A stretch of 64,000 nucleotides of DNA, taken from positions 496,001 to 560,000 of the forward strand of contig CASERN010000011.1 in assembly GCA_949290355.1 (NCBI GenBank), read 5' to 3'. This DNA is from an uncultured bacterium. Its GTDB lineage: Bacteria; Cyanobacteriota; Vampirovibrionia; Gastranaerophilales; Gastranaerophilaceae. The translations under genes were made by a program, and so were the position numbers. The notes under the pieces were generated by a model. The model made no database searches, was not told the origin of the DNA, and saw only the letters and a list, made by a program, of their open reading frames with translations. Positions 1 to 64,000 of the stretch are shown piece by piece (the first letter of the stretch is position 1; every line of letters starts with the position of its first letter).

Positions 1-60
1 GATCAAAATAATTCTTCTAATTATAAAAAATTTGTTTTTGTATGTGAGTATATGAAATAA
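1..60 (+). CDS. C-terminal end of a gene running in from the left
   Basis: One frame is open from base 1 to a TAA at 58-60 and encodes 19 residues ending FVFVCEYMK. A hairpin with a T-run follows at once, as expected for the 3' end of a rightward transcript convergent with the ferredoxin gene. Too little is visible to name a product, and the open frame could be chance in AT-rich DNA. Confidence 0.3.
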   Translation, partial: DQNNSSNYKKFVFVCEYMK

Positions 61-94
61 AAAAAAGGCCTGATTATAAAATCAGGTCTTTTTT
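61..94. terminator. Bidirectional rho-independent terminator
   Basis: Bases 67-75 pair with 80-88 (nine pairs including one G-T) around a four-base loop. An A-run lies on the left and a T-run on the right, so the hairpin can end transcripts from both directions: the ferredoxin gene on the minus strand and whatever enters from the left on the plus strand. Confidence 0.75.
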
Positions 95-110
95 ATTTAA
101 GTTAAAAAAT

Positions 111-287
111 TTATTCAACTTCGATAGCGCCTACTGGGCAAGCATCAGCAGCTTCTTTAACACAATCCATGTTATCAGCTACTGCAGATTCATCAACTTG
201 AGCAACGCCGTCTACTGAAAATACTGCATCACAAATTGATTCGCAAGCGCCGCATCCGATACAAGAATCATTTACTTTTACTGTCAT
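111..287 (-). CDS. [4Fe-4S] ferredoxin, 58 aa
   Basis: Small soluble electron carrier. The predicted protein starts MTVKVNDSCIGCGAC and has six cysteines at residues 9, 12, 15, 19, 42 and 50. The CxxCxxC plus a distal C-P supplies four cluster ligands. The other two cysteines (19 and 42) sit where Thermotoga-type single-cluster ferredoxins form a disulfide, and the length (about 60 aa) agrees with that family. An AAGGAG sequence precedes the ATG. The gene is monocistronic between its own promoter and a terminator. Inference: it is a likely partner of the bifurcating hydrogenase encoded at 50.5-54.6 kb, which needs reduced ferredoxin. Confidence 0.93.
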   Translation of the reverse strand: MTVKVNDSCIGCGACESICDAVFSVDGVAQVDESAVADNMDCVKEAADACPVGAIEVE

Positions 288-315
288 TTCTACTTTCTCC
301 TTATATTAAATACAA

Positions 316-332
316 TGTGAATAATATTCACA
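316..332. promoter_or_regulatory. 17-bp perfect palindrome at the ferredoxin transcription start
   Basis: TGTGAATA-A-TATTCACA has eight-base arms around a central A. Given the promoter at 339-367 on the minus strand, the start of transcription should fall at about 332. The palindrome would then occupy roughly +1 to +17 of the ferredoxin mRNA. It is either an operator overlapping the start site or a 5' hairpin. The half-site TGTGA resembles CRP/FNR-family sites, but the spacing is seven bases rather than six, so I do not assign a regulator. Confidence 0.55.
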
Positions 333-338
333 GTACAA

Positions 339-367
339 ATTATAAAACAAAAAATTTTTAATTTCAA
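339..367 (-). promoter_or_regulatory. Sigma-70-type promoter of the ferredoxin gene
   Basis: On the minus strand a TTGAAA (367-362) is followed by a 17-base spacer and TATAAT (344-339). The spacing is ideal and the -10 is a perfect match. It overlaps the last codon and stop region of deoB, which lies upstream on the same strand. Confidence 0.7.
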
Positions 368-1552
368 TTATTGGATTAAAATTTGTTTTTTTATAATTTC
401 AGAGACAAAATCAAAACCATCAATAATTCCAAGATCTTTAGGGGATATATTTTTTGAATATACCAATATCGGAACTTGTTCTCTTGTATGGTCTGTCCCT
501 TCAACTGTCGGATCGCATCCGTGATCTGCGGTAATTATTAAAATATCATCATTAGTCATATTTTCAATAATTTTATCAACGTATGTATCAATTTCTTCAA
601 TTGCTTTGCCATATCCTTTAGCATCATTTCTATGCCCGTATAACATATCAGTATCTACAAGGTTTGTAAATATTAATTCTCCGGTTTTGCTATTATTGTC
701 TTTGTAATCAGGGTATGCAATCACGTCTAGATTAAGTTCATTTTTTACGGCTTTTAAAGTTAATTCTAGCCCCTCTTTGTTTGAACCGGTATGAATAGCG
801 TGAGTAATTCCTGATTTAGAAAAGATATCTTCAATTTTACCAATCCCAATAACTTTTCCGCCTGCATTTTTAATATCATTTAGTATAGTGTGAGATGGCA
901 CCATTGAATAGTCTCTTCTGTCTTTAGAAATTCTTGTTGGTTTATTATCAATAATTTTATATGGTCTTGCAATAACTCTTGATACATTCCAATTGTCTTC
1001 ATCAAGAATTCTGCGGGCAATTTTGCACCATTCATAAAGTGTTTCAAGTGGGATTAAATCTGTGTCTACAGCTATTTGGAATACGCTGTCAGCACTTGTA
1101 TATACAATAGGGTATTTAGTTTTTATATGTTCTTCGTGTAATTCTGTAATAATAGCTGTTCCGCTTGCTGGACGGTTAGCAAGTACACCTTTACAGTTTG
1201 TTTCTTTTATGAATTTGTTAATCAATTTATCCGGAAAACCGTTTGGAAATGTAGAAAAAGGTTTTGGTGATACAAGACCTGCCATTTCCCAATGTCCTGT
1301 TGTTGTGTCTTTCCCTTTTGATTTTTCTGTCATAATTCCATATTGTGCAGTTGGATTATTAGTTTTTTCAATTCCTTTAAGTTTTTGAAGATTTCCAAGC
1401 CCCATTTTTTGCATATTAGGAACATTCAAACCATTGTTAAATTCACAAACATGTTTTAAGGTATTGCATTCCGGTACATCATTAAAATCTCTACAATCAG
1501 GCATTGCACCAATGCCCATGGAATCAATAACCATTACTATTGCTCTTTTCAT
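368..1552 (-). CDS. deoB: Phosphopentomutase
   Basis: Interconverts ribose-1-phosphate or deoxyribose-1-phosphate with the 5-phosphates in nucleoside catabolism and salvage; cytosolic, manganese-dependent. The 394-aa length is normal for DeoB. The alkaline-phosphatase-superfamily metal site shows as VMVIDSMGIGAMPD at the N-terminus, the phosphorylated threonine region as KDTTTGHWEMAG near residues 81-92, and the second metal site as ITADHGCDP followed by TDHTREQVP near the C-terminus. A GGGGA sequence precedes the ATG. Other deo genes are not adjacent, but a concentrative nucleoside transporter gene at 43.6 kb could feed the same pathway. Confidence 0.97.
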   Translation of the reverse strand: MKRAIVMVIDSMGIGAMPDCRDFNDVPECNTLKHVCEFNNGLNVPNMQKMGLGNLQKLKGIEKTNNPTAQYGIMTEKSKGKDTTTGHWEMAGLVSPKPFSTFPNGFPDKLINKFIKETNCKGVLANRPASGTAIITELHEEHIKTKYPIVYTSADSVFQIAVDTDLIPLETLYEWCKIARRILDEDNWNVSRVIARPYKIIDNKPTRISKDRRDYSMVPSHTILNDIKNAGGKVIGIGKIEDIFSKSGITHAIHTGSNKEGLELTLKAVKNELNLDVIAYPDYKDNNSKTGELIFTNLVDTDMLYGHRNDAKGYGKAIEEIDTYVDKIIENMTNDDILIITADHGCDPTVEGTDHTREQVPILVYSKNISPKDLGIIDGFDFVSEIIKKQILIQ

Positions 1553-1588
1553 ATTTATTCCCCTTTTCCTTGCACAATTTTAGCAATA

Positions 1589-2122
1589 CTATTCAGCAAT
1601 GTCAATTACTGTATACGCATTAAAATCAATCCCTCCATATATTATTTGGACGTGATTGTCTCCATGGGGGAGTAATTTTACAAAATTTATTGTGGGTTCG
1701 TTGAAATCATCATTTGTTTCGTTCGCAGGGATTTTAGCAATAACATCATGCGCCTGATACAATTTCAGATATACGTTATTTCCCTCTTTTACTCCCTCTA
1801 CTTGATAATGACCTATTGGTATAATTTTGTTTTCACTAAGTTTTAATGTTAAGGGAATCAAAAGAATCGGCAATTCTTTTGAAGAATTAATTATAGCGTT
1901 TGTCTCATTACTTTGTGAAAATTGTTCTCCTTTTGGAATGTTTTTATCGCGTTTTTTCTTTCCTTTTTTGCTTTCAATGGCCTTTTGAAAGTCTTCATCA
2001 CTCACAGCTTCTTGTCCATAGGTATTTTGATCCCCAAAATTGTCCCACAAATCATCTTCACCTATTGCAGTGTTTCCGATTGAGACTATTATAAATAATA
2101 TTGCTAAAAAATATTTTTTCAT
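1589..2122 (-). CDS. Secreted or periplasmic protein of unknown function, 177 aa
   Basis: I do not recognise the family. Residues 1 to about 22 form a typical signal peptide (MKKYFLAILFIIVSIGNTAIG). An acidic stretch follows, then a Lys-rich linker (SKKGKKKRDK) at about residues 52-61, and a C-terminal region of about 95 residues that looks like a small beta domain. There is no Shine-Dalgarno sequence. A TAAAAT hexamer lies exactly six bases before the ATG, suggesting a leaderless mRNA. The gene lies 36 bases upstream of deoB on the same strand, so co-transcription is possible but functionally unexplained. Confidence 0.75.
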   Translation of the reverse strand: MKKYFLAILFIIVSIGNTAIGEDDLWDNFGDQNTYGQEAVSDEDFQKAIESKKGKKKRDKNIPKGEQFSQSNETNAIINSSKELPILLIPLTLKLSENKIIPIGHYQVEGVKEGNNVYLKLYQAHDVIAKIPANETNDDFNEPTINFVKLLPHGDNHVQIIYGGIDFNAYTVIDIAE

Positions 2123-2176
2123 ACAAATATTTTAATGTTTTTATATTTAAAGTAAACCTCTTTTTATATGAATATC

Positions 2177-2204
2177 TTGAAATCTTTGTAAAATATGTTA
2201 AAAT
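2177..2204 (+). promoter_or_regulatory. Promoter upstream of pilin locus 1
   Basis: TTGAAA (2177-2182), a 16-base spacer, then TAAAAT (2199-2204). Transcription would begin near 2211, about 30 bases before the ATG at 2240. This supports the tract-containing leader at 2240 as the real 5' end of the pilin mRNA. Confidence 0.6.
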
Positions 2205-2239
2205 AACTATATACACAATAAAGAAAGGAGCTTTGATTT

Positions 2240-2328
2240 ATGGAAAGATTTGACGGATTGCGTATTTTCGGGGGGGGGGCAGTTTAAAGCTTACACCGCA
2301 AGGGTTTCGAGGTTTTTTTAAAGATTTC
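2240..2328 (+). other. Leader ORF with a ten-G tract, out of frame with the pilin
   Basis: An AAGGAG sequence (2225-2230) is followed by ATG at 2240. After ten codons the frame meets ten G residues (2270-2279) and stops at TAA 2285-2287, giving a 15-residue peptide MERFDGLRIFGGGAV. One more G, or two fewer, would place the ATG in the pilin frame, which has no stop between the tract and 2329. The joined leader would read through GGGGSLKLTPQGFRGFFKD to the prepilin cleavage site. This looks like the true but currently out-of-phase 5' end of the pilin gene. Confidence 0.75.
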
Positions 2329-2359
2329 GTGTCGGGTCAAGCGGCACGCTTGGGGTTTA
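2266..2359 (+). repeat. Pilin-leader repeat, copy 1
   Basis: About 90 bases from TTTCG(10)C through GCGGCACGCTTGGG to TTTAC match 55977-56070 with only four differences (at 2313, 2316, 2327 and 2354). Read in the joined pilin frame, three of the four are synonymous third-position changes. Beyond the block the two genes keep the same protein sequence for some 20 residues but use many different codons. The leader block is therefore conserved at DNA level more strongly than the coding region that follows it. Confidence 0.85.
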
Positions 2360-3027
2360 CGTTAGCAGAGGTATTAATTACTCTAGGGATTATCGGAGTT
2401 GTCGCAGCATTAACTATACCGACTTTGGTAGCTAATTACCAAAAAAAAGTTTGGGTAACACAGTTAAAAAAAGATGTGAGCTTGTTGCAAAACAGTTATA
2501 GAAAAGTAATGGCAGATGAAGGTGTTGATTCTATTTTTGATACTTCTGTAGCTTATAAAATTCAAAGCTCTGATAATAATGCGTCTTTTGATTTTGGCTA
2601 TTATCCGGATAAATACGCAGCATATTTTGGTTATACCTTATCTCCTGCGAGTTCTTTAAAAAATAGTCTTCTTAATCAGTTACAGGATGATATCTTGATA
2701 TTGCCTAACGGATCTTGCTTCTACCTTCAGAAAGCAGGTGGTGGTTCTGAAGAATATTTGCATTTGGCTACTATAATTGATGTAAATTGCGATAAAGGAC
2801 CAAATGTTGCAGGTAGAGATACATTCGCTGTGCTTTTAGATGGGGATGCAAAACTTAATTTTTACGGTTATGGTTCTTTTGAAGATCCTGATGGTTGGAG
2901 ACAGGCATGCACATCTGAAAATATTGATAATTATGGGAAAGGGCAACTAGATTTGCCTACTACTCAAATGTTAGCTACTATGTGTGCCGGTCTAATAATA
3001 AGTGATGGATGGGAAATGAATTATTAA
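2329..3027 (+). CDS. Type IV pilin / type II secretion pseudopilin-like protein, locus 1
   Basis: Exported fibre or pseudopilus subunit with the class III prepilin signal LGFTLAEVLITLGIIGVV. Cleavage should fall between Gly and Phe, with Glu at mature position 5 and a hydrophobic N-terminal helix. The globular part contains cysteines and ends ...SDGWEMNY. The GTG at 2329 gives a leader of ordinary length (VSGQAARLG) but has no well-placed Shine-Dalgarno sequence. The frame is open upstream to the G tract, so the more likely start is the ATG at 2240, reached only if the tract changes length or slips. The adhesin-like surface role is inference; the pilin signal is plain. Confidence 0.85.
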   Translation: MSGQAARLGFTLAEVLITLGIIGVVAALTIPTLVANYQKKVWVTQLKKDVSLLQNSYRKVMADEGVDSIFDTSVAYKIQSSDNNASFDFGYYPDKYAAYFGYTLSPASSLKNSLLNQLQDDILILPNGSCFYLQKAGGGSEEYLHLATIIDVNCDKGPNVAGRDTFAVLLDGDAKLNFYGYGSFEDPDGWRQACTSENIDNYGKGQLDLPTTQMLATMCAGLIISDGWEMNY

Positions 3028-3030
3028 AAA

Positions 3031-3075
3031 AAATACAAGCGCTGCATTGAATAATCAAATGCGGCGCTTGTATTT
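3031..3075. terminator. Strong bidirectional terminator
   Basis: An 18-pair stem (3031-3048 with 3058-3075, one G-T pair) around a nine-base loop, flanked by an A-run on the left and T-rich sequence on the right. It separates the convergent pilin gene and the M49-like peptidase gene. Confidence 0.8.
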
Positions 3076-3086
3076 ATACAGATTGG

Positions 3087-4811
3087 TTATTCGTTTAACA
3101 ATTTTTCTGCTAATTCAGATTCTGTTCTTCCGTTTAGAGTTTTGCTAACTTTTTGAAGTTTTTGTGCAATTAGTTCCATATTGTCGGTCCAGACAAAGTT
3201 ATCAAGAACATATTTTTCAGCCTTATCAAAATCTCCATCTATTTGAATTTTTATAATTTCCGCAAGCATTTCTTTTGCTATTGGAACAACTTTGTCTATA
3301 TTGACATGAATTTTTTCATCAACAATATTGTATGCTCCACGGTCTGCAAAATATTTGTTTTGCATAACAGTTCTTACTCTGTGGGCTTGGCTTAATGTCG
3401 GTTTTGATTTTAAGAAATTGTCTGTTATTGTAGTTACAATAATTTGTTTTCTTTGTTCCTCTGTGTACATACCAAGTTCTGTTAATAGGTCGACAAAGGC
3501 TAAAGAGCCCATATCTGCCTTGTTTTCTTCTATGATATTTCTGTATTTTCCTAATGTTTCACAAGCTTTTTTAGGTCCGAGCGAATGAGCGTTTTCATGT
3601 CCGATTGTGAACCAGTGGTCTGCTTCATCTAAATAATATTTATGTTGGCTTTTATCTAGTACTGCATCAAGTCTTTCTTGAAGTTTATTCATATCACTTA
3701 TAAAGCGGATTTGTCTATGGTATACATTACGTCTTCCTCCTCCTATTGTAAGTGATAATTTATCATCGTTAGGTAAGTTCTCAGCAAGTGTAATTCCGCC
3801 CCTGTATGCACCTACATCACCTGTTACCGCAACTAAATCAACATCTACCATTGTTTGTTTTGCATCACTGTCAGGGCTGATGTTTTGTTCATATTCATCA
3901 GCAAAAGGCATATTCTTTGCAAGAATTGGCAGATATTTTTTTATTGCCATTAAAGCATCTGTTCCTTTTTTATTTATAATTCCGACACGACCTCCTAAGA
4001 AATCTTTTGGAATAGGTTTTATGCAATGTTTATCCAAAAGCTCGGTTAATTCCTTATTTTCAACAATTGTACCTGTCATTTCATCTTCGTAATTCTCTCT
4101 TGTGATAGTAAATTCAAGAGGGGTATCCTGTAATGTAGCCCATTTTTTGTCAGCATATGCATCAAGCATTGGATCCGCTTCTCTTAGTGCTTTTGCTTGG
4201 AGTTTTAGGTATTCGTTAAAATCTTGATTTGTAGATTTCTCAGATGCTTTTTCTATTTCATCTGCCATTTTTAAAAAATCTTCTTTGTATTTATCGATAT
4301 AGTCAATCCCGATTAATTCATCGCCAGATCTTTCTACAACTGAACGTTGAGTTAGTATCTTTTTAACTTCTTCAATTTTTCCTTCGTTAATCATTTTTGT
4401 TAAAATTGAATGAAATTCTTCTTTTGACAAGTCTTCTGGGTAGACACCTTTCCCAGGAAATTCTTTTATACCTTTAGCCAGATTAATTTTGTTAGACATT
4501 GTATCAATTGCGTTCATTCCTTTTTGAGCATCAAAAAGAATTTTTGTAAGTTCGGCTTGTCTATTCCCTTTTGCAATTTCTTTTTTAAGGTATTCTTTAA
4601 ATTCAAGGTTATGATGACAGTCAATTTGCATATTTATTTTTTCTAATATGTATGCTGCTTTTACAAGATGTTTTAGGGCATCTTTATCCCCTTGTTCAAG
4701 CTCTAAGTATTCTGGCGCATCAGCCTTTAGCATTTTTTTTGTTGTTAAATAATCTTTGCTTGTTCGTTTTTCTAGTTCTTCCATTGTAAGATTAAGTTCA
4801 AACTCTCTCAT
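3087..4811 (-). CDS. HExxH zinc metallopeptidase, probably of the dipeptidyl-peptidase III (M49) type
   Basis: Predicted cytosolic 574-aa protein without a signal peptide. HENAH at residues 405-409 is the zinc-binding motif. EENKAD at about 428-433 fits the second motif EExxAD that gives the third zinc ligand and precedes a helix in the M49 family. Classical dipeptidyl-peptidase III has a six-residue HExxxH; a five-residue HExxH is known from some bacterial members. The long helical N-terminal half is less conserved and I cannot assign it. A clear AAGGAG precedes the ATG. The family call rests on the two motifs, their spacing and overall length; the substrate is unknown. Confidence 0.6.
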   Translation of the reverse strand: MREFELNLTMEELEKRTSKDYLTTKKMLKADAPEYLELEQGDKDALKHLVKAAYILEKINMQIDCHHNLEFKEYLKKEIAKGNRQAELTKILFDAQKGMNAIDTMSNKINLAKGIKEFPGKGVYPEDLSKEEFHSILTKMINEGKIEEVKKILTQRSVVERSGDELIGIDYIDKYKEDFLKMADEIEKASEKSTNQDFNEYLKLQAKALREADPMLDAYADKKWATLQDTPLEFTITRENYEDEMTGTIVENKELTELLDKHCIKPIPKDFLGGRVGIINKKGTDALMAIKKYLPILAKNMPFADEYEQNISPDSDAKQTMVDVDLVAVTGDVGAYRGGITLAENLPNDDKLSLTIGGGRRNVYHRQIRFISDMNKLQERLDAVLDKSQHKYYLDEADHWFTIGHENAHSLGPKKACETLGKYRNIIEENKADMGSLAFVDLLTELGMYTEEQRKQIIVTTITDNFLKSKPTLSQAHRVRTVMQNKYFADRGAYNIVDEKIHVNIDKVVPIAKEMLAEIIKIQIDGDFDKAEKYVLDNFVWTDNMELIAQKLQKVSKTLNGRTESELAEKLLNE

Positions 4812-4869
4812 TATGATTCTCCTTTACTTTTGGAAGTATTATAGCATTATAGAAAAAACTTTGTGTCGT

Positions 4870-5340
4870 CTATTTGTGGTAAGTCTCCCCTTTAATGATT
4901 TTAAATGCTCTATATATTTGTTCTACAAGTATAAGGCGTGCAAATTGGTGAAGAAAGGTCATTTTTGACATACTCATTTTTAAATTTGCTCTTTCTGATA
5001 CTATCGGAGAAATTCCACAAGATGAGCCAATTACAAATATAATTTCAGAAGTCCCATTATTTGTTAATTCTTCTATTTTTTTTGCGAATTCCTCAGATGA
5101 AAACATTTTTCCTTTTATTTCCATAGTGATTAGGAAAGATTGGGGTTTTACGTGTGAAAGTATTTTTTGCCCTTCTTCTTCTAATACTTTATTTGTCAGA
5201 TTCTCATCTTTAATCTCTATTGCAGGAATCTCAATAATTTCTATCGAAGCATAAGGTGTAAGGCGTTTTAAAAATTCGTCTATCCCTTCTTTTAGGAATT
5301 TTTCTTTAATTTTTCCAAGTGCAATAATTTTAATTTTCAT
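4870..5340 (-). CDS. rlmH: 23S rRNA pseudouridine-1915 N3-methyltransferase
   Basis: SPOUT-class methylase that modifies helix 69 of 23S rRNA on assembled 70S ribosomes. Length is 156 aa from the ATG at 5340 (MKIKIIALGKIKEKF), the usual length. The C-terminal signature shows as FVIGSSCGIS, then MSKMTFLHQFARLILVEQIYRA and a final YHK, matching the knot and cofactor loop of RlmH. An upstream in-frame start exists at 5382 but lies inside the MscS gene. The chosen start overlaps the end of that gene by 11 bases, so translation is probably coupled. Confidence 0.95.
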   Translation of the reverse strand: MKIKIIALGKIKEKFLKEGIDEFLKRLTPYASIEIIEIPAIEIKDENLTNKVLEEEGQKILSHVKPQSFLITMEIKGKMFSSEEFAKKIEELTNNGTSEIIFVIGSSCGISPIVSERANLKMSMSKMTFLHQFARLILVEQIYRAFKIIKGETYHK

Positions 5341-6184
5341 CTTTTGCCATATAAATAGTAGTTGATGGGAAGGCAAATTCAATTCCCTCAGCTCTGAATT
5401 GTTTTATTACTTCAAGTATTACTTGTTCTTTAATTTTCAGATAATCTTTATATATATTTGTTTTGGTATATGCATTTACTTTTATGTCAATAGAACTTGA
5501 TGAAAGTGTCTCAAGGTATACAATATAATCATCACCAATGTTTGGGTTATTTTTTAGGATATTTTCAAGAATTGATATTGCTTTTTTAATTTTATCGTCA
5601 GGTGTATCATAAGTAACTCCAAAGGTCTCAAAAATTCGTCTTTTTTTCCCGTCTGTTACGTTTTTTATAACGGTTGCAGAGACAACGTCGTTGGGCAATA
5701 TTATCAAAGAATTATCAAGAGCTCTGATTTTAGTAGATCTCATGTTTATATCTTCTACGTTGCCCTCATATCCGTTTACGGAAATATAATCACCCAATTT
5801 ATAGGAATGATCAGATAAAATCCCGAATGTTCCAAAGACGTTTGCAATGGTATGTTGAGCTGCAAAACCTACTGCCAATCCAGTTATACCAAAGCCGGCA
5901 ATTAATGATGACATCGAATAGCCATGACTTTGCAAAAATGATGCAACTAAGAAAAAGACAACAATTCCCTTAAATATATTACTTAAGATAGGTACGAATC
6001 TTTTTAGAGGCGAATTATTCCCTTGAGATAGTTTTGCTTTTAAATGAGCATCAAAAATATCTATAAGTTTGAATGCAATTGTTCCAATTATAAAAATGAC
6101 AATTATTTCAAAGACAAATTTGATACGTAATGCAATGAGGAGCTTTTCAATTTTGTCAGAAAAATCATAAATTTCACTAATCAT
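5330..6184 (-). CDS. MscS-family mechanosensitive channel
   Basis: Inner-membrane small-conductance channel that releases solutes on hypo-osmotic shock. Two to three transmembrane segments occupy the first ~115 residues. The pore-lining helix shows as LIAGFGITGLAVGFAAQHTIAN, followed by the beta domain signature GDYISVNGYEGNVEDINMRSTKIR and a C-terminal cytoplasmic domain. At 284 aa it matches the compact MscS class. It is the first gene of a two-gene unit with rlmH and its promoter region borders tRNA-Gly. Confidence 0.94.
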   Translation of the reverse strand: MISEIYDFSDKIEKLLIALRIKFVFEIIVIFIIGTIAFKLIDIFDAHLKAKLSQGNNSPLKRFVPILSNIFKGIVVFFLVASFLQSHGYSMSSLIAGFGITGLAVGFAAQHTIANVFGTFGILSDHSYKLGDYISVNGYEGNVEDINMRSTKIRALDNSLIILPNDVVSATVIKNVTDGKKRRIFETFGVTYDTPDDKIKKAISILENILKNNPNIGDDYIVYLETLSSSSIDIKVNAYTKTNIYKDYLKIKEQVILEVIKQFRAEGIEFAFPSTTIYMAKDEN

Positions 6185-6236
6185 GCCTATTTCTCACTTA
6201 GTTATAATTACAAAAGAGATAATTAAAGTACAAAAA

Positions 6237-6309
6237 AGCGGAAGACGAGACTCGAACTCGCAACAGCCTGCTTGGAAGGCAGGTACTCTAGCCATTGAGT
6301 TACTTCCGC
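6237..6309 (-). tRNA. tRNA-Gly (UCC)
   Basis: A full cloverleaf can be drawn on the minus strand. The acceptor GCGGAAG (6309-6303) pairs with CTTCCGC (6244-6238). The anticodon arm is CCTGC-CTTCCAA-GCAGG with anticodon TCC. The T arm is GCGAG-TTCGAGT-CTCGT. The CCA end is not encoded. Confidence 0.95.
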
Positions 6310-6454
6310 ATATCTCTAATATAATATAAAAAAAAAAAAATGCAATAGCAAAAAATGTAAAACAATAATTCTAAAGTATTAATCCTAAATTGTTACTTTT
6401 TTACTTTAAAACTTATTCTTAGGAGTGGTGAAAATATCTGATAAAAAAGTTATT

Positions 6455-6636
6455 ATATATATGTAAGCTTGTTATATCCAGGCACTTTTTCGGGGTTGCG
6501 ACAAGATTTTATCTTTTAGCGGTTTGGTTTAAAATATAGCAAGCTTATCTCAAAAAAATATAAAGACTTTTCATAAACAGACTCTATGTTTGATATGCAA
6601 CAACTTGTCAGGCCTCCCGCTCGACAAGTTTTTTTT
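6455..6636 (+). ncRNA. Candidate small structured RNA ending in a terminator
   Basis: The 6310-6689 gap holds no credible ORF. AAGCTTGTTATA (from about 6463) pairs with TATAGCAAGCTT (to about 6546, one G-U), enclosing about 60 bases with a small inner hairpin. The transcript would end at the terminator at 6602-6636, whose 13-base loop carries CCTCCC, complementary to a Shine-Dalgarno core. GACAAG at 6500-6505 could also pair with CTTGTC at 6604-6609, in competition with the terminator stem. It may be a trans-acting sRNA, a 6S-like RNA, or an attenuating leader of ppiC. It matches no family I can recognise by sequence. Confidence 0.5.
6602..6636 (+). terminator. Rho-independent terminator 54 bases before ppiC
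   Basis: AACTTGTC (6602-6609) pairs with GACAAGTT (6623-6630), a perfect eight-pair stem followed by a T-run. It ends no protein-coding gene, which is the main sign that an RNA gene or regulated leader lies upstream. Confidence 0.8.
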
Positions 6637-6689
6637 ATTTCTTTTTATGTTAGTATTTAAATGTGAAAAATTATATAAGGAGTTCTATT

Positions 6690-6977
6690 ATGACAAATGA
6701 AGTAAGAGCAAGCCATATTTTAGTAAAAACAGAAGATGAAGCTAAAAATATTTTAAACGATATAAAAAACGGAAAAATAACTTTTGCAGATGCTGCAAAG
6801 GATCTCTCTTTATGCCCATCAGGTCAAAATGGGGGAGATTTAGGCTTCTTTGGTAAGGGAATGATGGTTAAACCTTTTGAAGATGCTGCTTTTGCTATGA
6901 ATGAAATTGGTGAAATTTCTGATCCGGTTAAAACTCAATTTGGTTGGCATCTAATTCAATTAACAGGGAAAAATTAA
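6690..6977 (+). CDS. Parvulin-type peptidyl-prolyl cis-trans isomerase
   Basis: Single-domain parvulin of 95 aa, the size of PpiC. Family signatures are RASHILVKTEDEA at the N-terminus, FADAAKDLSLCPSGQNGGDLG in the middle and VKTQFGWHLIQL at the end. There is no signal peptide, so it acts in the cytosol, accelerating proline isomerisation during folding. ATG 6690 is chosen because AAGGAG lies seven bases upstream; a GTG at 6663 lies before that site. Its stop overlaps the start of the aminopeptidase gene. Confidence 0.93.
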   Translation: MTNEVRASHILVKTEDEAKNILNDIKNGKITFADAAKDLSLCPSGQNGGDLGFFGKGMMVKPFEDAAFAMNEIGEISDPVKTQFGWHLIQLTGKN

Positions 6978-8497
6978 TGATTGATGCAATAAATCAAATA
7001 AGAAAATTTATGGGAGATAATAAAGTTAATTATCTTCTTGTTAATTCTACTAATAAATATTTAGAAGAATATACTCCTTTAGAGGAAAATTCTCGTTATT
7101 TTTTAACTGATTTTACAGGTTCAACCGGAGATGCTTTGGTTACTTTAGATAATGTCTATCTCTTTGTGGATGGCCGTTATCACATTCAGGCAGATTTGGA
7201 AGTAAATCATGATTTGGTAAATGTTGTCAAATTACGAACGGGACAAAGTTTTTTGGATGAATTAGCAAAAAGAATCCCCCAAGATGAAATTTTAGGTATT
7301 TTCTCTAAAAAAGTTTCTCAAAAAAATGTGGAATATTTATTAAATAAAGACGTAAATATTAAATTTTTTGATAATGATCCCTTAGATAAAAATTTTGCAT
7401 ATGATAATTCATGTGTAGAACAAGTTGAAGGTTTGCCTGTCAATGAGAAAATAAAGAATTTGAATTATGATGGTGTTGTTTTGATTACAAATTTAGAAGA
7501 GGTTTCGTACCTTTTTAATCTTAGAGATTTTTCAAAAAACTATTCAAGTAAAATAAGAGGGAAAGCTGTTATTTTTTCAGATAGAGCGAGATTGTTAGAT
7601 GAAATAGATGATTTTGTAAAAAGTTATAATGGTAATATTTACATTGATAAATCGACAATTAATGCATATGATTATGCTTTAGTCGGAGATAAAGCTGAGA
7701 TTTTAGATGACAGCCCGATAAAGATAATGAAATCAGTAAAGACAGATGATGAGATTGAACATTATAAGGAAGCTTTTGCAAGAACAGATTTGGCAGTTAA
7801 GGCTATAAGGGATTATATTGAGAATAATGATAATATCTCAGAATATGATATTGCTCAACAACTGGAAAAGGAATTTAAGCGTTTTGGTGCAAAAAGTTTA
7901 AGTTTCAGGTCAATTGTTGCGAAAGATAAAAACTCTGCTCTCGCTCATTATTCTAAAAGTTCAAAGGATGAAATTTTGAAAGAGGGTAGTCTTGTATTGA
8001 TAGATTGTGGAGCTTATTATGAAAGAGGATTAGCTACAGATATAACAAGAGTTTTTGTTAAAGGGAAGCCTTCAGAATTACAGATTCAAGTATATACAAC
8101 AGTTTTAAAAATGTTTTTGAATTCTTATCATTCAGATTTATCTGTCGGGTATGATATTGATTCATTAGCAAGAAAAGTTTATTTGGAAAATGAAATTGAT
8201 GGTTTTGTATTTAATCATGGCTTAGGTCATGGTATAGGTATAAGCGTTCATGAGTATCCTCCTAATTTAAGTAAAAACGATATGGCTAATGTTGAAATAA
8301 AAGATAATATGTGTTTTACAATCGAGCCGGGTCTATATAATGAAAATCATTTTGGTATAAGGCTAGAAAATTCTTGTTATATGCAAAATGGTAAAATCAA
8401 ATCTTTTGTTCATATGAATTATGAAAAAAAATTAATAGATTATAATCTTTTATCAGAACAAGAAAAAGAATGGTTAAAAGAATTTGAGGTTTTATAA
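6977..8497 (+). CDS. Xaa-Pro aminopeptidase (M24B)
   Basis: Removes an N-terminal residue preceding proline; dinuclear-metal 'pita-bread' enzyme. Residues 1 to about 260 form the creatinase-like N-terminal domain(s). The catalytic domain shows all five ligands: Asp in IDCGAYYERG, Asp in ATDITRVF, His in NHGLGHGIG, Glu in TIEPGLY and Glu in GIRLENS. The start at 6977 overlaps the ppiC stop (TAATG), giving 506 aa and translational coupling. The pairing of a proline isomerase with a proline-specific peptidase is functionally suggestive but unproven. Confidence 0.93.
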   Translation: MIDAINQIRKFMGDNKVNYLLVNSTNKYLEEYTPLEENSRYFLTDFTGSTGDALVTLDNVYLFVDGRYHIQADLEVNHDLVNVVKLRTGQSFLDELAKRIPQDEILGIFSKKVSQKNVEYLLNKDVNIKFFDNDPLDKNFAYDNSCVEQVEGLPVNEKIKNLNYDGVVLITNLEEVSYLFNLRDFSKNYSSKIRGKAVIFSDRARLLDEIDDFVKSYNGNIYIDKSTINAYDYALVGDKAEILDDSPIKIMKSVKTDDEIEHYKEAFARTDLAVKAIRDYIENNDNISEYDIAQQLEKEFKRFGAKSLSFRSIVAKDKNSALAHYSKSSKDEILKEGSLVLIDCGAYYERGLATDITRVFVKGKPSELQIQVYTTVLKMFLNSYHSDLSVGYDIDSLARKVYLENEIDGFVFNHGLGHGIGISVHEYPPNLSKNDMANVEIKDNMCFTIEPGLYNENHFGIRLENSCYMQNGKIKSFVHMNYEKKLIDYNLLSEQEKEWLKEFEVL

Positions 8498-9250
8498 ATG
8501 CAAGAAATAACAAGTATTAATAATGATTTAGTAAAACAAACTGTAAAATTTCAACAAAAAAAGTATAGAGATAAAGATGGAAAGTTTTTGCTTGAGGGTG
8601 CAAAATGTGTAAAGGAAGCATTTGATGCAAATTTAGTTTTCGATTATGCTTTTGTTCTTAAAGAAAAAGCTGGAAGTTTTAAATATTTAGGAAATAAACT
8701 TATATTGACAAATGAAGCAGTATTAAAAAAAATATCTACTACAGATACTCCTCCTGATATTGTTGCAGTTGCTTATAAGAAAATATATAATTTATCGGAT
8801 TTAAAAAATGCAAAAAAAGTTGTATTATTAGAAAATATAAAGGATTTGGGGAATCTTGGGACAATTTTAAGAACATCTATAGCATTTAGTGCAGATGGTG
8901 TTGTGCTATATGGGAAAGAATGTGCAGATGTTTATAATCCTAAATGTGTGCGAGCATCTGTAGGGAATCTTTGGAAGATTCCTGTTTTGTATATTGAGCA
9001 ATATGAAATTTTGAAAAAGTTTTTTAGTAGTTATGAACGTGTTGCAACTTTGCCTAGGACCAATACATTTTTGAAAAATTTTGAAGTTGATACTCCTATG
9101 CTGGTTATGTTTGGGGCAGAAGCTGATGGACTTTCAAAAGAATTAATTGATTTCGCAACTAAAAAGGTGAAGATTGAAATGGCAGATTCTGTAGAATCTT
9201 TAAATTTATCAGTTTCTTCTGCTGTCGTGCTTTATAAATTGTTTTTATAG
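8498..9250 (+). CDS. SpoU/TrmH-family RNA 2'-O-methyltransferase
   Basis: SPOUT-class methylase of 250 aa. The N-terminal substrate-binding domain spans about residues 1-95. It is followed by the three knot motifs: LGNLGTILRTSIAF (motif 1), MLVMFGAEADGLSKEL (motif 2) and MADSVESLNLSVSSAVVLY (motif 3). These are the S-adenosylmethionine-binding trefoil knot. The gene begins immediately after the aminopeptidase stop codon. The target could be rRNA (RlmB-like) or tRNA; sequence alone does not decide. Confidence 0.9.
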   Translation: MQEITSINNDLVKQTVKFQQKKYRDKDGKFLLEGAKCVKEAFDANLVFDYAFVLKEKAGSFKYLGNKLILTNEAVLKKISTTDTPPDIVAVAYKKIYNLSDLKNAKKVVLLENIKDLGNLGTILRTSIAFSADGVVLYGKECADVYNPKCVRASVGNLWKIPVLYIEQYEILKKFFSSYERVATLPRTNTFLKNFEVDTPMLVMFGAEADGLSKELIDFATKKVKIEMADSVESLNLSVSSAVVLYKLFL

Positions 9251-9282
9251 TATATTTGGAAAGTTTGTTGTATAATCCACTT

Positions 9283-10335
9283 ATGAGTATTGATAAAAAA
9301 AAGGTTGTCGTTGCATTAAGCGGAGGAATTGATAGCTCTGTTACTGCTCTTATGCTCCAGAAGCAAGGTTATGAAGTAATTGGATTGACAGGGAAAATGA
9401 TAGATTCTTTATCTGCTGATATAATTATCAATAATGCAAAAAGTGTTGCAGATAAGCTAGGAATAGAGTTTCATGTTTTTGATGCCGTTGAGAAATTTAA
9501 TGATAAAGTTATTAATTATTTTGTAAATTCTTATAAGATTGGAAAAACTCCTAATCCTTGTATAATGTGCAATCAGTATATTAAATGGGGACTTCTTTTT
9601 GATTATGCAGTAAATCAGTTAGAAGCTGATTATTTTGCTACAGGACATTATGCAGAAATAAGATTTGCCGATGGAACATATAAGTTATACCCTGCAAAAG
9701 ATGAACATAAAGATCAATTATATTTTCTTTATAGATTGGGACAAAAACAATTATCAAAAACAATTTTTCCATTAAGCAGTTATAATAAATCTGAGGTAAA
9801 AAAAATAGCTGCTGATTATGATTTACCAGTAAAAGATTCGAAGGAAAGTCAGGATATTTGTTTTATTCAAAAACCTTTAAATACCAAGAAATTTTTGTAT
9901 GATAAGTTTGGAATCCAAAAAGGTGATTTTATTGATGTCTTAACCGGAAAAAAATGGGGTGAGCATAATGGATCTTATATGTACACAATTGGTCAAAGGA
10001 AAGGAATAGGAATTGCAGCTCCTTATCCTTTATATGTAATTGATATTGATTCTTCAAAGAACATTGTGTATGTTGGAAGAGATGAAGATAATTATCGAAA
10101 AAATTTAAAACTTGTTGATTTGAATTTTACTTATGATATTAAGAAAACCGAGTTTGATGCTTTGATAAAAATTCGTTATAACATGGATTTTAAAAAGGCG
10201 CATATAAGAGTATTAAGAGATTTTGTTGATGTTGAATTTTACGAGCCAGTAAATTCAATTACGAATGGACAATCGGGTGTTTTATATGATATTGATGATT
10301 ACCATTTAATTGGCGGCGGGTTTATTGTAAAATAA
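9283..10335 (+). CDS. mnmA: tRNA-specific 2-thiouridylase
   Basis: Adds sulfur to U34 of Lys, Glu and Gln tRNAs. The ATP-binding loop shows as VALSGGIDSSV and the catalytic cysteines as PNPCIMCNQYIKWG and ESQDICFI. TGHYAEI and the C-terminal beta domain are also present. The 350-aa length is normal. The ATG at 9283 is chosen over a TTG at 9256: it starts directly at the conserved domain, and TATAAT lies exactly six bases before it with no Shine-Dalgarno sequence, suggesting a leaderless transcript. A tRNA-Lys(UUU) gene, a substrate class, lies at 30.2 kb. Confidence 0.95.
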   Translation: MSIDKKKVVVALSGGIDSSVTALMLQKQGYEVIGLTGKMIDSLSADIIINNAKSVADKLGIEFHVFDAVEKFNDKVINYFVNSYKIGKTPNPCIMCNQYIKWGLLFDYAVNQLEADYFATGHYAEIRFADGTYKLYPAKDEHKDQLYFLYRLGQKQLSKTIFPLSSYNKSEVKKIAADYDLPVKDSKESQDICFIQKPLNTKKFLYDKFGIQKGDFIDVLTGKKWGEHNGSYMYTIGQRKGIGIAAPYPLYVIDIDSSKNIVYVGRDEDNYRKNLKLVDLNFTYDIKKTEFDALIKIRYNMDFKKAHIRVLRDFVDVEFYEPVNSITNGQSGVLYDIDDYHLIGGGFIVK

Positions 10336-10422
10336 AATACTTAAAACTTGTAAGAGTATATTTTAACTATTTACTTTTGTCTTTTATGGGGTTATCATAC
10401 TTTTTGATAGGGGGAGTTAAGT

Positions 10423-11844
10423 ATGTATAATCCAAAATCAAATAATGCTGATGAATTTATATCTCATGATGAAATTTTAGATACTTTAAAGTTTGCTGAT
10501 GAAAATAAAAATAATATTAATTTAATAAATGAAATATTAGATAAAGCAAAACAAGGGAAGGGATTAACTCATAGAGAAGCTTCCGTTCTTTTAGCTTGTG
10601 AAGATGATAATAAAAACAAAGAAATTTTTGAATTAGCTAAAAAAATTAAACAGGATTATTATGGTAATAGAATTGTTTTGTTTGCTCCTCTTTATTTGTC
10701 AAATTATTGTGTAAACGGTTGTGTGTATTGCCCTTATCATTCAAAAAATAAACATATTCCCCGTAGAAAACTTTCCCAAGAAGAAATAAAAAATGAAGTA
10801 ATAGCTCTTCAAGATATGGGACATAAACGCCTAGCTATTGAAGCGGGTGAAGACCCTGTTAATAACCCTTTAGAATATATTTTGGATTCTATTAAGACAA
10901 TTTATTCAATAAAACATAAAAATGGAGCAATCAGACGAGTAAATGTCAATATTGCAGCAACGACAGTTGAAAATTATAAAAAATTGCATGAAGCAGGTAT
11001 TGGAACTTATATTTTGTTTCAAGAAACCTATCATAAAGAAAGTTATGAAAGACTTCATCCTACCGGCCCAAAACATAATTATAAATACCATACAGAAGCA
11101 ATGGACAGAGCAATGCAAGGTGGAATTGATGATGTAGGATTAGGAGTTTTATTTGGGCTTGAATTATATCGTTATGAATTTGCTGGATTGTTGATGCATG
11201 CTGAACATTTGGAAGCTGTGTATGGGGTTGGACCTCATACAATTAGCGTCCCAAGAATTCGTAGAGCTGATGATATTGATCCAGATGTATTTGATAACGG
11301 AATTGACGATGATACTTTTGCTAAAATTGTTGCTTGTATAAGAATAGCTGTTCCATATACTGGCATGATTGTTTCTACAAGAGAAACTGCTGAATGTAGA
11401 GAACGAGTTTTAGAACTTGGTATTTCTCAAATTTCAGGCGGATCTAAAACAAGTGTTGGCGGATATTTTAATCCAATGCCTGAGAAAGAAGAATCTGCTC
11501 AATTTGACGTATCTGATAGACGTCCTTTGGATGAAGTAATAAAATGGCTTATGGAACTTGGGTATTTGCCTAGTTTTTGTACTGCTTGCTATAGAAACGG
11601 GCGTACAGGTGATAGGTTTATGGAAATTTGTAAAGATAAGCAAATTCATAACTTTTGTCATCCAAATGCAATTTTGACATTAAAAGAGTATCTTGAGGAT
11701 TATGCATCCGAAGATACAAAAAAAGTTGGAAATGATTTGATCGAAAAAGAGTTGAAAATACTTGAATCTCCTGAATGTATAAAATTAAAAGTTGCAGAAG
11801 ATTTGGAAAAAATTCATTCAGGTGATAGAGATTTTTGTTTTTAA
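10423..11844 (+). CDS. hydG: [FeFe]-hydrogenase maturase HydG (radical SAM tyrosine lyase)
   Basis: Cleaves tyrosine to supply CO and cyanide for the H-cluster of [FeFe]-hydrogenase. The radical-SAM motif is C96xxxC100xxC103 (CVNGCVYC). The C-terminal auxiliary-cluster motif is C386xxC389 plus C412, exactly the CX2CX22C spacing that distinguishes HydG from ThiH. At 473 aa the length is right. A GGGGGAG sequence precedes the ATG. Its product matures the hydrogenase encoded at 50.5-52.2 kb; hydE and hydF are not in this window. The gene sits between mnmA and dnaA, unrelated functions. Confidence 0.96.
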   Translation: MYNPKSNNADEFISHDEILDTLKFADENKNNINLINEILDKAKQGKGLTHREASVLLACEDDNKNKEIFELAKKIKQDYYGNRIVLFAPLYLSNYCVNGCVYCPYHSKNKHIPRRKLSQEEIKNEVIALQDMGHKRLAIEAGEDPVNNPLEYILDSIKTIYSIKHKNGAIRRVNVNIAATTVENYKKLHEAGIGTYILFQETYHKESYERLHPTGPKHNYKYHTEAMDRAMQGGIDDVGLGVLFGLELYRYEFAGLLMHAEHLEAVYGVGPHTISVPRIRRADDIDPDVFDNGIDDDTFAKIVACIRIAVPYTGMIVSTRETAECRERVLELGISQISGGSKTSVGGYFNPMPEKEESAQFDVSDRRPLDEVIKWLMELGYLPSFCTACYRNGRTGDRFMEICKDKQIHNFCHPNAILTLKEYLEDYASEDTKKVGNDLIEKELKILESPECIKLKVAEDLEKIHSGDRDFCF

Positions 11845-11914
11845 TAAGTATTTAAAATTGTATTATTGTAAAAATTTTTTCAATTTGTAAGTATTTTTAT
11901 AGTAAAATTTATAT

Positions 11915-13312
11915 ATGGATATTTTGGAAGTAAAAAATCTTTGGAGTGATATAAAAAGCAATCTGAAAGAGAATGTGCCTGCCCCTGCATTTCAAATGTG
12001 GATGGATGCTTTGGAACCTGCGGATTTTGATGGTAATGTTTTTTCTTTAATTACGGTGCATTCTTTAGCTCCGCAAGTTATAAAAGCTAATTATGATAGT
12101 CAAATTCTTGATGCATTGAAAAAGACAATAGGAAATGACGTAAGTTATCAAATAACTTTTGACGCAGAACTAGCTGATAGATATCAAAAAGAAAAGAAAA
12201 AAGAACTTCAAAAAGCCAAAAGAATTTCTCAGGAAACAGAAGAAAGTAAATATATTGATAATTTAGCTCAAATGCAATCTTCTGCAAATCTTAACCTAAA
12301 ATATAAATTTTCGAATTTTGTAGTCGGAGAAAATAGCAGATTTGCTCATGCTGCAGCTTTTGCTGTTGCGCAGAATCCTGCAAAAAAATATAATCCTTTG
12401 TTTATATACGGGGCATCAGGGCTTGGTAAAACCCATCTTATGCAAGCAATTGGACATTATATAATTTTTAACAAACCGAAGCTAAAAGTAAAATATATAA
12501 AAACTGAAGAATATGTGAATGAATTGATAAAAAATATTCAATGCGGGGGGAATGATAGGAATAGCAGAATGGATAAGTTTCGTCAAAAGTATAGAAACGT
12601 AGATGTTCTTTTAATAGATGATATCCAGTTTTTAGAAAGTAAAACTTATACAATGGAGGAAATTTTCCATACTTTTGATAGTCTTCATAATAAAAATAAA
12701 CAAATTGTAATTACGTCAGACAGGTTGCCAAAAGATATCCCGACACTCCCTGACAGATTGCGAACTCGTTTTGAGATGGGACTTATGGTTGATATAACTC
12801 CTCCTGATTTTGAAACCCGTGTTGCTATATTAAAAAATTTAGCTGAACAAGCAAATATAAAAGCCGATTTTGATGTTTTTGAGTATATTGCCAAAAATTT
12901 TGTAAATAATGTTAGAGAATTGGAGGGAGCTTTTAATAAAGTTAGTGCTTATGCAGATATTGAAAAAACTGATTTGACATTAGAATTTGCCAAAAAAGTA
13001 TTGAACTGTGAAGAAATGAAGCAGGAAATTACTATTGAAAAAGTAGCAAGAGCTGTTGGTGAATATTATGGAGTTTCAATTTCAGATTTTTTAAGTTCTG
13101 CACGAAATCAAAGGGTGTCTTCCGCAAGGCATGTGGCTGTATATATGGCAAGAGAATTAACGCAAAAAAGTTTTGAAAGTATTGCGGAATTTTTCAAGAA
13201 AAAACATACAACAATGTTGTATTCTTATGAAAAGATTCGAGATGATTTAAAGACTAATAAAAATTTGGATCAAGATATCGCCGTAATAAGAAGAAATTTG
13301 AGGCAAAATTAA
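11915..13312 (+). CDS. dnaA: Chromosomal replication initiator DnaA
   Basis: ATP-dependent origin-binding initiator. Domain I lies at about residues 1-90, with a short linker. The AAA+ domain has Walker A GASGLGKT at 166-173 and Walker B VDVLLIDDIQFL. The C-terminal helix-turn-helix domain contains the signature SSARHVAVYMARELT. The 465-aa length is normal. There is no Shine-Dalgarno sequence; TAAAAT lies exactly six bases before the ATG. dnaN is not adjacent; ruvA follows with a one-base overlap. I saw no cluster of DnaA boxes nearby. Confidence 0.97.
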   Translation: MDILEVKNLWSDIKSNLKENVPAPAFQMWMDALEPADFDGNVFSLITVHSLAPQVIKANYDSQILDALKKTIGNDVSYQITFDAELADRYQKEKKKELQKAKRISQETEESKYIDNLAQMQSSANLNLKYKFSNFVVGENSRFAHAAAFAVAQNPAKKYNPLFIYGASGLGKTHLMQAIGHYIIFNKPKLKVKYIKTEEYVNELIKNIQCGGNDRNSRMDKFRQKYRNVDVLLIDDIQFLESKTYTMEEIFHTFDSLHNKNKQIVITSDRLPKDIPTLPDRLRTRFEMGLMVDITPPDFETRVAILKNLAEQANIKADFDVFEYIAKNFVNNVRELEGAFNKVSAYADIEKTDLTLEFAKKVLNCEEMKQEITIEKVARAVGEYYGVSISDFLSSARNQRVSSARHVAVYMARELTQKSFESIAEFFKKKHTTMLYSYEKIRDDLKTNKNLDQDIAVIRRNLRQN

Positions 13313-13929
13313 TGTATGATTATATAAAAGGAATTTTAACGAATAAACTAAATTCTACTAAAGGTACCTATGTTACTGTCGAAACAAATGGAATAGGCTA
13401 TCTTCTTGAAGTTACTTTGAGAGATTTTAATTCAATTTCCAACGGTGATGTGAAAATTTATACTGTATTAATCCATAAAGAAGATAAAATGAGTTTGTGC
13501 GGCTTCTCGCATAGAGAAGATAGAGATATATTTAATATTTTAACCTCTGTTTCTGGGGTTGGTTCAAAAATGGCATTGACATTGTTGGATGAATTTGAAT
13601 CTTCTGAACTTATTGGTTTTGTACTGGATGGAAATTATAAGGAGCTCACAAGAGCAAAAGGTGTAGGACCTAAACTCGCACAAAAAATTATTTTGGAATT
13701 AAAAGACAAATTGGTTAATTATCAAGCAAAAGAGCCGATAAAAATTTCTACCGTTTCTTCAAATGCTGTTGATAACAGTGCTATAGAAGATGCTCAAATG
13801 GTTTTGATCTCTCTCGGGTATGAGCGTAAAGAAATTCAAGATGCTATATCTAAAGCTGTTGACTCTTTAGAAAATAATGCTAATGCTGAAGATATTTTAA
13901 AAGTATCTTTGAAAATTTTATCATTATAA
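13312..13929 (+). CDS. ruvA: Holliday junction DNA helicase subunit RuvA
   Basis: Binds four-way junctions and loads the RuvB motor. The 205-aa protein shows the N-terminal OB fold (residues 1 to about 64), the tandem helix-hairpin-helix region (ILTSVSGVGSKMALTLL and LTRAKGVGPKLAQKIILELKD) and a C-terminal three-helix domain ending in DAISKAVDSL. It overlaps the last base of dnaA, so the pair is probably one operon. It converges on the prepilin-peptidase gene 15 bases away. Confidence 0.96.
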   Translation: MYDYIKGILTNKLNSTKGTYVTVETNGIGYLLEVTLRDFNSISNGDVKIYTVLIHKEDKMSLCGFSHREDRDIFNILTSVSGVGSKMALTLLDEFESSELIGFVLDGNYKELTRAKGVGPKLAQKIILELKDKLVNYQAKEPIKISTVSSNAVDNSAIEDAQMVLISLGYERKEIQDAISKAVDSLENNANAEDILKVSLKILSL

Positions 13930-13944
13930 ATAGATATCATTTTA

Positions 13945-14940
13945 TTATAATAATAAAGCTATAAATGCAGCTGCTACCATTGCTGGCCCAAATGGCATAT
14001 AAGTTCTGTTCTCAGGATGTTCTCTCAATCCTTTAAATATTAATATACAGGATACAATTCCTAATACAGCTAAAATAATTGCTCCTATTAAGAATAGTGC
14101 AACTTTTTCAACACTTATAATCCCTATACGTTGTAATGAATAAAATGCTGCGGCAAAAATTACAAAAACAAGAAACGATGCTAAAGTTTTCCACTCTTTG
14201 TTTGTGATAAGCCCTTTTATAAATATTGGTAAGAATAATATAACTTGAATTACCACAGCTAAAGCTAGAACAAATAATAATGTTCTCCATCCAAATATTG
14301 CACCAAGACCTGCAGCAATAAAAGTGTCTCCTTCTCCAAAAGCTCTAGTGCCAGCAATAAGATATCCAGCTCTTGCGCAAATCTCAAGAATTATTGCACC
14401 TGCCAATATTCCTAATAAAGACATTGAAATTGGATTGTTTAATAAAATGAATTTTGTGAATTCAAATGGAGTACCTGCTTGATGAATTTGTGTAAATGCA
14501 ATTGCTGTAGTTATAATTGCATAAATTAGACCCACTCCCATTAATATATATGTGTGTAAGTCATATACGACTTTTTCTTTAATATCTGTACCTGCAATAA
14601 CTATCATTAATGAAGCAATTATCCAAGCAAATAAAGTATCTATACTTACTCCAAATTTCATGAAAAACAGAGTAAATGCAATACCTGTAAAAAGTTCTGT
14701 GATAGGATATTGAATGCTGATTGGTTCTTTGCAGAATGCGCATTTCCCTCTTAAAAATATAAAAGAAATAAGAGGAATATTATGCCACCATTTTAATGGT
14801 GTTTGACATTTTGGACATTTGGAACCGGGAAATACTATTGATTCTTCTGATAAAGTTCTGAGTATAACAACATTTAAAAAGCTGCCTATACATAGACCTG
14901 TAACAAATACTAATAATAAAATAGTAATTAACGCTCCCAT
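13945..14940 (-). CDS. pilD: Type IV prepilin leader peptidase / N-methyltransferase
   Basis: Polytopic inner-membrane aspartic protease that removes prepilin leaders and methylates the new N-terminus. The cytosolic zinc loop has C42xxC45 and C67xxC70. The active-site aspartates are D119 (IAGTDIKEKVVYD) and D205 in FGEGDTF, the GxGD motif. At 331 aa with about eight membrane segments it is a full-length bifunctional enzyme. It follows the sigma-factor gene by 12 bases on the same strand. The three pilin-like genes in this window are its obvious substrates. Confidence 0.95.
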   Translation of the reverse strand: MGALITILLLVFVTGLCIGSFLNVVILRTLSEESIVFPGSKCPKCQTPLKWWHNIPLISFIFLRGKCAFCKEPISIQYPITELFTGIAFTLFFMKFGVSIDTLFAWIIASLMIVIAGTDIKEKVVYDLHTYILMGVGLIYAIITTAIAFTQIHQAGTPFEFTKFILLNNPISMSLLGILAGAIILEICARAGYLIAGTRAFGEGDTFIAAGLGAIFGWRTLLFVLALAVVIQVILFLPIFIKGLITNKEWKTLASFLVFVIFAAAFYSLQRIGIISVEKVALFLIGAIILAVLGIVSCILIFKGLREHPENRTYMPFGPAMVAAAFIALLL

Positions 14941-14952
14941 TATATGTCTCCT

Positions 14953-15741
14953 TTAGTTTTCATCTTTTGATTTTATAATTTCATACATTTTATTTAATGC
15001 TTTTTTTAGTCTTCTTGAGACTTGCATTTGAGAAATATTTATTTTTTCGGAAATTTCTCTTTGATTAAGATCTTGATAATAACTCATTTCAATTATTTGC
15101 TGTAAATCTTTAGGTAATTTTTTAATAACTTCATCAAGCATAATTTTATCTTCATAAGAATTGATAAACTCTTGATAATCTCCTGATGGGATTTTATCAA
15201 TTAGTGTAATGTCGTCATCATCAGTTGAAGATAGTGCTTGATCTAAAGATAAAGTGCTTTTGCACAATTCTATTTCCATTACTTCATGAATTTTGCTAAC
15301 AGGTATACCTACAATTTCAGCTATTTGATCTTCTGATGGATCTTCAAATCCTTTTTCCTTTAGTTGTTTGACTGCTGAACTGATTTTAAATACAAGTTCT
15401 TGCAGTTCTCTTGGTGCTTTTATTATGGATGCTTTGTCTCTTAGATAATGTTTGATTTCTCCTCTAATGAAGTAGGCTGCATATGTCTTAAATCTGGTAT
15501 TTTTCTCAGGTGAGAAAAAGTCAATTGCTTTAATCAGACCTATGGAACCAACTTGAACAAGATCTTCATTGGATATTCCTGATTGTGCAGAGATATTTCC
15601 GGCAATTTTTTTTACTAAAATCATCCCGTCTTCAACAATGTTAATATGTAGCATACGTTTTTTCTTATCATCTTTACATTCTTTGTATGCTTTTAATAAT
15701 TCGTCCAGATTATCTATTTTTTTGTTCTTACTCTCTAACAC
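14953..15741 (-). CDS. Alternative RNA polymerase sigma factor of the SigB/SigF type
   Basis: Sigma-70-family factor of about 262 aa without region 1.1. Region 2 shows as SNEDLVQVGSIGLIKAIDFF and TRFKTYAAYFIRGEIKHYLRD. Region 3 follows, and region 4 ends with the helix-turn-helix LNQREISEKINISQMQVSRRLKKAL. A GTG at 15741 preceded by GGAG six bases upstream is my start; a TTG at 15753 would add four residues. Directly downstream lies pilD. In cyanobacteria a SigF-type factor controls pilus genes, so a pilus regulon is a reasonable inference. No anti-sigma gene is visible here. Confidence 0.88.
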   Translation of the reverse strand: MLESKNKKIDNLDELLKAYKECKDDKKKRMLHINIVEDGMILVKKIAGNISAQSGISNEDLVQVGSIGLIKAIDFFSPEKNTRFKTYAAYFIRGEIKHYLRDKASIIKAPRELQELVFKISSAVKQLKEKGFEDPSEDQIAEIVGIPVSKIHEVMEIELCKSTLSLDQALSSTDDDDITLIDKIPSGDYQEFINSYEDKIMLDEVIKKLPKDLQQIIEMSYYQDLNQREISEKINISQMQVSRRLKKALNKMYEIIKSKDEN

Positions 15742-15869
15742 TGCTATCTCCAATTATCCTATGATATTATATCATAACTTTTTTAATTTCGAAATCATTA
15801 AATTTATGTAATAATTTAAAATCATGAATTATTTTTGTGCTAAAATTATAAAATAATTGGAGAAGAGAT

Positions 15870-16151
15870 ATGATTACTATAAAAGATGTAGAACATGTTG
15901 CAAAATTAGCAAGGTTAGAATTAACCGAAGATGAAAAAGAATTATATACAAAACAATTGGGAGATGTTTTAAAATACGTTGACCAAATGAATGAAGTTGA
16001 TACTTCAGAAGTAAAACCAATGACTCAAGTTATAGATTTTTGTAACGTAATGAGAGAAGATAAAGTCGTTCAGGAAATTAGTAAAGAGGATTTAATGGCA
16101 AATGCTCCGGAAGAAGAAAACGGCTTTTTTAAGGTTCCAAAAATTAATTAA
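15870..16151 (+). CDS. gatC: Asp-tRNA(Asn)/Glu-tRNA(Gln) amidotransferase subunit C
   Basis: Small subunit (93 aa) of the GatCAB transamidation complex that makes Gln-tRNA or Asn-tRNA. It shows the family pattern: DVEHVAKLARLELTEDEK at the N-terminus, a coiled middle region, then VDTSEVKPMTQV, MREDKV and a final FFKVPKI. GGAGAAGAG precedes the ATG. gatA and gatB are not adjacent. It is divergent from the sigma-factor gene, sharing a ~115-bp upstream region. Confidence 0.94.
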   Translation: MITIKDVEHVAKLARLELTEDEKELYTKQLGDVLKYVDQMNEVDTSEVKPMTQVIDFCNVMREDKVVQEISKEDLMANAPEEENGFFKVPKIN

Positions 16152-16237
16152 ATTTTTGCTATTTTAATAGCATAAAGTTATAATATTATTGGGGTTAAGG
16201 TAGTGTTAGGAATTTTATTTAAAAATTAAATTCTTAA

Positions 16238-17878
<1,641 letters not shown>

Positions 17879-17881
17879 TAG

Positions 17882-18036
17882 TTATTTACATTTTGTCTTG
17901 CCATTAAATTCAAGATCGCTGCAATGTAAATAATCCATATTGCCATTCATTATTACCCAAGCGGTGCATCGAGAATAATTTTCGCCATTAAGACAGTAAT
18001 TTCTAAATTCGCTGTTAGAGTTTCCTGTTGGTATAA
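17882..18036 (-). pseudogene. Out-of-frame C-terminus of pilin locus 3
   Basis: Directly downstream of FLLSFIDTK in the pilin frame, the neighbouring frame reads IIPTGNSNSEF, then NYCLNGENYSRC, TAWVIMNGNMDYLHC and SDLEFNGKTKC, ending at TAA 17884-17882. It has a cysteine-rich, pilin-like C-terminus and extends to within three bases of the pyrG stop. Adding one A at the A-run near 18037-18040 (minus strand) restores a single frame of about 229 codons. The break could be a real mutation, a sequencing error or another slippage point. Confidence 0.75.
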
Positions 18037-18570
18037 TTTTGTGTCTATAAAGCTTAAAAGAAAAGTATTTTTACTCATTTTCCCCCCGACAGTTTCGCGT
18101 TTTTTCCCTTTTGTAGTAATGTAAAAATCCCCGCAATAAGATGTTTCTGTTGTACAAGTTGATGGTGATAACCATACTCCAGTTATTCTTGTTCCATCAG
18201 GCATTACAAAACCTGTAGTTTCTTCTTCATTTTGTTTCCCGATTTTTTCATATTTAACAGATTTGACATATTTAGACATGATGGTTAAAAATTTGTCATA
18301 ATTTGCAAGAGATTCATCTGTATGTTCTAATTTTCCATCATCATTTTCATAATTTTCTGAATCAGTTAATCCCCAGTTATCAAGTGTTCCGTTTTCTTCA
18401 ATAGCCTGCAGATAGGCTTGTGAAAAAGCACTATAAAACTTTTTTACACTTACAACAGTCGCCTGTTCTTGTTGTTTTTGAATTAATGTCGGTAAAGTAA
18501 GAGCTGCAACAACTCCTATAATTCCCAGTGTGATTAATACCTCAGCTAAAGTAAAAGCTCTTTTTTTCAT
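17953..18570 (-). CDS. Type IV pilin-like protein, locus 3 (frameshifted near its end)
   Basis: Prepilin-like protein. The short leader MKKRA is followed by FTLAEVLITLGIIGVV, with Ala instead of Gly before the cleavage site; the mature part is globular. The frame ends ...MAKIILDAPLG, but the last ~30 residues look unlike a pilin. A better C-terminus continues in the next frame to 17882, so one base appears to be missing near 18037-18040. The ATG at 18570 has no clear Shine-Dalgarno sequence. A better-initiated ATG at 18704, behind a ten-C tract, would join this frame with one added base. The gene may be inactive, switched off or mis-sequenced. Confidence 0.8.
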   Translation of the reverse strand: MKKRAFTLAEVLITLGIIGVVAALTLPTLIQKQQEQATVVSVKKFYSAFSQAYLQAIEENGTLDNWGLTDSENYENDDGKLEHTDESLANYDKFLTIMSKYVKSVKYEKIGKQNEEETTGFVMPDGTRITGVWLSPSTCTTETSYCGDFYITTKGKKRETVGGKMSKNTFLLSFIDTKLYQQETLTANLEITVLMAKIILDAPLG

Positions 18571-18704
18571 ATTTATAAATCCGTGATTCCTATCATCAAT
18601 ATTATGACATATGTTACCTAAAAAATCAATACAATAATCTAAAATACCCTCACTATCTATCTTTTCGGGGGGGGGGCGACCTCAAAAGCTTTTGTTCTTC
18701 TCAT
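18571..18704 (-). other. Leader ORF with a ten-C tract upstream of pilin locus 3
   Basis: On the minus strand AAGGAG precedes ATG at 18704. After MRRTKAFEV the frame meets ten C residues (18676-18667) and stops after 15 codons. With one more C (or two fewer) the ATG would read without a stop through 32 further codons into the pilin ATG at 18570. Unlike loci 1 and 2, the coding strand carries C, not G, and the leader sequence is unrelated, although TTTCG(10)C is shared in reverse orientation. A TTGACA lies upstream on the minus strand (about 18765), supporting a promoter before this ATG. Confidence 0.65.
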
Positions 18705-18872
18705 TTTCAAACTCCTTTTATTTCTTAACCATATTTATTATTTATTATTTTGAGTTATTTGTCAAGATTTTAGGAATTTTATTATAAGTGTTGATTTCTG
18801 TTTATGCGCTTGACTCTAAGATATTTTAAGTGTATTCTAGATTGTATATTAAATTTTATTTGGGAGAAATTA

Positions 18873-20258
18873 ATGGAAGAGAACAATATTTTAAAAAAGT
18901 TTAGTACTATGCAGTTTTTGAATTTTGCATTAGGATTTTTCGGCTTACAATTTGCGTGGCAGATGAGAATTATTTTGTCAGGTCCTGTTACTGAAAGTTT
19001 GGGTGCATCTCCTTTTATATACGGCTTGATATGGCTTGCCGGACCGTTTACGGGTATGGTTGTGCAACCTTTGGTTGGCGCATTGAGTGATAAAACAATT
19101 TCTCCTATGGGAAGAAGACGCCCTTATTTATTGGGTGGTGCTTTGTTAGCTTCTTTGGCTTTATGGATATTCCCGAATTCTTCAACTGTAGCTGATTTTT
19201 TACATAATTTTACAGGTTTTGATTTTCCGCCTTTAACTGCTCTTATTATTGCAGCTGTTATGATTTGGATTATAGATGCCTGTGTGAATGTTGCTCAAGG
19301 ACCTTATCGAGCTTTAGTTCCAGATGTGGTTCCGGAAGAACAATATTCTATTGCAAACTCTTATATAAGTTTAGCTATTGGATTAGGATCTGTAGTTGCA
19401 GCAGGAACAGCTCCGTTTTTAAAATGGGCTTTTGGTTATCAAATGTCGATTAATGCTCAATTTTATATGGCTGCTTTAGCTTTTACTTTGGGTATGATCT
19501 GGACTTGCTTAACTATAAAAGAAGCAAAACGTAATAATGTAGGTGTTGAAGCAGGAGAAGAACAAAAAGTTAAAGAAAAATCTTTTTGGCAATCATTGAA
19601 AGAGTTTTTTGCAATGTCTCCTGAAGTTTCAAAAATTTGTGTTATGCAATTTTTCACTTGGATAGGTACAATGTGTATGATGATATTTTTTACACAGTAT
19701 GCAGTTCATACAATATACTGTGTTCCTGATTTAACATCTGTATCTGAATCTACAAAAGAACTATATAATCAAGCAACATTAGCTGGTACAAATTTTTCTT
19801 CAGTATGTTTTGCAATATTTAATTTAATATGTTTTCTTGTTGCTATTCCAATTGGAGTTCTATCAGCAAAATATACTAATAAAAAAGTACATATTATATC
19901 TTTAATAACAATGATATTAGCTTATTTAGGCATGTTTTTCACAAAACAGCCTAAGGCTGTTGCTATCCTAATGGGTGTAGCAGGTATAGGCTGGGCAAGT
20001 ATTTGTGCTTTACCTTTTGCTATGCTTTCTCAATTCATAAAAAAAGGTGCAGAAGGCTCTGTTATGGGCATCTTTAATATATTTATTGCAGGACCTCAGG
20101 TATTTGTTTGTACATTAGTTGCTTGGTTAATTTCTAAATGTTCATTTGCTATGGGATCTGATTTTATTAATTATCATTGGGAGTATACTTTTTTGGTAGG
20201 CGCAGTATGCTTAGCAATAGCTGCTTTAGTTGCTTATACTGTTAAGGAAAAATGTTAA
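18873..20258 (+). CDS. MFS sugar:cation symporter
   Basis: Inner-membrane carrier of 461 aa with about 12 transmembrane segments. It shows the loop-2 signature GALSDKTISPMGRRRPYLLGG, typical of the GPH/SLC45-like disaccharide symporters. The conserved first helix region contains QFAWQMRIILSGPVTESLG. A GGGAG sequence precedes the ATG at 18873; an in-frame ATG 69 bases upstream has none. The radical SAM gene follows with overlapping stop and start. The sugar cannot be told from sequence. Confidence 0.88.
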   Translation: MEENNILKKFSTMQFLNFALGFFGLQFAWQMRIILSGPVTESLGASPFIYGLIWLAGPFTGMVVQPLVGALSDKTISPMGRRRPYLLGGALLASLALWIFPNSSTVADFLHNFTGFDFPPLTALIIAAVMIWIIDACVNVAQGPYRALVPDVVPEEQYSIANSYISLAIGLGSVVAAGTAPFLKWAFGYQMSINAQFYMAALAFTLGMIWTCLTIKEAKRNNVGVEAGEEQKVKEKSFWQSLKEFFAMSPEVSKICVMQFFTWIGTMCMMIFFTQYAVHTIYCVPDLTSVSESTKELYNQATLAGTNFSSVCFAIFNLICFLVAIPIGVLSAKYTNKKVHIISLITMILAYLGMFFTKQPKAVAILMGVAGIGWASICALPFAMLSQFIKKGAEGSVMGIFNIFIAGPQVFVCTLVAWLISKCSFAMGSDFINYHWEYTFLVGAVCLAIAALVAYTVKEKC

Positions 20259-21652
20259 TGAAAAAAAAGATTTTTTTGATATATCCGCCATCTCCGGTGC
20301 TAAATAGAGAAGATCGTTGCCAGCAGCCAACAAAGGAGCTTATTGTAATTCCGCCTTTACCTCCGACTGACTTGATGTACTTAGCTTCTGTTGCTGAAAA
20401 AGTAGGATTGGAAGCAAAGATTTGTGATTATAGTCAAGGTGGATGTTTTGAAGAAGATTTGCAAAGTTTTGCACCTGATTATCTTGTTGTAAATATTGCA
20501 ACTCCGACTTTAGAACATGATTTAGAAGCTGTTAAAAAAGCAAAAAAAATATGCAAAAATATTATAACAATTGCAAAAGGTGCTGCATTTTTAACTTTGG
20601 CTGAAAAAATTATCCTGAATCATTCTGAACTAGATATTGGTATTTTGGGTGAGGCAGAGCAAACTTTAGAAGAGATTTTACAAAATAAAGATAAAAAAGA
20701 TATTTTAGGTATTTATTATCTTGAGAATGGAGAAGTGAAATTTACGGGGAAAAGACCTTTTATTGAGGACCTTGATTCTATACCTTTTCCTGCAAGGCAT
20801 CTGGTTGATAATAATATTTACAGACGTCCAGATAATAATAAAGTTCAAGCAACAATAAAAGTATCCAGAGGCTGTCCTTTTCATTGCTTTTTTTGCCTTG
20901 CTACACCTGTTTCGGGAGCAAAAGTAAGAAGAAGAAGTCCTGAAAATATTGTTGCAGAAATAAAAGAGTGTGTTGACAAATATAATATTACAAATTTTTT
21001 GTTCTGGTCTGATATTTTTAATATTGATAAAGAATGGACAATGGATTTGTGTAAGAAGATAATGGAAAGCGGGCTGAAAATAACTTGGTCGGCTAATACC
21101 AGAGCTGATACAGCTGATTTAGAAATGGCAGAGATGATGTACAAATCTGGATGTCGCTTAGTCAGTATAGGGGTGGAAAGCGGATCTCAGTATATGCTTG
21201 AAAAAATGGGCAAAAAGATTACGCTTGATGATGTTAGAAATACTGTAAGAATTTTCAAAAAAGCAAAAATTAGAATTTACAATTATTTTGTAATCGGTTT
21301 GCCTTGGGAAACAGAAGAAACTGCAGAAGAGACAATACGTTTTGCAATTGAATTGGATAGTGATTTTATAAGTTTTTATACTGCAACCCCTTTGCCTGGA
21401 TCAAGATTTTATGAATATGCAATTGAACATAATTTATTTGATAAGGAAACTTCTTTTGAGAACGCATATTATTATCCTGCAGTAAATACCCATTATTTGA
21501 CTCGTCAAAGAATTTTTGAATTACATAAGTCTGCAATTAAACGTTTTTATTTAAGACCTTTGTATATATTGAAGATGTTATCGAGAATTAGATCTTTTGA
21601 AGAAGTGAAAAATTATTTTATAGCAGGTATGAATGTATTATTGAGGGAATAA
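20258..21652 (+). CDS. B12-binding-type radical SAM protein
   Basis: Predicted cytosolic 464-aa enzyme. Residues 1 to about 150 resemble the Rossmann-like cobalamin-binding domain of BchE-like methylases or cyclases. The radical-SAM motif is C206xxxC210xxC213 (CPFHCFFC), and VSIGVESGSQYMLEKMGK and YNYFVIGLPWET are typical barrel segments. The B12 ligand histidine motif DxHxxG is not evident, so cobalamin binding is uncertain. ATG 20258 overlaps the transporter stop (TAATG), implying co-expression with it. The product is unknown. Confidence 0.82.
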   Translation: MKKKIFLIYPPSPVLNREDRCQQPTKELIVIPPLPPTDLMYLASVAEKVGLEAKICDYSQGGCFEEDLQSFAPDYLVVNIATPTLEHDLEAVKKAKKICKNIITIAKGAAFLTLAEKIILNHSELDIGILGEAEQTLEEILQNKDKKDILGIYYLENGEVKFTGKRPFIEDLDSIPFPARHLVDNNIYRRPDNNKVQATIKVSRGCPFHCFFCLATPVSGAKVRRRSPENIVAEIKECVDKYNITNFLFWSDIFNIDKEWTMDLCKKIMESGLKITWSANTRADTADLEMAEMMYKSGCRLVSIGVESGSQYMLEKMGKKITLDDVRNTVRIFKKAKIRIYNYFVIGLPWETEETAEETIRFAIELDSDFISFYTATPLPGSRFYEYAIEHNLFDKETSFENAYYYPAVNTHYLTRQRIFELHKSAIKRFYLRPLYILKMLSRIRSFEEVKNYFIAGMNVLLRE

Positions 21653-21653
21653 A

Positions 21654-21686
21654 AAACGAGGCTTTTTTAAAGCCTCGTTTCTTTTT
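21654..21686 (+). terminator. Terminator after the radical SAM gene
   Basis: AAACGAGGCTTT (21654-21665) pairs perfectly with AAAGCCTCGTTT (21669-21680) around a three-base loop, followed by a T-rich stretch. It lies between convergent genes and its A/T flanks could serve both strands. Confidence 0.82.
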
Positions 21687-21704
21687 ATATATTAAGATTA
21701 TGAA

Positions 21705-22337
21705 TTAAAGATTCAAAATAAATCCGCCTTTATCAGCATTTTCAAGTTTATCGCCTTCAATTTTGGCTCTAAGGTTTTTAATATATTTATATACATAATC
21801 TCTTGGCAAATCTAAAAGTGCTGCAAGGTCTTTTGCATATACTATTTTACCTTTGTTTTTTGCGAAATGATCGAATACTTTTTGTTCTCTATCTGTTAGT
21901 GCTTTTTTAAATACAATTCTAACTTCATCTCTAAGAGATTCATTCTTTACAGGTTCTTTCGCTTTTGCTGCTTTTTTTACAGTCTTTTTAGCTTTAACTT
22001 TTGTTGCAGGCTTAGTCTCTTTTTCTTTGTGAGAGGTTTCTTGTGTGTTTGATTCATCTATGTGGATTTTATGAATAGAAAAAGGACTAGGCGCTATTTC
22101 ACGTTCTCTTTCATAAGCTCTTTCTGCAATTGAGCTTAATCTTTCTGCATGATTTTGCTTCCAATCGCTTTCATTAGAAACAACAGGTTTCCCCTTCAAT
22201 ACGATGTCAATCAAATCATTTGTCGGTTTTGCTTCTTCTATTTTCTTCCCTAATCTGGCAGCATATTCTTCTAATGTTATCTTTTCTAATGAGCTTCTCC
22301 ATTGCTTAATCTCTTCTTTGCTCAAATATTCAGACAT
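21705..22337 (-). CDS. Putative DNA-binding protein with C-terminal winged helix
   Basis: I do not recognise the family. The 210-aa protein has an N-terminal helical part (to about residue 100) and a Lys/Ala/Pro-rich linker (KATKVKAKKTVKKAAKAK-type). The C-terminal ~75 residues read TDREQKVFDHFAKNKGKIVYAKDLAALLDLPRDYVYKYIKNL, which looks like a helix-turn-helix with a trailing basic helix. AGGAG precedes the ATG. The basic linker suggests non-specific DNA contact. Its role is unknown. Confidence 0.65.
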   Translation of the reverse strand: MSEYLSKEEIKQWRSSLEKITLEEYAARLGKKIEEAKPTNDLIDIVLKGKPVVSNESDWKQNHAERLSSIAERAYEREREIAPSPFSIHKIHIDESNTQETSHKEKETKPATKVKAKKTVKKAAKAKEPVKNESLRDEVRIVFKKALTDREQKVFDHFAKNKGKIVYAKDLAALLDLPRDYVYKYIKNLRAKIEGDKLENADKGGFILNL

Positions 22338-22466
22338 TCATTAATCTCCTATAAACTATATGTGATTCTCTTTACATTCTATAATGTAGCATAAACCATG
22401 CTTTGTGATGCAAAATGTTTCATAACGTAAATTTTTATTTATTTCCTTAACAATTCATTAGAAAAA

Positions 22467-23138
22467 TTAATATAAAACACCTGAATCAAGTATTTTTTGA
22501 ACTTCAGAATTCATTATTTTATGAATACTTTCTACGGTTTTTGTTCCATCAATACTTATGAAATTGTATTCAGATTTCATCTTTTCATACTGTTCAAGAC
22601 ATTTATTTTGGTATATTTCAAAACTTTTGTAGAAGTCAGTCGAGAAGCCTACATCTCTTCCACTTTCGTAGTAATTTAATCCAGTAGTTCCGATAATCCT
22701 TTTTAATAGTACATCAACTGGCATATCCAGATAAAATATTAAATCAGGTTCAGGAGCATAATCATACAAGTTTTTAACCCATTCAATGTCCTGCCCTCTA
22801 ACAACATCTCTAGCAAGTGCAGTGTAATAGTATCTGTCTAAAAGTACTATAAAACCTGATTTTAGTGCAGGGATAATTTGGTTTTCTAATCTGTCAGCAA
22901 AGTCTGCGGCATAAAGCAAACTGTATGTTGTTGCATTTAAAAGATTTCTTTCTTTTGCATCATCAATTACATTTGCGATTAATCTTGATGTTTTCCATTC
23001 AGATACCATAACTCCATATGATTTTGCCTGAATAGATTTTTTTAATAATTCTAATTGTGTTGATTTTCCTGAGCCATCTGTACCTTCTATAACAATAAGT
23101 AGCCCTTCATATCCGTGTTTTGTTTTAAATTGTCCCAT
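22467..23138 (-). CDS. Thymidylate kinase-like protein, second of a tandem pair
   Basis: P-loop nucleoside monophosphate kinase fold of 223 aa. The Walker A EGTDGSGKST lies at about residues 18-27, the DRY segment is LLDRYYYTALARDVVRG, and DLIFYLDMPVDVLLKRI is the strand before the lid. Canonical dTMP kinases read DRYxxSSLAYQG here; the TALARDVVRG variant is shared with its neighbour. Both may therefore be specialised kinases rather than housekeeping Tmk. It starts at the stop codon of the upstream paralog (23138), so the two are translationally coupled. Confidence 0.8.
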   Translation of the reverse strand: MGQFKTKHGYEGLLIVIEGTDGSGKSTQLELLKKSIQAKSYGVMVSEWKTSRLIANVIDDAKERNLLNATTYSLLYAADFADRLENQIIPALKSGFIVLLDRYYYTALARDVVRGQDIEWVKNLYDYAPEPDLIFYLDMPVDVLLKRIIGTTGLNYYESGRDVGFSTDFYKSFEIYQNKCLEQYEKMKSEYNFISIDGTKTVESIHKIMNSEVQKILDSGVLY

Positions 23139-23812
23139 TATAAGGTTACTCCTTTGCTTTTTAGTACATCTTTTAACATATCTCTTATTAAAACTTGTTT
23201 AGAGTGAATTGAATCCATTGCATCCAGTCTTACAAGGCCAAATTCTTTAACCATTTTTTTGTATTCTTTAATTACTCTGCTTTGGAAAATCATATAACTT
23301 TCATAAGGATCATTACTTAACTTTAAATCCATACCTGCTTCATAAAATTTAGGTGCACGATTTGCACAAATTCTTTCCATAGAATGTTTTGGATCAATAT
23401 CAAAATATACTGCTAAATCAGGTTTTATGGCGAAACTGTAGACATTTCTAACCCAATTTGGATCAACGCCTCTTGCTACATCTCTTGCAAAAGCTGTGTA
23501 TGCGTACCTGTCTGCAAGTACAATAAATCCCGCTTTTAACGCCGGATCTATTACTTGTTTTAATCTGTCCGCAAAATCCACTGCATGTAATAATGAAAAT
23601 GTTCTTGGAGAGAGCATATTCTTTTTCTTTGCCAATTTGGTTGTCTGACTTATCAGTTCAGAAGAATTCCATTCTGTAAATATAACATCTTGTCCGATGG
23701 ATTTTAACCAATCTCTTAACAGTGCAAGTTGAGTAGATTTACCTGAACCGTCAATCCCTTCTACACAAACAAGTGTTCCTTTATAATTGTGTTTTTCTGT
23801 TAATTTTGACAA
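23138..23812 (-). CDS. Thymidylate kinase-like protein, first of a tandem pair
   Basis: A 224-aa paralog of the downstream gene. The P-loop EGIDGSGKST sits at the same residues, the DRY segment is LADRYAYTAFARDVARG, and DLAVYFDIDPKHSMERI follows. Start is TTG at 23812 with AAGGAG about eight bases upstream. Similar N-termini (a HNYKGTLV versus HGYEGLLI pattern) show duplication. Inference: one copy may phosphorylate dTMP and the other a related substrate, or the two may form a heterodimer, since Tmk is normally dimeric. Confidence 0.8.
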   Translation of the reverse strand: MSKLTEKHNYKGTLVCVEGIDGSGKSTQLALLRDWLKSIGQDVIFTEWNSSELISQTTKLAKKKNMLSPRTFSLLHAVDFADRLKQVIDPALKAGFIVLADRYAYTAFARDVARGVDPNWVRNVYSFAIKPDLAVYFDIDPKHSMERICANRAPKFYEAGMDLKLSNDPYESYMIFQSRVIKEYKKMVKEFGLVRLDAMDSIHSKQVLIRDMLKDVLKSKGVTL

Positions 23813-23814
23813 AT

Positions 23815-24657
23815 TTATACTCCTTTTTCTTCCAAGAGGTGAACATTTATTTTTCCGAATTTGGCCGATAAATTATCTATAATATGTATAAAATATAATT
23901 CAGGTTCCAAGTCTTTTTGATCAAGGTCAATAATAGCTCCCCAGTCGCTTCTGCCATGGTGCGCTGCAATCATTCTTGCTATTTCTTTAAAACCGTTATT
24001 CATGCATATTGAAAAACCATATTGAGAATGAGTTAACCATTCTTTTCTAAAGGTTTCATCATAATCTATAAGTCCAGTTTCTAAATCAATTGTGTATTCA
24101 AAAATTTTCCCTATATCATGCAATATACAAGCAGCAAAAATGTTATCTCGATTAAATTTATAATTTGATATATCCATATTGATTTCTGCGTATTTTAGAC
24201 ACTCAAGAATATGGACCATAAGTCCGCCAATATAGTTATGATGCATAAGCTTTGCTGCCGGCATAACTTTAATCTTGTCTTTATGTTCCGTAAAATATCT
24301 CGCAACAAAGTTATTTAATTTTTCATCTTTAATTTTGTCTATATAAGAAATGATTTCTGAATATACTTTTTCAGTCTCTTTTTCATCAAGTCCCATTTTG
24401 GCTTCTTTTACTAATGCAAGAGCTGATACGAGACAGTTGTTAAATTTTTCGTTAAAAGAGGCAGATACTATTCTTACTATATTTCCAGTTCTAAAAATTT
24501 TACTGTCAAATCTATTTAATGTTTCTTCCCATAAAATACAATTTAATAAAGAATTATCTTGAAGATTTTTTAATTGCAGTTTTCCCATTTTTGTTCCGGC
24601 TTTGGTATCGCCTATTGAAAATATAACAACTTCATAATCTACTTCAGTACTATACAT
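23815..24657 (-). CDS. YhaM-like 3'-5' exonuclease (OB fold plus HD domain)
   Basis: Predicted 280-aa nuclease. The N-terminal ~90 residues form an OB fold (VIFSIGDTKAGTKMGKLQLK). The HD phosphohydrolase domain has MHHNYIGGLMVHILE, then ACILHDIGKIFEY and MIAAHHGRSDW. This domain order is that of YhaM/CBF1-type exoribonucleases. A GGAG sequence precedes the ATG. It sits two bases upstream of the thymidylate-kinase-like pair on the same strand, forming a three-gene nucleotide/nucleic-acid unit. Confidence 0.88.
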   Translation of the reverse strand: MYSTEVDYEVVIFSIGDTKAGTKMGKLQLKNLQDNSLLNCILWEETLNRFDSKIFRTGNIVRIVSASFNEKFNNCLVSALALVKEAKMGLDEKETEKVYSEIISYIDKIKDEKLNNFVARYFTEHKDKIKVMPAAKLMHHNYIGGLMVHILECLKYAEINMDISNYKFNRDNIFAACILHDIGKIFEYTIDLETGLIDYDETFRKEWLTHSQYGFSICMNNGFKEIARMIAAHHGRSDWGAIIDLDQKDLEPELYFIHIIDNLSAKFGKINVHLLEEKGV

Positions 24658-24681
24658 TTTTTCTCCACACAGTATTTCGAT

Positions 24682-25716
<1,035 letters not shown>

Positions 25717-25773
25717 TCATAAAATAATCTTAAATTTATTTTATCACAAAGAAAATAAATTTATGAAAAGGCA

Positions 25774-26760
25774 TTAATTTGAAACAACTTCATTTTCTCC
25801 AAATAAGAATACTTGAAGTGAATTTTCTTGTTGTTTTACTGGTTTATAAAAATCTTTTACGAGAACGCATTGTGTTTGAATGCAGTTTAAGTTCCTTTCG
25901 TGGAGATATTTTTCTAATATATCAGCATTTATTGTGTATTGGCGGTGTTTTAAAAAAGCATAAAAAACTTTTTTTCTGCAGGCTATTTCACTGAGTGCAA
26001 AATTTATAATTTCGTCATAAGGGATATTATATCCGTCATTTAACGACATATCTATTATAAAGTTGAGATTATCGCTTGTTGTAATAGATAAGTATGCGAT
26101 AATTCTATGATTTGATGGTTCCTCAAGCACGTATCTGTTTTTATAAAAACTTGTCATCCCTGCAAAAAAAGGTTCTTTATATTCTTCTTTAATTCTTTGC
26201 AAGGATGGTTTGTATAAATTTTTTAGTTCATTATTATACAATTTTGCAACTTGTTTTGCATCTGAGTTTTGGCAATATCTGAAATTTGCAATTTTATCGG
26301 TCTGTGGAGTAAAATTATCAAGTTTCCATAAATTTTCGTAGCTGCATTGTCTGAATCCGCAGCCTTGCATAAACAGATTCAATAGTTCATCGTGAGATTG
26401 GTCAACTGTAACAGTAAAAGATATTGCACCTTTAGCTCCAAATCTCGCAATTACAAATTCTACAAGTCTTTTGCCCACATCATACATATTTTGTTGAAAA
26501 ATAAGTCTTGTAATATTCATTTTGTATGGATTCCCAGATGTAGGGACGACTGTAATCAGTCCTAAAATTTCATTATTTTCAAGTAAAATGTACGATTCAG
26601 GTAGAAATTTATATTTTAAAGGTAGAATAGCGTGAAGCATTATAAATGCTTCTTCGGTTATTGCTTTAGAATACTTATCTCCATCTTCATTCCCAAGGTA
26701 GGAGATCATTTTTTTTATTTTAGGAGCATCAAAACAATTTAATCTTCTTATTACCGTCAT
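25774..26760 (-). CDS. GNAT-like acetyltransferase-related protein
   Basis: A 328-aa protein with two GNAT-like halves. The first contains ILLENNEILGLITVV and FVIARFGAKGAISFTVTVDQSHDELLNLFMQGCGF, resembling the acetyl-CoA strand and terminal helix. The second begins near NFRYCQNSDAKQVAKLYNNEL. The acetyl-CoA pyrophosphate loop is not canonical, so activity is uncertain. I chose ATG 26760 (MTVIRRL) over 26766 because TATAAT lies exactly six bases upstream and there is no Shine-Dalgarno sequence. The target is unknown. Confidence 0.6.
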   Translation of the reverse strand: MTVIRRLNCFDAPKIKKMISYLGNEDGDKYSKAITEEAFIMLHAILPLKYKFLPESYILLENNEILGLITVVPTSGNPYKMNITRLIFQQNMYDVGKRLVEFVIARFGAKGAISFTVTVDQSHDELLNLFMQGCGFRQCSYENLWKLDNFTPQTDKIANFRYCQNSDAKQVAKLYNNELKNLYKPSLQRIKEEYKEPFFAGMTSFYKNRYVLEEPSNHRIIAYLSITTSDNLNFIIDMSLNDGYNIPYDEIINFALSEIACRKKVFYAFLKHRQYTINADILEKYLHERNLNCIQTQCVLVKDFYKPVKQQENSLQVFLFGENEVVSN

Positions 26761-26766
26761 ATACAT

Positions 26767-26795
26767 ATTATATATTTTTTTTACTATATTTTCAA
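26767..26795 (-). promoter_or_regulatory. Promoter abutting a start codon (probable leaderless transcript)
   Basis: TTGAAA (26795-26790), a 17-base spacer, TATAAT (26772-26767), then six bases and ATG at 26760. Transcription would start at or within a base of the initiation codon. This is the clearest of six similar cases in the window. Confidence 0.65.
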
Positions 26796-26826
26796 GTTTG
26801 TGATAAGATTTTAATGCGAGGGAATT

Positions 26827-27807
26827 ATGAAAGCTGCTGTAATTAGTGATGATAAAATAATTGTAAAAAATTTTGACGATGAAAAATTAAATGGCAGAAA
26901 GGGTGCAGTTGTAAAAGTTTTAGGCTGTGGGCTTTGCGGATCTGATATTGTTAAGTTTGTGCATAAAATATCTCCAGATGGTACAGTTTTGGGGCATGAA
27001 ATTGTTGCACAAATTATTGATATAAATTCTGATTCAAAGTTTAAAATTGGAGATGTAATTGTAACCTCTCATCATATTCCTTGCGGGGAATGTGTTTATT
27101 GTAAGCACGGTAACGTTTCTATGTGTAAGCATTTTAAGTCAACGAACATACGTCCTGGAGGATTTTCTGAATATGTTTATTTATCTGAAGAACATCTTTT
27201 AAATGTTGCGCATTTGAAACCTGCGAATTTAACAGAGATTGAAGCTTCTTTTTACGAGCCTTTAGGTTGTATTGTGAGAGCTGTAAAAAGACTTGATTTA
27301 TTAAAAAATGATGTGGTTTTGGTTGTAGGCTTAGGATCTATTGGAATTTTAACTGCACAGGCCTTGAAAGCTTATGGATATGAAGTGGTTGGATGTGATT
27401 TGATAAAAGAAAGAATAGATTTTTTAAAAAAATTAGGAATTCTTGCATATGATGTAAGAGAATTGCCTAAGGATTTTACTGCAGAAGGTATATTTATGAC
27501 ATCTGGAGCCGATAAAGCTATTGGAACAGCTTTAAAGTATGTTTGTAACGGGGGTAAAATTTTGGTATTTTCAAGCACTCCTTCCGATTTATCAGCTTAT
27601 CCTAATAATGAAATTTATTATAGAGAACTGACTGTTTTAGGCAGCTATTCCCCTTCGCCTTTGGATCTAAAGGATTCTTTAGGTCTGTTAGAAGAGGGAA
27701 AAGTAAAAGTAAGCGGTATATCTACCGAATATTATATTGATGAAATACAAAAAGCATTTGATGATACAATGTCAAATAAAATAATGAAAGCGTATATAAA
27801 ACTATGA
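26827..27807 (+). CDS. Zinc-dependent medium-chain dehydrogenase, first of a tandem pair
   Basis: Alcohol/polyol dehydrogenase superfamily, 326 aa. Catalytic zinc ligands are in LGCGLCGSD and VLGHEIVA. The structural zinc site has four cysteines in CGECVYCKHGNVSMC. The NAD-binding Rossmann motif is VVLVVGLGSIGILTAQALKAYG. The substrate is unknown; sorbitol or threonine dehydrogenase-like enzymes are the nearest in style. Its stop codon overlaps the ATG of the next gene, a second member of the same family, so they are co-translated. Confidence 0.88.
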   Translation: MKAAVISDDKIIVKNFDDEKLNGRKGAVVKVLGCGLCGSDIVKFVHKISPDGTVLGHEIVAQIIDINSDSKFKIGDVIVTSHHIPCGECVYCKHGNVSMCKHFKSTNIRPGGFSEYVYLSEEHLLNVAHLKPANLTEIEASFYEPLGCIVRAVKRLDLLKNDVVLVVGLGSIGILTAQALKAYGYEVVGCDLIKERIDFLKKLGILAYDVRELPKDFTAEGIFMTSGADKAIGTALKYVCNGGKILVFSSTPSDLSAYPNNEIYYRELTVLGSYSPSPLDLKDSLGLLEEGKVKVSGISTEYYIDEIQKAFDDTMSNKIMKAYIKL

Positions 27808-28841
27808 AAGCTATTCAATATTACGGACCTCAAAATATAAAGTATGAAGAAGTAATGGTAAAACCTCCAGAGGAAGGTGAAGTTGTTGTAAAGATAATGT
27901 CTGCATTGACATGTGGAACTGATGTGAAAACTTTTAGAAGGGGGCATCCTGTTTTAATTAAATCTATTCCATCAGGTTTCGGACATGAGTTTTCAGGTAT
28001 AGTTGAAAAAATAGGTAAAGGTGTAGAAAATATTAAAGTTGGCGATCGTGTAGTAGCTGCAAATTCTGCTCCTTGCGGACATTGTTTTTTTTGTAAACGT
28101 GAAGAATATAATTTATGCGAAAATTTAGATTTGTTAAATGGAGCATATGCTGAATATATAACTGTACCGGCTAGAATAGTTAAGAAAAACATGCTTATTC
28201 TTCCTGATAACTTGAGTTTTGATAAAGCTGCATTTTGTGAACCTTTAGCAAATGTAGTTCATGGAGTTGAACGTACAGGGATAAAACCGGGACAAACTGT
28301 TGGAATTATTGGAATTGGCCCAATTGGTTTGATGTTTGCCCGTTTAGCTAAATTAAAAGGAGCTAATGTAATTGTTGCTGGTCGAAATCCTATAAAGTTA
28401 AAGGCGGCAGAGGAATTTGCTCATGCGGATGAAATTGTTGATTTAACAAAATATCCAAATCCTGAAAAGATTTTCAGAGAGTACACAGAAGAACACAGAG
28501 GACTAGACGTTGCTGTTGAGTGTGTTGGGTTACCAGAAATCTGGGAGAGAATTTTCTCTTGTGTCCGCCCTGGTGGGACTGTTCATTTTTTTGGTGGTTG
28601 TAAATCAGGTTCTACTGTTACTTTTGATACTACTAAGATGCATTATGGTGATATAAGATTAATGAGTGTGTTCCATCATACTCCAAAGTATTTTAGAATG
28701 GCACTTGATTATATTGCATCCGGAGAAGTTGAGGTAGAAAAGCTTATCACGGATGTGCTTCCTTTAGAAAAAGTTGAGTATGCTATGCAACAACATATAG
28801 AAGGTAAGGCAATTAAGTTTTTGATTAAACCTTGGCAATAA
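27804..28841 (+). CDS. Zinc-dependent medium-chain dehydrogenase, second of a tandem pair
   Basis: Sorbitol-dehydrogenase-like protein of 345 aa. It shows SALTCGTDVKTFRRGHP, the GHE of GFGHEFSGIVEKIG, the structural site CGHCFFCKREEYNLC and the Rossmann motif VGIIGIGPIGLMFARLAKLKG. The start overlaps the upstream dehydrogenase by four bases (ATGA). Two consecutive, divergent oxidoreductases could act on successive steps or form a heteromer. It ends one base before the convergent pth gene. Confidence 0.9.
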   Translation: MKAIQYYGPQNIKYEEVMVKPPEEGEVVVKIMSALTCGTDVKTFRRGHPVLIKSIPSGFGHEFSGIVEKIGKGVENIKVGDRVVAANSAPCGHCFFCKREEYNLCENLDLLNGAYAEYITVPARIVKKNMLILPDNLSFDKAAFCEPLANVVHGVERTGIKPGQTVGIIGIGPIGLMFARLAKLKGANVIVAGRNPIKLKAAEEFAHADEIVDLTKYPNPEKIFREYTEEHRGLDVAVECVGLPEIWERIFSCVRPGGTVHFFGGCKSGSTVTFDTTKMHYGDIRLMSVFHHTPKYFRMALDYIASGEVEVEKLITDVLPLEKVEYAMQQHIEGKAIKFLIKPWQ

Positions 28842-28842
28842 C

Positions 28843-29388
28843 TTAATTAAATTTGTTTTGTGCTTTTTGAATACCTTCTTTTAAGTAAAAATCGACTGCT
28901 TCATTTGCTGTTACTAAAACGGATTTTAACTCATCTAATTGTATTTTTGGAAAGTTTTGCAATACATAGTTTTCTGAGGGAATATTGGGTTGTGGGCCTA
29001 TGCCTATTTTTAGTCTGTCAAATGTTGATGTTCCGACATGCTTGATAATAGATTTTATCCCGTTATGACCACCGTCAGAGCCGTTCGCTCTAAATCTAAT
29101 TCTGCCTAAGTCAAGTGCAATATCGTCATATACTATTAATATGTCTTTTGTATCAATTTTATAATAATCCATAACAGCTCTTACGGATTCTCCTGACAAG
29201 TTCATAAATGTTGTCGGTTTGATGAGTATGTTATTATTATATTTTGTTATAAAACATTTGAGTTTTTTTTCTTCTTTAAAAGTTAAGTTGTTATCTACTG
29301 CACATTTATCAAGAACCATAAACCCAGCATTATGCCTTGTAAAGCAATATTTATCCCCGATATTTCCTAGTCCTGCAATTAGTTTCAT
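28843..29388 (-). CDS. pth: Peptidyl-tRNA hydrolase
   Basis: Recycles tRNA from prematurely released peptidyl-tRNA. The 181-aa protein begins MKLIAGLGNIGDKY, with the catalytic His in FTRHNAGFMVLD. It also has PTTFMNLSGE, the catalytic Asp region VYDDIALDLGRIR and the signature GSDGGHNGIKSI. AAAAGGGGAAG precedes the ATG. It converges with the tandem dehydrogenase operon with almost no gap. Confidence 0.97.
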   Translation of the reverse strand: MKLIAGLGNIGDKYCFTRHNAGFMVLDKCAVDNNLTFKEEKKLKCFITKYNNNILIKPTTFMNLSGESVRAVMDYYKIDTKDILIVYDDIALDLGRIRFRANGSDGGHNGIKSIIKHVGTSTFDRLKIGIGPQPNIPSENYVLQNFPKIQLDELKSVLVTANEAVDFYLKEGIQKAQNKFN

Positions 29389-29516
29389 TTTTCTTCCCCT
29401 TTTATATTTATTATTTTAACTTAAATAAATATTACCGTTATGATTTACCATATTTACGCTTAACAAAATGATAGAAAACTCTTATCTTAATATTGCTAAA
29501 GGATGAGGATAAAATT

Positions 29517-30080
29517 ATGAAAAATAAACCAATAATTCAAGAAAAAAGTTCAGAAAAAGTTGCAAAATTTTTAGAAAAAAATTTTTTGCATAAAAAAGAT
29601 TTTGCTGAAATGATAGGTGTTACTTTATCTTATGTGTACAATTTGATTGATGATGCAATACCTTTTTCTACCAGAGGTACAACATTAGAAAGAATTGCTA
29701 CTGTCATGGAAATTGAACCTGAAGAGTTTGAAGAATATAAAATTCCACAAGAACCAATATTGATAGATGATTCTGTAGAATTTTTCAAATCAGTAATGAA
29801 AGAGAAAAAAATGTCTACTATAAATTTTTTAAAAGCTTTTCCTCGGAAAAAAAGATTAGATATTGTAGATATGTTGAGAGGGACTCTTCCTATTCCCATA
29901 GATTTCAAAGAATTAAGCATGATTGCACAAGTTCTTGATTTAAGTAAAGATGATATATATGCAATGTGGGAAAAAAGAATGAAACAAGTTTTGGAATCTA
30001 ATGGGATGAATATATATTCAAACGCCGCGCTTGTCAATTCAATGTTTGAATGTGCAAAGAAATATATACATCTTAAATAA
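29517..30080 (+). CDS. Putative helix-turn-helix regulator, 187 aa
   Basis: Two helix-turn-helix-like segments are visible. The first is FLHKKDFAEMIGVTLSYVYNLIDD in the N-terminal half. The second, weaker one is around FKELSMIAQVLDLSKDDIYAMWEK. Both resemble XRE/lambda-repressor-type units, the first ending with the typical LERIATVMEIEPEEF. ATG 29517 is chosen for its AGGATGAGGA upstream; an in-frame start 24 bases earlier has none. A terminator follows directly, so the gene is monocistronic. Targets are unknown. Confidence 0.7.
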   Translation: MKNKPIIQEKSSEKVAKFLEKNFLHKKDFAEMIGVTLSYVYNLIDDAIPFSTRGTTLERIATVMEIEPEEFEEYKIPQEPILIDDSVEFFKSVMKEKKMSTINFLKAFPRKKRLDIVDMLRGTLPIPIDFKELSMIAQVLDLSKDDIYAMWEKRMKQVLESNGMNIYSNAALVNSMFECAKKYIHLK

Positions 30081-30083
30081 ATG

Positions 30084-30120
30084 AAAAAAATTACGATTAA
30101 AAAATCGTAATTTTTTTTTT
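30084..30120. terminator. Terminator after the regulator gene
   Basis: TTACGATT (30091-30098) pairs with AATCGTAA (30103-30110), with A-run and T-run flanks that extend the stem. It separates the regulator from the tRNA-Lys promoter. Confidence 0.78.
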
Positions 30121-30130
30121 AGAAAAACTG

Positions 30131-30159
30131 TTGACATTAAAATTTGTTCTTGCTAGTAT
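30131..30159 (+). promoter_or_regulatory. Promoter of tRNA-Lys
   Basis: Perfect TTGACA (30131-30136), 17-base spacer, TAGTAT (30154-30159). Transcription would start about 30 bases before the tRNA. A similar TTGAAA-N17-TAGTAT precedes the skp-like gene. Confidence 0.7.
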
Positions 30160-30195
30160 AAAATCATTGACGAAATGAATAGCAGAAATTAATTT

Positions 30196-30268
30196 GCGCT
30201 TGTAGCTCAGCAGGTAGAGCACTCCCCTTTTAAGGGATAGGTCGCGCGTTCGAATCGCGCCAAGCGCA
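30196..30268 (+). tRNA. tRNA-Lys (UUU)
   Basis: The acceptor GCGCTTG pairs with CAAGCGC and the D arm is GCTC/GAGC. The anticodon loop CTTTTAA has anticodon TTT. The T arm is GCGCG-TTCGAAT-CGCGC. The outermost anticodon-stem pair is a C-U mismatch (CTCCC opposite GGGAT), otherwise a standard cloverleaf. CCA is not encoded. Confidence 0.95.
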
Positions 30269-30375
30269 ATTTTTTATTGCTATTTGTAAATTAGACTTTA
30301 GTAGGATGTTTTATTTATAACAATTTCGTATATAATATGTTCTTGGCGGTACTGTAATTGTATGAAAATAAGAGA

Positions 30376-31257
30376 ATGAATGAATTAAATTTTAAAATTT
30401 CTGTTGTAATTCCTATTTATAATGCGTTAGATGATTTGAAAATTTGTATTAAAAGCATTATTAATAATTATGATTTTAGTATAGGGGAAATTATTCTGAT
30501 TAATGATTATTCTGATAAAGAGACAGCGGATTACCTTAAGAAATTGGTAATTAAATATCCGAAATTTAAACTAGAAGAAAATAGTCAGAATTTAGGGTTT
30601 ATTAAAACATGTAATAAAGGTATTGCTTTAGCAAGCGGAGAGATTGTTGTATTGCTAAATAGCGATACAAAAATTCCATCAGGTTTCTGTCAGAGGATAA
30701 TTGAATGTTTTGATTCAGATAATTCAATTGGAGTAGCTTCTCCAATTGCATCGCATTCTTGGTTATTTAATATAAACTTACCTGTTGGGTATTCAGTTGA
30801 AAAAATGAATAAGCTGCTTGTTGAAAGACATGTTCCAACTTATCCTATTTTGCCTGCAGCAGAAGGCTTTTGCTTTTGTATCAGAAAACAAATCTGTGAT
30901 AATTTGGGAGGTTTGGATGAAATTTTCGGCAAAGGTTATCATGAAGAAGTTGATTTCTCATACAGAGCAATAAAAAATGGTTATAAAGTTGTTTTAATTG
31001 ATAATCTTTATGTATATCATAAAAGAAATGCTTCTTTTGGTAAAAATAGATCTAAGTTAATAAAGCAAAATAATAGTGTATTTAAAGATCGATGGAAAGA
31101 TTTTCGTGAGAAATATGAAAAAAGTATTAATTTTGTTAATCCGATTTATAAAATTAGAAAAGAACTATTCCCTATAAAATACTGGTTATTTTCCAGAGAA
31201 AAAATACAAGGAGAAAAATATATAGTATTGGCTGGGATAAAAATAAAGTTAAATTAG
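30376..31257 (+). CDS. Family 2 glycosyltransferase
   Basis: GT-A glycosyltransferase of 293 aa, rhamnosyltransferase-like. The N-terminal fold is ISVVIPIYNALDDLKICIKSI, the metal-binding region is VVLLNSDTKIP, and the acceptor region includes AAEGFCFCIRKQICDNLGGLDE and GYHEEVDFSYRA. It likely transfers a sugar in surface polysaccharide assembly and opens the 30-40 kb glycan cluster. ATG 30376 is preceded by a weak AAGAGA; an in-frame TTG at 30358 has no better site. A TATAAT lies at 30331-30336. Confidence 0.88.
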   Translation: MNELNFKISVVIPIYNALDDLKICIKSIINNYDFSIGEIILINDYSDKETADYLKKLVIKYPKFKLEENSQNLGFIKTCNKGIALASGEIVVLLNSDTKIPSGFCQRIIECFDSDNSIGVASPIASHSWLFNINLPVGYSVEKMNKLLVERHVPTYPILPAAEGFCFCIRKQICDNLGGLDEIFGKGYHEEVDFSYRAIKNGYKVVLIDNLYVYHKRNASFGKNRSKLIKQNNSVFKDRWKDFREKYEKSINFVNPIYKIRKELFPIKYWLFSREKIQGEKYIVLAGIKIKLN

Positions 31258-31369
31258 TGAAGTATAAACTATATAATTTTTGCAAAAATATAGTTTCCAG
31301 GTGTTTATTTTTTATAATTCGTGATAATATAAAGATATCAAGAATTTTTAAACAGATTGGCGGTATGTG

Positions 31370-32545
31370 ATGAAGAGAGTTTGTATTGTCGGAGGTTGTG
31401 GGCATGTTGGGCTTCCTTTGGGGTTAGTTTTAGCAGAACGAGATTTTCTGGTTACTCTTTTAGATATAAATAAAAATTCCGTTGATACCATAAATAGTGG
31501 TATAGTTCCTTTTCAAGAAGAAGGTGCTTTGGATATTCTGCAAAAACATTTGAATAAAAGAATTATTGCAACTACGGATCAAGATATTATTTCTGAACAA
31601 GATGTTATTATATTTATTACTGGAACTCCTGTTGATGAACATCATAATCCAAAAATTCATGATGTTTTGAATGTTATAGAAAAATATTCTCATTTATTAA
31701 AAAAAGAGCAGTTAATTATTTTAAGAAGTACTATTTTCCCTGGCACGACGGAGATTATAGAACAAATGTTAACTAAGTCATTTGGTTGTCAACCTAAACT
31801 TGCTTTTTGCCCAGAGAGAATATTACAGGGAAAAGGTATTGATGAGATAAAGACTTTGCCGCAAATTGTATCGGGTGTCTCTGATCAAGCAGCAAAAGAA
31901 GCAGCTGACCTTTTTATGGCTATAGCTCCTAAAATAATTTATTTAAGTCCGCTTGAGGCTGAAATATCTAAGTTGATGATAAATACATGGAGATACTTAG
32001 AATTTGCTATTGCTAACCAATTTTATATGATGGTGGAAGATAAAGGATTAGATTTTTATAAAATTCTAGGTGCAATAAAGGATGATTATCCAAGGGCTAA
32101 AAATTTCTGTAAAGCAGGATTGGCGGCCGGCCCTTGTTTATTCAAAGATACAATGCAGCTTTCAGCCTTTTATAGAAATCAATTTTTCTTAGGACAGGCA
32201 GCAATGCTTGTTAATGAGGGATTGCCTAATTTTTTGGTTGCACAACTTGAAAAAAAATTAGGCAGTTTAAAAAATAAAAAAGTTGCAATTCTTGGTATGA
32301 CTTTTAAAGCAAATAATGATGATATTAGAGAAAGTTTATCTTTTAAAATAAAAAAAGAACTTGAGTTTAAGTTAGCTGAGGTTATACCTTCCGATCCTTA
32401 TTTAGATTATACATATGATCTGAATGAAGCTTTGGAAATGTCAGATGCAGTTATTTTAGGCGTTCCACATAAAGAGTATTTGGACTTAAAAATAAATAAG
32501 CCGTTTGTTGATTGTTGGAATGTTTGGAAAGTTGATGAGAGGTAA
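31370..32545 (+). CDS. UDP-glucose/GDP-mannose dehydrogenase-family nucleotide-sugar dehydrogenase
   Basis: Oxidises a UDP-sugar C6 alcohol to a uronic acid with NAD. The 391-aa protein has N-terminal Rossmann VCIVGGCGHVGLPLGLVLAERD, the motif FITGTPVD and a central dimer helix. The catalytic cysteine region is AAGPCLFKDT and the C-terminal domain starts KVAILGMTFKANNDDIRES. The style fits UDP-ManNAc- or UDP-glucose-type enzymes, but the exact sugar is not assignable. The following epimerase starts four bases after this stop. Confidence 0.88.
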   Translation: MKRVCIVGGCGHVGLPLGLVLAERDFLVTLLDINKNSVDTINSGIVPFQEEGALDILQKHLNKRIIATTDQDIISEQDVIIFITGTPVDEHHNPKIHDVLNVIEKYSHLLKKEQLIILRSTIFPGTTEIIEQMLTKSFGCQPKLAFCPERILQGKGIDEIKTLPQIVSGVSDQAAKEAADLFMAIAPKIIYLSPLEAEISKLMINTWRYLEFAIANQFYMMVEDKGLDFYKILGAIKDDYPRAKNFCKAGLAAGPCLFKDTMQLSAFYRNQFFLGQAAMLVNEGLPNFLVAQLEKKLGSLKNKKVAILGMTFKANNDDIRESLSFKIKKELEFKLAEVIPSDPYLDYTYDLNEALEMSDAVILGVPHKEYLDLKINKPFVDCWNVWKVDER

Positions 32546-32549
32546 TATA

Positions 32550-33569
32550 ATGAAAATATTGGTAACAGGTTCTGCTGGTTTTATTTGCGGTTATGTTGTA
32601 GAAGAGTTATTAAATCATGGACATGAAGTTGTTGGGATTGATAATTTTTCTAAGTACGGAAAAATAAAAAAATCTTATGATAATCATCCAAATTATCATT
32701 TTGTAGAAGGTGATGCTAAAGATGTAGATTTGATGAAAAGTCTTGCAAAAGACTGTGATCAAATTTTGGCATGTGCTGCAATGATTGGAGGAATTGCTTA
32801 TTTTCATGAGATGGCATATGATTTGCTTGCAGAAAACGAAAGAATTATGGCATCTACATTTGATGCAGCAATCGATGCTTTCCAAAATGGTAAATTAAAA
32901 AAAATAAATGTCTTAAGCTCAAGTATGGTGTATGAATGTGCAACTGAGTACCCATCTAAGGAAGGTGATGAAAAAATTATTCCTCCTCCAATGAGTACAT
33001 ACGGATTCCAAAAATTGGCTTGCGAATACTACTGTAAAGGTGCTTTTGAGCAGTATGGATTGCCTTATACAATAATTAGACCATTCAATTGTGTTGGAAC
33101 AGGTGAAAAAAGAGCTTTGTGTGATAAAGAAATTTTGTCTGGAAATGTGAAATTAGCGATGAGCCATGTAGTTCCTGATTTAGTTCAAAAAGTTTTGAAA
33201 GGTCAAGATCCGCTTCATATACTAGGTAAAGGAAATCAAATCAGACATTACACTTATGCAGGGGATCTTGCAAGAGGAATAAGATTATGTATTGAATCTC
33301 CAAATGCAGTAAATGAAGATTTTAATCTTTCTACACCTGTGTCTACTACGGTTATGGAACTTGCTGAGATTATATGGAAAAAATTAAATCCGGATAAAGA
33401 ATTTAGAACAATTTGTGATGAACCATTCAAATATGATGTGCAAAAAAGAGTTCCATCAGTTGAAAAAGCTAAAAAACTTTTAGGGTTTAGTGCAGAGACT
33501 TCATTAGAAGAAATTTTGGATGAAGTTGTACCTTGGATTGAAGAACAAATTAAAATAGGTGGTATTTAA
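32550..33569 (+). CDS. NAD-dependent nucleotide-sugar epimerase/dehydratase
   Basis: Extended short-chain dehydrogenase of 339 aa. The N-terminus is ILVTGSAGFICGYV, where the usual third Gly of GxxGxxG is Cys. VVGIDNFSKYG follows, then the serine SSSMVYE and the catalytic pair YGFQK (YxxxK). It probably acts on the uronic acid made by the upstream dehydrogenase. GAGAGGT precedes the ATG. The Gly-to-Cys change in the dinucleotide loop is unusual but tolerated in some SDRs. Confidence 0.87.
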   Translation: MKILVTGSAGFICGYVVEELLNHGHEVVGIDNFSKYGKIKKSYDNHPNYHFVEGDAKDVDLMKSLAKDCDQILACAAMIGGIAYFHEMAYDLLAENERIMASTFDAAIDAFQNGKLKKINVLSSSMVYECATEYPSKEGDEKIIPPPMSTYGFQKLACEYYCKGAFEQYGLPYTIIRPFNCVGTGEKRALCDKEILSGNVKLAMSHVVPDLVQKVLKGQDPLHILGKGNQIRHYTYAGDLARGIRLCIESPNAVNEDFNLSTPVSTTVMELAEIIWKKLNPDKEFRTICDEPFKYDVQKRVPSVEKAKKLLGFSAETSLEEILDEVVPWIEEQIKIGGI

Positions 33570-34256
33570 ATGGAATTGAAGGAATTGTATAATAACCGTT
33601 TTAGAAATGAATTACAAAAAAGAAATTCAATCTGGAAAGTTTTATGTAATTATTATTTTCAAAAATTTATAATGTCATCTTCTTCAGTTTTGGATATAGC
33701 TGCTGGTGAGTGTTTGTTTATAAATAATATTCATGCTTCAAAAAAGTTTGCCTTTGATCTTAATTCTGATGTTGTTAATCATGCGGACAAAGAGGTTTGC
33801 GTTCATAATTGCAGTTGTTTTGAGCTAAAAGAAAAACTTAAAGAAGAAAAGATTGATAATATTTTTATATCAAATTTTTTGGAACATCTTGATACCAAAG
33901 AGGATGTAGTCAGGGTTTTGCATGTGTGTAATGATGTATTAGCTCAAAAAGGACAGATTATTATTTTACAGCCTAATATAAAGTATGTAAAAGAGGCATA
34001 TTGGGATTTTATTGATCATAAAATAGCTTTGACTGATGCTTCTGTTATAGAAGCGGCGGAAATTTGCGGATTAAAGGTAAAAAAACTAATAAAAAAATTT
34101 TTACCTTATACAACAAAGTCAAAATTACCTCAGGCTCCATGGATTGTATGGCTTTATTTAAAATTGATGCCTTTATCAGGCATGTTCGGGGGAGGGGCGC
34201 AATCATTGATTATACTGGAGAAAAGACATGCTGACAATTATAATTCCCGTTTATAA
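33570..34256 (+). CDS. Class I SAM-dependent methyltransferase
   Basis: A 228-aa protein. Motif I appears as SVLDIAAGECLFINNI and motif III as IFISNFLEHLDTKED, with LAQKGQIIILQPNIKYV later. These follow the pattern of small-molecule or sugar methylases in O-antigen clusters. It begins immediately after the epimerase stop and overlaps the next glycosyltransferase start by 29 bases. Likely substrate: a sugar or lipid-linked glycan. Confidence 0.8.
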   Translation: MELKELYNNRFRNELQKRNSIWKVLCNYYFQKFIMSSSSVLDIAAGECLFINNIHASKKFAFDLNSDVVNHADKEVCVHNCSCFELKEKLKEEKIDNIFISNFLEHLDTKEDVVRVLHVCNDVLAQKGQIIILQPNIKYVKEAYWDFIDHKIALTDASVIEAAEICGLKVKKLIKKFLPYTTKSKLPQAPWIVWLYLKLMPLSGMFGGGAQSLIILEKRHADNYNSRL

Positions 34257-34899
34257 CGAAGGTGAAAATATTAAAACTGCCATTGAAAGGATAGAAAAAG
34301 AGGTTAAATATCCTTATATCATAAATCTTGTTTATGATTTTGATGAGGATTCAACCATTGATGCTGCAAAAGATTTGAATGTAAATTTAGTAAAGAACAA
34401 ATATGGCAGAGGAGTCTTGAATGCAATTAAAACAGGCATTGAGATGGTAAATTCTGAATTTGTTGTCGTTACAATGGCAGATTTATCAGATCCTCCAGAA
34501 GTTATAAATGATATGGTTGATTCTGCTATAAAAAATGATGCAGATGTAGTTTGTGCATCCCGTTATATGAAAGGTGGAAGACAAATTGGAGGCCCTTTAT
34601 TGAAAGGTTTAATGTCAAAAGTGGCAGGACTTTCTTTGTATTATTTTGCAGGATTGCCTGTGCATGATGCTACAAATTCTTTTAAATTATATAGAAAGAG
34701 TTTTATAAATAATGTTCAAATTGAAAGTGATGGAGGTTTTGAATTAGGACTTGAACTTGTTGTTAAGGCTTATAAAAGTGGTTATAAATTAGCAGAGGTG
34801 CCTACTACATGGCAAGATCGCGTAGCTGGGAAATCGAATTTTAAGTTGGTACAATGGGTGCCAAAGTATTTGAAGTGGTATTTTAGGGCATTTGGATAG
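34228..34899 (+). CDS. Family 2 glycosyltransferase, polyprenyl-phosphate type
   Basis: A 223-aa protein resembling dolichol-phosphate mannosyltransferase catalytic domains. It shows LTIIIPVYNEGENIKTAIERI, the metal motif MADLSDPPEVI, SRYMKGGRQIGG and a final WQDRVAGKSNFKLVQW. It lacks the C-terminal membrane segments of longer relatives. It probably makes the lipid-phosphate sugar donor used by the three membrane proteins that follow, which look like GT-C enzymes dependent on such donors. Confidence 0.88.
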   Translation: MLTIIIPVYNEGENIKTAIERIEKEVKYPYIINLVYDFDEDSTIDAAKDLNVNLVKNKYGRGVLNAIKTGIEMVNSEFVVVTMADLSDPPEVINDMVDSAIKNDADVVCASRYMKGGRQIGGPLLKGLMSKVAGLSLYYFAGLPVHDATNSFKLYRKSFINNVQIESDGGFELGLELVVKAYKSGYKLAEVPTTWQDRVAGKSNFKLVQWVPKYLKWYFRAFG

Positions 34900-34904
34900 T
34901 AGAC

Positions 34905-36560
34905 ATGGGTAAAAAGTTTTTTCTTGTTGCAATATTATTGATTTTTATAAATCTATTTATGTTTTCCGTAAAAATTTTTTCATCGGGGATAAGTTGTTCA
35001 ATAATACTTGATAAGCCTATTATAGGATCTTTTAATATAAAGTCTGATAATTTTGCACAAAATATTAGTTTGAATTCTGAGGTAATGGCTGATTTTTTAT
35101 TACCGTTTTTCGCTAAGAATTTTTACATAAATAACTTGAATACTGCTAATATTGATAAAATATATATAGGTAATAGTCAGATTGAATCTTTTGATAAAGT
35201 ATCAGAAGCACTAACCAAATATAGAATTGTCGAGTATTTTAAGCTTCTATTATTTGCTTTTTTTGTTAGTTTTATTCAACTTTCTTTGATATTTATATTT
35301 TTATCAAAAGATGATACGTTGTTAAAAAGAATATTTCAAAATAACAAATTATATTATTTTTCGTTTGGGATATTATTCTGTTTTGTATTGTGGAATTTTA
35401 TAAATATATATAATAATGCAGTTAATATTCCATTTGCAGATGAATGGGAAGCTTTATTACCAAATCATTTAGATAAAAATTTTAATTTAAGCTGGTTGTT
35501 TGGATATCACAATGAACATAAAGTATTTTGGACCAAATTGTCTACTTGGATTTTTTATAATTTAGATGGTTGGAATATCAGACATCAGATAATATTTAAC
35601 TTTTTTATTCATTTAGCAGGGATGATTGTATTATATAGAATAATTCCTGATAAACATAATTTATTACCATTATTTTTTATTCCTTGTTTTTCAACCGTTG
35701 TAATAGATAATCAATTGACAGGTTTTCAAAATTGCTTTTATTTTACGGCTTTATTCGCATTTTTAGCTATATATTTTGGTTTTGTACAAAGACAGAATGT
35801 TAAATCTTGTTTGTTATTTGGAATGTTTACAGTATTTTCAATGTATTCATTAACTTTTGCTGTAGGTATTGCTTTGTTAATCGCTTATTATATAAAGGAA
35901 AGGATATTTAACAAATATACTTGTTTGGCATCTTTGGTTATTGGTGGTGGATTAATTTTATTTATGCTGGGGTATTCTTCTGTTTTGACAGATCGAAATA
36001 TGATTTTTCCTAATAATATAATGTATTGGAATAAATATTTTTATATGATATTCAAAGGAATATTAAATGTATCATTGCCTGTATATTTTCTTGTTTTATC
36101 TGGCTTGATATTATTGGTTTCTTTGATCTATTTTATATTAAAAGAATGGAAAAAAGAGAGTATAAATGTATATATTGCACTTTTTGGCTTAAGTTTATTT
36201 TTGGTGGCTTGTATAGCTTCATCAAGAAGTTTAAATCAATTATCAGCAGATGGCAGGCATTTATATATTATCATTTATTTGATTCCTTGTATTGCTGCTT
36301 TGTTATATAGATTAAAGTTATATAAGCTTGAATTAATTTATTTAATTATTTTGGTATTAACTTTTTATAATTATTTTTCTGCAACACCTTATATAACAAC
36401 AAAATTATTGAGACAGCAGGCAAAAATACAATTAAATCAAGTATTGTTGACTAATTATAATTGTGATTATTCTGTTTTGGCTTATGTTAATCCTTTTGAT
36501 GTGAAAAAGAGTATAGAAAGAGCAAAAAATCTTGGAGTTAGTTTTATAAGAGGCAGGTAA
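34905..36560 (+). CDS. Polytopic membrane protein, GT-C-like (551 aa)
   Basis: About eleven hydrophobic segments. The first large external region (after residue ~20) is followed by a typical GT-C pattern with an acidic motif in a loop, IPFADEWEALLPNH, and NEHKVFWTKL. I infer a lipid-linked sugar transferase or glycan-modifying enzyme from the DEW-type motif, the membrane topology and the adjacent polyprenyl-phosphate glycosyltransferase. No closer assignment is possible. The stop overlaps the next start by one base. Confidence 0.6.
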   Translation: MGKKFFLVAILLIFINLFMFSVKIFSSGISCSIILDKPIIGSFNIKSDNFAQNISLNSEVMADFLLPFFAKNFYINNLNTANIDKIYIGNSQIESFDKVSEALTKYRIVEYFKLLLFAFFVSFIQLSLIFIFLSKDDTLLKRIFQNNKLYYFSFGILFCFVLWNFINIYNNAVNIPFADEWEALLPNHLDKNFNLSWLFGYHNEHKVFWTKLSTWIFYNLDGWNIRHQIIFNFFIHLAGMIVLYRIIPDKHNLLPLFFIPCFSTVVIDNQLTGFQNCFYFTALFAFLAIYFGFVQRQNVKSCLLFGMFTVFSMYSLTFAVGIALLIAYYIKERIFNKYTCLASLVIGGGLILFMLGYSSVLTDRNMIFPNNIMYWNKYFYMIFKGILNVSLPVYFLVLSGLILLVSLIYFILKEWKKESINVYIALFGLSLFLVACIASSRSLNQLSADGRHLYIIIYLIPCIAALLYRLKLYKLELIYLIILVLTFYNYFSATPYITTKLLRQQAKIQLNQVLLTNYNCDYSVLAYVNPFDVKKSIERAKNLGVSFIRGR

Positions 36561-38320
36561 TGTATTCAAAAAGATTATTGTATATAGTTTTGATATTGTT
36601 GTTTTTATTATTTGGTTTGCATCTTAATTTTATTTATGCTGTAAGAGGTTTAGATTTTTCATGGGTCTATGCAATAAATCAAATTCATTTAAACCAGAAT
36701 TATATTTTTGGGAAAGATGTGTTTTTTACATATGGACCTTTAGGGTATTTGTTGTTTCCTGTATTTATGAAACCGATTATTTATGAGGTTTTGTGCTTTA
36801 AGTTTTTTATTATGTTGTCTTTTATATATTTATTGACTGGCTTTAGGAGTTATAAAAGATTTGATGTATTTTGTTTTATTCTTACTTTAATCTTTATATA
36901 TTTTGGCTTTCCAAATTTAGAATTTTTGGCTGCGCTTGCCGGATGTGCATATTTAAAAACAAAAGGTAGGCAAAAATATTTAATTTTAGTGTTATTTAAT
37001 ATACTCGCATTTTTAATGCTTTTCATAAAGTTTAATATAGGTGTTTTGTTTATTTCAACATTGATATTTACTTTAATTGCTGATAAATTCGATAAAAAAT
37101 CTCTGCTAATATCTTTGATATTTTGGATTTTTTCATTAGGTGCAAGTGTCTGTTTTTATTTTGGAGATATTAATACATTATATGATTGGTTAAGAGTTAG
37201 TCTGATGATCGCAAGTGGTTATAGTGAGGCTATGTTAATTTGGAGAGACTTATTCAATCAAATTTATTTACTTTTTGCTGTAATTATAATAGCTTTATAT
37301 ATAAATCTTTGGTGTAATGAGATAAAATTTAAAAATATAAATTTAAAAATATTTTTAGTAATTTTACCTTCAATATTTTTTGCATTTAAAAGTGGTTTTG
37401 TTAGAGCAGATGGACATATGTTAGTATTTTTCGATTATATTTTATGTATTAGTTTATTATTATATCTTCTTATAGAGAGTATAAATTTGAAAAAAATCAT
37501 TGTAATGTTTTTATTAGCGTTAATATTTCCTTTAATGTATGTTAATAAAAGCAATACATTATCTTTTATATATGAATTATTTTATAATGAATCCCAATTA
37601 TATGTAGATGATAGTTCCATACTTCCTAATAAATGGCTAAAAATAATAGGAAATAAAAAGGTTGAAATTTTACCATATGATTTTTCGTATGCTCCAAAAT
37701 ACAATATAAATTTGCACTATAACCCTATTTTTCAATTATATTCTGTTTACACTAAAGATTTAGATTTAATAAGTGCCAATAATTATAAAGCTCAAAAAAC
37801 AGATTATATTATAGTTGATAATAGTTTTTCTATAGATAAACGTAATTTAATATTGGATAATCCTGCTACTTGGGAAGCTATGCGAACAAATTACGAAGTA
37901 AGAGATTTTTATTCAGGTAAGATACTTCTTCAAAAGCGTAGTAATAAAAAAGAAATTGATTATAGAACATATAAAAGTGAAATATATTCTATAAACGAAG
38001 ATATTCTTGTCCCTAAAGATGCAAAGAAAGCTGTTATTCATCTTGATTTGTCGTTAACGGGAAAATTGTTTAACTTTTTATTCAAAATTGTCCCATTTTA
38101 TATTTATGTACGATACAATAACGATAATGTATTGAGAATAAGACAGATAAGAGATGTAATGAATAATGGTTTATATATTGATGAGATAGTTTTGAGTATG
38201 AATGATTTAAACAATTGGTTAAAATTTAAACCTATAGGTAAAAATATTGATTCAATAAAGCTTTATAGTGCTCTAAAATTTATATATAAAAAGGATTTTA
38301 AGATAGAATGGCAAAGATAA
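36560..38320 (+). CDS. Polytopic membrane protein, GT-C-like (586 aa)
   Basis: About ten hydrophobic segments in the first 330 residues, then a soluble C-terminal part of ~240 residues. An acidic first-loop motif occurs as RGLDFSWVYAINQ, with FGKDVFFTYGPLGY, reminiscent of GT-C glycosyltransferases that use polyprenyl-phosphate sugars. It overlaps both neighbours (one base with the gene before, 13 with the gene after), so the three are one unit. Very AT-rich. The function is inference from topology and context. Confidence 0.58.
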   Translation: MYSKRLLYIVLILLFLLFGLHLNFIYAVRGLDFSWVYAINQIHLNQNYIFGKDVFFTYGPLGYLLFPVFMKPIIYEVLCFKFFIMLSFIYLLTGFRSYKRFDVFCFILTLIFIYFGFPNLEFLAALAGCAYLKTKGRQKYLILVLFNILAFLMLFIKFNIGVLFISTLIFTLIADKFDKKSLLISLIFWIFSLGASVCFYFGDINTLYDWLRVSLMIASGYSEAMLIWRDLFNQIYLLFAVIIIALYINLWCNEIKFKNINLKIFLVILPSIFFAFKSGFVRADGHMLVFFDYILCISLLLYLLIESINLKKIIVMFLLALIFPLMYVNKSNTLSFIYELFYNESQLYVDDSSILPNKWLKIIGNKKVEILPYDFSYAPKYNINLHYNPIFQLYSVYTKDLDLISANNYKAQKTDYIIVDNSFSIDKRNLILDNPATWEAMRTNYEVRDFYSGKILLQKRSNKKEIDYRTYKSEIYSINEDILVPKDAKKAVIHLDLSLTGKLFNFLFKIVPFYIYVRYNNDNVLRIRQIRDVMNNGLYIDEIVLSMNDLNNWLKFKPIGKNIDSIKLYSALKFIYKKDFKIEWQR

Positions 38321-39720
38321 GAATTTTTATGAAAAGAAATAAATGGATTTTATTTTTTGTATTTACAGTATTAATATTATTTCTACATTCGCCTAATGTA
38401 TTTTTACATAAAAGTCTATGGGCAGAGGATGGAAATATATTTTTTAATCAAGCGGAAATTTATGGAATAAGATCTTTATTTATTTCATATTCCGGATATT
38501 ATCATACTACAATAAGATTAATTGCATTATTAGCATCTTGTTTTTCTTTGTACATTATTCCGTATATTTATTTAGTTTTTGTTATTATTCTTGAATTTAT
38601 AAGCGTTTTATTAACTTATAAAGTATTTAATTTAGAAAAATTTAAATATGGATATATTATTGCTTTTATCCCATTGTTAATTCCTGTTCCAGTAGAAATC
38701 TATGATAATCTTACAAATTCCCAATGGATATTAGCTTATATATTTGCAATTTTAGTTTCATTAGATTTTAGCAAATTTAATAAATTTGGCTATTCTTTAC
38801 TAATTTTATTATTGTCTTTATCTGGGCCTTTTTCTATATTCCTTTTGCCTTTTATAGTATTGAAATTATGTTTAAAAAAAGATTTTAAAGCAAATTTTTC
38901 TGTATATTGTGCTTATATAATTGGTTTAGTTTGCCAAAGTTATAGCGTAATAAATTCTTCAAGAGTTGAAGGTGATGGTATATTTACAACAGATATTATT
39001 TTAAAATATTTGAATTGTTTTATTTTTCATTTTTCTTCTTTTAAATTTTTATCTGTAGTGATTTTTTTGATAGCTTTATTTTGTATATACCAACTTATGA
39101 AAAAAGTTAGAGATAATTTACCTTTACTATCTGTTTTTACTTTGGGCTTTTTTACTTTGTGTGCATCAATTTATAGTGCAATTAAGGAAAACTTTATAAT
39201 TGTTGGACTTTTGCCTGATCGTTATATTTATTTATATATATTATCAATTTTTCTTATAATAATATTTACATTAAAAAATAAATATGTAACTATTTTATTA
39301 TTTCTTGTTGCCTTATCTCAATTTTCTAGAAGACTTCTAGATAATATATATTGGAATCAATATGTAAATTTTTCTAAATATGAAGAAATTGTACCTGTAT
39401 TTTTGCCACCTTCTATAGGTTGGTATGCAGAAATTAGGAATCAAAATCCGCAAAAATTGGAACCTGATGGAGAAATAAAACACTTAGCCTATTTTAATCC
39501 AAATAATATGTGTAAAACAGACTATATTGTTTTTTCATCTATGTATGCTAAAAGTTATAGTCCTGTGATAGTTTCAAAAGATTTGCAATTTTATCAAAAT
39601 ATAGGATTAATTAAATTGAATAATTCAGGCTATAAATTTGTATATATTTTACCTGTAAAAAATGTGGAGTATAAATTAATTACACCTGATGTAAAAATTC
39701 ATTATTATTGTATGAATTAA
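38308..39720 (+). CDS. Polytopic membrane protein, GT-C-like (470 aa)
   Basis: About ten to eleven hydrophobic segments. The first external loop has LWAEDGNIFFNQAEIYG, an acidic motif of the kind found in GT-C enzymes. It ends in a ~90-residue external domain. It is the last gene of the glycan cluster. The next gene starts from its own -10 hexamer immediately downstream, so the unit probably ends here. Could also be a glycan polymerase or flippase-associated protein. Confidence 0.58.
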   Translation: MAKIRIFMKRNKWILFFVFTVLILFLHSPNVFLHKSLWAEDGNIFFNQAEIYGIRSLFISYSGYYHTTIRLIALLASCFSLYIIPYIYLVFVIILEFISVLLTYKVFNLEKFKYGYIIAFIPLLIPVPVEIYDNLTNSQWILAYIFAILVSLDFSKFNKFGYSLLILLLSLSGPFSIFLLPFIVLKLCLKKDFKANFSVYCAYIIGLVCQSYSVINSSRVEGDGIFTTDIILKYLNCFIFHFSSFKFLSVVIFLIALFCIYQLMKKVRDNLPLLSVFTLGFFTLCASIYSAIKENFIIVGLLPDRYIYLYILSIFLIIIFTLKNKYVTILLFLVALSQFSRRLLDNIYWNQYVNFSKYEEIVPVFLPPSIGWYAEIRNQNPQKLEPDGEIKHLAYFNPNNMCKTDYIVFSSMYAKSYSPVIVSKDLQFYQNIGLIKLNNSGYKFVYILPVKNVEYKLITPDVKIHYYCMN

Positions 39721-39737
39721 TGTGGTACAATAAGCTT

Positions 39738-40643
39738 ATGGAAAATAAAAAAGAAATTTATTATAAATATTTTCAAGAAAAAATTCTTCCGCAAATCCTT
39801 CCTTTAGAAAGGTATAGGAGAAAGGTCATTTTAAATGTTATATTATTCTCTTTGTTATTTTTTGCTTTGGGATTAGGATTTGTATATTTGTTTGTAGTTG
39901 TAATGTTTAATAATATACTTGTGCCAATTCTTTTCCCTATTATATTATTTTTAACTTATGTGTTTTTTATTAAAAGTATTATTATTCCAATTGTTTTTGG
40001 AAAAGAGTTTCAAGAAAAATTGAAAACAAGAATTCTTCCTTTATTTCTTGAGCCTGTTGCTAATTTTACGGAGTGGCCTGAAAATAAGAATCTAGAAACG
40101 ATTATTGATTCTTTGCTGTTTTATAATTTTGATACGCAAAAAGAAAATTTTACTTATTTTGGTTTGTACAATAATACAAATATTATAATTTCTGATACAA
40201 AATTAATGATGCCTCCTAAAGGAGCTGTAAGACCAACTCTGTTTAAAGGGATAATTATTCAACTTGAGTTTGATAAATCAATAGATAATCATGTTATTCT
40301 GATGTCAAAAAATGAAAAAAAAGCTAATCCATATAAGCAATACAACCCTCATATTCAGGAACTAAATCGTTATTTGTATACTTTTGCAAAAAATCCTAAA
40401 AATATAAAATTTATTACTAAAGATTTTTGGTCTGTAATAAAAAGACTAGGTGAAGTATATATTGCAAAGGGGTTTGATTTTTCATACCGAAATAATACTG
40501 TAGTTATAGCATTAAGACATAAAAGACCTTTACGTTTTGGCTTTTTGTTCAGATCATTGTTAAAGGCAAAAAATTACGATGATCTAATTGATAGATTCAT
40601 CGTAATTTATGATTTAATTGATATTCTTAACAACCAAAATTAA
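39738..40643 (+). CDS. DUF3137-type membrane protein
   Basis: 301-aa protein. Two transmembrane segments (about residues 30-55 and 60-85) follow an N-terminal cytoplasmic helix (YYKYFQEKILPQILPLERYRRK). The C-terminal ~200 residues form a soluble alpha/beta domain. This layout resembles DUF3137 proteins of unknown function. TACAAT lies exactly six bases before ATG 39738 and there is no Shine-Dalgarno sequence; an earlier in-frame start overlaps the previous gene. The stop shares TTAA with the convergent gene at 40640. Confidence 0.65.
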   Translation: MENKKEIYYKYFQEKILPQILPLERYRRKVILNVILFSLLFFALGLGFVYLFVVVMFNNILVPILFPIILFLTYVFFIKSIIIPIVFGKEFQEKLKTRILPLFLEPVANFTEWPENKNLETIIDSLLFYNFDTQKENFTYFGLYNNTNIIISDTKLMMPPKGAVRPTLFKGIIIQLEFDKSIDNHVILMSKNEKKANPYKQYNPHIQELNRYLYTFAKNPKNIKFITKDFWSVIKRLGEVYIAKGFDFSYRNNTVVIALRHKRPLRFGFLFRSLLKAKNYDDLIDRFIVIYDLIDILNNQN

Positions 40644-43405
40644 GCAACTTTGTTTATTTCTTGTTTTTTATCATTGTTGTCGATTGTTGCTGTATTATTA
40701 GTTGGTTGTTGAGTATTTGTGTTTTGTGTTTTATTCTTATTTTTCCAATATAAGTAAGAGCCTGTTCCAATAGCAGCTAATGCTACACCTCCGCCAATAA
40801 CGATTCTAAGCCATCTGTTTCTGACTTTTTTAGAACCATCTATAATAGTTTCGACAGTATCTTTTGCTGCTTCTTGAACGTCTGAAACTTTTTCAATAAC
40901 GACTCGTTTCATATCTTGGATTTTACCATTAAATTCTCCGACCAAACGAGTTAAAGGATTTTTATTTCGTCCTTCCCATCCTTTATCAATTTCAAAAGCA
41001 TCTTCCATATATAACTGCAAAGTTGAACGTCCATTATTCAGGGCATTATTATTATGCCAATCGAACTTTGATTGACCAGCATTGTGTACCAGTTTCTGAT
41101 AAACATCAGGTGTTTCATGATATGTTTTAGCCATCTTTGCAAACATTTCAGCTACTTCATCAGAAGCTGCTTCTAATCGTTTATCATGTATCTGTTCTGC
41201 TGTAAGTTTAGTTAAATCAGTACCTTCATCCCATTTAAGGTCTTTAACATTTATCATAAAAGGATCTTTTGTAAGGAATCCGTTTGCATTTTCAGTATCT
41301 TTTGCAGCGGTAATAACCATTTCTCCAGCTCCACCTGTATTCAATGAGCCTACAGGAGTACCACTTTGTAATGCTTCCGGAACAGAAAGTCCTTGAGGTT
41401 CTCCTTCAGATGTGAAAATCCCATATGTACAACAAGTAACAAGTCTGTTAGGGAAAAATCCGTTGACATAACAAACATTTAATTTATATTTGCCTTCATC
41501 AAGTGTTTGGATTTTGTACATTATATCTTTAATTCTATGGAAATCACCTACTCCCTTATCATCCATTTCCCATGGCTCAGGTCCGCTTCCAAGAATTAAT
41601 TTTGCATGTTTTTTTACTTCGTCAGGTACATTCTTATTTTTAAGAAATTTATAAAAACCTTCTAATGTTGTCGGATAGTTCTTCTGTGCATCTGAACGTC
41701 CCCAACCGCACCAAACTATATCTTTTTCGTCAAATTTAGAAAGTCCGCCAAGTACATATCTCTTTTTTTCTATCAAATCTTTTGAAAAGAATAGCTGATT
41801 AAGTGCATCTTCTGTACTTGCATTTGTATAATTTGATAATTTATCTAATCTCTTTTCAGAAGCTTCTCCAACCATATCCAAGAATGCTTTTGTGTTAGCT
41901 CTTTTGGCTTTTACAACTTTTTCTGCACTGTCGTTTAGAGGATCATATGGTGTATACCAACTCATATCGGCAGATAAGCCGTTACCTGAACCCATTGTAG
42001 CTTTAGGATCATTAATTTTCATAAAGTCAATGTTACAACCATTTGGTCTGCCAGGAATTTTATCCCCTTCTTTTTCTGCCTCTTGGAATAGTGATGTTAA
42101 GCCTCTAGCCATGTCATCGTATTTTATTACTTCATCTGCAAATGTATGAGAAACGTGATTTACTGAAATATTATAAGGATTAACTTTTCTTGCAATTAAT
42201 GGAGAGATAGATTGATTAAAGTTTCCATTATCATCAATATAATATTGTAAAAATGGTTTTATAACTCTATCTACAAGTTTTTTATCTTCTTCTGACAGGT
42301 TATATCTATGTCTATCAATATCTATCAGTTGAGGAAACTCCATAAGACTGCTCAATTTTTTGTAGTCGTCCGGTGTTGCTTTGTATCTTAAAAAGTCCAA
42401 AATATTTCCAACTGTACCTTGATAATTTGGCATTGGATTGTGGTATATGTCAACAACTTTCATTCCTCTATACAAAGGATCATTATATGAACGATTTATT
42501 ATTGATTCAGTGATAGGAAAGCCTGTTCTACAGTGAGCAATTATATTTGCAGGTTTAAAAAATCCTTGACTTTCTGTATTTAATTTGGTCATCATATCTG
42601 CTGCAGCATCACCAAAATCTCTAGTAAAAAGATTTACATGAGGATGGTCTTTTAAATCAGGAGAATATGTATAAGCTTTTTGAAATTTAGCTAAATCAGG
42701 TGTGTGTACGCAGTATACAATATCACTTTTACCTGGAATTATCATTTGATAAACTTTATATGGCAATGTCTTTAGTTGATCCAAATTATTTTCATCTATT
42801 CTTTGAATTGATCCACTCACTCCTGTTGGAATTAATTCTCTATATGGGGAAATTTTTAAGTTGTTAGGAGGTATAATATCTCCTTTCTTAGGAAGTTCAG
42901 GGGTGTCTTGTACAACAAATTTAACTCTTTCTTCTGGTACATTCAGTCTTTTTGCAATTGATGCTTTAGTATCACTTATAGGCACGCTGATGAAATGATT
43001 TTCCGGCATTCTATTTTTTTTCAATGCTTCTTTGTACTCATCTCCTTCAGGAACTATAAGAACTTTAATTCCTCCTTTAGGGTTGTTGTATGAATAGTAA
43101 GGAACAGTATGTCTCATATCCATCCCAGCTTTGTTAAGAGCATTTGGAAGCTGGTCGGCAACTTGACCTGCACCACCGCATTTATACATGCCTAAACCTA
43201 TATAACTATCTTCTACTGATACAGAAATCCCTTGCTTAACATTTCTCTCAGGATTTCCTGTAAATGTAATGTGCATGCTATACATTGAATTTAATGTATT
43301 TGTCGTTTGAGAAGGAACTGATGTTACTCCCTTTTCTGAAAATGGTTGTTGACTTTTTGCAATATTATTGCTTTGAATCCTTGGCATAACTGAATATACA
43401 CGCAT
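40640..43405 (-). CDS. Starch/glycogen-synthase-like glycosyltransferase with C-terminal membrane segment
   Basis: A 921-aa GT-B protein. The N-terminal ~57 residues are low-complexity and end in MHITFTGN. A GT5-like start follows at about residues 72-92 (MYKCGGAGQVADQLPNAL), compare KxGGL of starch synthases. The donor-site region is FFPNRLVTCCTYGIFTSEGEPQGLSVPEALQSG, followed by NTGGAGEMV. The C-terminus has one transmembrane helix (about 866-887) and an Asn/Thr-rich tail. Membrane attachment and extra length set it apart from ordinary GlgA; the substrate is unproven. Confidence 0.75.
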   Translation of the reverse strand: MRVYSVMPRIQSNNIAKSQQPFSEKGVTSVPSQTTNTLNSMYSMHITFTGNPERNVKQGISVSVEDSYIGLGMYKCGGAGQVADQLPNALNKAGMDMRHTVPYYSYNNPKGGIKVLIVPEGDEYKEALKKNRMPENHFISVPISDTKASIAKRLNVPEERVKFVVQDTPELPKKGDIIPPNNLKISPYRELIPTGVSGSIQRIDENNLDQLKTLPYKVYQMIIPGKSDIVYCVHTPDLAKFQKAYTYSPDLKDHPHVNLFTRDFGDAAADMMTKLNTESQGFFKPANIIAHCRTGFPITESIINRSYNDPLYRGMKVVDIYHNPMPNYQGTVGNILDFLRYKATPDDYKKLSSLMEFPQLIDIDRHRYNLSEEDKKLVDRVIKPFLQYYIDDNGNFNQSISPLIARKVNPYNISVNHVSHTFADEVIKYDDMARGLTSLFQEAEKEGDKIPGRPNGCNIDFMKINDPKATMGSGNGLSADMSWYTPYDPLNDSAEKVVKAKRANTKAFLDMVGEASEKRLDKLSNYTNASTEDALNQLFFSKDLIEKKRYVLGGLSKFDEKDIVWCGWGRSDAQKNYPTTLEGFYKFLKNKNVPDEVKKHAKLILGSGPEPWEMDDKGVGDFHRIKDIMYKIQTLDEGKYKLNVCYVNGFFPNRLVTCCTYGIFTSEGEPQGLSVPEALQSGTPVGSLNTGGAGEMVITAAKDTENANGFLTKDPFMINVKDLKWDEGTDLTKLTAEQIHDKRLEAASDEVAEMFAKMAKTYHETPDVYQKLVHNAGQSKFDWHNNNALNNGRSTLQLYMEDAFEIDKGWEGRNKNPLTRLVGEFNGKIQDMKRVVIEKVSDVQEAAKDTVETIIDGSKKVRNRWLRIVIGGGVALAAIGTGSYLYWKNKNKTQNTNTQQPTNNTATIDNNDKKQEINKVA

Positions 43406-43620
43406 TTCTACACCCTATCTATATAATTATCTACTTACTTAACACTATACGAGTTTAACAGAAAATTTCTTCCCCGCATTAATAATAAAGCGTGAGCATA
43501 TTTTTTTTCAACACTATTTACGACATTTATTAAGAAATATTAAGTAAACTTTTTTTTAATAATTAAAGTTTTTTTTTATCATTTCAAGTAAAATTAAAAA
43601 GAAGGTTTAAAAGGTATAAA

Positions 43621-44901
43621 ATGGACAGATTTTTTGGATTATTGGGAATTGTTTTGATATTTGGGGTAGCTTTTTTGATGTCTAACAATAGAAAAGCTAT
43701 AAATTATAAAACTGTTGGTATGGGATTTTTCCTGCAGGTTTTGCTTGCTGTATTTATATTTAAGGTGCCTATAGGAAGGACTATTTTTTTCAATATAGGT
43801 TTGTTTATCCAAAAAATTCTAGAATTTGCAAAAGAAGGTGGTTCTTTTGTATTTGGTCCATTGATGACTGAACATAAAATAACTGCAGTGTTTGGGGAAG
43901 GTGCTCAAGTTTTTGCCTTACAACTTATAGCTTCTTTGATATTTATGATGATTCTTGTAAATATCCTTTATTATTATGGAATAATGCAAAGAGTTGTTCC
44001 TTTAATAGGTAAAGCTATGAATAAACTAATGAATGTTAGCGGGGCTGAGGCTTTATCCAATGTTGCCAGTGCTTTTGTTGGTCAGATAGCTGCTCAGATA
44101 ATGATTCGTCCTTATTTGGCGAAACTTACGCGTTCTGAATTATTAGCTTCAATGGCAGGTAGTATGGCATGTATTTCGGGTGCTACTATGCCTATATATA
44201 TTGGAATGGGTATTCCTGCGCAGTATCTTTTAGCAGCTTCAATCATGGCTGCTCCAGGTGCATTAGTTATTTCAAAGATTGTTTATCCTGAAACAGGTGT
44301 TCCAGAGACTAGTGAAGACATTAAAATTACTTACAGTAAAAGGAAAAAGCCATATATAAATGTCTTTGATGCAATTTCAGCCGGAGCTTCTGAGGGTATG
44401 AAAGTAGCGATTAATGTTGTAGCAATGATATTAGCTCTGGTTGCTTTGGTTGCAATGATAGATTGGGTTCTTGGAAATTTAGGTATGGCAATTGTTAAAT
44501 ATCTGCATGTAAATTTTGCCTCATTTGATTTAACTCATCTTTCATTAAAATTGATTTTAGGTAAAATATTTGCAGTTTTTGCCTATTTTATGGGTGTTCC
44601 ACTTAAAGAAGCAACTACTGTTGGTAGTTTGATGGGAACAAAACTTGTATTAAATGAAATGGTTGCGTACTTTGATTTGACCAATTTACCTGTTCATCTT
44701 TCAGATAAAAGTTTTTTGATTGCAAGTTTTGCATTATGCAGTTTTGGTAATTTTGGATCAATTGCTATTCAATTAGGCGGTATAGGCGAACTTGCTCCAA
44801 ACCAAAGAAAAAATCTTGCAAGACTCGGTGTTAGAGCTTTGATTTGCGGAACTTTAACTTGTTATATGTCTGCTGCCATAGTTGGTGTATTGTTTAATTA
44901 A
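43621..44901 (+). CDS. Concentrative nucleoside transporter (NupC/CNT family)
   Basis: Inner-membrane ion-coupled nucleoside importer, 426 aa. Family features are VPIGRTIFFNIGLFIQKILEFAKEGG near the N-terminus. The two conserved half-repeats are also present: the stretch from LSNVASAFVGQIAAQIMIRPYL to GSMACISGATMPIYIGMGIP, and later GVPLKEATTVGSLMGTKLVLNE with SFALCSFGNFGSIAIQLGG. AAGAAGG and AAAAGG precede the ATG. Nucleosides imported here could be catabolised through DeoB (0.4 kb). The stop shares TTAA with the convergent gene. Confidence 0.95.
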   Translation: MDRFFGLLGIVLIFGVAFLMSNNRKAINYKTVGMGFFLQVLLAVFIFKVPIGRTIFFNIGLFIQKILEFAKEGGSFVFGPLMTEHKITAVFGEGAQVFALQLIASLIFMMILVNILYYYGIMQRVVPLIGKAMNKLMNVSGAEALSNVASAFVGQIAAQIMIRPYLAKLTRSELLASMAGSMACISGATMPIYIGMGIPAQYLLAASIMAAPGALVISKIVYPETGVPETSEDIKITYSKRKKPYINVFDAISAGASEGMKVAINVVAMILALVALVAMIDWVLGNLGMAIVKYLHVNFASFDLTHLSLKLILGKIFAVFAYFMGVPLKEATTVGSLMGTKLVLNEMVAYFDLTNLPVHLSDKSFLIASFALCSFGNFGSIAIQLGGIGELAPNQRKNLARLGVRALICGTLTCYMSAAIVGVLFN

Positions 44902-45206
44902 TTCTTGGGTAAATGTTTTTGCCAATCAGCATCAAGGCTTTGTATGAATTTGTGTGCATCAATTACATCATCATAGTTGATAGGCTCAGGGCCTTCTTGA
45001 ACTTCAAGTGGTTCATAATCTTTTACGTCTATATCAGAAAAACCAAGAAGAGCTATGCCAAAATTTTTTCCGCATTTTTTGCATTCGAGCCCAATTACAG
45101 TGAGTCCGTCCTCTTCTCTTTTTATAGTTATTGACTCTTCATTGAAACTGTTTTTACATTGAGAACAGCATAAATTATTAAATAATTTTTCTATTTTCTT
45201 TTTCAT
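44898..45206 (-). CDS. Small zinc-ribbon-like protein, 102 aa
   Basis: Two CxxC pairs, CCSQCKNSF at about residues 13-21 and LECKKCGKNFG at about 35-46, suggest a zinc ribbon. They are followed by an acidic C-terminal region. I do not recognise a family. AATGAGGAAT precedes the ATG. It converges on the nucleoside transporter with a shared TTAA at the stops. Possible roles (nucleic-acid or protein binding) cannot be decided. Confidence 0.65.
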   Translation of the reverse strand: MKKKIEKLFNNLCCSQCKNSFNEESITIKREEDGLTVIGLECKKCGKNFGIALLGFSDIDVKDYEPLEVQEGPEPINYDDVIDAHKFIQSLDADWQKHLPKN

Positions 45207-45339
45207 AAATTCCTCATTAATATTATAATAAACTTTTGTTAAAAAATGTTAATTTTTATATAAGCATGGGTATAATATACATGTAGCGAATTATATATGT
45301 CGTTTCGGTTCGCTAAAGCTAACAGATAGGAGTTGTATC

Positions 45340-45435
45340 ATGGAAGCTATTAACTTAATTCTATTCGGATTTATTGTTTACACTGCGTTAATCGTAGTAC
45401 CAAGCATCTGGGAAGAATTAACAACAGAAGGCTAA
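45340..45435 (+). CDS. 31-residue single-pass membrane protein
   Basis: The ORF encodes MEAINLILFGFIVYTALIVV followed by PSIWEELTTEG: one transmembrane helix and an acidic tail. AGGAG lies eight bases before the ATG. A TATAAT at 45271-45276 gives a leader of about 60 bases containing a seven-pair hairpin (45284-45290 with 45309-45315). Downstream, CTCTTAAAA (45441-45449) pairs with TTTTAAGAG (45465-45473) without a clear T-run. It occupies the otherwise empty 45207-45557 gap. Function unknown; its size recalls small subunits or regulators of membrane complexes. Confidence 0.65.
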   Translation: MEAINLILFGFIVYTALIVVPSIWEELTTEG

Positions 45436-45557
45436 TCAGCCTCTTAAAATTTAAGACGAAGTATTTTTAAGAGAGTTCCTTTGTCGTTAAAAATTTTTTG
45501 GTAGTGTTGGAGTATTTATTTAAACAAGTGTATAATCTACGTTAATTAAATTAACGC

Positions 45558-46910
45558 CTAGGATTTTTGCGGCAAAATTTTCTCAAGGCTGTTAAGGGCA
45601 ACGTCTGTTACAAAGTCCATATCTTCTTTTTTAATAATTAAAGGTGGATTAAAGTAAATGATATTGCCAAGTGGTCTTAGAATGACTCCCTCCATCAAAG
45701 CCTTTTTGTATATCTGGTAACCAATTCTTAGTTTGCCATCAAAAGGCTTTTTGCTTTGCTTATCTTCTACAAGTTCTATTGCATTGATAAGACCAATATT
45801 TCTTACTTCACCAACATTTGGGTGTGGAAGAAATTTTTCTTTAATAATTTTATTAAAATAAATCGCATTTTCTTGAGCTTGTTTTAAAATAGAGCCGTCT
45901 TCAAGAATGTCTAGTACAGCATTTGCAGCAGAACAAGCGAGAGGGTTTCCGCTATAAGTATGACTATGCATAAATGCTTTCCCGCTATTATAGTCATCAT
46001 AAAATGCATCATAGATTTTTTGTGTAGTAACAAACATAGCCATAGGCATGTAACCCCCAGTTAGTCCCTTTGAAAGACACATTATATCTGGAGAAACTCC
46101 GGCATGGTCAAAAGCAAACAATTTTCCTGTTCTTCCAAAACCCGTTGCTATTTCATCTGCAAGAAGATGTACATTATATTTATCACATAATTCTCTTAAT
46201 TTTTTCAAATAGAGAGGTGGATATATTTTCATTCCAGCTGATCCTTGTAGTAGTGGTTCCACAAGCATTGCTGCGGTTTCATTACCATGATCTTTAAATA
46301 CCTTTTCAGCGTGTTCAAAGCATTCACAATTACAATTATCTCGGCATTTACCATAAGGACATCTAAAACAGTCTGGTCCTTGAACTCTTACTATATCCAT
46401 TAAAATAGGTTTATAAAGCTTTGAGTAAAGATCGCAGTCTCCTACAGATAAAGCTCCAATAGTTTCACCATGGTAGGCTTCTGTAAGAGCCATGAATTTT
46501 GTTTTTTGTGGGTTGCCAGTTTGCTGATGATATTGAAAACTTACTTTCATTGCAGCTTCAATAGCAGAAGAGCCGTTATCAGTGAAATTAAATTTGCAAA
46601 GTCCTTTTGGTAGTATTTTAGATAATCGTTCACATAATTTTATTGCTTGCGTATGAGTAAAATTTGCAAAAATAACATGTTCCAATTCATCAACTTGTTT
46701 TTTTATTGCTGCATTAATTTTAGGATTACAATGCCCTAAAAGGTTGCACCACCATGAGCTTATTACATCAACATATTTTTTATCATTTATATCGTATAGG
46801 TAAATACCTTCCCCTTTTTTTATCACAATAGGTTTAAGTTCTTCGTAATCTTTCATTTGAGAGCAAGGGTGCCATATATATTCTAAATCTTTTTCTATCC
46901 AGTTTTCCAT
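45558..46910 (-). CDS. bioA: Adenosylmethionine-8-amino-7-oxononanoate aminotransferase
   Basis: PLP enzyme of biotin synthesis converting KAPA to DAPA with SAM as amino donor. The 450-aa protein shows WHPCSQMKDYE at the N-terminus (typical BioA), SSWWCNLLGHCNP, the PLP-phosphate region FTDNGSSAIEAAMK, the Asp in LLADEIATGFGRTGKLFA and the Schiff-base lysine in CLSKGLTGGYMPM. It follows bioD on the same strand with one base between them; AAAGAGGT precedes the ATG within the end of bioD. Confidence 0.96.
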   Translation of the reverse strand: MENWIEKDLEYIWHPCSQMKDYEELKPIVIKKGEGIYLYDINDKKYVDVISSWWCNLLGHCNPKINAAIKKQVDELEHVIFANFTHTQAIKLCERLSKILPKGLCKFNFTDNGSSAIEAAMKVSFQYHQQTGNPQKTKFMALTEAYHGETIGALSVGDCDLYSKLYKPILMDIVRVQGPDCFRCPYGKCRDNCNCECFEHAEKVFKDHGNETAAMLVEPLLQGSAGMKIYPPLYLKKLRELCDKYNVHLLADEIATGFGRTGKLFAFDHAGVSPDIMCLSKGLTGGYMPMAMFVTTQKIYDAFYDDYNSGKAFMHSHTYSGNPLACSAANAVLDILEDGSILKQAQENAIYFNKIIKEKFLPHPNVGEVRNIGLINAIELVEDKQSKKPFDGKLRIGYQIYKKALMEGVILRPLGNIIYFNPPLIIKKEDMDFVTDVALNSLEKILPQKS

Positions 46911-46911
46911 T

Positions 46912-47583
46912 TTATACCTCTTTAAATAAATTTGATAAATCTGTTATATCTTTTTGTCCTTTTTCTACTGTTGCAACAACTTCTATACCTGTTAGATTTT
47001 TTATTTGGATTTTATTATCTTTTTGCATAAAATCATTATCATCATAATTATTAATTATAATCCCATTTATTTTTATAGATTTTTGTTTAGCATATTCTGC
47101 AGTTAAAACAGTTGAATTTATTGTACCTAATTCTCCTGATGCTACTATCAAGATATCAAGTCCAAGAGCTTTAATTACGTCAGGAAGTATAATGTTCTTC
47201 TGCATATTAAAAGGGCATACAATACCTCCGGCTCCTTCTACTACAATGTAATCATATTCTTTTTTTATTTTATCAAAGTCCTTTTTTATTTTTTCTAATT
47301 TTATTGGATTTTTTTCAATTTCGGATGCCAAATGTGGAGATACTGCTGTTTTAAAGACATAGGATACGTAGTCCAAGGGATTGGCATTGATTCCTGCCAT
47401 ATCCATTACAAATTTACAATCACCAGGCACTAATTTCCCATTAATCACTTCTGCCCCACTTAATGCAGGCTTAAAATATCCGCAATTGTAGCCTAAATTT
47501 CTTAATTTTTTTACGATGAGTGCAGAAATATAAGTTTTTCCAACATCTGTACCAGTTGCTGTAATAAATATACCTTTTGTCAT
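46912..47583 (-). CDS. bioD: Dethiobiotin synthetase
   Basis: ATP-dependent carboxylation and ring closure of DAPA to dethiobiotin, the step after BioA. The 223-aa protein has the P-loop ITATGTDVGKTYIS, FKPALSG and the Walker-B-like VVEGAGGIVCPF. AGGAGGAG precedes the ATG. It forms a two-gene unit bioD-bioA; bioB, bioF and others are not in this window. No BirA-type operator was recognised upstream. Confidence 0.95.
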   Translation of the reverse strand: MTKGIFITATGTDVGKTYISALIVKKLRNLGYNCGYFKPALSGAEVINGKLVPGDCKFVMDMAGINANPLDYVSYVFKTAVSPHLASEIEKNPIKLEKIKKDFDKIKKEYDYIVVEGAGGIVCPFNMQKNIILPDVIKALGLDILIVASGELGTINSTVLTAEYAKQKSIKINGIIINNYDDNDFMQKDNKIQIKNLTGIEVVATVEKGQKDITDLSNLFKEV

Positions 47584-47617
47584 TATCTCCTCCTATTATC
47601 CGATATTTTTTATTATA

Positions 47618-47654
47618 AAAAATGCGGCAACTTTATGTTACCGCATAATTTTTT
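47618..47654 (-). terminator. Terminator after the TpsB gene
   Basis: On the minus strand ATGCGGTAAC (47646-47637) pairs with GTTGCCGCAT (47631-47622), nine canonical or wobble pairs, followed by T-rich sequence. It insulates bioD-bioA from the upstream outer-membrane gene. Confidence 0.75.
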
Positions 47655-47672
47655 TTATTCAACATCTTTTTG

Positions 47673-49676
47673 TTATAAGGAACCTCCGCCTCCATCACGG
47701 AAGTAATCATAGTGTCTTATGTCGTCATAGTTGTTTATGTATTCAGCCTCAACATTTTTTTGGAATTGAGTTTTAGGTGCAACCGCTGTGCTTCTAGAAG
47801 CAAGAAGAGCATCTATATTTGGAGCAAGTGTAAGTTCAAAGTGGAAACGTCCATATTTTCTATCAGGTTCCCAATGGTTGCTTACTAAAGGATAGCCCCA
47901 ATATAGTCTTGCGCTTAAATCTCCTGGTAGTTGAACTCTCAACCCCATACCTACAGATGCTGCAAAGTAACTTCCACCATAATAATCTTCACTTGCGGTT
48001 GGGAAAATACCTGCTGTATCTGCAAATACTGCACCTTTTACATATTTTCCTATAAATGGAATTTTTTCTCCTGAACGAGGACTTGTAATTTCTCTAGGAA
48101 GGATTGGGAACATCAATTCTCCACTAATGAAGTATCCGTTTTTACCAATCATCATACCTTCAGAATAACCTCTAACAGTAGCTAAACCACCTGTTTGTAT
48201 TTGGTCTAGATAAGGTATTCTTTTGTCTCCTGGAATAATTTGATAATTACTTCTTAATTGACCTATAATTCCGTGAGAAAAGTCATGTAATCTAACTACG
48301 CTACCGCTGTATTTAAAGTAGTTATTATCTCTATCACTGTTAAATATTGGAAAAGAATAATATGCATTTTGGTTTAAATACCAAATACCGTATTTAGTAT
48401 CTTTCCTTAACATTAAAGCTAATTCTGCAGATGTTATATTATCGGTACTATTGATTGCATCTCGCATCAAATCATCAAAAATTGGACTTCCTGTTCTGAT
48501 ATCAGTGAAAGTTCTAGCTCTTTTATAGTTTAGTCCACCGTAAGCTTTTAATTCAAAACCAGGTTTTCTTATAAGTGGTTGTGTATAATACATAGTATAT
48601 TGGTATGCATTACTTCCGATTTTTAAAGGAGCCATTGAACCATACTTTATGTCAGCAAATGTAGATGAAAACATAAAGCCTAAACGTCCATCATATTTGT
48701 TTACAGGGAAGTTATAATCAAAGAATGGGCTCTGCGCTCCTCTAGAAAAATATGAACCTAAAGAAACCCTGTCTCTGTGTCCAAATAAGCTGTCTGCATA
48801 AATCATTGCACCACCTCTAATACTACCGGTGCTGTAACGACCTGCATTATCCATAATACCCATTATATGGAATGGGAAAGTTTCATCTGCGACTAATTCA
48901 ATATCAGTAGTTCCAGGCTTTTCACCTGCTTTTAAATTCGCTGATAATTTGATACCTTCATTGTACCTGTTAAAATCAAGTACATCTTTTTCAAGTTCTA
49001 CGATATCAAACAATTCACCTTCTTTTTGAGGAAGTCTGCTTGTTATGTAACCGTCTTTTGTCCACTTATTTTGTTGTACGGTTATATTTCCTATTTTACT
49101 TTCAGTTAAAGCAATATAAATATTACCATTTTGTACAGTTTGTTCCGGTAAGAATGCTCTAGCTGTAACGAAGCCTTTTTCAGCATATAAGTTGTTAATA
49201 CTGTCTATGACTTTTTGGATATCTTCAATAAAAACGTTTTTTCCAACAATAGGTTGAACTAATTTATTAATTTCTTCTTTTGTTAAAATTTCGGAAGGAG
49301 CAACTTCTACAGAATTTACATATACACCTTTAGTATTAAGTTCCTCAACTGTAGCTTGTTGTATTGAGCCTCCATTATAATTTTGAATAATCTGATTGCC
49401 TGCATTAGGGTCTGATTCTAGTTTCTTTCTTTGCTGGTAATATTGATAATCATCATCTCTAAGCTTATCTTGATATTGATTCCGCAAGTAATTCATGTCA
49501 TGACCTTGGTTCATACCTGCTTCAGCTCCGATTTGACCGCCGATAGCTCCAGGGGTAATAGTAGCACCACCAAAAGGATCAGCATTGGCCGGCGCTATAG
49601 AGATTGTTGCTGCTATAGCAAAGCACATACACATAGCGGCACTTAGAATATTTTTTTTAGATTTAATCTTTTTCAT
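47673..49676 (-). CDS. Two-partner secretion outer-membrane pore (TpsB/FhaC/ShlB family)
   Basis: Outer-membrane beta-barrel of the Omp85 superfamily, 667 aa. A signal peptide occupies residues 1-32 (ending ANA). A POTRA region follows (VKPIVGKNVF-like segment, VIDSINNLYAEKGFVTARAFLPEQTV, then ESKIGNITVQ). The barrel has the conserved GGLATVRGYSEGMMIGKNGYF segment and terminal strands with AARLYWGYPLV-type alternation. The protein ends GGGGSL rather than with an aromatic residue. No TpsA exoprotein gene is adjacent. Confidence 0.88.
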   Translation of the reverse strand: MKKIKSKKNILSAAMCMCFAIAATISIAPANADPFGGATITPGAIGGQIGAEAGMNQGHDMNYLRNQYQDKLRDDDYQYYQQRKKLESDPNAGNQIIQNYNGGSIQQATVEELNTKGVYVNSVEVAPSEILTKEEINKLVQPIVGKNVFIEDIQKVIDSINNLYAEKGFVTARAFLPEQTVQNGNIYIALTESKIGNITVQQNKWTKDGYITSRLPQKEGELFDIVELEKDVLDFNRYNEGIKLSANLKAGEKPGTTDIELVADETFPFHIMGIMDNAGRYSTGSIRGGAMIYADSLFGHRDRVSLGSYFSRGAQSPFFDYNFPVNKYDGRLGFMFSSTFADIKYGSMAPLKIGSNAYQYTMYYTQPLIRKPGFELKAYGGLNYKRARTFTDIRTGSPIFDDLMRDAINSTDNITSAELALMLRKDTKYGIWYLNQNAYYSFPIFNSDRDNNYFKYSGSVVRLHDFSHGIIGQLRSNYQIIPGDKRIPYLDQIQTGGLATVRGYSEGMMIGKNGYFISGELMFPILPREITSPRSGEKIPFIGKYVKGAVFADTAGIFPTASEDYYGGSYFAASVGMGLRVQLPGDLSARLYWGYPLVSNHWEPDRKYGRFHFELTLAPNIDALLASRSTAVAPKTQFQKNVEAEYINNYDDIRHYDYFRDGGGGSL

Positions 49677-49863
49677 TTATTCACCTTTAAAATTTTAATA
49701 TATATATTAAGTTCGGTCGAATTTATTTTTTGCGTATGCAGACTCAAATAAAAACAATATTTTAACTTTTATTACGAATTAATAATAAAAATTAATGATT
49801 TCGCATATTTTATTTTTACCTGATATTATTATATAGAATATTGTTATACTTGTAAAGATGTTA

Positions 49864-49892
49864 TTGAAAATATCAATCCTTTAATGTAGTAT
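49864..49892 (+). promoter_or_regulatory. Promoter of the skp-like gene
   Basis: TTGAAA (49864-49869), 17-base spacer, TAGTAT (49887-49892); the overlapping TATAAT at 49890-49895 is a second -10 candidate. Together they place the start of transcription 30-40 bases before the ATG. Confidence 0.55.
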
Positions 49893-49931
49893 AATTTACA
49901 AAAATAGTATAGGTAGTGTAAGGGAGAAAAT

Positions 49932-50393
49932 ATGAAAAATTCAGGGAAATTTTTATTGGTTGGAGCATTAACATTTGTAGCAGGGGTTACTTTTGGTAAT
50001 TTTGCAATGTCAGATGTTCCTTCAAAAATTGCGGTAGTTGATGTTCCGCAAGTTGTAAATTCTTCAGCTCAAGTTCAGGCTTTGAAAAAAGAACAGCAAG
50101 CAAAGACAAAAGAGATTCTTGCTTTTGTCGAAAAAGCAAGAAAGGAAGTTGCAGCAACTACAGATGTCAAGAAAAAACAAGCATTAGAAGAAAAATACTC
50201 TAAAGAATTAAATAACAAAAGAGTTGCTATGGAAAAAAATTATGCTAGTAAATTATCTGCTATAGATACTACAATTTCTGCAAAAATATCAGAACAAGCT
50301 AAAGCTGGCGGTTATGATATTGTTCTTGCAAAAGGCGTTGTACTTTATGGTGGAACTGATATTACTGAATCTATAAAAAAAGCTGTAAAATAA
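49932..50393 (+). CDS. Skp/OmpH-like periplasmic chaperone
   Basis: 153-aa exported protein. An N-terminal signal sequence or anchor (FLLVGALTFVAGVTFGNFAMS) is followed by KIAVVDVPQVVNSSAQVQALKKEQ, the standard OmpH start. A long charged coiled coil (residues ~55-115) comes next, then YDIVLAKGVVLYGGTDITESI, the family's C-terminal strand. It would escort outer-membrane proteins such as the adjacent TpsB. GGGAG precedes the ATG. It is divergent from the tpsB gene. Confidence 0.88.
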   Translation: MKNSGKFLLVGALTFVAGVTFGNFAMSDVPSKIAVVDVPQVVNSSAQVQALKKEQQAKTKEILAFVEKARKEVAATTDVKKKQALEEKYSKELNNKRVAMEKNYASKLSAIDTTISAKISEQAKAGGYDIVLAKGVVLYGGTDITESIKKAVK

Positions 50394-50430
50394 TATCACT
50401 ATAATGTTATTTTGTGTTAAAAATTAAGAA

Positions 50431-50460
50431 AATCCCGGTTAATTATAACCGGGATTTTTA
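50431..50460. terminator. Terminator between skp-like gene and hydA
   Basis: AATCCCGGTTA (50431-50441) pairs perfectly with TAACCGGGATT (50446-50456) around a four-base loop, with T-rich and A-rich flanks. It serves both convergent transcripts. Confidence 0.82.
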
Positions 50461-50462
50461 CT

Positions 50463-52214
50463 TTATACATCTTTATATGATCCTTTGAATTTATCAGAAT
50501 ATATTGTATGCAATATCTCATGAGCTTTGTGAGAATTTGGATATTCTAAATATTCTTGATAAAGTTTTTGTATAGATGGGTTCATATGTGATTTTCTCAA
50601 AGGTAACCCTTGATCTTCTTTGTATAGCCCTTGAGCTCTTTCTTCTTTTATTTTTGAGTCATCACAACTTCTTGGTTGACCTCCTCCATTTATACAACCG
50701 CCAGGACAAGCCATTACTTCAAGCATTTGAAATTTAGCTTTGCCTTCCTTTATTTCTTTTAAAGATTTTTCGGCTTCTCGTATTGTAGAGACAACTCTAA
50801 TGACAATTTTTGTACCTTTTAAATCAAGCTCAATATCTCTGCATCTGTTGCTTGTTCCGCGCATTTGCTTAATATCAACATCTTTTAATTGTTCTCCTGT
50901 TACAAATTCATACGCAGTTCTAGCTGCTGCTTCTGCAACTCCTCCGGATGCTCCAAAGATAGTTCCGGCGCCTGAATATTCTCCAAATGGTGAATCATTC
51001 CCTTCAGGTTCAAGTGTATTAAAGTTAATTCCTGCTTCTTTTATCATTCTTCCAAGTTCTTGGGTTGTAAGAACATAGTCAGTATCAGGTTTTCCTTCTG
51101 TTGTCAATTCTGGTCTTTTGCATTCATATTTTTTTGCAGTACAAGGCATTATACCTACAACTATGAGATTTTCTTTATCAATATTAAAGTGTTTTGGTAC
51201 AAGATTTTTTAATATCGGAGCAAGCATACTCATAGGAGATTTACAACTAGATAGATGATGAAGCATATCAGGATGTTCTGTTTCTAAATATTTAATCCAT
51301 GCAGGACAACATGATGTAAATATTGGCAGATTTTTCCCTGATTTCAGTCTTTCAATAAATTCTGTAGCTTCTTCCATAATAGTTAAGTCAGCTCCAAAGT
51401 TTGTATCAAAAATTAAATCAAACCCAATTTTTCTTAATGCTGCATTCATTTTCCCTATAGAGTTAATTCCAGGCTCAAGTCCAAACATCTCTCCGATAGC
51501 AACTCTTGTAGCAGGAGCCATTTGAACTATTACTTTTTTTTCTGGGTTCGTAATTTCTGACCAAACTTTTTCTATATCACTTTTTATTGTTAAAGCACCT
51601 GTAGGACAAACTGCTACGCATTGACCGCAGTTGATGCAATCAACTTGTCCTAGAGGTCTACCATTCATTGGTTGAACGACTGTTTTCGATCCTCTATTTG
51701 CAAAGCCAAGGACAGCGTGTCCTTGAAATTCGTTGCAGGCTCTAACACAGGCTCCACATAATATACATTTATTTGGGTCTCTTACTATTGACGGACTTGA
51801 ATCATCAATAGGTAAATAATCTTCCAATTCCTTATCTGGATATCTGATGTTTCTAATTCCATATTCTTCCGCATATTGCTGTAATTCACAGTTGCCAGAT
51901 TTTTCGCAAGTTAAGCAATTTCTGTCATGATTTGCTAATAGTAATTCCAAAACAGTTTTTCTTATTCTTCTTGTCTTTTCTGTGTTTAGATGAATTTTTA
52001 AACCTGCTTCAGGCGGCATTGTACATGAAGACTGGATTCCTCTGCCTTCAATTTCAACAACGCACATTCTGCAGGCTCCAAAAGAAGTCAAATCTGGTCG
52101 ATAGCAAAATGTCGGGACATTCATTCCTGCTTTTCTAATTACTTCAAGTAGATTAGGTTCGTTAGAGAATTCTACTTCTTTGCCGTCTATAAATAATGTT
52201 TTTTTATCTGTCAT
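50463..52214 (-). CDS. hydA: [FeFe]-hydrogenase catalytic subunit, electron-bifurcating type
   Basis: Reduces protons or oxidises H2 at the H-cluster. N-terminal [2Fe-2S] ligands are C37, C48, C51 and C64. The His-Cys [4Fe-4S] site is H96, C100, C103 and C109. Two further clusters lie in CILCGACVRAC and CINCGQCVAVC. The H-cluster motifs are all intact: FTSCCPAW (L1), GIMPCTAKKYE (L2) and EVMACPGGCINGGGQP (L3). With hydB and hydC just upstream it forms the trimeric HydABC/HndD class that couples NADH and ferredoxin to H2. Its maturase HydG is at 10.4 kb. Confidence 0.96.
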   Translation of the reverse strand: MTDKKTLFIDGKEVEFSNEPNLLEVIRKAGMNVPTFCYRPDLTSFGACRMCVVEIEGRGIQSSCTMPPEAGLKIHLNTEKTRRIRKTVLELLLANHDRNCLTCEKSGNCELQQYAEEYGIRNIRYPDKELEDYLPIDDSSPSIVRDPNKCILCGACVRACNEFQGHAVLGFANRGSKTVVQPMNGRPLGQVDCINCGQCVAVCPTGALTIKSDIEKVWSEITNPEKKVIVQMAPATRVAIGEMFGLEPGINSIGKMNAALRKIGFDLIFDTNFGADLTIMEEATEFIERLKSGKNLPIFTSCCPAWIKYLETEHPDMLHHLSSCKSPMSMLAPILKNLVPKHFNIDKENLIVVGIMPCTAKKYECKRPELTTEGKPDTDYVLTTQELGRMIKEAGINFNTLEPEGNDSPFGEYSGAGTIFGASGGVAEAAARTAYEFVTGEQLKDVDIKQMRGTSNRCRDIELDLKGTKIVIRVVSTIREAEKSLKEIKEGKAKFQMLEVMACPGGCINGGGQPRSCDDSKIKEERAQGLYKEDQGLPLRKSHMNPSIQKLYQEYLEYPNSHKAHEILHTIYSDKFKGSYKDV

Positions 52215-52241
52215 TTTGTTTATTCCTTATATAAATTTTTC

Positions 52242-54104
52242 TTATTCAAGTACAATAGCTTTAAACGGACAATTTTTTAAACAAGCTTCACATTTAATAC
52301 ATTTATCTTGGTCTATGTGATGCGGATTTTTAACCGTTCCGTTAATTGCACCTACAGGGCAAATTCTTGAGCATTTTGTACATCCTTTGCATAATTCTTC
52401 GTTTATAACAATTTTTTTCATAGCTGTACAAACACCTGCAGGGCATTTTTTATCTTTAATGTGAGCTATATACTCATCCCTAAAATATTTAAGAGTTGAT
52501 AAAACAGGATTTGGTGCAGTTTTCCCAAGACCGCAAAGCGATCCCTCTTTTACAGTATGAGCTAATTCTTCAAGAAGTTCTAAATCTTCCATTGTACCTT
52601 TGCCTGCGACGATTTTTTCAAGTATTCTCAACATATTTTTTGTACCTTCTCTACAAGGTACGCATTTCCCGCAACTTTCATGTTGTGTAAAATTCATAAA
52701 GAATCTTGCAACTTCTACAATACAAGTTTTATCGCTCATTACAACAAGCCCACCAGAGCCAACCATTGCTCCGGCTTTAATTAAGTTATCATAGTCCATA
52801 GGAATATCAAGATGTTCTTCAGTTAAGCATCCGCCAGATGGTCCTCCTATTTGTACTGCTTTGAATTTTTTACCATCTCTCATTCCGCCGCCGATATCAA
52901 ATACTATTTGCCTTAATGTTGTACCCATTGGTACTTCAATCAGACCTGTATTATTAACTTCACCTGTGAGGGCAAAAGTTTTTGTTCCCTTAGATGTCTC
53001 TGTTCCCATTTTAGCGAACCAGTCAGCACCATTTAGGATTATTACAGGAACATTAGCAAGTGTTTCTACGTTATTTATTAATGTCGGTCTTCCAAAAAGC
53101 CCTTTATTTGCAGGGAATGGCGGCTTAGGTCTTGGCATACCTCTTTCGCCTTCAATTGACGCAATCAGAGCGGTTTCTTCTCCGCATACAAATGCTCCAG
53201 CTCCTTCTTTAATGTGTATATCTAAAGAAAAGTTACTGCCCATAATATTTTTACCTAGAAAATGTCTTTCTTCTGCATCTTTTATTGCTTTTCTCAGACG
53301 TTTAATAGCCAAAGGATATTCAGCTCTTACATAAATATATCCTTCATCAGCTCCTATTGCAAAAGCAGCTATTGCCATTCCTTCGAGCAGTTTGTGAGGA
53401 TCTCCTTCCATAACTGATCTGTCCATAAAAGCTCCTGGATCGCCTTCATCACCGTTACATACAATGTATGACTTTCCACCTTTGTTAGCTGCGGTAAAAC
53501 GCCATTTTCTACCTGTAGGGAAGCCACCGCCCCCTCGTCCTCTTAGACCTGATTTTTCAATCGTATCAATTACTGCATCAGGATTATTCTCTTCTAAAAT
53601 TTTTACTAAAGCCTCATATCCTCTTACTGCTATTGCTTCGTCAATACATTCTGCATTTATATTTCCGCAATTTGCAAGTGCTGTTCTAGTTTGTTTAGCG
53701 TAAAAATTGATATTTGCATCATCTAAAATATGTTCATGTGTTTTAGGATCAACGTATAATAATCTTTCTACAGGTTTATTGTTTTTTATGTGGCTTTCAT
53801 AAATTTCTTCTACATCTTTTTCTTTTACTTTTACATAAGTAACGTGTTTATCAGGGATTGCAACAAGTACTCCCTGCTCACAAAAACCGTGGCATCCTGT
53901 TGGAACAATTGTCATTTTATCATAATCTGTAAGAACTGATACATTAGCTCCTAATTGTTTGAATTTTTCAATAACTTTTAAAGAACCGTTAGCTACACAG
54001 CCTGTACCTGCACATACCAAAACCCTAAGTCCTTGTTCTTCAATCATCTCTTTGGCTTTTTTTTGTTCTTCATTTATGTTAATATTTAAAAATTTATTCT
54101 CCAT
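52242..54104 (-). CDS. hydB: Bifurcating hydrogenase flavoprotein subunit (NuoF-like)
   Basis: Binds FMN and NAD(H) and splits electrons among clusters. The N-terminal thioredoxin-like [2Fe-2S] domain has RVLVCAGTGCVANG. The NuoF core shows GLRGRGGGGFPTGRKW, CNGDEGDPGAFMDR and the [4Fe-4S] site HESCGKCVPCREG. The C-terminus carries two ferredoxin-type clusters (CKGCTKCSRICPVGA and CIKCEACLKNCPFKA). At 620 aa this matches HydB of the trimeric enzymes. Its start overlaps the hydC stop; hydA follows after 27 bases. Confidence 0.96.
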   Translation of the reverse strand: MENKFLNININEEQKKAKEMIEEQGLRVLVCAGTGCVANGSLKVIEKFKQLGANVSVLTDYDKMTIVPTGCHGFCEQGVLVAIPDKHVTYVKVKEKDVEEIYESHIKNNKPVERLLYVDPKTHEHILDDANINFYAKQTRTALANCGNINAECIDEAIAVRGYEALVKILEENNPDAVIDTIEKSGLRGRGGGGFPTGRKWRFTAANKGGKSYIVCNGDEGDPGAFMDRSVMEGDPHKLLEGMAIAAFAIGADEGYIYVRAEYPLAIKRLRKAIKDAEERHFLGKNIMGSNFSLDIHIKEGAGAFVCGEETALIASIEGERGMPRPKPPFPANKGLFGRPTLINNVETLANVPVIILNGADWFAKMGTETSKGTKTFALTGEVNNTGLIEVPMGTTLRQIVFDIGGGMRDGKKFKAVQIGGPSGGCLTEEHLDIPMDYDNLIKAGAMVGSGGLVVMSDKTCIVEVARFFMNFTQHESCGKCVPCREGTKNMLRILEKIVAGKGTMEDLELLEELAHTVKEGSLCGLGKTAPNPVLSTLKYFRDEYIAHIKDKKCPAGVCTAMKKIVINEELCKGCTKCSRICPVGAINGTVKNPHHIDQDKCIKCEACLKNCPFKAIVLE

Positions 54105-54598
54105 TAATTTTCCTCCTTCATTAAAGTATCTAGCACGATAGTTATTGCATCGGAGGTCATTTGAGGATAAACTTTATCATTTATTACAACTACTGGAGCT
54201 AGTCCGCAGGCTCCAAGACAGCTTACTGTCTCAAGAGAAAATAGACCGTTTTCACTTGTTAACTGCCCTGCAGGTATATTTAGCTTTGCTCTTATTGCGT
54301 TTAAAACAGGCATAGAACCTCTAACATGACAAGCTGTTCCATCGCAGACTTTTATTTCATATTTACCTTTTGGTTCTAATGAAAATTGAGCATAAAAAGT
54401 TGCTACTCCAAAAACAGTTGCAGGTGATAGACCTTCTATTTTGGTTCCAATGTAAATTAACGCTTCTTCAGGCAGGTATCTGTATACTTCCTGTACTTTT
54501 TGTAAAATCGCAATAAGATTAGATTTTTTAGAGTCAAAAGATTCTATAATTTTGTCTAATCTGGATGTGTCGATTTTATGAGGATTTTCTGCACTCAT
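54104..54598 (-). CDS. hydC: Bifurcating hydrogenase [2Fe-2S] subunit (NuoE-like)
   Basis: Thioredoxin-fold electron-transfer subunit of 164 aa. Cluster ligands are in VCDGTACHVRGS and VSCLGACGLAPVV (four cysteines); the helical N-terminus includes IAILQKVQEVYRYLPEEAL. ATG 54598 has AGGAG six bases upstream; a start at 54646 would add 16 residues without such a site. First gene of hydC-hydB-hydA, with its upstream region at 54599-54727. Confidence 0.95.
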   Translation of the reverse strand: MSAENPHKIDTSRLDKIIESFDSKKSNLIAILQKVQEVYRYLPEEALIYIGTKIEGLSPATVFGVATFYAQFSLEPKGKYEIKVCDGTACHVRGSMPVLNAIRAKLNIPAGQLTSENGLFSLETVSCLGACGLAPVVVINDKVYPQMTSDAITIVLDTLMKEEN

Positions 54599-54727
54599 CT
54601 CGAACTCCTGTATATTTAATTGTATTACTAACCCCGATTGTACCAATATTCAATAGAAAAAGACCAAGAAATTATACAATCATAGTAGGATTATCACACA
54701 AGGGTTCAAGAAAATCAAGCTTGTTAC

Positions 54728-55147
54728 TTAATTTTGTCCTTTTAAATTTTTTACAATATTTCCTAAAATTCTATAAATCAATTTTAGAGTATTTTCGTCT
54801 GAATTCTTTAGGAAATATGAAGATAGAACTGTTTTTGTCTTCAAATCTTGAACTTCTAATTTTAGGCAGTCGTTACGTAATGTATTTTCTTGTTTTATTA
54901 TTGTTGGGCTGTCAATTTCAGATTCTACAAAATTATCAGATCCATTTAATATTTTTATTTTTACATTGTTATGTTTTGCGTAATTTGCAAGAGTTTTTTT
55001 AGCTGTGTCTATTTTTTGAAATTCATCATAAGGAATATCAAGTTGTTTTATTTGTACATATTTATTTATAAACTGTTGTTCTTTTTCGTATTTTCTTATT
55101 CTTACAAATCTATTTATTTTATTTTGTATATTGTGAAATTTAATCAT
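54728..55147 (-). CDS. Hypothetical protein, 139 aa
   Basis: I do not recognise this protein. It is basic at the N-terminus (NKINRFVRIRKYEKEQQF), has a mixed alpha/beta middle with HNNVKIKILNGSDNFVES, and ends in a helix (LIYRILGNIVKNLKGQN). There is no signal peptide or membrane segment. TAGGAGAA precedes ATG 55147, which I prefer over an in-frame start 18 bases earlier. Same strand as hydC and nth, but no functional link is visible. Confidence 0.7.
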   Translation of the reverse strand: MIKFHNIQNKINRFVRIRKYEKEQQFINKYVQIKQLDIPYDEFQKIDTAKKTLANYAKHNNVKIKILNGSDNFVESEIDSPTIIKQENTLRNDCLKLEVQDLKTKTVLSSYFLKNSDENTLKLIYRILGNIVKNLKGQN

Positions 55148-55209
55148 AATTTCTCCTAGAATCAAACTATCAGATATAAGTAAAATAGAAAAAAATTTTT
55201 TTTGCTAAT

Positions 55210-55848
55210 TTATAAATTTTTATTACAAAATCTATTAATTGGACAGTTATTGCAATCCGGTTTTATTGGTTTACAAATATTTTGTCCATGGGTTACAAGC
55301 AATGTGTTAATGTCTAACCAATATTTTTGAGGGAGTTTAGCTCGAAGTGCAAATTCCGTTTCTTCTGGAGTTTTTGTTTTTACATATCCTAAGCGATTGC
55401 AAATTCTATGAACATGAACATCTACGCAAATAGCAGGTATATTAAATCCTTTTGCAAGGACAAGATTCGCAGTCTTTCGGCCTACTCCGTTAAATTTAAC
55501 TAATTCATCTATTGAGTCAGGGACTTTATTATCAAGTTTTTCTACTATGATTTTTGAGAGTTCTACAATTTGTTTTGCTTTATTTTTATAAAAGCCGACA
55601 GGGTAAATTGCTTTTTCAAGTTTGTTTACATCGCAATATGCAAAATCTTTAGGAGTTTTACCTATTTCAAGCATTCTTAAAGTTGCTGGATATGTTGTAA
55701 GATCGTTTGTTCTTAAACTTAAAATACAGGCAATAAGTACCAAATAAGGATCTTTAAATTCTTCCATAAGTTGTACGAATTCTCTTCTTGGTTGCTTTGC
55801 TTCGATTAGTGCTTGAATTATTTTATCAATATTAACTTCTTGTTTCAT
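55210..55848 (-). CDS. nth: Endonuclease III (DNA glycosylase/AP lyase)
   Basis: Removes oxidised pyrimidines and nicks the abasic site. The 212-aa protein shows the helix-hairpin-helix with catalytic lysine NGVGRKTANLVL and the catalytic aspartate in ICVDVHVHRICNRLG. The [4Fe-4S] loop is CX6CX2CX5C (CKPIKPDCNNCPINRFC). No Shine-Dalgarno sequence; TATAAT is exactly six bases before the ATG, pointing to a leaderless mRNA. Confidence 0.96.
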   Translation of the reverse strand: MKQEVNIDKIIQALIEAKQPRREFVQLMEEFKDPYLVLIACILSLRTNDLTTYPATLRMLEIGKTPKDFAYCDVNKLEKAIYPVGFYKNKAKQIVELSKIIVEKLDNKVPDSIDELVKFNGVGRKTANLVLAKGFNIPAICVDVHVHRICNRLGYVKTKTPEETEFALRAKLPQKYWLDINTLLVTHGQNICKPIKPDCNNCPINRFCNKNL

Positions 55849-55887
55849 ATTATTATTATATTACAACTTAAAAATTTTGTTCTGATG

Positions 55888-55916
55888 TTGAAAAATTTGC
55901 CTGTATCAATTATACT
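55888..55916 (+). promoter_or_regulatory. Promoter upstream of pilin locus 2
   Basis: TTGAAA (55888-55893), a 17-base spacer, TATACT (55911-55916). It would start transcription about 28 bases before the ATG at 55951, paralleling locus 1. Confidence 0.65.
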
Positions 55917-55950
55917 AAATATGTAAAATTATTTAAAAAAGGAGCTATCT

Positions 55951-56039
55951 ATGAAGAAGATTAAGTTTGTACGGAGTTTCGGGGGGGGGGCAGTTTAAAG
56001 CTTACACCGCAAGGGTTTCGAGGATTCTTTAAAGATTCC
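55951..56039 (+). other. Leader ORF with a ten-G tract, out of frame with the pilin (locus 2)
   Basis: AAAGGAG precedes ATG at 55951 by seven bases. Ten codons lead to ten G residues (55981-55990), after which the frame stops at TAA, giving the 15-residue peptide MKKIKFVRSFGGGAV. Eleven (or eight) G residues would join the ATG to the pilin frame, which is open through the whole interval. Tract length, distance from the ATG, stop position and phase are identical to locus 1. Confidence 0.78.
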
Positions 56040-56070
56040 GTGTCGGGTCAAGCGGCACGCTTGGGATTTA
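55977..56070 (+). repeat. Pilin-leader repeat, copy 2
   Basis: Near-identical to 2266-2359 (four mismatches outside an exact ten-G tract). In the joined frame it encodes GGGGSLKLTPQGFRGFFKD followed by SVSGQAARLG up to the prepilin cleavage site. It is richer in G+C than the gene body. Confidence 0.85.
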
Positions 56071-56741
56071 CTCTAGCAGAGGTATTAATAACTTTAGGAA
56101 TAATTGGAGTAGTTGCAGCATTAACGATACCATCAGTAATTAGTAAACATAAGAAAATTGAAACAGTTACTAAATTAAAAACAGCAATGACAACTATAAA
56201 TTCTGCATTTAAACTTGCTGTTGTTGATTATGGAGAAATGCAAAATTGGGATTATATTAATGATTTTGATGATGCTGCTTCAAGAAAAAAATTTATTGAT
56301 AAATATTTAATTCCTTATATAAAAGGAGCTTCTCCATCTCCTGAGGATGCTTATGAGGCTTCTGGCTTAGGTTATCCAAAGTCTACAGATAAATATTATC
56401 CTCATCAACCTAGTGGAAGTATAGTTGGAATGAGTTCCAGAAATTATTACCCTATAGGCTTGTTAAATGGTATTTTTTATTATTCAGGTTTTGATGGGAG
56501 TACTAATATGGTTTTTAATGTTGATTTAAACGGAATAAACAAACCTAATCTTTACGGTTATGATTTGTTTGCGTTTGAATTAGTGCCAGAACAAAATACA
56601 ATTAAAATGTATACATTTCGATATCCTTATAAAACAAATGGTGTATACACATATTGCAACTATGACGGAGCATCAGGTTGTGGATTGGTTATAGAAAAAA
56701 GTGGTTGGCAAATACCTGATGATTATCCTATAAAAATTTAA
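56040..56741 (+). CDS. Type IV pilin / type II secretion pseudopilin-like protein, locus 2
   Basis: Exported prepilin-like protein of 233 aa as read from GTG 56040. The signal is LGFTLAEVLITLGIIGVV and the globular domain ends with a cysteine pair (YCNYDGASGCGLV) and KSGWQIPDDYPIKI. Its first 35 residues match locus 1 closely while the globular domain differs, as in a family of variable fibre tips. The GTG lacks a placed Shine-Dalgarno sequence; the likely native start is ATG 55951 across the G tract. The stop shares TTAA with the convergent lpxK gene. Confidence 0.85.
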   Translation: MSGQAARLGFTLAEVLITLGIIGVVAALTIPSVISKHKKIETVTKLKTAMTTINSAFKLAVVDYGEMQNWDYINDFDDAASRKKFIDKYLIPYIKGASPSPEDAYEASGLGYPKSTDKYYPHQPSGSIVGMSSRNYYPIGLLNGIFYYSGFDGSTNMVFNVDLNGINKPNLYGYDLFAFELVPEQNTIKMYTFRYPYKTNGVYTYCNYDGASGCGLVIEKSGWQIPDDYPIKI

Positions 56742-57754
56742 ATTTTAAGAATTTTTTCAACATCTATCACAGTTTTTAATTTTAAAGCATAAATATCGTT
56801 GCGGTTGAAATTTTGCATTTTCACCGCATCTTTTTCTGTTGTAACAATTATGCCTTGAGGAATTTCTTCCTCTTTATAAATATGATGATCATCAAATGCA
56901 ATTTTATTTTTTATTCTGTATTCTGTTAAAAATTTGAAAAACTGCTCCGGTTGTCCTATTGCGCATAATGCTGTAATTTCTTCCCCGTTTGTGAGGCGTT
57001 CCCCTGTCTGAATATTGTATATATAGTCAGGTTCTGTATAACAAACTTGAGTTTGGATGGACATTTTTTTTGTCATTATTTTGGCAAGTTTTTCTGCTTT
57101 GGTATGGTCTGTATTTTTGCTTACAATTACGAGTTTGTTTATTCTTTTAAGAGCTTCTTTACCTTCTCTTAAAGGACCTGCAGGGAGAAGTCTTTCGTTT
57201 CCAAATCCTTTTTCACTATCTGTTAGAACTATATCTAAATCTCGATATAGTTTTCTATGTTGAAATCCATCATCTAAAACAATTTTTGTAACCCCGAATT
57301 TTTCTATTGCATATTTAGCAGCTTTATATCGGTTCTTTGAAGTTATAATGATTGCTCCTTTAGTGTTTTCCGCAAGCCAAAAAGGTTCATCTCCAGCGAG
57401 TTTTGCATTATAATAAATTTTTTCACCATCAGAGATTAAGTTAATATTTTTATTTGATAACTTTCCGCCATAACCTCTCGATATAATAGCTGTTTTTTCG
57501 TTTCTTGCAATATAGTATTTAGCAATTTCTGATACTACAGGGGTTTTACCGACTCCACCAGTTGTAATGTTACCCACTGAAACTACATATGCATTAACTT
57601 TTTTAGGTTTGATTATATCTTTATCATAAAGGTTATTCTTTAAAGTACTAACTATTCCATAGAATAAAGACGCAAATTGCAATAGATTAAAAATAAACCC
57701 TTTTGCATTTTTATTATAATGAATTTTTGTAATTTCTGTTTTTAAGTTTTTCAT
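56738..57754 (-). CDS. lpxK: Tetraacyldisaccharide 4'-kinase
   Basis: Phosphorylates lipid A precursor at the inner membrane. The 338-aa protein has an N-terminal hydrophobic segment (LLQFASLFYGIVS), the P-loop GNITTGGVGKTPVV, AIISRGYGGK and the Walker-B region VLDDGFQHRKLYRDLDIV. Its presence implies lipopolysaccharide and hence an outer membrane. No Shine-Dalgarno sequence directly precedes the ATG, seven bases after the MlaD-like gene; translation is probably coupled. Confidence 0.95.
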   Translation of the reverse strand: MKNLKTEITKIHYNKNAKGFIFNLLQFASLFYGIVSTLKNNLYDKDIIKPKKVNAYVVSVGNITTGGVGKTPVVSEIAKYYIARNEKTAIISRGYGGKLSNKNINLISDGEKIYYNAKLAGDEPFWLAENTKGAIIITSKNRYKAAKYAIEKFGVTKIVLDDGFQHRKLYRDLDIVLTDSEKGFGNERLLPAGPLREGKEALKRINKLVIVSKNTDHTKAEKLAKIMTKKMSIQTQVCYTEPDYIYNIQTGERLTNGEEITALCAIGQPEQFFKFLTEYRIKNKIAFDDHHIYKEEEIPQGIIVTTEKDAVKMQNFNRNDIYALKLKTVIDVEKILKI

Positions 57755-57760
57755 TTTATA

Positions 57761-59122
57761 TTAGAACATTAATCTCCAGAGTAAGAATCTTTTATTTAAT
57801 TTTTCTGAAAATTTTCTTAAATTACATGTTGTAACTTTTGTATCTTCAATTATTGATTGTAACTCAGTTTTATTATCAGGAGTAATTTTGTTTACTGTAT
57901 CAAGAGCAGTGGATATATTTACCATTGCAGTATTGATATTTGCTACAGCTCTGTTAATATCATTTTTTAGCTGGTCATCCTTTGTTAAAGAATTTACATA
58001 TCCGCTGATTTCATTTACGTTATGAGTAATTGCTCTGATATCTTCAGCCATTTGCTCTGCTTGCTTTTCATCCCCAATAAGTTTATTTAAATTTTGAGAT
58101 AATTTATCAACTGAATTTGCTGTAGACATAATTGTCTTTTTGAATTGGGGATCTCCAATTATATTATTAATATTACTTGATAGTACATTAAAATCAGTTG
58201 TAGCTCTATCCATCATAGTCATCAATTCGTTTAAATCACCTTTTGATGTGTCAATCAAATCATTAAGTTTTTTCATTGTTATACTTGATTGGGCTGTAAG
58301 AGAATTAATATTTGATACGGACGTTTTTAATTCTGCTATAACTTGATCAGATAACAAATCATTGATTTTTTTATTTGTTTCGGTTAAAGATTCAGCAGCT
58401 CTGTATTGCCAATCCATAAAGTCTGCAATTCTCATAGGCTCAATTACTGTGTATGGTGAAGTCTGTTTTGGATAAGGCAATGTTATGTCATCCAATGTAG
58501 AAATTAGTAATTTATTTGTTCCATTTGATCTTGTAACTTTGCCTTTTAAAAATTCAGGCAGAATTAAACCTGGAAGATTAATTACGTAATCAATTTTATA
58601 TGCGTAATTTGTTTTGATTGAATCTTTAATTGAATATGGTAAAACATCTTTTGATACAACTTCTATATTTTTTATTTTTCCGACATTGTAGTACTTTTTA
58701 TCCAATTTCATTTCTACATCATCATCTTTGTATAAAATATCTTTGCTGACCATAGGAATATATACTGTTCTTGTTTTAGGTGGAGTAATTTCTAAAAATA
58801 ATTCACCAATTAGTCCGGATTGTTGAATTGAAAAAACAGATGCTTTAGGTATTTCAACATCAGGATCTGTGATTACAAATTTTACTTTTACATAGCTGTT
58901 TTCGCCATCAATAACTGGAGTAATTTCTTCTACTTGACCGACACGAAGTCCCATCATTTGAACACCGGCACCGGGACGCATGCCATTTACATCTTTAAAG
59001 TGAATTTCGACTCTGTCTGCTGATGAAAAAGTTCTTCCCTTTACCTTGAAAACAACACCAATAAGTAATATTAGTGCTAAAAGCGTTAAAAGTCCTACTT
59101 TAAATGATGACGAAAATTTCAT
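57761..59122 (-). CDS. MCE/MlaD-family lipid-transport protein
   Basis: Single-pass inner-membrane protein with a periplasmic MCE domain, involved in phospholipid traffic. The N-terminal anchor FKVGLLTLLALILLIGVVFKV is followed by VEIHFKDVNGMRPGAGVQMMGLRVGQV, the MCE signature. A long helical tail (residues ~240-440) has many Asn/Leu heptads and probably forms the coiled tube. At 453 aa it is longer than MlaD (about 180) and closer to the long-tail MCE type. No MlaE or MlaF genes are adjacent. AGGAAAGG precedes the ATG. Confidence 0.9.
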   Translation of the reverse strand: MKFSSSFKVGLLTLLALILLIGVVFKVKGRTFSSADRVEIHFKDVNGMRPGAGVQMMGLRVGQVEEITPVIDGENSYVKVKFVITDPDVEIPKASVFSIQQSGLIGELFLEITPPKTRTVYIPMVSKDILYKDDDVEMKLDKKYYNVGKIKNIEVVSKDVLPYSIKDSIKTNYAYKIDYVINLPGLILPEFLKGKVTRSNGTNKLLISTLDDITLPYPKQTSPYTVIEPMRIADFMDWQYRAAESLTETNKKINDLLSDQVIAELKTSVSNINSLTAQSSITMKKLNDLIDTSKGDLNELMTMMDRATTDFNVLSSNINNIIGDPQFKKTIMSTANSVDKLSQNLNKLIGDEKQAEQMAEDIRAITHNVNEISGYVNSLTKDDQLKNDINRAVANINTAMVNISTALDTVNKITPDNKTELQSIIEDTKVTTCNLRKFSEKLNKRFLLWRLMF

Positions 59123-59185
59123 TTGTTGCCTTTCCTAATTTTTTTTTATTGTAGCAAAAACAACAGAATTGTGCAAAATTATTAA

Positions 59186-59887
59186 TTATAGATAGTTAGC
59201 TAATATATTTTTTACATAATTTTGAGTTTCTTTGTACGGCGGCACTCCATCATATTTATCAACAGCTCCTGGGCCAGCGTTGTATGCTGCAAGTGCTAAT
59301 ATAACATTCCCGTTGTATTTGTTTAACATGGATTTTAAGTATTTAACTCCGCCTTCTACATTTTGTACAATATTGTATGGATCTTGTACTCCTAAGTTTT
59401 TTGCAGTTAAAGGCATTAGTTGCATTAGCCCCATAGCACCTGCTTTTGATTTCGCTTTAGGATTAAATCCTGATTCTTGTTTTATAAGAGCTTGTACTAA
59501 CTTTTCATCAACTCCGTGTTTTTCTGCAATCTGATTTACAATATTTAAAATTTGCGATTTAGATGTTGTTTTTGTGTTTGCTTGTACAGAAGCTGCTTGT
59601 TGGATTGCGCTGTTATAATTTGATTGATTTATAATATCTGCGTTAACTTTTTTTAATTGCGGATCAATAAGCAGTGTCCCAAAATTTGACTTAGTAGTTG
59701 ATTTTAATATTTTTTCAAAAGATGGTGTATTTATTCTTCCGTTATTTGGGTAAATTGCATCAAGTGGATTTTGTGGTTCATTTGTTGCCGTTAAATTGTT
59801 TACTTTATTAGAAAGCTGGGCATACCTTTGCATTGCTTGAGTCTGTCCGCCTGTGTTCAATAAATTTTGAATAAATTGTGAAAACAT
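59186..59887 (-). CDS. Lytic transglycosylase (SLT domain)
   Basis: Peptidoglycan-cleaving enzyme, 233 aa. The C-terminal ~120 residues are an SLT domain. It has the catalytic glutamate in IKQESGFNPKAKSKAGAMGLMQLMP, YNIVQNVEGGVKYLKSML and ILALAAYNAGPGAVDKYDG. The N-terminal ~110 residues are Gln/Asn-rich and without an evident signal peptide, as in enzymes exported by a flagellar or pilus route or tethered to such machines. AGAGGTGG precedes the ATG. Confidence 0.9.
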   Translation of the reverse strand: MFSQFIQNLLNTGGQTQAMQRYAQLSNKVNNLTATNEPQNPLDAIYPNNGRINTPSFEKILKSTTKSNFGTLLIDPQLKKVNADIINQSNYNSAIQQAASVQANTKTTSKSQILNIVNQIAEKHGVDEKLVQALIKQESGFNPKAKSKAGAMGLMQLMPLTAKNLGVQDPYNIVQNVEGGVKYLKSMLNKYNGNVILALAAYNAGPGAVDKYDGVPPYKETQNYVKNILANYL

Positions 59888-59974
59888 ACCACCTCTACCC
59901 TTACCTGATTATATTCTATATAAAACCAGATAATTCTGTATCCTCTATTTGTATTAATGAAGGTTTATAAAATG

Positions 59975-61072
59975 TCAATTAATAAACATGCAATCACCAT
60001 ATGAGAAAAAACGGTAGTTATTTTTTATTGCCTCACTATAGGCGTCAAATATAAAATCTTTTCCGGCTAATGCGCTGACAAGCATCAAAAGTGTTGATTT
60101 AGGCAAATGGAAATTTGTAATAAGTTTATCAATTACTTTAAATTCATATGGAGGGTATATAAATAATTCAGAATGGTCATGACAAGGTTTAATACAACCG
60201 TATTTTTGGAAAGCTGTCTCAAGTGTTCTAACTGTAGTTGTACCCACTGCTATGATTTTTTTCCCTTCTTTTTTCGCTTTGTTAATTTGTTCTGCTGCTT
60301 TTTCTGAAATTTCAAATGTTTCGGAATGCATTTTATGATTTTCAACATTCTCACATTGTACCGGTCTGAATGTGCCAAGTCCTACATTTAAAGTTACATA
60401 AGCTAATTCAACCCCTTTATCTTGGAGTTTTTTCAATATTTCGTTTGTAAAATGTAATCCGGCAGTTGGTGCTGCGACTGAGCCTTCATCTTTTGCATAT
60501 ACTGTTTGATATCTTTCGAAATCAAGCTTTTTTAAATCATCATTAGGGATTTTTCTTTCAATATATGGTGGTAGTGGGATTTGACCGTTTCTATGAAGCA
60601 CATCAAGAATGTTATTTCCCTCAAAAAGTAATTCAACTAGCCATTCTCCGTTTTCTTCCAAGCGTTTAATTGCTTTGACGGATAATTCATCACTGATTTT
60701 TATAATTGTATCAGGCTTAACTCTTTTAGATGGTTTAATTAGCACATCCCACAAGCATAGCTGCTTGACCTGACACATTGGTGGATGCATATTTTTTTCT
60801 AAACTTTGAGTTTTAGCTTCTTTTAATAAAAATATTTCAATTTTAGCCCCTGTATCTTTATGCCCTATTAGACGAGCTGGAAGTACTTTGGTGTTATTCA
60901 TTACTAAAAGAGTATTTTTATCGATTAAATCCACAATGTCATAAAAATGTTTATGAGAAATGGTTCTATCCTTTCGGTTTAGAACCATCATCTTAGAATT
61001 TTCTCTTTTATCTGCAGGTACCTGCGCAATTAATTCTTCGGGTAAATTGTAGTCATACTCTGATAATAACAT
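59975..61072 (-). CDS. queA: tRNA preQ1(34) S-adenosylmethionine ribosyltransferase-isomerase
   Basis: Penultimate step of queuosine synthesis, converting preQ1-tRNA to epoxyqueuosine-tRNA. The 365-aa protein shows YDYNLPEELIAQVPADKRENSKMMVL at its start, VMNNTKVLPARL, SVAAPTAGLHFT, YVTLNVGLGTFRPV and the final FHLPKSTLLMLVSALAG. GGAG precedes the ATG. It follows yidC on the same strand. Confidence 0.97.
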   Translation of the reverse strand: MLLSEYDYNLPEELIAQVPADKRENSKMMVLNRKDRTISHKHFYDIVDLIDKNTLLVMNNTKVLPARLIGHKDTGAKIEIFLLKEAKTQSLEKNMHPPMCQVKQLCLWDVLIKPSKRVKPDTIIKISDELSVKAIKRLEENGEWLVELLFEGNNILDVLHRNGQIPLPPYIERKIPNDDLKKLDFERYQTVYAKDEGSVAAPTAGLHFTNEILKKLQDKGVELAYVTLNVGLGTFRPVQCENVENHKMHSETFEISEKAAEQINKAKKEGKKIIAVGTTTVRTLETAFQKYGCIKPCHDHSELFIYPPYEFKVIDKLITNFHLPKSTLLMLVSALAGKDFIFDAYSEAIKNNYRFFSYGDCMFIN

Positions 61073-61099
61073 AATTCCTCCGTATACTAATTATTTAAA

Positions 61100-62188
61100 T
61101 TAGTTTTTCGGCTCAATTTTTTTCGCATTTATAATATCGCTATCAGTTGCAATATTTTGAGTTCTGGCTTGTTCTGCATCAATTTGTTTGTTAACAATAA
61201 TCGTTTGTAAAATTTGTATTATATTGCTTGTTACAAGGTATAACAAAACGCCTGCTGGTATCGGTATAATTACGAATGTCCCGATAATCATTATAGGCAT
61301 GAATGTTCCCATTGATTTTTGAATAGCTTCTTGTGTTGGATCCATTGCTCCTTCTTTAGGTTTTTGTGTCGACATCATGACCTTTTGTGATAGGAACATT
61401 GTCAGTGCAAATAAAGCTATCAAAATGAATACATCCCAGTGGAATGATCTTGCGGCAACAGTGGTTGGTACAGAAGCTGTAAGCACACTACCTTCTTTTT
61501 TGAATGTGATATTTTCAACTTCTTTATTTGTCATATCTGTAATTGCAATTTCAGCTTTTTCAATTTGATCTAATTGTGCAAATTTTAAGTTTAAGTGATC
61601 AAGATCAATTTTGAAATCTATATTTTCTCCAGGTTTAAATTCTCCCTGAATTTCTATAGCTTTGTTAGGATCTTTCACTTTAACGTTATCTAGGACTTCA
61701 TTCGGTAAATATACTTTAGCAGTTTTGCCTAATGTGAAAGTATCATTTTGTGATACTCCGAATGTTCCGTCATATGATCTGCCAGCAGTAGCTCTAAGAG
61801 TTGTATCAAGTCTGCTTAAAAATCCGAAAGATGTGTCTCCTGCAATTTGAATAAATTGCGGACTCATTAAAGCAGAATATAAAAGAATAAATATTGGTAA
61901 TTGAATTAATAGAGGTAAGCAGCCGCCCATTGGATTAAACTTATGCTCTTTATAAAATTCCATAAGTTTTTGCTGCATTTTTTGCGGATCACTTTTGTAT
62001 CTGTCTTGAATTGCTTTAATTTTAGGCTGTAATGTTTGCATCATTTTCATTGAACGTTGTTGTGATACGTTCAATGGCCACATAGCAAGTCTTATAACAA
62101 CAGTTAATAATATAATTGCTAATCCGTAATTTCCTACAATAGAAGCTAATGCTTTTAATGCTTCAATGGTTAAAGTTGTAAAATCCAA
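61100..62188 (-). CDS. yidC: Membrane protein insertase YidC/Oxa1
   Basis: Inserts and folds inner-membrane proteins. The 362-aa protein lacks the large N-terminal periplasmic domain of enterobacterial YidC. The first core helix is followed by SQQRSMKMMQTLQPKIKAIQDRYK-type cytoplasmic loop and FNPMGGCLPLLIQLPIFILLYSAL. A ~115-residue beta-rich stretch (about residues 125-240) is inserted before the next helix. Start is TTG at 62188 behind GAGGATTAGGG. queA follows 27 bases downstream. rpmH and rnpA are not adjacent. Confidence 0.94.
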   Translation of the reverse strand: MDFTTLTIEALKALASIVGNYGLAIILLTVVIRLAMWPLNVSQQRSMKMMQTLQPKIKAIQDRYKSDPQKMQQKLMEFYKEHKFNPMGGCLPLLIQLPIFILLYSALMSPQFIQIAGDTSFGFLSRLDTTLRATAGRSYDGTFGVSQNDTFTLGKTAKVYLPNEVLDNVKVKDPNKAIEIQGEFKPGENIDFKIDLDHLNLKFAQLDQIEKAEIAITDMTNKEVENITFKKEGSVLTASVPTTVAARSFHWDVFILIALFALTMFLSQKVMMSTQKPKEGAMDPTQEAIQKSMGTFMPIMIIGTFVIIPIPAGVLLYLVTSNIIQILQTIIVNKQIDAEQARTQNIATDSDIINAKKIEPKN

Positions 62189-62290
62189 TTTCCCTAATCC
62201 TCATTTAATAGTGTAAAATCTCTTCTCCAGAAGTTTATTATAAAAGTAAACCTAAGTCAATAAAATGTAAAAATCCAAATTTTATTGACA

Positions 62291-62320
62291 ATAAAAAAGA
62301 CAGCTTAAAGCTGTCTTTAA
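62291..62320 (-). terminator. Terminator after tRNA-Pro
   Basis: AAAGACAGC (62296-62304) pairs with GCTGTCTTT (62310-62318) around TTAAA. On the minus strand the stem is followed by a T-run, 8-35 bases past the tRNA 3' end. Confidence 0.78.
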
Positions 62321-62325
62321 AATGG

Positions 62326-62399
62326 TCGGGATGACACGATTTGAACGTGCGACCCCCTCGTCCCAAGCGAGGTGCGCTACCAAGCTGCGCCACATCCCG
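62326..62399 (-). tRNA. tRNA-Pro (UGG)
   Basis: The acceptor CGGGATG (62399-62393) pairs with CATCCCG (62333-62327). The anticodon arm is CCTCG-CTTGGGA-CGAGG with anticodon TGG. The T loop is TTCAAAT. CCA is not encoded. Confidence 0.95.
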
Positions 62400-62482
62400 A
62401 AAGTATATAATTTTCAATCGCAAACTCGCGACAAGTTTTATTCTATGATAAACAAAATTTTTCGTCAAGGGTTTTTATTTAT

Positions 62483-63289
62483 TTATCTTTTATTTTCTAT
62501 AATACTTTGTTTTGCTGCTATTCCCAGACCTATTCCTGCAATTAGATATGTTAGCCAAGCAAAGAAATAATTTCTTTTTAATGGATTAAGATTTACAGAT
62601 TTTCCAAGAGTAGCTTTTGCTGCTTTTAGACCTCTAATAGATGCGAGACCTTCTTCAATGATTGTAGGTAAAAATGCTGCAAATCCTATTTTACCAGCGT
62701 TTTCTTCTATAAAGTTGGAGGTGTTGCTGTCTTTTTTTAATAAACCGTTAATCATTAAAAGAGCTGTTGGGACGGCGGATACATACATTCTTGATTTTTG
62801 AAGCATTTGTAAAATTTTGCTTTTATGTGCATTTATTGCATGACCAAGCTCATGCAATATTAATGAAGGTTTACTTTTAGGCGCAACAGCTAGTTTAAAT
62901 TGATCAGAGTAAAAAGCATTCTCACCTCTTGCAACAGGTTTTAAAGCTTCCTTTAGTGGTTGTGTGTAGTTATTCATATTGTTTTTATCTATAAAGTCAA
63001 CAAAAACATTTAATTTGTTCTTTTTGACCATATTTTGAGCAATTTGTTTTACATTCTCAGAAGTGGTAAATTCTTTACCTTGCATTAATTTATTACCGCA
63101 CCATTCTGAAGCTTTATGTAAAAATAAAGCAAATGCTTGCAAAAGTCCTGCAGTGATTACGGTTCTTTCCGGACTATCAAACTTGTTTGATTCTTGATAG
63201 TTACCATGAGAATAGTAGTTATTATTTGAATTCAAATAATAATTAAATTGATTTTGATAGTCTGTTTTTAAACTACTTAGTCCTTCCAC
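62483..63289 (-). CDS. HExxH metallopeptidase-like membrane protein, 268 aa
   Basis: HELGHAINAH at residues 146-155 is a gluzincin-type zinc motif. Possible third-ligand glutamates lie in NFIEENAGKIGF and TIIEEGLASIRGLKAAKA. Hydrophobic segments occur near residues 44-58, 160-180 and 243-262. I cannot place it in a named family; it recalls small bacterial M48-like or DUF-type membrane proteases. Start is GTG at 63289 with no clear Shine-Dalgarno sequence. The first ~38 residues are Asn/Tyr-rich. Confidence 0.65.
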   Translation of the reverse strand: MEGLSSLKTDYQNQFNYYLNSNNNYYSHGNYQESNKFDSPERTVITAGLLQAFALFLHKASEWCGNKLMQGKEFTTSENVKQIAQNMVKKNKLNVFVDFIDKNNMNNYTQPLKEALKPVARGENAFYSDQFKLAVAPKSKPSLILHELGHAINAHKSKILQMLQKSRMYVSAVPTALLMINGLLKKDSNTSNFIEENAGKIGFAAFLPTIIEEGLASIRGLKAAKATLGKSVNLNPLKRNYFFAWLTYLIAGIGLGIAAKQSIIENKR

Positions 63290-63387
63290 ATAAATATAAA
63301 CATTTTAAGAATAAAAAATTTGCTATTATTTAAAACAATATTAAGAAAATTATTGTTTAATATGATTATTAAATGAAGAAAATTTAA

Positions 63388-63525
63388 TTAGTCTTCAATT
63401 AATGTAAACATATCTTTATTTGCTCCGCAAAGTGGACAGACCCAGTCTGTTGGCAAGTCTTCGAATTTTTGTTTTTCTTCACTTTCGTCATAAATCCATT
63501 GGCAAACTTCACATTTGTATTTCAT
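63388..63525 (-). CDS. Rubredoxin, short 45-residue form
   Basis: One-iron electron carrier. The protein begins MKYKCEVCQWIYD and ends near LPTDWVCPLCGANKDMF, with iron ligands C5, C8, C30 and C33. The loop between the first pair and FEDLP is about seven residues shorter than in common 52-residue rubredoxins, as in the known 45-residue Desulfovibrio form. AAGGAG precedes the ATG. It is divergent from the thioesterase gene, 32 bases between start codons. Confidence 0.93.
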   Translation of the reverse strand: MKYKCEVCQWIYDESEEKQKFEDLPTDWVCPLCGANKDMFTLIED

Positions 63526-63557
63526 ATTTTTTCTCCTTATGTTATAATTTAGTTGTT

Positions 63558-63986
63558 ATGAGACATATATTTGAAACAAAAGTTTATTATTCAGATACAG
63601 ATGCTTATGGTGTTGTCTGGCATGGTGCTTATTTGAGATGGCTTGAAAAGGGCAGAGTGGATCTTTGTGAAATGATTGGATTAGATCTTGTGTCTATGAA
63701 GAGTATGGACATTTTACTGCCTGTTACTAATATGAATGTCAGATATAAAGCTTCTGCAAAACTTGATGATACTATAATTATTGAAACTTGGATTGAAAAG
63801 TTCAATAGCTTGTCGGTTACATTCAAACAGGTAATTAAATCAAAAGAGACTAATAAAGTATTTATTGAAGCTTTATTCGATGTTGTTGCTATTAGTAATG
63901 ATGGTAAATTGTACAGAAGAATGCCTGAACAGCTTGTAAAAAGTTTTGAAAAAGGTATGGAAGAAAAATGTCCGGTGTGCGTTTAA
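63558..63986 (+). CDS. YbgC-like acyl-CoA thioesterase (hotdog fold)
   Basis: A 142-aa hotdog protein with YYSDTDAYGVVWHGAYLRWLEKGRVDL, the 4-hydroxybenzoyl-CoA thioesterase/YbgC signature with its catalytic aspartate, and NMNVRYKASAKLDDTIIIET. It probably hydrolyses short acyl-CoA or acyl-ACP. ATG 63558 is the start; the longer frame from 63420 is antisense to rubredoxin. There is no Shine-Dalgarno sequence; TATAAT at 63543-63548 lies nine bases upstream, so the leader would be very short or absent. Confidence 0.9.
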   Translation: MRHIFETKVYYSDTDAYGVVWHGAYLRWLEKGRVDLCEMIGLDLVSMKSMDILLPVTNMNVRYKASAKLDDTIIIETWIEKFNSLSVTFKQVIKSKETNKVFIEALFDVVAISNDGKLYRRMPEQLVKSFEKGMEEKCPVCV

Positions 63987-64000
63987 ATAAATATATTGCA

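Follow-up and report, generated by a model that had tools for sequence, protein, structure and literature searches.

Candidate leaderless genes with a −10 element six bases before ATG in a Gastranaerophilales bacterium

Six genes in the window (the whole 64-kb stretch of DNA analysed here) raise the question of whether their messages begin directly at the start codon: at each, the original prediction had pointed to a TANAAT hexamer exactly six bases before ATG and no Shine-Dalgarno (SD) sequence. Read directly, all six sites are as described and free of any SD-like motif (Table 1): the hexamer is TATAAT before mnmA, the GNAT-like gene and nth; dnaA and the gene for a secreted 177-aa protein have TAAAAT, and the DUF3137 gene has TACAAT. 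The nine-base spacing claimed for a ybgC-like thioesterase gene, possibly one with a three-base leader, also agrees with the sequence, and the claim of SD sites at most other genes broadly holds, such motifs preceding 35 of the 62 genes called in the window. The host is a gut Melainabacterium of the Gastranaerophilales, which we take to belong to the class Vampirovibrionia in the phylum Cyanobacteriota, and the six sites very probably represent a set of its leaderless genes, expressed by the mechanism proposed below.

Table 1. Start-proximal elements in the window and the genes that they precede.
Feature	Coordinates	Strand	Details
dnaA, putative leaderless promoter	11894..11917	+	TTTTTATAG block 11894-11902; −10 TAAAAT 11903-11908; six bases; ATG 11915
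dnaA, 465 aa	11915..13312	+	NCBIfam TIGR00362, E 1e-143
mnmA, −10	9271..9285	+	TTTGTTG, then TATAAT 9271-9276; six bases; ATG 9283
mnmA, 350 aa	9283..10335	+	NCBIfam NF001138, E 7.8e-112
DUF3137 gene, −10	39726..39740	+	TACAAT; six bases; ATG 39738
DUF3137 protein gene, 301 aa	39738..40643	+	Pfam PF11335, E 6.6e-7
GNAT-like gene, putative promoter	26758..26795	-	−35 TTGAAA 26795-26790; 17-bp spacer; −10 TATAAT 26772-26767; six bases; ATG 26760
"GNAT-like" gene (name from the original prediction), 328 aa	25774..26760	-	matches in 38/40 family genomes, own included; no match to product in NCBIfam and Pfam searches
nth, −10	55846..55860	-	TATAAT 55860-55855; six bases; ATG 55848
nth, endonuclease III, 212 aa	55210..55848	-	NCBIfam TIGR01083, E 6.9e-55, bit score below cut-off
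177-aa gene, putative promoter	2120..2156	-	−35 TTTACT 2156-2151; 16-bp spacer; −10 TAAAAT 2134-2129; six bases; ATG 2122
Secreted 177-aa protein gene	1589..2122	-	matches in 39/40 family genomes, own included; no match in Pfam and NCBIfam searches
ybgC-like thioesterase gene, start	63543..63560	+	TATAAT; nine bases; ATG 63558

The genome (1.85 Mb in 14 contigs, 31% GC) was sampled as the window plus 400 kb, 464 kb altogether, in which a home-made gene caller set the starts and SD status of 468 genes, 217 without SD and 251 with. TANAAT occupies positions −12 to −7 in 24 of the 217 SD-less genes and in none of the 251 SD genes, a zero that is partly forced because hexamer and SD would overlap the same bases. 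The position histogram split by SD status, set beforehand as the result that could refute the prediction, thus has its peak at −12 to −7 and in SD-less genes only. Dinucleotide shuffles (n = 500) of the SD-less genes averaged 1.73 cases at this position, with 6 the highest count in any one shuffle and 9 the extreme over all 25 spacings; with 24 cases observed and no other spacing comparable, AT-richness alone is, as had been argued, a poor explanation of the fixed distance. The TAA and TAG of TAAAAT and TAGAAT are in-frame stops at spacing 6 and could bias the choice of start, a bias from which TATAAT is free: TATAAT alone lies at −12 to −7 in 18 of the 217 SD-less genes, against 0.63 expected from shuffles.

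The same spacing stands out when gene calls are dispensed with. TATAAT-N6-ATG occurs 45 times in the 464-kb sample against a mean of 21.1 over 20 other spacings (Poisson p = 4e-6), forming the single peak between spacings 0 and 20, where the others range from 11 to 32; TANAAT-N6-ATG occurs 107 times in the sample against 66.8 at other spacings, and 374 times genome-wide against 174 for the reversed pattern. Neither GTG nor TTG shows a spacing-6 peak after TATAAT in the sample, which fits a need for AUG, and internal in-frame ATGs show none either (6 of 2485, with 3 to 17 at other spacings). The exact form is present in about 5% of the sampled genes, and the excess in 464 kb, about 22 by genes and about 40 by the annotation-free count, would extrapolate to some 90–160 leaderless genes in the genome.

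Sigma-70 promoters typically start transcription at a purine (+1) preceded by a pyrimidine (−1), and their two boxes are 16–18 bp apart. Of the 24 spacing-6 genes, 22 have T at −1, compared, among genes that begin with ATG, with 84 of 169 in the other SD-less group and 97 of 228 in the SD group, and matches to a TTGACA-like −35 peak at a 17-bp spacer, six of the 24 genes having four or more matches. A −35 or an extended −10, together with a −1/+1 initiator, is accordingly found at spacing-6 genes. Upstream of SD genes the T-1 A+1 rule does not show clearly, since the sixth and seventh bases after a TATAAT there lean only weakly towards T (0.42) and A (0.43). An upstream neighbour in divergent orientation is found at 15 of the 24 genes, as expected for genes that have their own promoter, versus 68 of the 193 remaining SD-less genes and 69 of the 251 SD genes; three of the 24 follow a co-directional gene at a distance of under 30 bp and, judging by this arrangement, could also be transcribed from an upstream promoter.

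Among the candidates outside the window, 17 of 19 were searched against Pfam, two 75-aa open reading frames being omitted. They include ruvC and genes for guanylate kinase, prephenate dehydrogenase, DAHP synthase, histidyl-tRNA synthetase, an amino acid kinase with a PUA domain, LysR and MarR regulators, a histidine kinase and a response regulator. The domain match begins at residue 3 in RuvC, guanylate kinase and the LysR HTH and at residue 4 in the response regulator, which fits the ATG being the true start.

Two other arrangements are recorded here as observations in their own right. At L084:12289-12308, the histidine kinase and guanylate kinase genes diverge 14 bp apart across the palindromic TATAATTATA, in which each gene's −10 is exactly six bases from its ATG, making this a back-to-back, bidirectional candidate leaderless promoter; it is the one palindromic divergent −10 pair in the 464-kb sample. 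Two window genes for otherwise different pilin-like proteins with the N-terminal GFTLAEVLITLGIIGVVAALTIP share a 155-bp block at 91% DNA identity (2266-2420 and 55977-56131) that spans the upstream region and the first codons and includes a run of ten Gs in the first copy. Shorter matches to the block lie at 18491-18555 in the window and in L091 and L097, which suggests a repeated 5' cassette.

The dnaA site is retained across the family. Relatives of the gene, up to 94% identical, lie in contigs labelled Candidatus Gastranaerophilales, and at 74 of 78 related loci (one partial locus of 79, L057, was omitted) TANNNT stands exactly six bases before the ATG, 65 times as TANAAT and nine more in the looser form; of the remainder, three have TATAAT at seven bases and one is without a clear start. 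In a profile of 74 of the 79 loci, selected by TANNNT-N6-ATGGA, T is invariant at −17, −18 and −19 and present at −1 in 72, and conservation extends to a block immediately before the −10, TTTTTATAG or TTTTGTAG, and no farther upstream; these 74 selected loci show no −35 peak at 16–18 bp. Outside the Gastranaerophilales family, none of 26 dnaA loci is of leaderless type (one has no candidate start; four short or weak matches, L260-L263, were omitted). The block (11894-11902 in the window) is conserved strongly enough that it may double as the binding site of a regulator.

For the remaining genes we used at most 30 matches per protein from 40 genomes, and the counts hold among the matches listed; an ATG was absent from one locus each of mnmA, nth and the GNAT-like gene, and no match was found at two loci for DUF3137. 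Profiles were built from 10 of 30 mnmA loci and, for the GNAT-like gene, the 177-aa gene and nth, only from loci with TANNNT at spacing 6. Among these matches, TANNNT lies at spacing 6 in 11 of 29 mnmA loci, including all 10 of those at ≥62% identity (own copy included). These close orthologues have a T-rich block similar to that of dnaA, and their 10-locus profile shows no −35 at 16–18 bp; we take the T-rich block of both genes to resemble the −16 TRTG element of Bacillus. The mnmA of more distant family genomes (L120-L129) is about 36–41% identical to that of the window and mostly has SD starts, as if the family held two mnmA types.

The GNAT-like and 177-aa genes keep −10 and −1 T beside a −35. 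TANAAT precedes the GNAT-like gene at spacing 6 in 17 of the 29 loci among the matches listed (own included), and TTG at −35 to −33, 17 bp upstream, is found in 94% of the 18 loci with TANNNT at this spacing; although our gene caller had placed the window copy's start at ATG 26766, two codons upstream of ATG 26760, the orthologues begin at the ATG six bases past TATAAT. Of the 30 loci among the listed matches to the 177-aa gene, 23 carry TANNNT at spacing 6 and one carries SD; a TTTAC-type −35 is conserved 16 bp upstream. In nth, 8 of 29 listed loci have TANNNT at spacing 6 and 7 have SD instead, and the DUF3137 site is not conserved, being found in one of 12 loci, the window copy itself. Comparison therefore favours five of the six genes, nth the least strongly, and gives DUF3137 no support. 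Several distant relatives of nth and many of mnmA among the matches listed are SD-led, so that orthologues appear to switch between leaderless and SD-led starts, whereas the apparently leaderless form of dnaA is held.

These observations suggest the following course of events, and in this they support the leaderless interpretation originally proposed. The housekeeping sigma factor would bind the −10 hexamer at −12 to −7, assisted at the GNAT-like and 177-aa genes by the −35 box 16–17 bp upstream and at dnaA and mnmA, which show no −35, by a TTTRTRN block that extends the −10. Transcription would begin with the A of the start codon, just after the T at −1, yielding an mRNA that opens with 5'-AUG and has no SD. 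The ribosome, probably in its assembled 70S form, would have to recognise this 5'-terminal AUG directly.

At 31% GC, TANAAT lies near many ATGs by chance (the background at other spacings is about 67 in the sample), and the six-base cases could simply have been picked out from among them. However, none of the other spacings from 0 to 20 has a comparable excess, the shuffles reached 6 at most against the 24 observed, GTG and TTG show no excess and the site is conserved over many genera. The single spacing peak and the shuffles together rule out chance for the class as a whole, an account we regard as extremely improbable; individual genes, DUF3137 for one, could nevertheless owe their hexamer to it. 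The AT-rich element might instead be a translation signal within a longer leader, unstructured or bound by ribosomal protein S1, and no promoter at all: AT-rich signals before the starts of other groups are described in an earlier survey as possibly binding S1 or reducing structure (PMC3160421). Yet an exact hexamer in a fixed register, the T at −1 and a conserved −35 at 16–17 bp point to a promoter, and a purely translational role is very unlikely.

A closer competitor accepts the promoter but shifts the start by one or a few bases from the A, leaving a very short leader of 1–3 nt. Such leaders would suit the SD-less genes with TATAAT at spacing 7 (4 of 217) and at spacing 9 (4 of 217, with the ybgC-type spacing part of no clean peak), as well as the three dnaA loci at seven bases, but the dominant peak falls sharply at spacing 6, and T at −1 with A at +1 fits a start at the A itself; as a general account we consider it improbable.

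To follow the signature through the phylum, we counted TATAAT-N6-ATG in 194 genomes against spacings 3 and 12, which keep the codon phase and were added because the reversed-pattern count varies between lineages and could not serve as the sole control. All 85 genomes of the Gastranaerophilales family exceed both controls (9890 versus 4020 and 4457, 2.33-fold pooled). Among 87 PsaA/PsaB-positive genomes, 34 do so (2566 versus 2151 and 2517), and PsaA-positive genomes keep a small pooled excess of 1.10-fold, with a p of 6.5e-5 that overstates independence because the genomes are related to each other, as do such p-values generally. The 22 PsaA-negative genomes outside the family yield 772 versus 392 and 488, with 19 above both; their groups f12, f16 and f20 have a strong excess, and no clear excess is seen in f23 (1.15-fold), G188 (1.14-fold) or f26, which has no counts at all. 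From these motif counts, leaderless starts look common in the Gastranaerophilales lineage and rare in its photosynthetic relatives. That they are an old trait of non-photosynthetic Cyanobacteriota which faded in the photosynthetic branch, and that the family's dnaA was kept leaderless so that replication initiation follows the 70S pool and not SD-led initiation, is a speculative extension that we think rather doubtful.

Leaderless starts are an established minority mode of initiation, and the signature belongs to the TA-like leaderless class and to the −10 elements adjacent to open reading frames (PMC3160421; PMC12340547). In TA-like (TANNNT) genes a hexamer about 12 bp before the start is read as a −10, placed, as here, so that transcription begins at the start codon; low-GC genomes have a fuller TATAAT and sometimes an upstream TG peak, which may take the place of the −35 (Zheng et al., 2011; PMC3160421). 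The cited parts of that survey describe many Cyanobacteria as having neither SD nor leaderless genes and do not name the phylum among leaderless-positive groups, whereas the present signature lies in its non-photosynthetic branch. In Deinococcus-Thermus the −10 likewise adjoins the open reading frame, a few bp before it, and mutation and reporters support promoter function and a spacing requirement; there it concerns about 30% of open reading frames, compared with about 5% here by the strict form, and the element is TANNNT there but near-consensus TATAAT here (Zhong et al., 2025; PMC12340547). An RNA-mapping study in Synechococcus elongatus UTEX 2973, of the same phylum but photosynthetic, takes 19 gene start sites as leaderless (PMC6091082), few as they are; the phylum is therefore not entirely devoid of leaderless genes. 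We found no report in the open-licence literature joining "leaderless" to Melainabacteria, Gastranaerophilales or Vampirovibrio, and the apparent novelty lies in the lineage, in how it differs from photosynthetic relatives and in a dnaA that has long stayed leaderless.

A branch of the Cyanobacteriota for which leaderless genes had not been reported thereby joins their probable users, and because the signature is present in that branch and near background in the other, its gain or loss can be studied. Gene callers tuned to SD sites can misplace starts in such genomes, as happened with the GNAT-like gene. A dnaA promoter that abuts the start codon across the family, finally, offers a concrete case for the question of whether leaderless starts link replication to the state of the ribosomes.

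Follow-up and report, generated by a model that had tools for sequence, protein, structure and literature searches.

Type IV prepilin genes resting one base out of frame on strand-locked G tracts: a probable phase-variable repertoire in a Gastranaerophilales genome

The locus at positions 55951 to 56741 raises the question of why a type IV prepilin gene with its own Shine-Dalgarno sequence and start codon should be set one base out of frame by a run of ten G, and whether such an offset reflects decay, sequencing error, programmed slippage or a heritable switch. We addressed this in the 64,000-nucleotide stretch of DNA that contains the locus (the window), in the genome from which it comes and in relatives across the order.

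The locus and its neighbours in the window

The features of the locus (locus 2 of the window) and of the related loci, where n is the length of the tract, are as follows.

55888..55916, plus strand: candidate sigma-70-like promoter of the switch ORF, read from the sequence (TTGAAA, 17 nt, TATACT)
55938..55944, plus strand: Shine-Dalgarno sequence AAAGGAG
55951..55980, plus strand: ATG and first ten codons, MKKIKFVRSF
55981..55990, plus strand: G(10), the putative slippage tract; only n=11 (mod 3) brings the pilin into frame
55977..56003, plus strand: local form of the DNA motif, TTTC-G10-CAGTTTAAAGCTT (genus-wide, TTTC-G10-C[AG]ATT..GCTT)
55996..55998, plus strand: TAA closing the n=10 frame after 15 codons, an early stop kept genus-wide
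55992..56741, plus strand: pilin frame, a leader and then a type IV prepilin with FTLAEVL (TIGR02532, PF07963, DUF6613)
2240..3027, plus strand: locus 1, the same switch, with ATG at 2240 and G10 at 2270-2279, needing +1
17953..18704, minus strand: locus 3, a switch pilin whose tract (18667-18676) is read as C10 (MRRTKAFEVAPPP..), needing +1
13945..14940, minus strand: ORF for a prepilin peptidase (PilD-like; PF06750, E=5e-35), the sole one found in the genome

As assembled (n=10), locus 2 encodes only MKKIKFVRSFGGGAV before the TAA at 55996-55998, while the pilin frame is open from 55992 to its stop at 56739-56741 and is reached only with +1 (or -2). The Shine-Dalgarno sequence, start, ten codons, G(10), stop and +1 need that a sequence-only reading had reported for this locus were all found, as were the matching metrics of locus 1 (n=10 stop at 2285-2287; pilin stop at 3025-3027). 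The same reading had called the two loci independent; they are in fact paralogues, with 84 of 90 bases identical 3' of the tract and 16 of 30 in the 30 bases before it. At locus 3 the ATG lies at 18704 and the native frame stops after 15 codons; the minus-strand gene reads the plus-strand G run as C10, giving Pro-Pro-Pro. A search of the window for G(9+) gave six overlapping matches, which are the three G10 runs of these loci, compared with none in 100 shuffles, and a chance origin of the three runs is excluded.

The products belong to the type IV prepilins. The cleavage/methylation motif [G/A]F(T)xxxE is present together with a hydrophobic helix, and at locus 2 cleavage is predicted before the F at 56067. 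In profile scans TIGR02532 was above cut-off at loci 2 and 3 and DUF6613 at locus 2, where PF07963 was above cut-off in the genome scan and slightly under it in the single-protein scan. The prepilin peptidase that this class requires is encoded within the window (PF06750). No homology to Opa was found in the profile scans, which matched no family other than type IV prepilins.

Tract-bearing pilins across the genome and the genus

The genome (1.85 Mb, 14 contigs) holds 37 runs of at least nine G, and 36 of these lie in prepilin leaders, some 23-30 nt after the ATG and 5' of the prepilin motif, a few of the 36 being cut by or close to contig ends; the 37th is a C14 unrelated to pilins. With two more pilins that have a G8/C8 tract, both in frame, the tract-bearing pilins come to about 38, spread over the contigs, a total that may differ because contigs C2, C4, C9, C11 and C13 of this genome (G000) end in or near pilin leaders. 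Seven of the 38 are in frame in the assembly, namely L037, L038, L039, L057 (n=11), L058 (n=10) and the two n=8 loci. The copies are full length with their own starts, as checked against the silent truncated donor copies of pilE/pilS, and the tract stands 5' of the cleavage motif in many dispersed paralogues, an arrangement like that of the Opa family. At 18 of 52 genes that read the run as G (G-read), an internal SD-ATG is kept just before the short leader, compared with 0 of 34 genes that read it as C (C-read), and these 18 may, judging by their sequence, be translated in any phase and escape the switch.

A PF07963 scan of the genome found 54 prepilin-like genes, so that some 16 have no tract, and most of the tractless pilins looked at have a short leader that starts from an ATG of its own. 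In L120, L121 and a class with MKKIFGFTLAEVL (e.g. L055) a further contrast was seen: tractless pilins are served by a TGTTATAAT promoter-like box with SD and ATG, and tract-bearing genes translate that stretch as (K)xICYNSDVxxHH, which looks as though the tract module had been set 5' of an older promoter. Locus L117:4447 is a decayed copy, with a broken C run (CACCCCTCCCCC) and an in-frame stop directly before the pilin.

When the pilin domain alone was used as a query of genome contigs no relatives were retrieved, and relatives were therefore gathered through the DNA motif. The contigs that carry both the motif and a pilin leader are Candidatus Gastranaerophilales MAGs. Across 192 genomes sampled from the order, the strict motif occurs mainly in the genus of the window; outside it, one genome of another genus has nine matches and two genomes have one match each. 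One record, L134 (FR900415.1), is titled Fusobacterium sp. CAG:439, probably wrongly, for 3.7 kb of it match a Gastranaerophilales locus at about 84% identity.

Among the 109 distinct tract-pilins of the genus sample, 101 share an in-frame length of 11 (mod 3) (p about 1e-38 against an expectation of 1/3, the loci being not fully independent owing to paralogy). The distance from start to tract varies from 15 to 72 nt (most 21 to 35), yet the same phase is shared, which means that it was retained while the spacing changed. As assembled, 88 of the 109 are off at n=10, seven at n=9 and one at n=11, and 13 are in frame, with in-frame alleles at n=11, n=8 and a few other lengths. In G-read genes the stop of the n=10 frame lies a median of 2 codons behind the tract, compared with 12 in the remaining frame; C-read genes show little contrast (5 vs 6).

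The length distribution is equally narrow. Over 1.15 Mb of sequence surrounding tracts and pilins in five congeners, with the leading strand assigned per locus from the GC-skew grouping of contigs, leading-strand G runs number 820 G4, 110 G5, 13 G6, no G7, 2 G8, 9 G9, 90 G10 and 7 G11, with none longer, and no leading-strand C run of at least seven was found. About 83% of the runs in the genus are exactly ten. Chance or composition alone as the cause of run length was ruled out, there being no G7 runs against 90 G10. Glycosyltransferase genes (genomes G020 and G022) and an ATPase-like gene (G022) have G10/C10 tracts and are in frame at that length, so the length mode is not set by frame. Glycosyltransferase-like loci with tracts in a similar TTTC..C flank are L094:9964, L099:9906, L096:9963, L103:9978 and L110:5025, several of them in frame at n=10.

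The genes behind the tracts are conserved. We found dN/dS of 0.11-0.16 in orthologue pairs such as L082/L134, L083/L189, L078/L221, L098/L170 (both off, n=10) and L092/L244, and this holds for orthologues off in one or both assemblies; values are higher in more divergent pairs and recent paralogues. The view that the shared offset is maintained and is not random decay, already taken in the sequence-only reading, is borne out by the common phase of 101 of the 109 and by this purifying selection on pilins that are off. L092 (n=11) and L244 (n=10), which align over about 1 kb at 86%, differ by 2 nucleotides in the 47 codons up to the cleavage site, and the putative orthologues L084 (n=10) and L206 (n=11) show no change in 19 codons over the same interval. 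In these comparisons the tract is a part that changes fast within genes that are conserved. As in contingency loci, the length of a homopolymer in the coding region decides the frame, and that length differs between close relatives at matched loci. In G022, the leaders of L097, L098, L101, L102 and L106 run for 55-120 codons from the tract to the cleavage site. Repeat peptides (ILNLFQDLL, LKQVQDD, KDAKRHRCKAS) are dispersed along them, and their in-frame phase is free of stops.

In two sister genera the offset takes another form. The leaders of genus g15 (G040) are built in the same way, with tract lengths of mostly 13 and 12; the in-frame length is 12 in 24 of 33 cases, and -1 is mostly needed; in genus g23 (G060) n is mostly 12 and -1 is needed in 22 of 30. 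The flanks in both differ from those of the genus of the window, the pilins are G-read only and the strand bias is looser. Across these genomes, resting one base out of frame is a trait of the family, and the sign of the offset and the length of the tract are traits of the genus. In G040 (loci L297, L298, L306, L307 and L314), lagging-strand tracts are shorter (11-12) than leading-strand tracts (12-13), a contrast confounded with a second leader subfamily.

Strand, flanks and the competing explanations

The runs are always G on the leading replication strand, whether the gene reads them as G or as C, and the presence of both G-read and C-read genes rules out dependence on one gene direction. 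Tract orientation agrees contig by contig with the sign of the third-position GC skew, in genes of both directions, and reverses along a contig where the skew does (G000 C11 near 775-820 kb; G022 C3), the small end pieces C4 and C1 of G000 being mixed or uninformative. The consensus of 63 G-read contexts is AATTTC-Gn-CAATTTAAGGCTT and that of 49 C-read contexts, written on the same G strand, is CTTTTC-Gn-CAATTCTAAACTC. Flanks of the C-read class scored with a position weight matrix from the G-read class reach a mean of 5.7 bits, compared with -19 +/- 9 in shuffles, and the flank spacing is equal in the two classes. G-read and C-read genes make opposite coding demands, so coding cannot explain the shared flanks; a common origin or a function at the DNA level could. 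The strand-locked motif TTTC-G10-C[A/G]ATT is new. Base composition on the leading strand is already biased (110 G5 vs 62 C5) and may account for part of the strand bias; it does not explain the isolated peak at ten.

The reading that we consider likely is that the genome carries about 38 type IV prepilin genes that vary in phase independently of one another, are out of frame by one base at the resting length and are switched by replication slippage. A homopolymer in the leader (G10 in the genus), some ten codons past the start, would act as the switch, and prepilin peptidase should remove the leader, so that tract changes would leave the mature pilin unaltered. With n=10 the reading frame misses the pilin by one base and ends a few codons on; n=11 (or 8) puts the pilin in frame. 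Replication slippage would change the tract length reversibly; slips in copying probably switch on a few pili per cell at random, each cell then expressing a small random subset of the pilins. The resting length would be set at the DNA level, with the phase selected to be off there, and since a leading-strand G run lies in the template of the lagging strand, single-stranded DNA could favour slippage. The -1 need of the sister genera, the in-frame alleles, the length differences between orthologues and the lock to the replication strand suggest that the length changes in DNA. Loss of mismatch repair was ruled out as a cause, mutS1 being present here and in all 60 genomes of the family that were searched. 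Three points count against the phase-variable reading, namely that 18 of 52 G-read genes keep the internal SD-ATG and might be translated in any phase, that the peak at ten is sharper than in Campylobacter jejuni (83% vs 44%) and that simple slippage does not require a strand-locked motif. A stronger proposal, that the motif is a dedicated replication-directed length-control site at which a leading-strand factor holds the tract at exactly ten, with dozens of pilins resting one base off and released singly, seems to us unlikely.

Programmed slippage, in which RNA polymerase or the ribosome slips on G10/C10 and yields a fixed in-frame fraction of pilin from an unchanged G10 gene, would suit the slippery nature of homopolymers, the very constant length of ten and +1 need within the genus and the 0-frame stop at a median of 2 codons behind the tract in G-read genes, which resembles known frameshift cassettes. 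We nevertheless regard it as improbable. A programmed frameshift has one direction, and the shift needed here is +1 in the genus and mostly -1 in two others. That the sister genera mostly need -1, at lengths of 12-13, is the main evidence against two readings, a programmed +1 shift and a systematic undercall. Alleles in frame at n=8, 10 and 11 are present, G and C runs are used alike, the run tracks the replication strand and not transcription, and the same tract leaves glycosyltransferase genes in frame at n=10. The fixed fraction of product by programmed +1 slippage that the sequence-only reading had favoured thus gives way to the -1 need of sister genera, the in-frame alleles, the differing orthologue lengths and the strand lock.

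It is also conceivable, at rather long odds, that TTTC-G10-C[AG]ATT..GCTT is a DNA-level element read by replication- or recombination-linked machinery that sets its length or shuffles cassettes, the reading frame being secondary. The common flanks and spacing in G-read and C-read genes (5.7 bits vs -19), the confinement of all runs to the leading strand, the sharp peak at ten and the position of the tract module 5' of a relic promoter still in use in tractless pilins are consistent with this. Against it, composition already favours leading-strand G runs (110 G5 to 62 C5), other genera have different flanks and a looser strand bias, no machinery for the motif has been identified, and the leader frame, like the mature pilins, shows the conservation of coding sequence.

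An assembly or sequencing artefact, with true tracts of G11 and all genes intact, is very improbable. Homopolymers of such length are hard to call, a consensus hides mixtures, and 'G's end' artefacts are described for Illumina (PMC9187656). However, the same G10 occurs in records from different assembly programs, alleles of n=8, 9 and 11 are called in the same assemblies, and in the sister genera the departure runs the other way, with one base too many, which an undercall would not give. Random decay into frameshifted pseudogenes, to which the fact that most copies are out of frame in the assembly and the one interrupted, stop-bearing copy (L117) might point, can be practically dismissed in view of a dN/dS of 0.11-0.16, of long leaders whose +1 frame is free of stops and of the phase shared by 101 of 109.

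Significance and comparison with known systems

Under the phase-variable reading, one genome would hold an unusually large phase-variable set of a single protein family, and dozens of pilins parked off by one base would amount to a combinatorial surface in a cyanobacteria-related gut lineage. The uniform offset and the strand lock make two ideas testable, the tuning of a slippage equilibrium by strand and flank and the selection of a default phase. For annotation there is a warning, since switch genes look like frameshifted pseudogenes or lose their first codons. A published Melainabacteria study that covers pilins deals with gene presence only, and among the open-access papers searched we found none that links Gastranaerophilales with phase variation.

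In Neisseria, the opa genes carry CTCTT pentamers and encode outer-membrane adhesins, and pilC carries a G-tract and encodes a tip adhesin, not a pilin. The opa family is the nearest system in logic, with many dispersed paralogues, a repeat in a cleaved leader and independent on/off switching, but its repeat is the CTCTT pentamer and its products are outer-membrane adhesins, whereas here a G run lies in the leaders of type IV prepilins. The opa genes that vary in phase independently number about 11 (PMC3745409).

Campylobacter jejuni has 29 polyG/polyC contingency loci per genome, with major peaks at G8 (257), G9 (214), G10 (431), G11 (77) and G12 (9) of 988 (PMC4965091). The number and length of the G tracts and the combinatorial on/off states are similar, but the C. 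jejuni tracts lie in diverse surface-modification genes with a broad spread of lengths, in contrast to the single family and the peak at ten described here. We know of no common gene family, phase or flank among the C. jejuni tracts. At Neisseria pilE/pilS, G4-dependent gene conversion replaces pilin sequence by recombination. A G-rich element adjoins pilin genes there as it does here, but here the pilins are full length, at separate loci and with a single G run each.

The nearest demonstrated system is the pilus switch of Bifidobacterium breve, where PMC9187656 describes a G-tract switch of sortase-dependent pili at bbr_0113 and bbr_1889 and shows replication slippage. The G10 locus of that pilus was 93% G10 and 6.5% G9 in culture, and the in-frame tract form was enriched in mice, according to the same text (PMC9187656). 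As in that gut commensal, where a G10/G11 tract in the first gene of the pilus cluster splits it into two ORFs and productive slippage restores the frame, the tract here separates a start from its pilin; B. breve has, by that account, two sortase-pilus operons per genome, compared with about 38 single type IV prepilin genes here, and no strand-locked motif is seen in the accessible text of PMC9187656, whereas the tracts here are strand-locked. A switch set of about 38 genes would greatly widen a mode of switching known from pathogens such as Neisseria.
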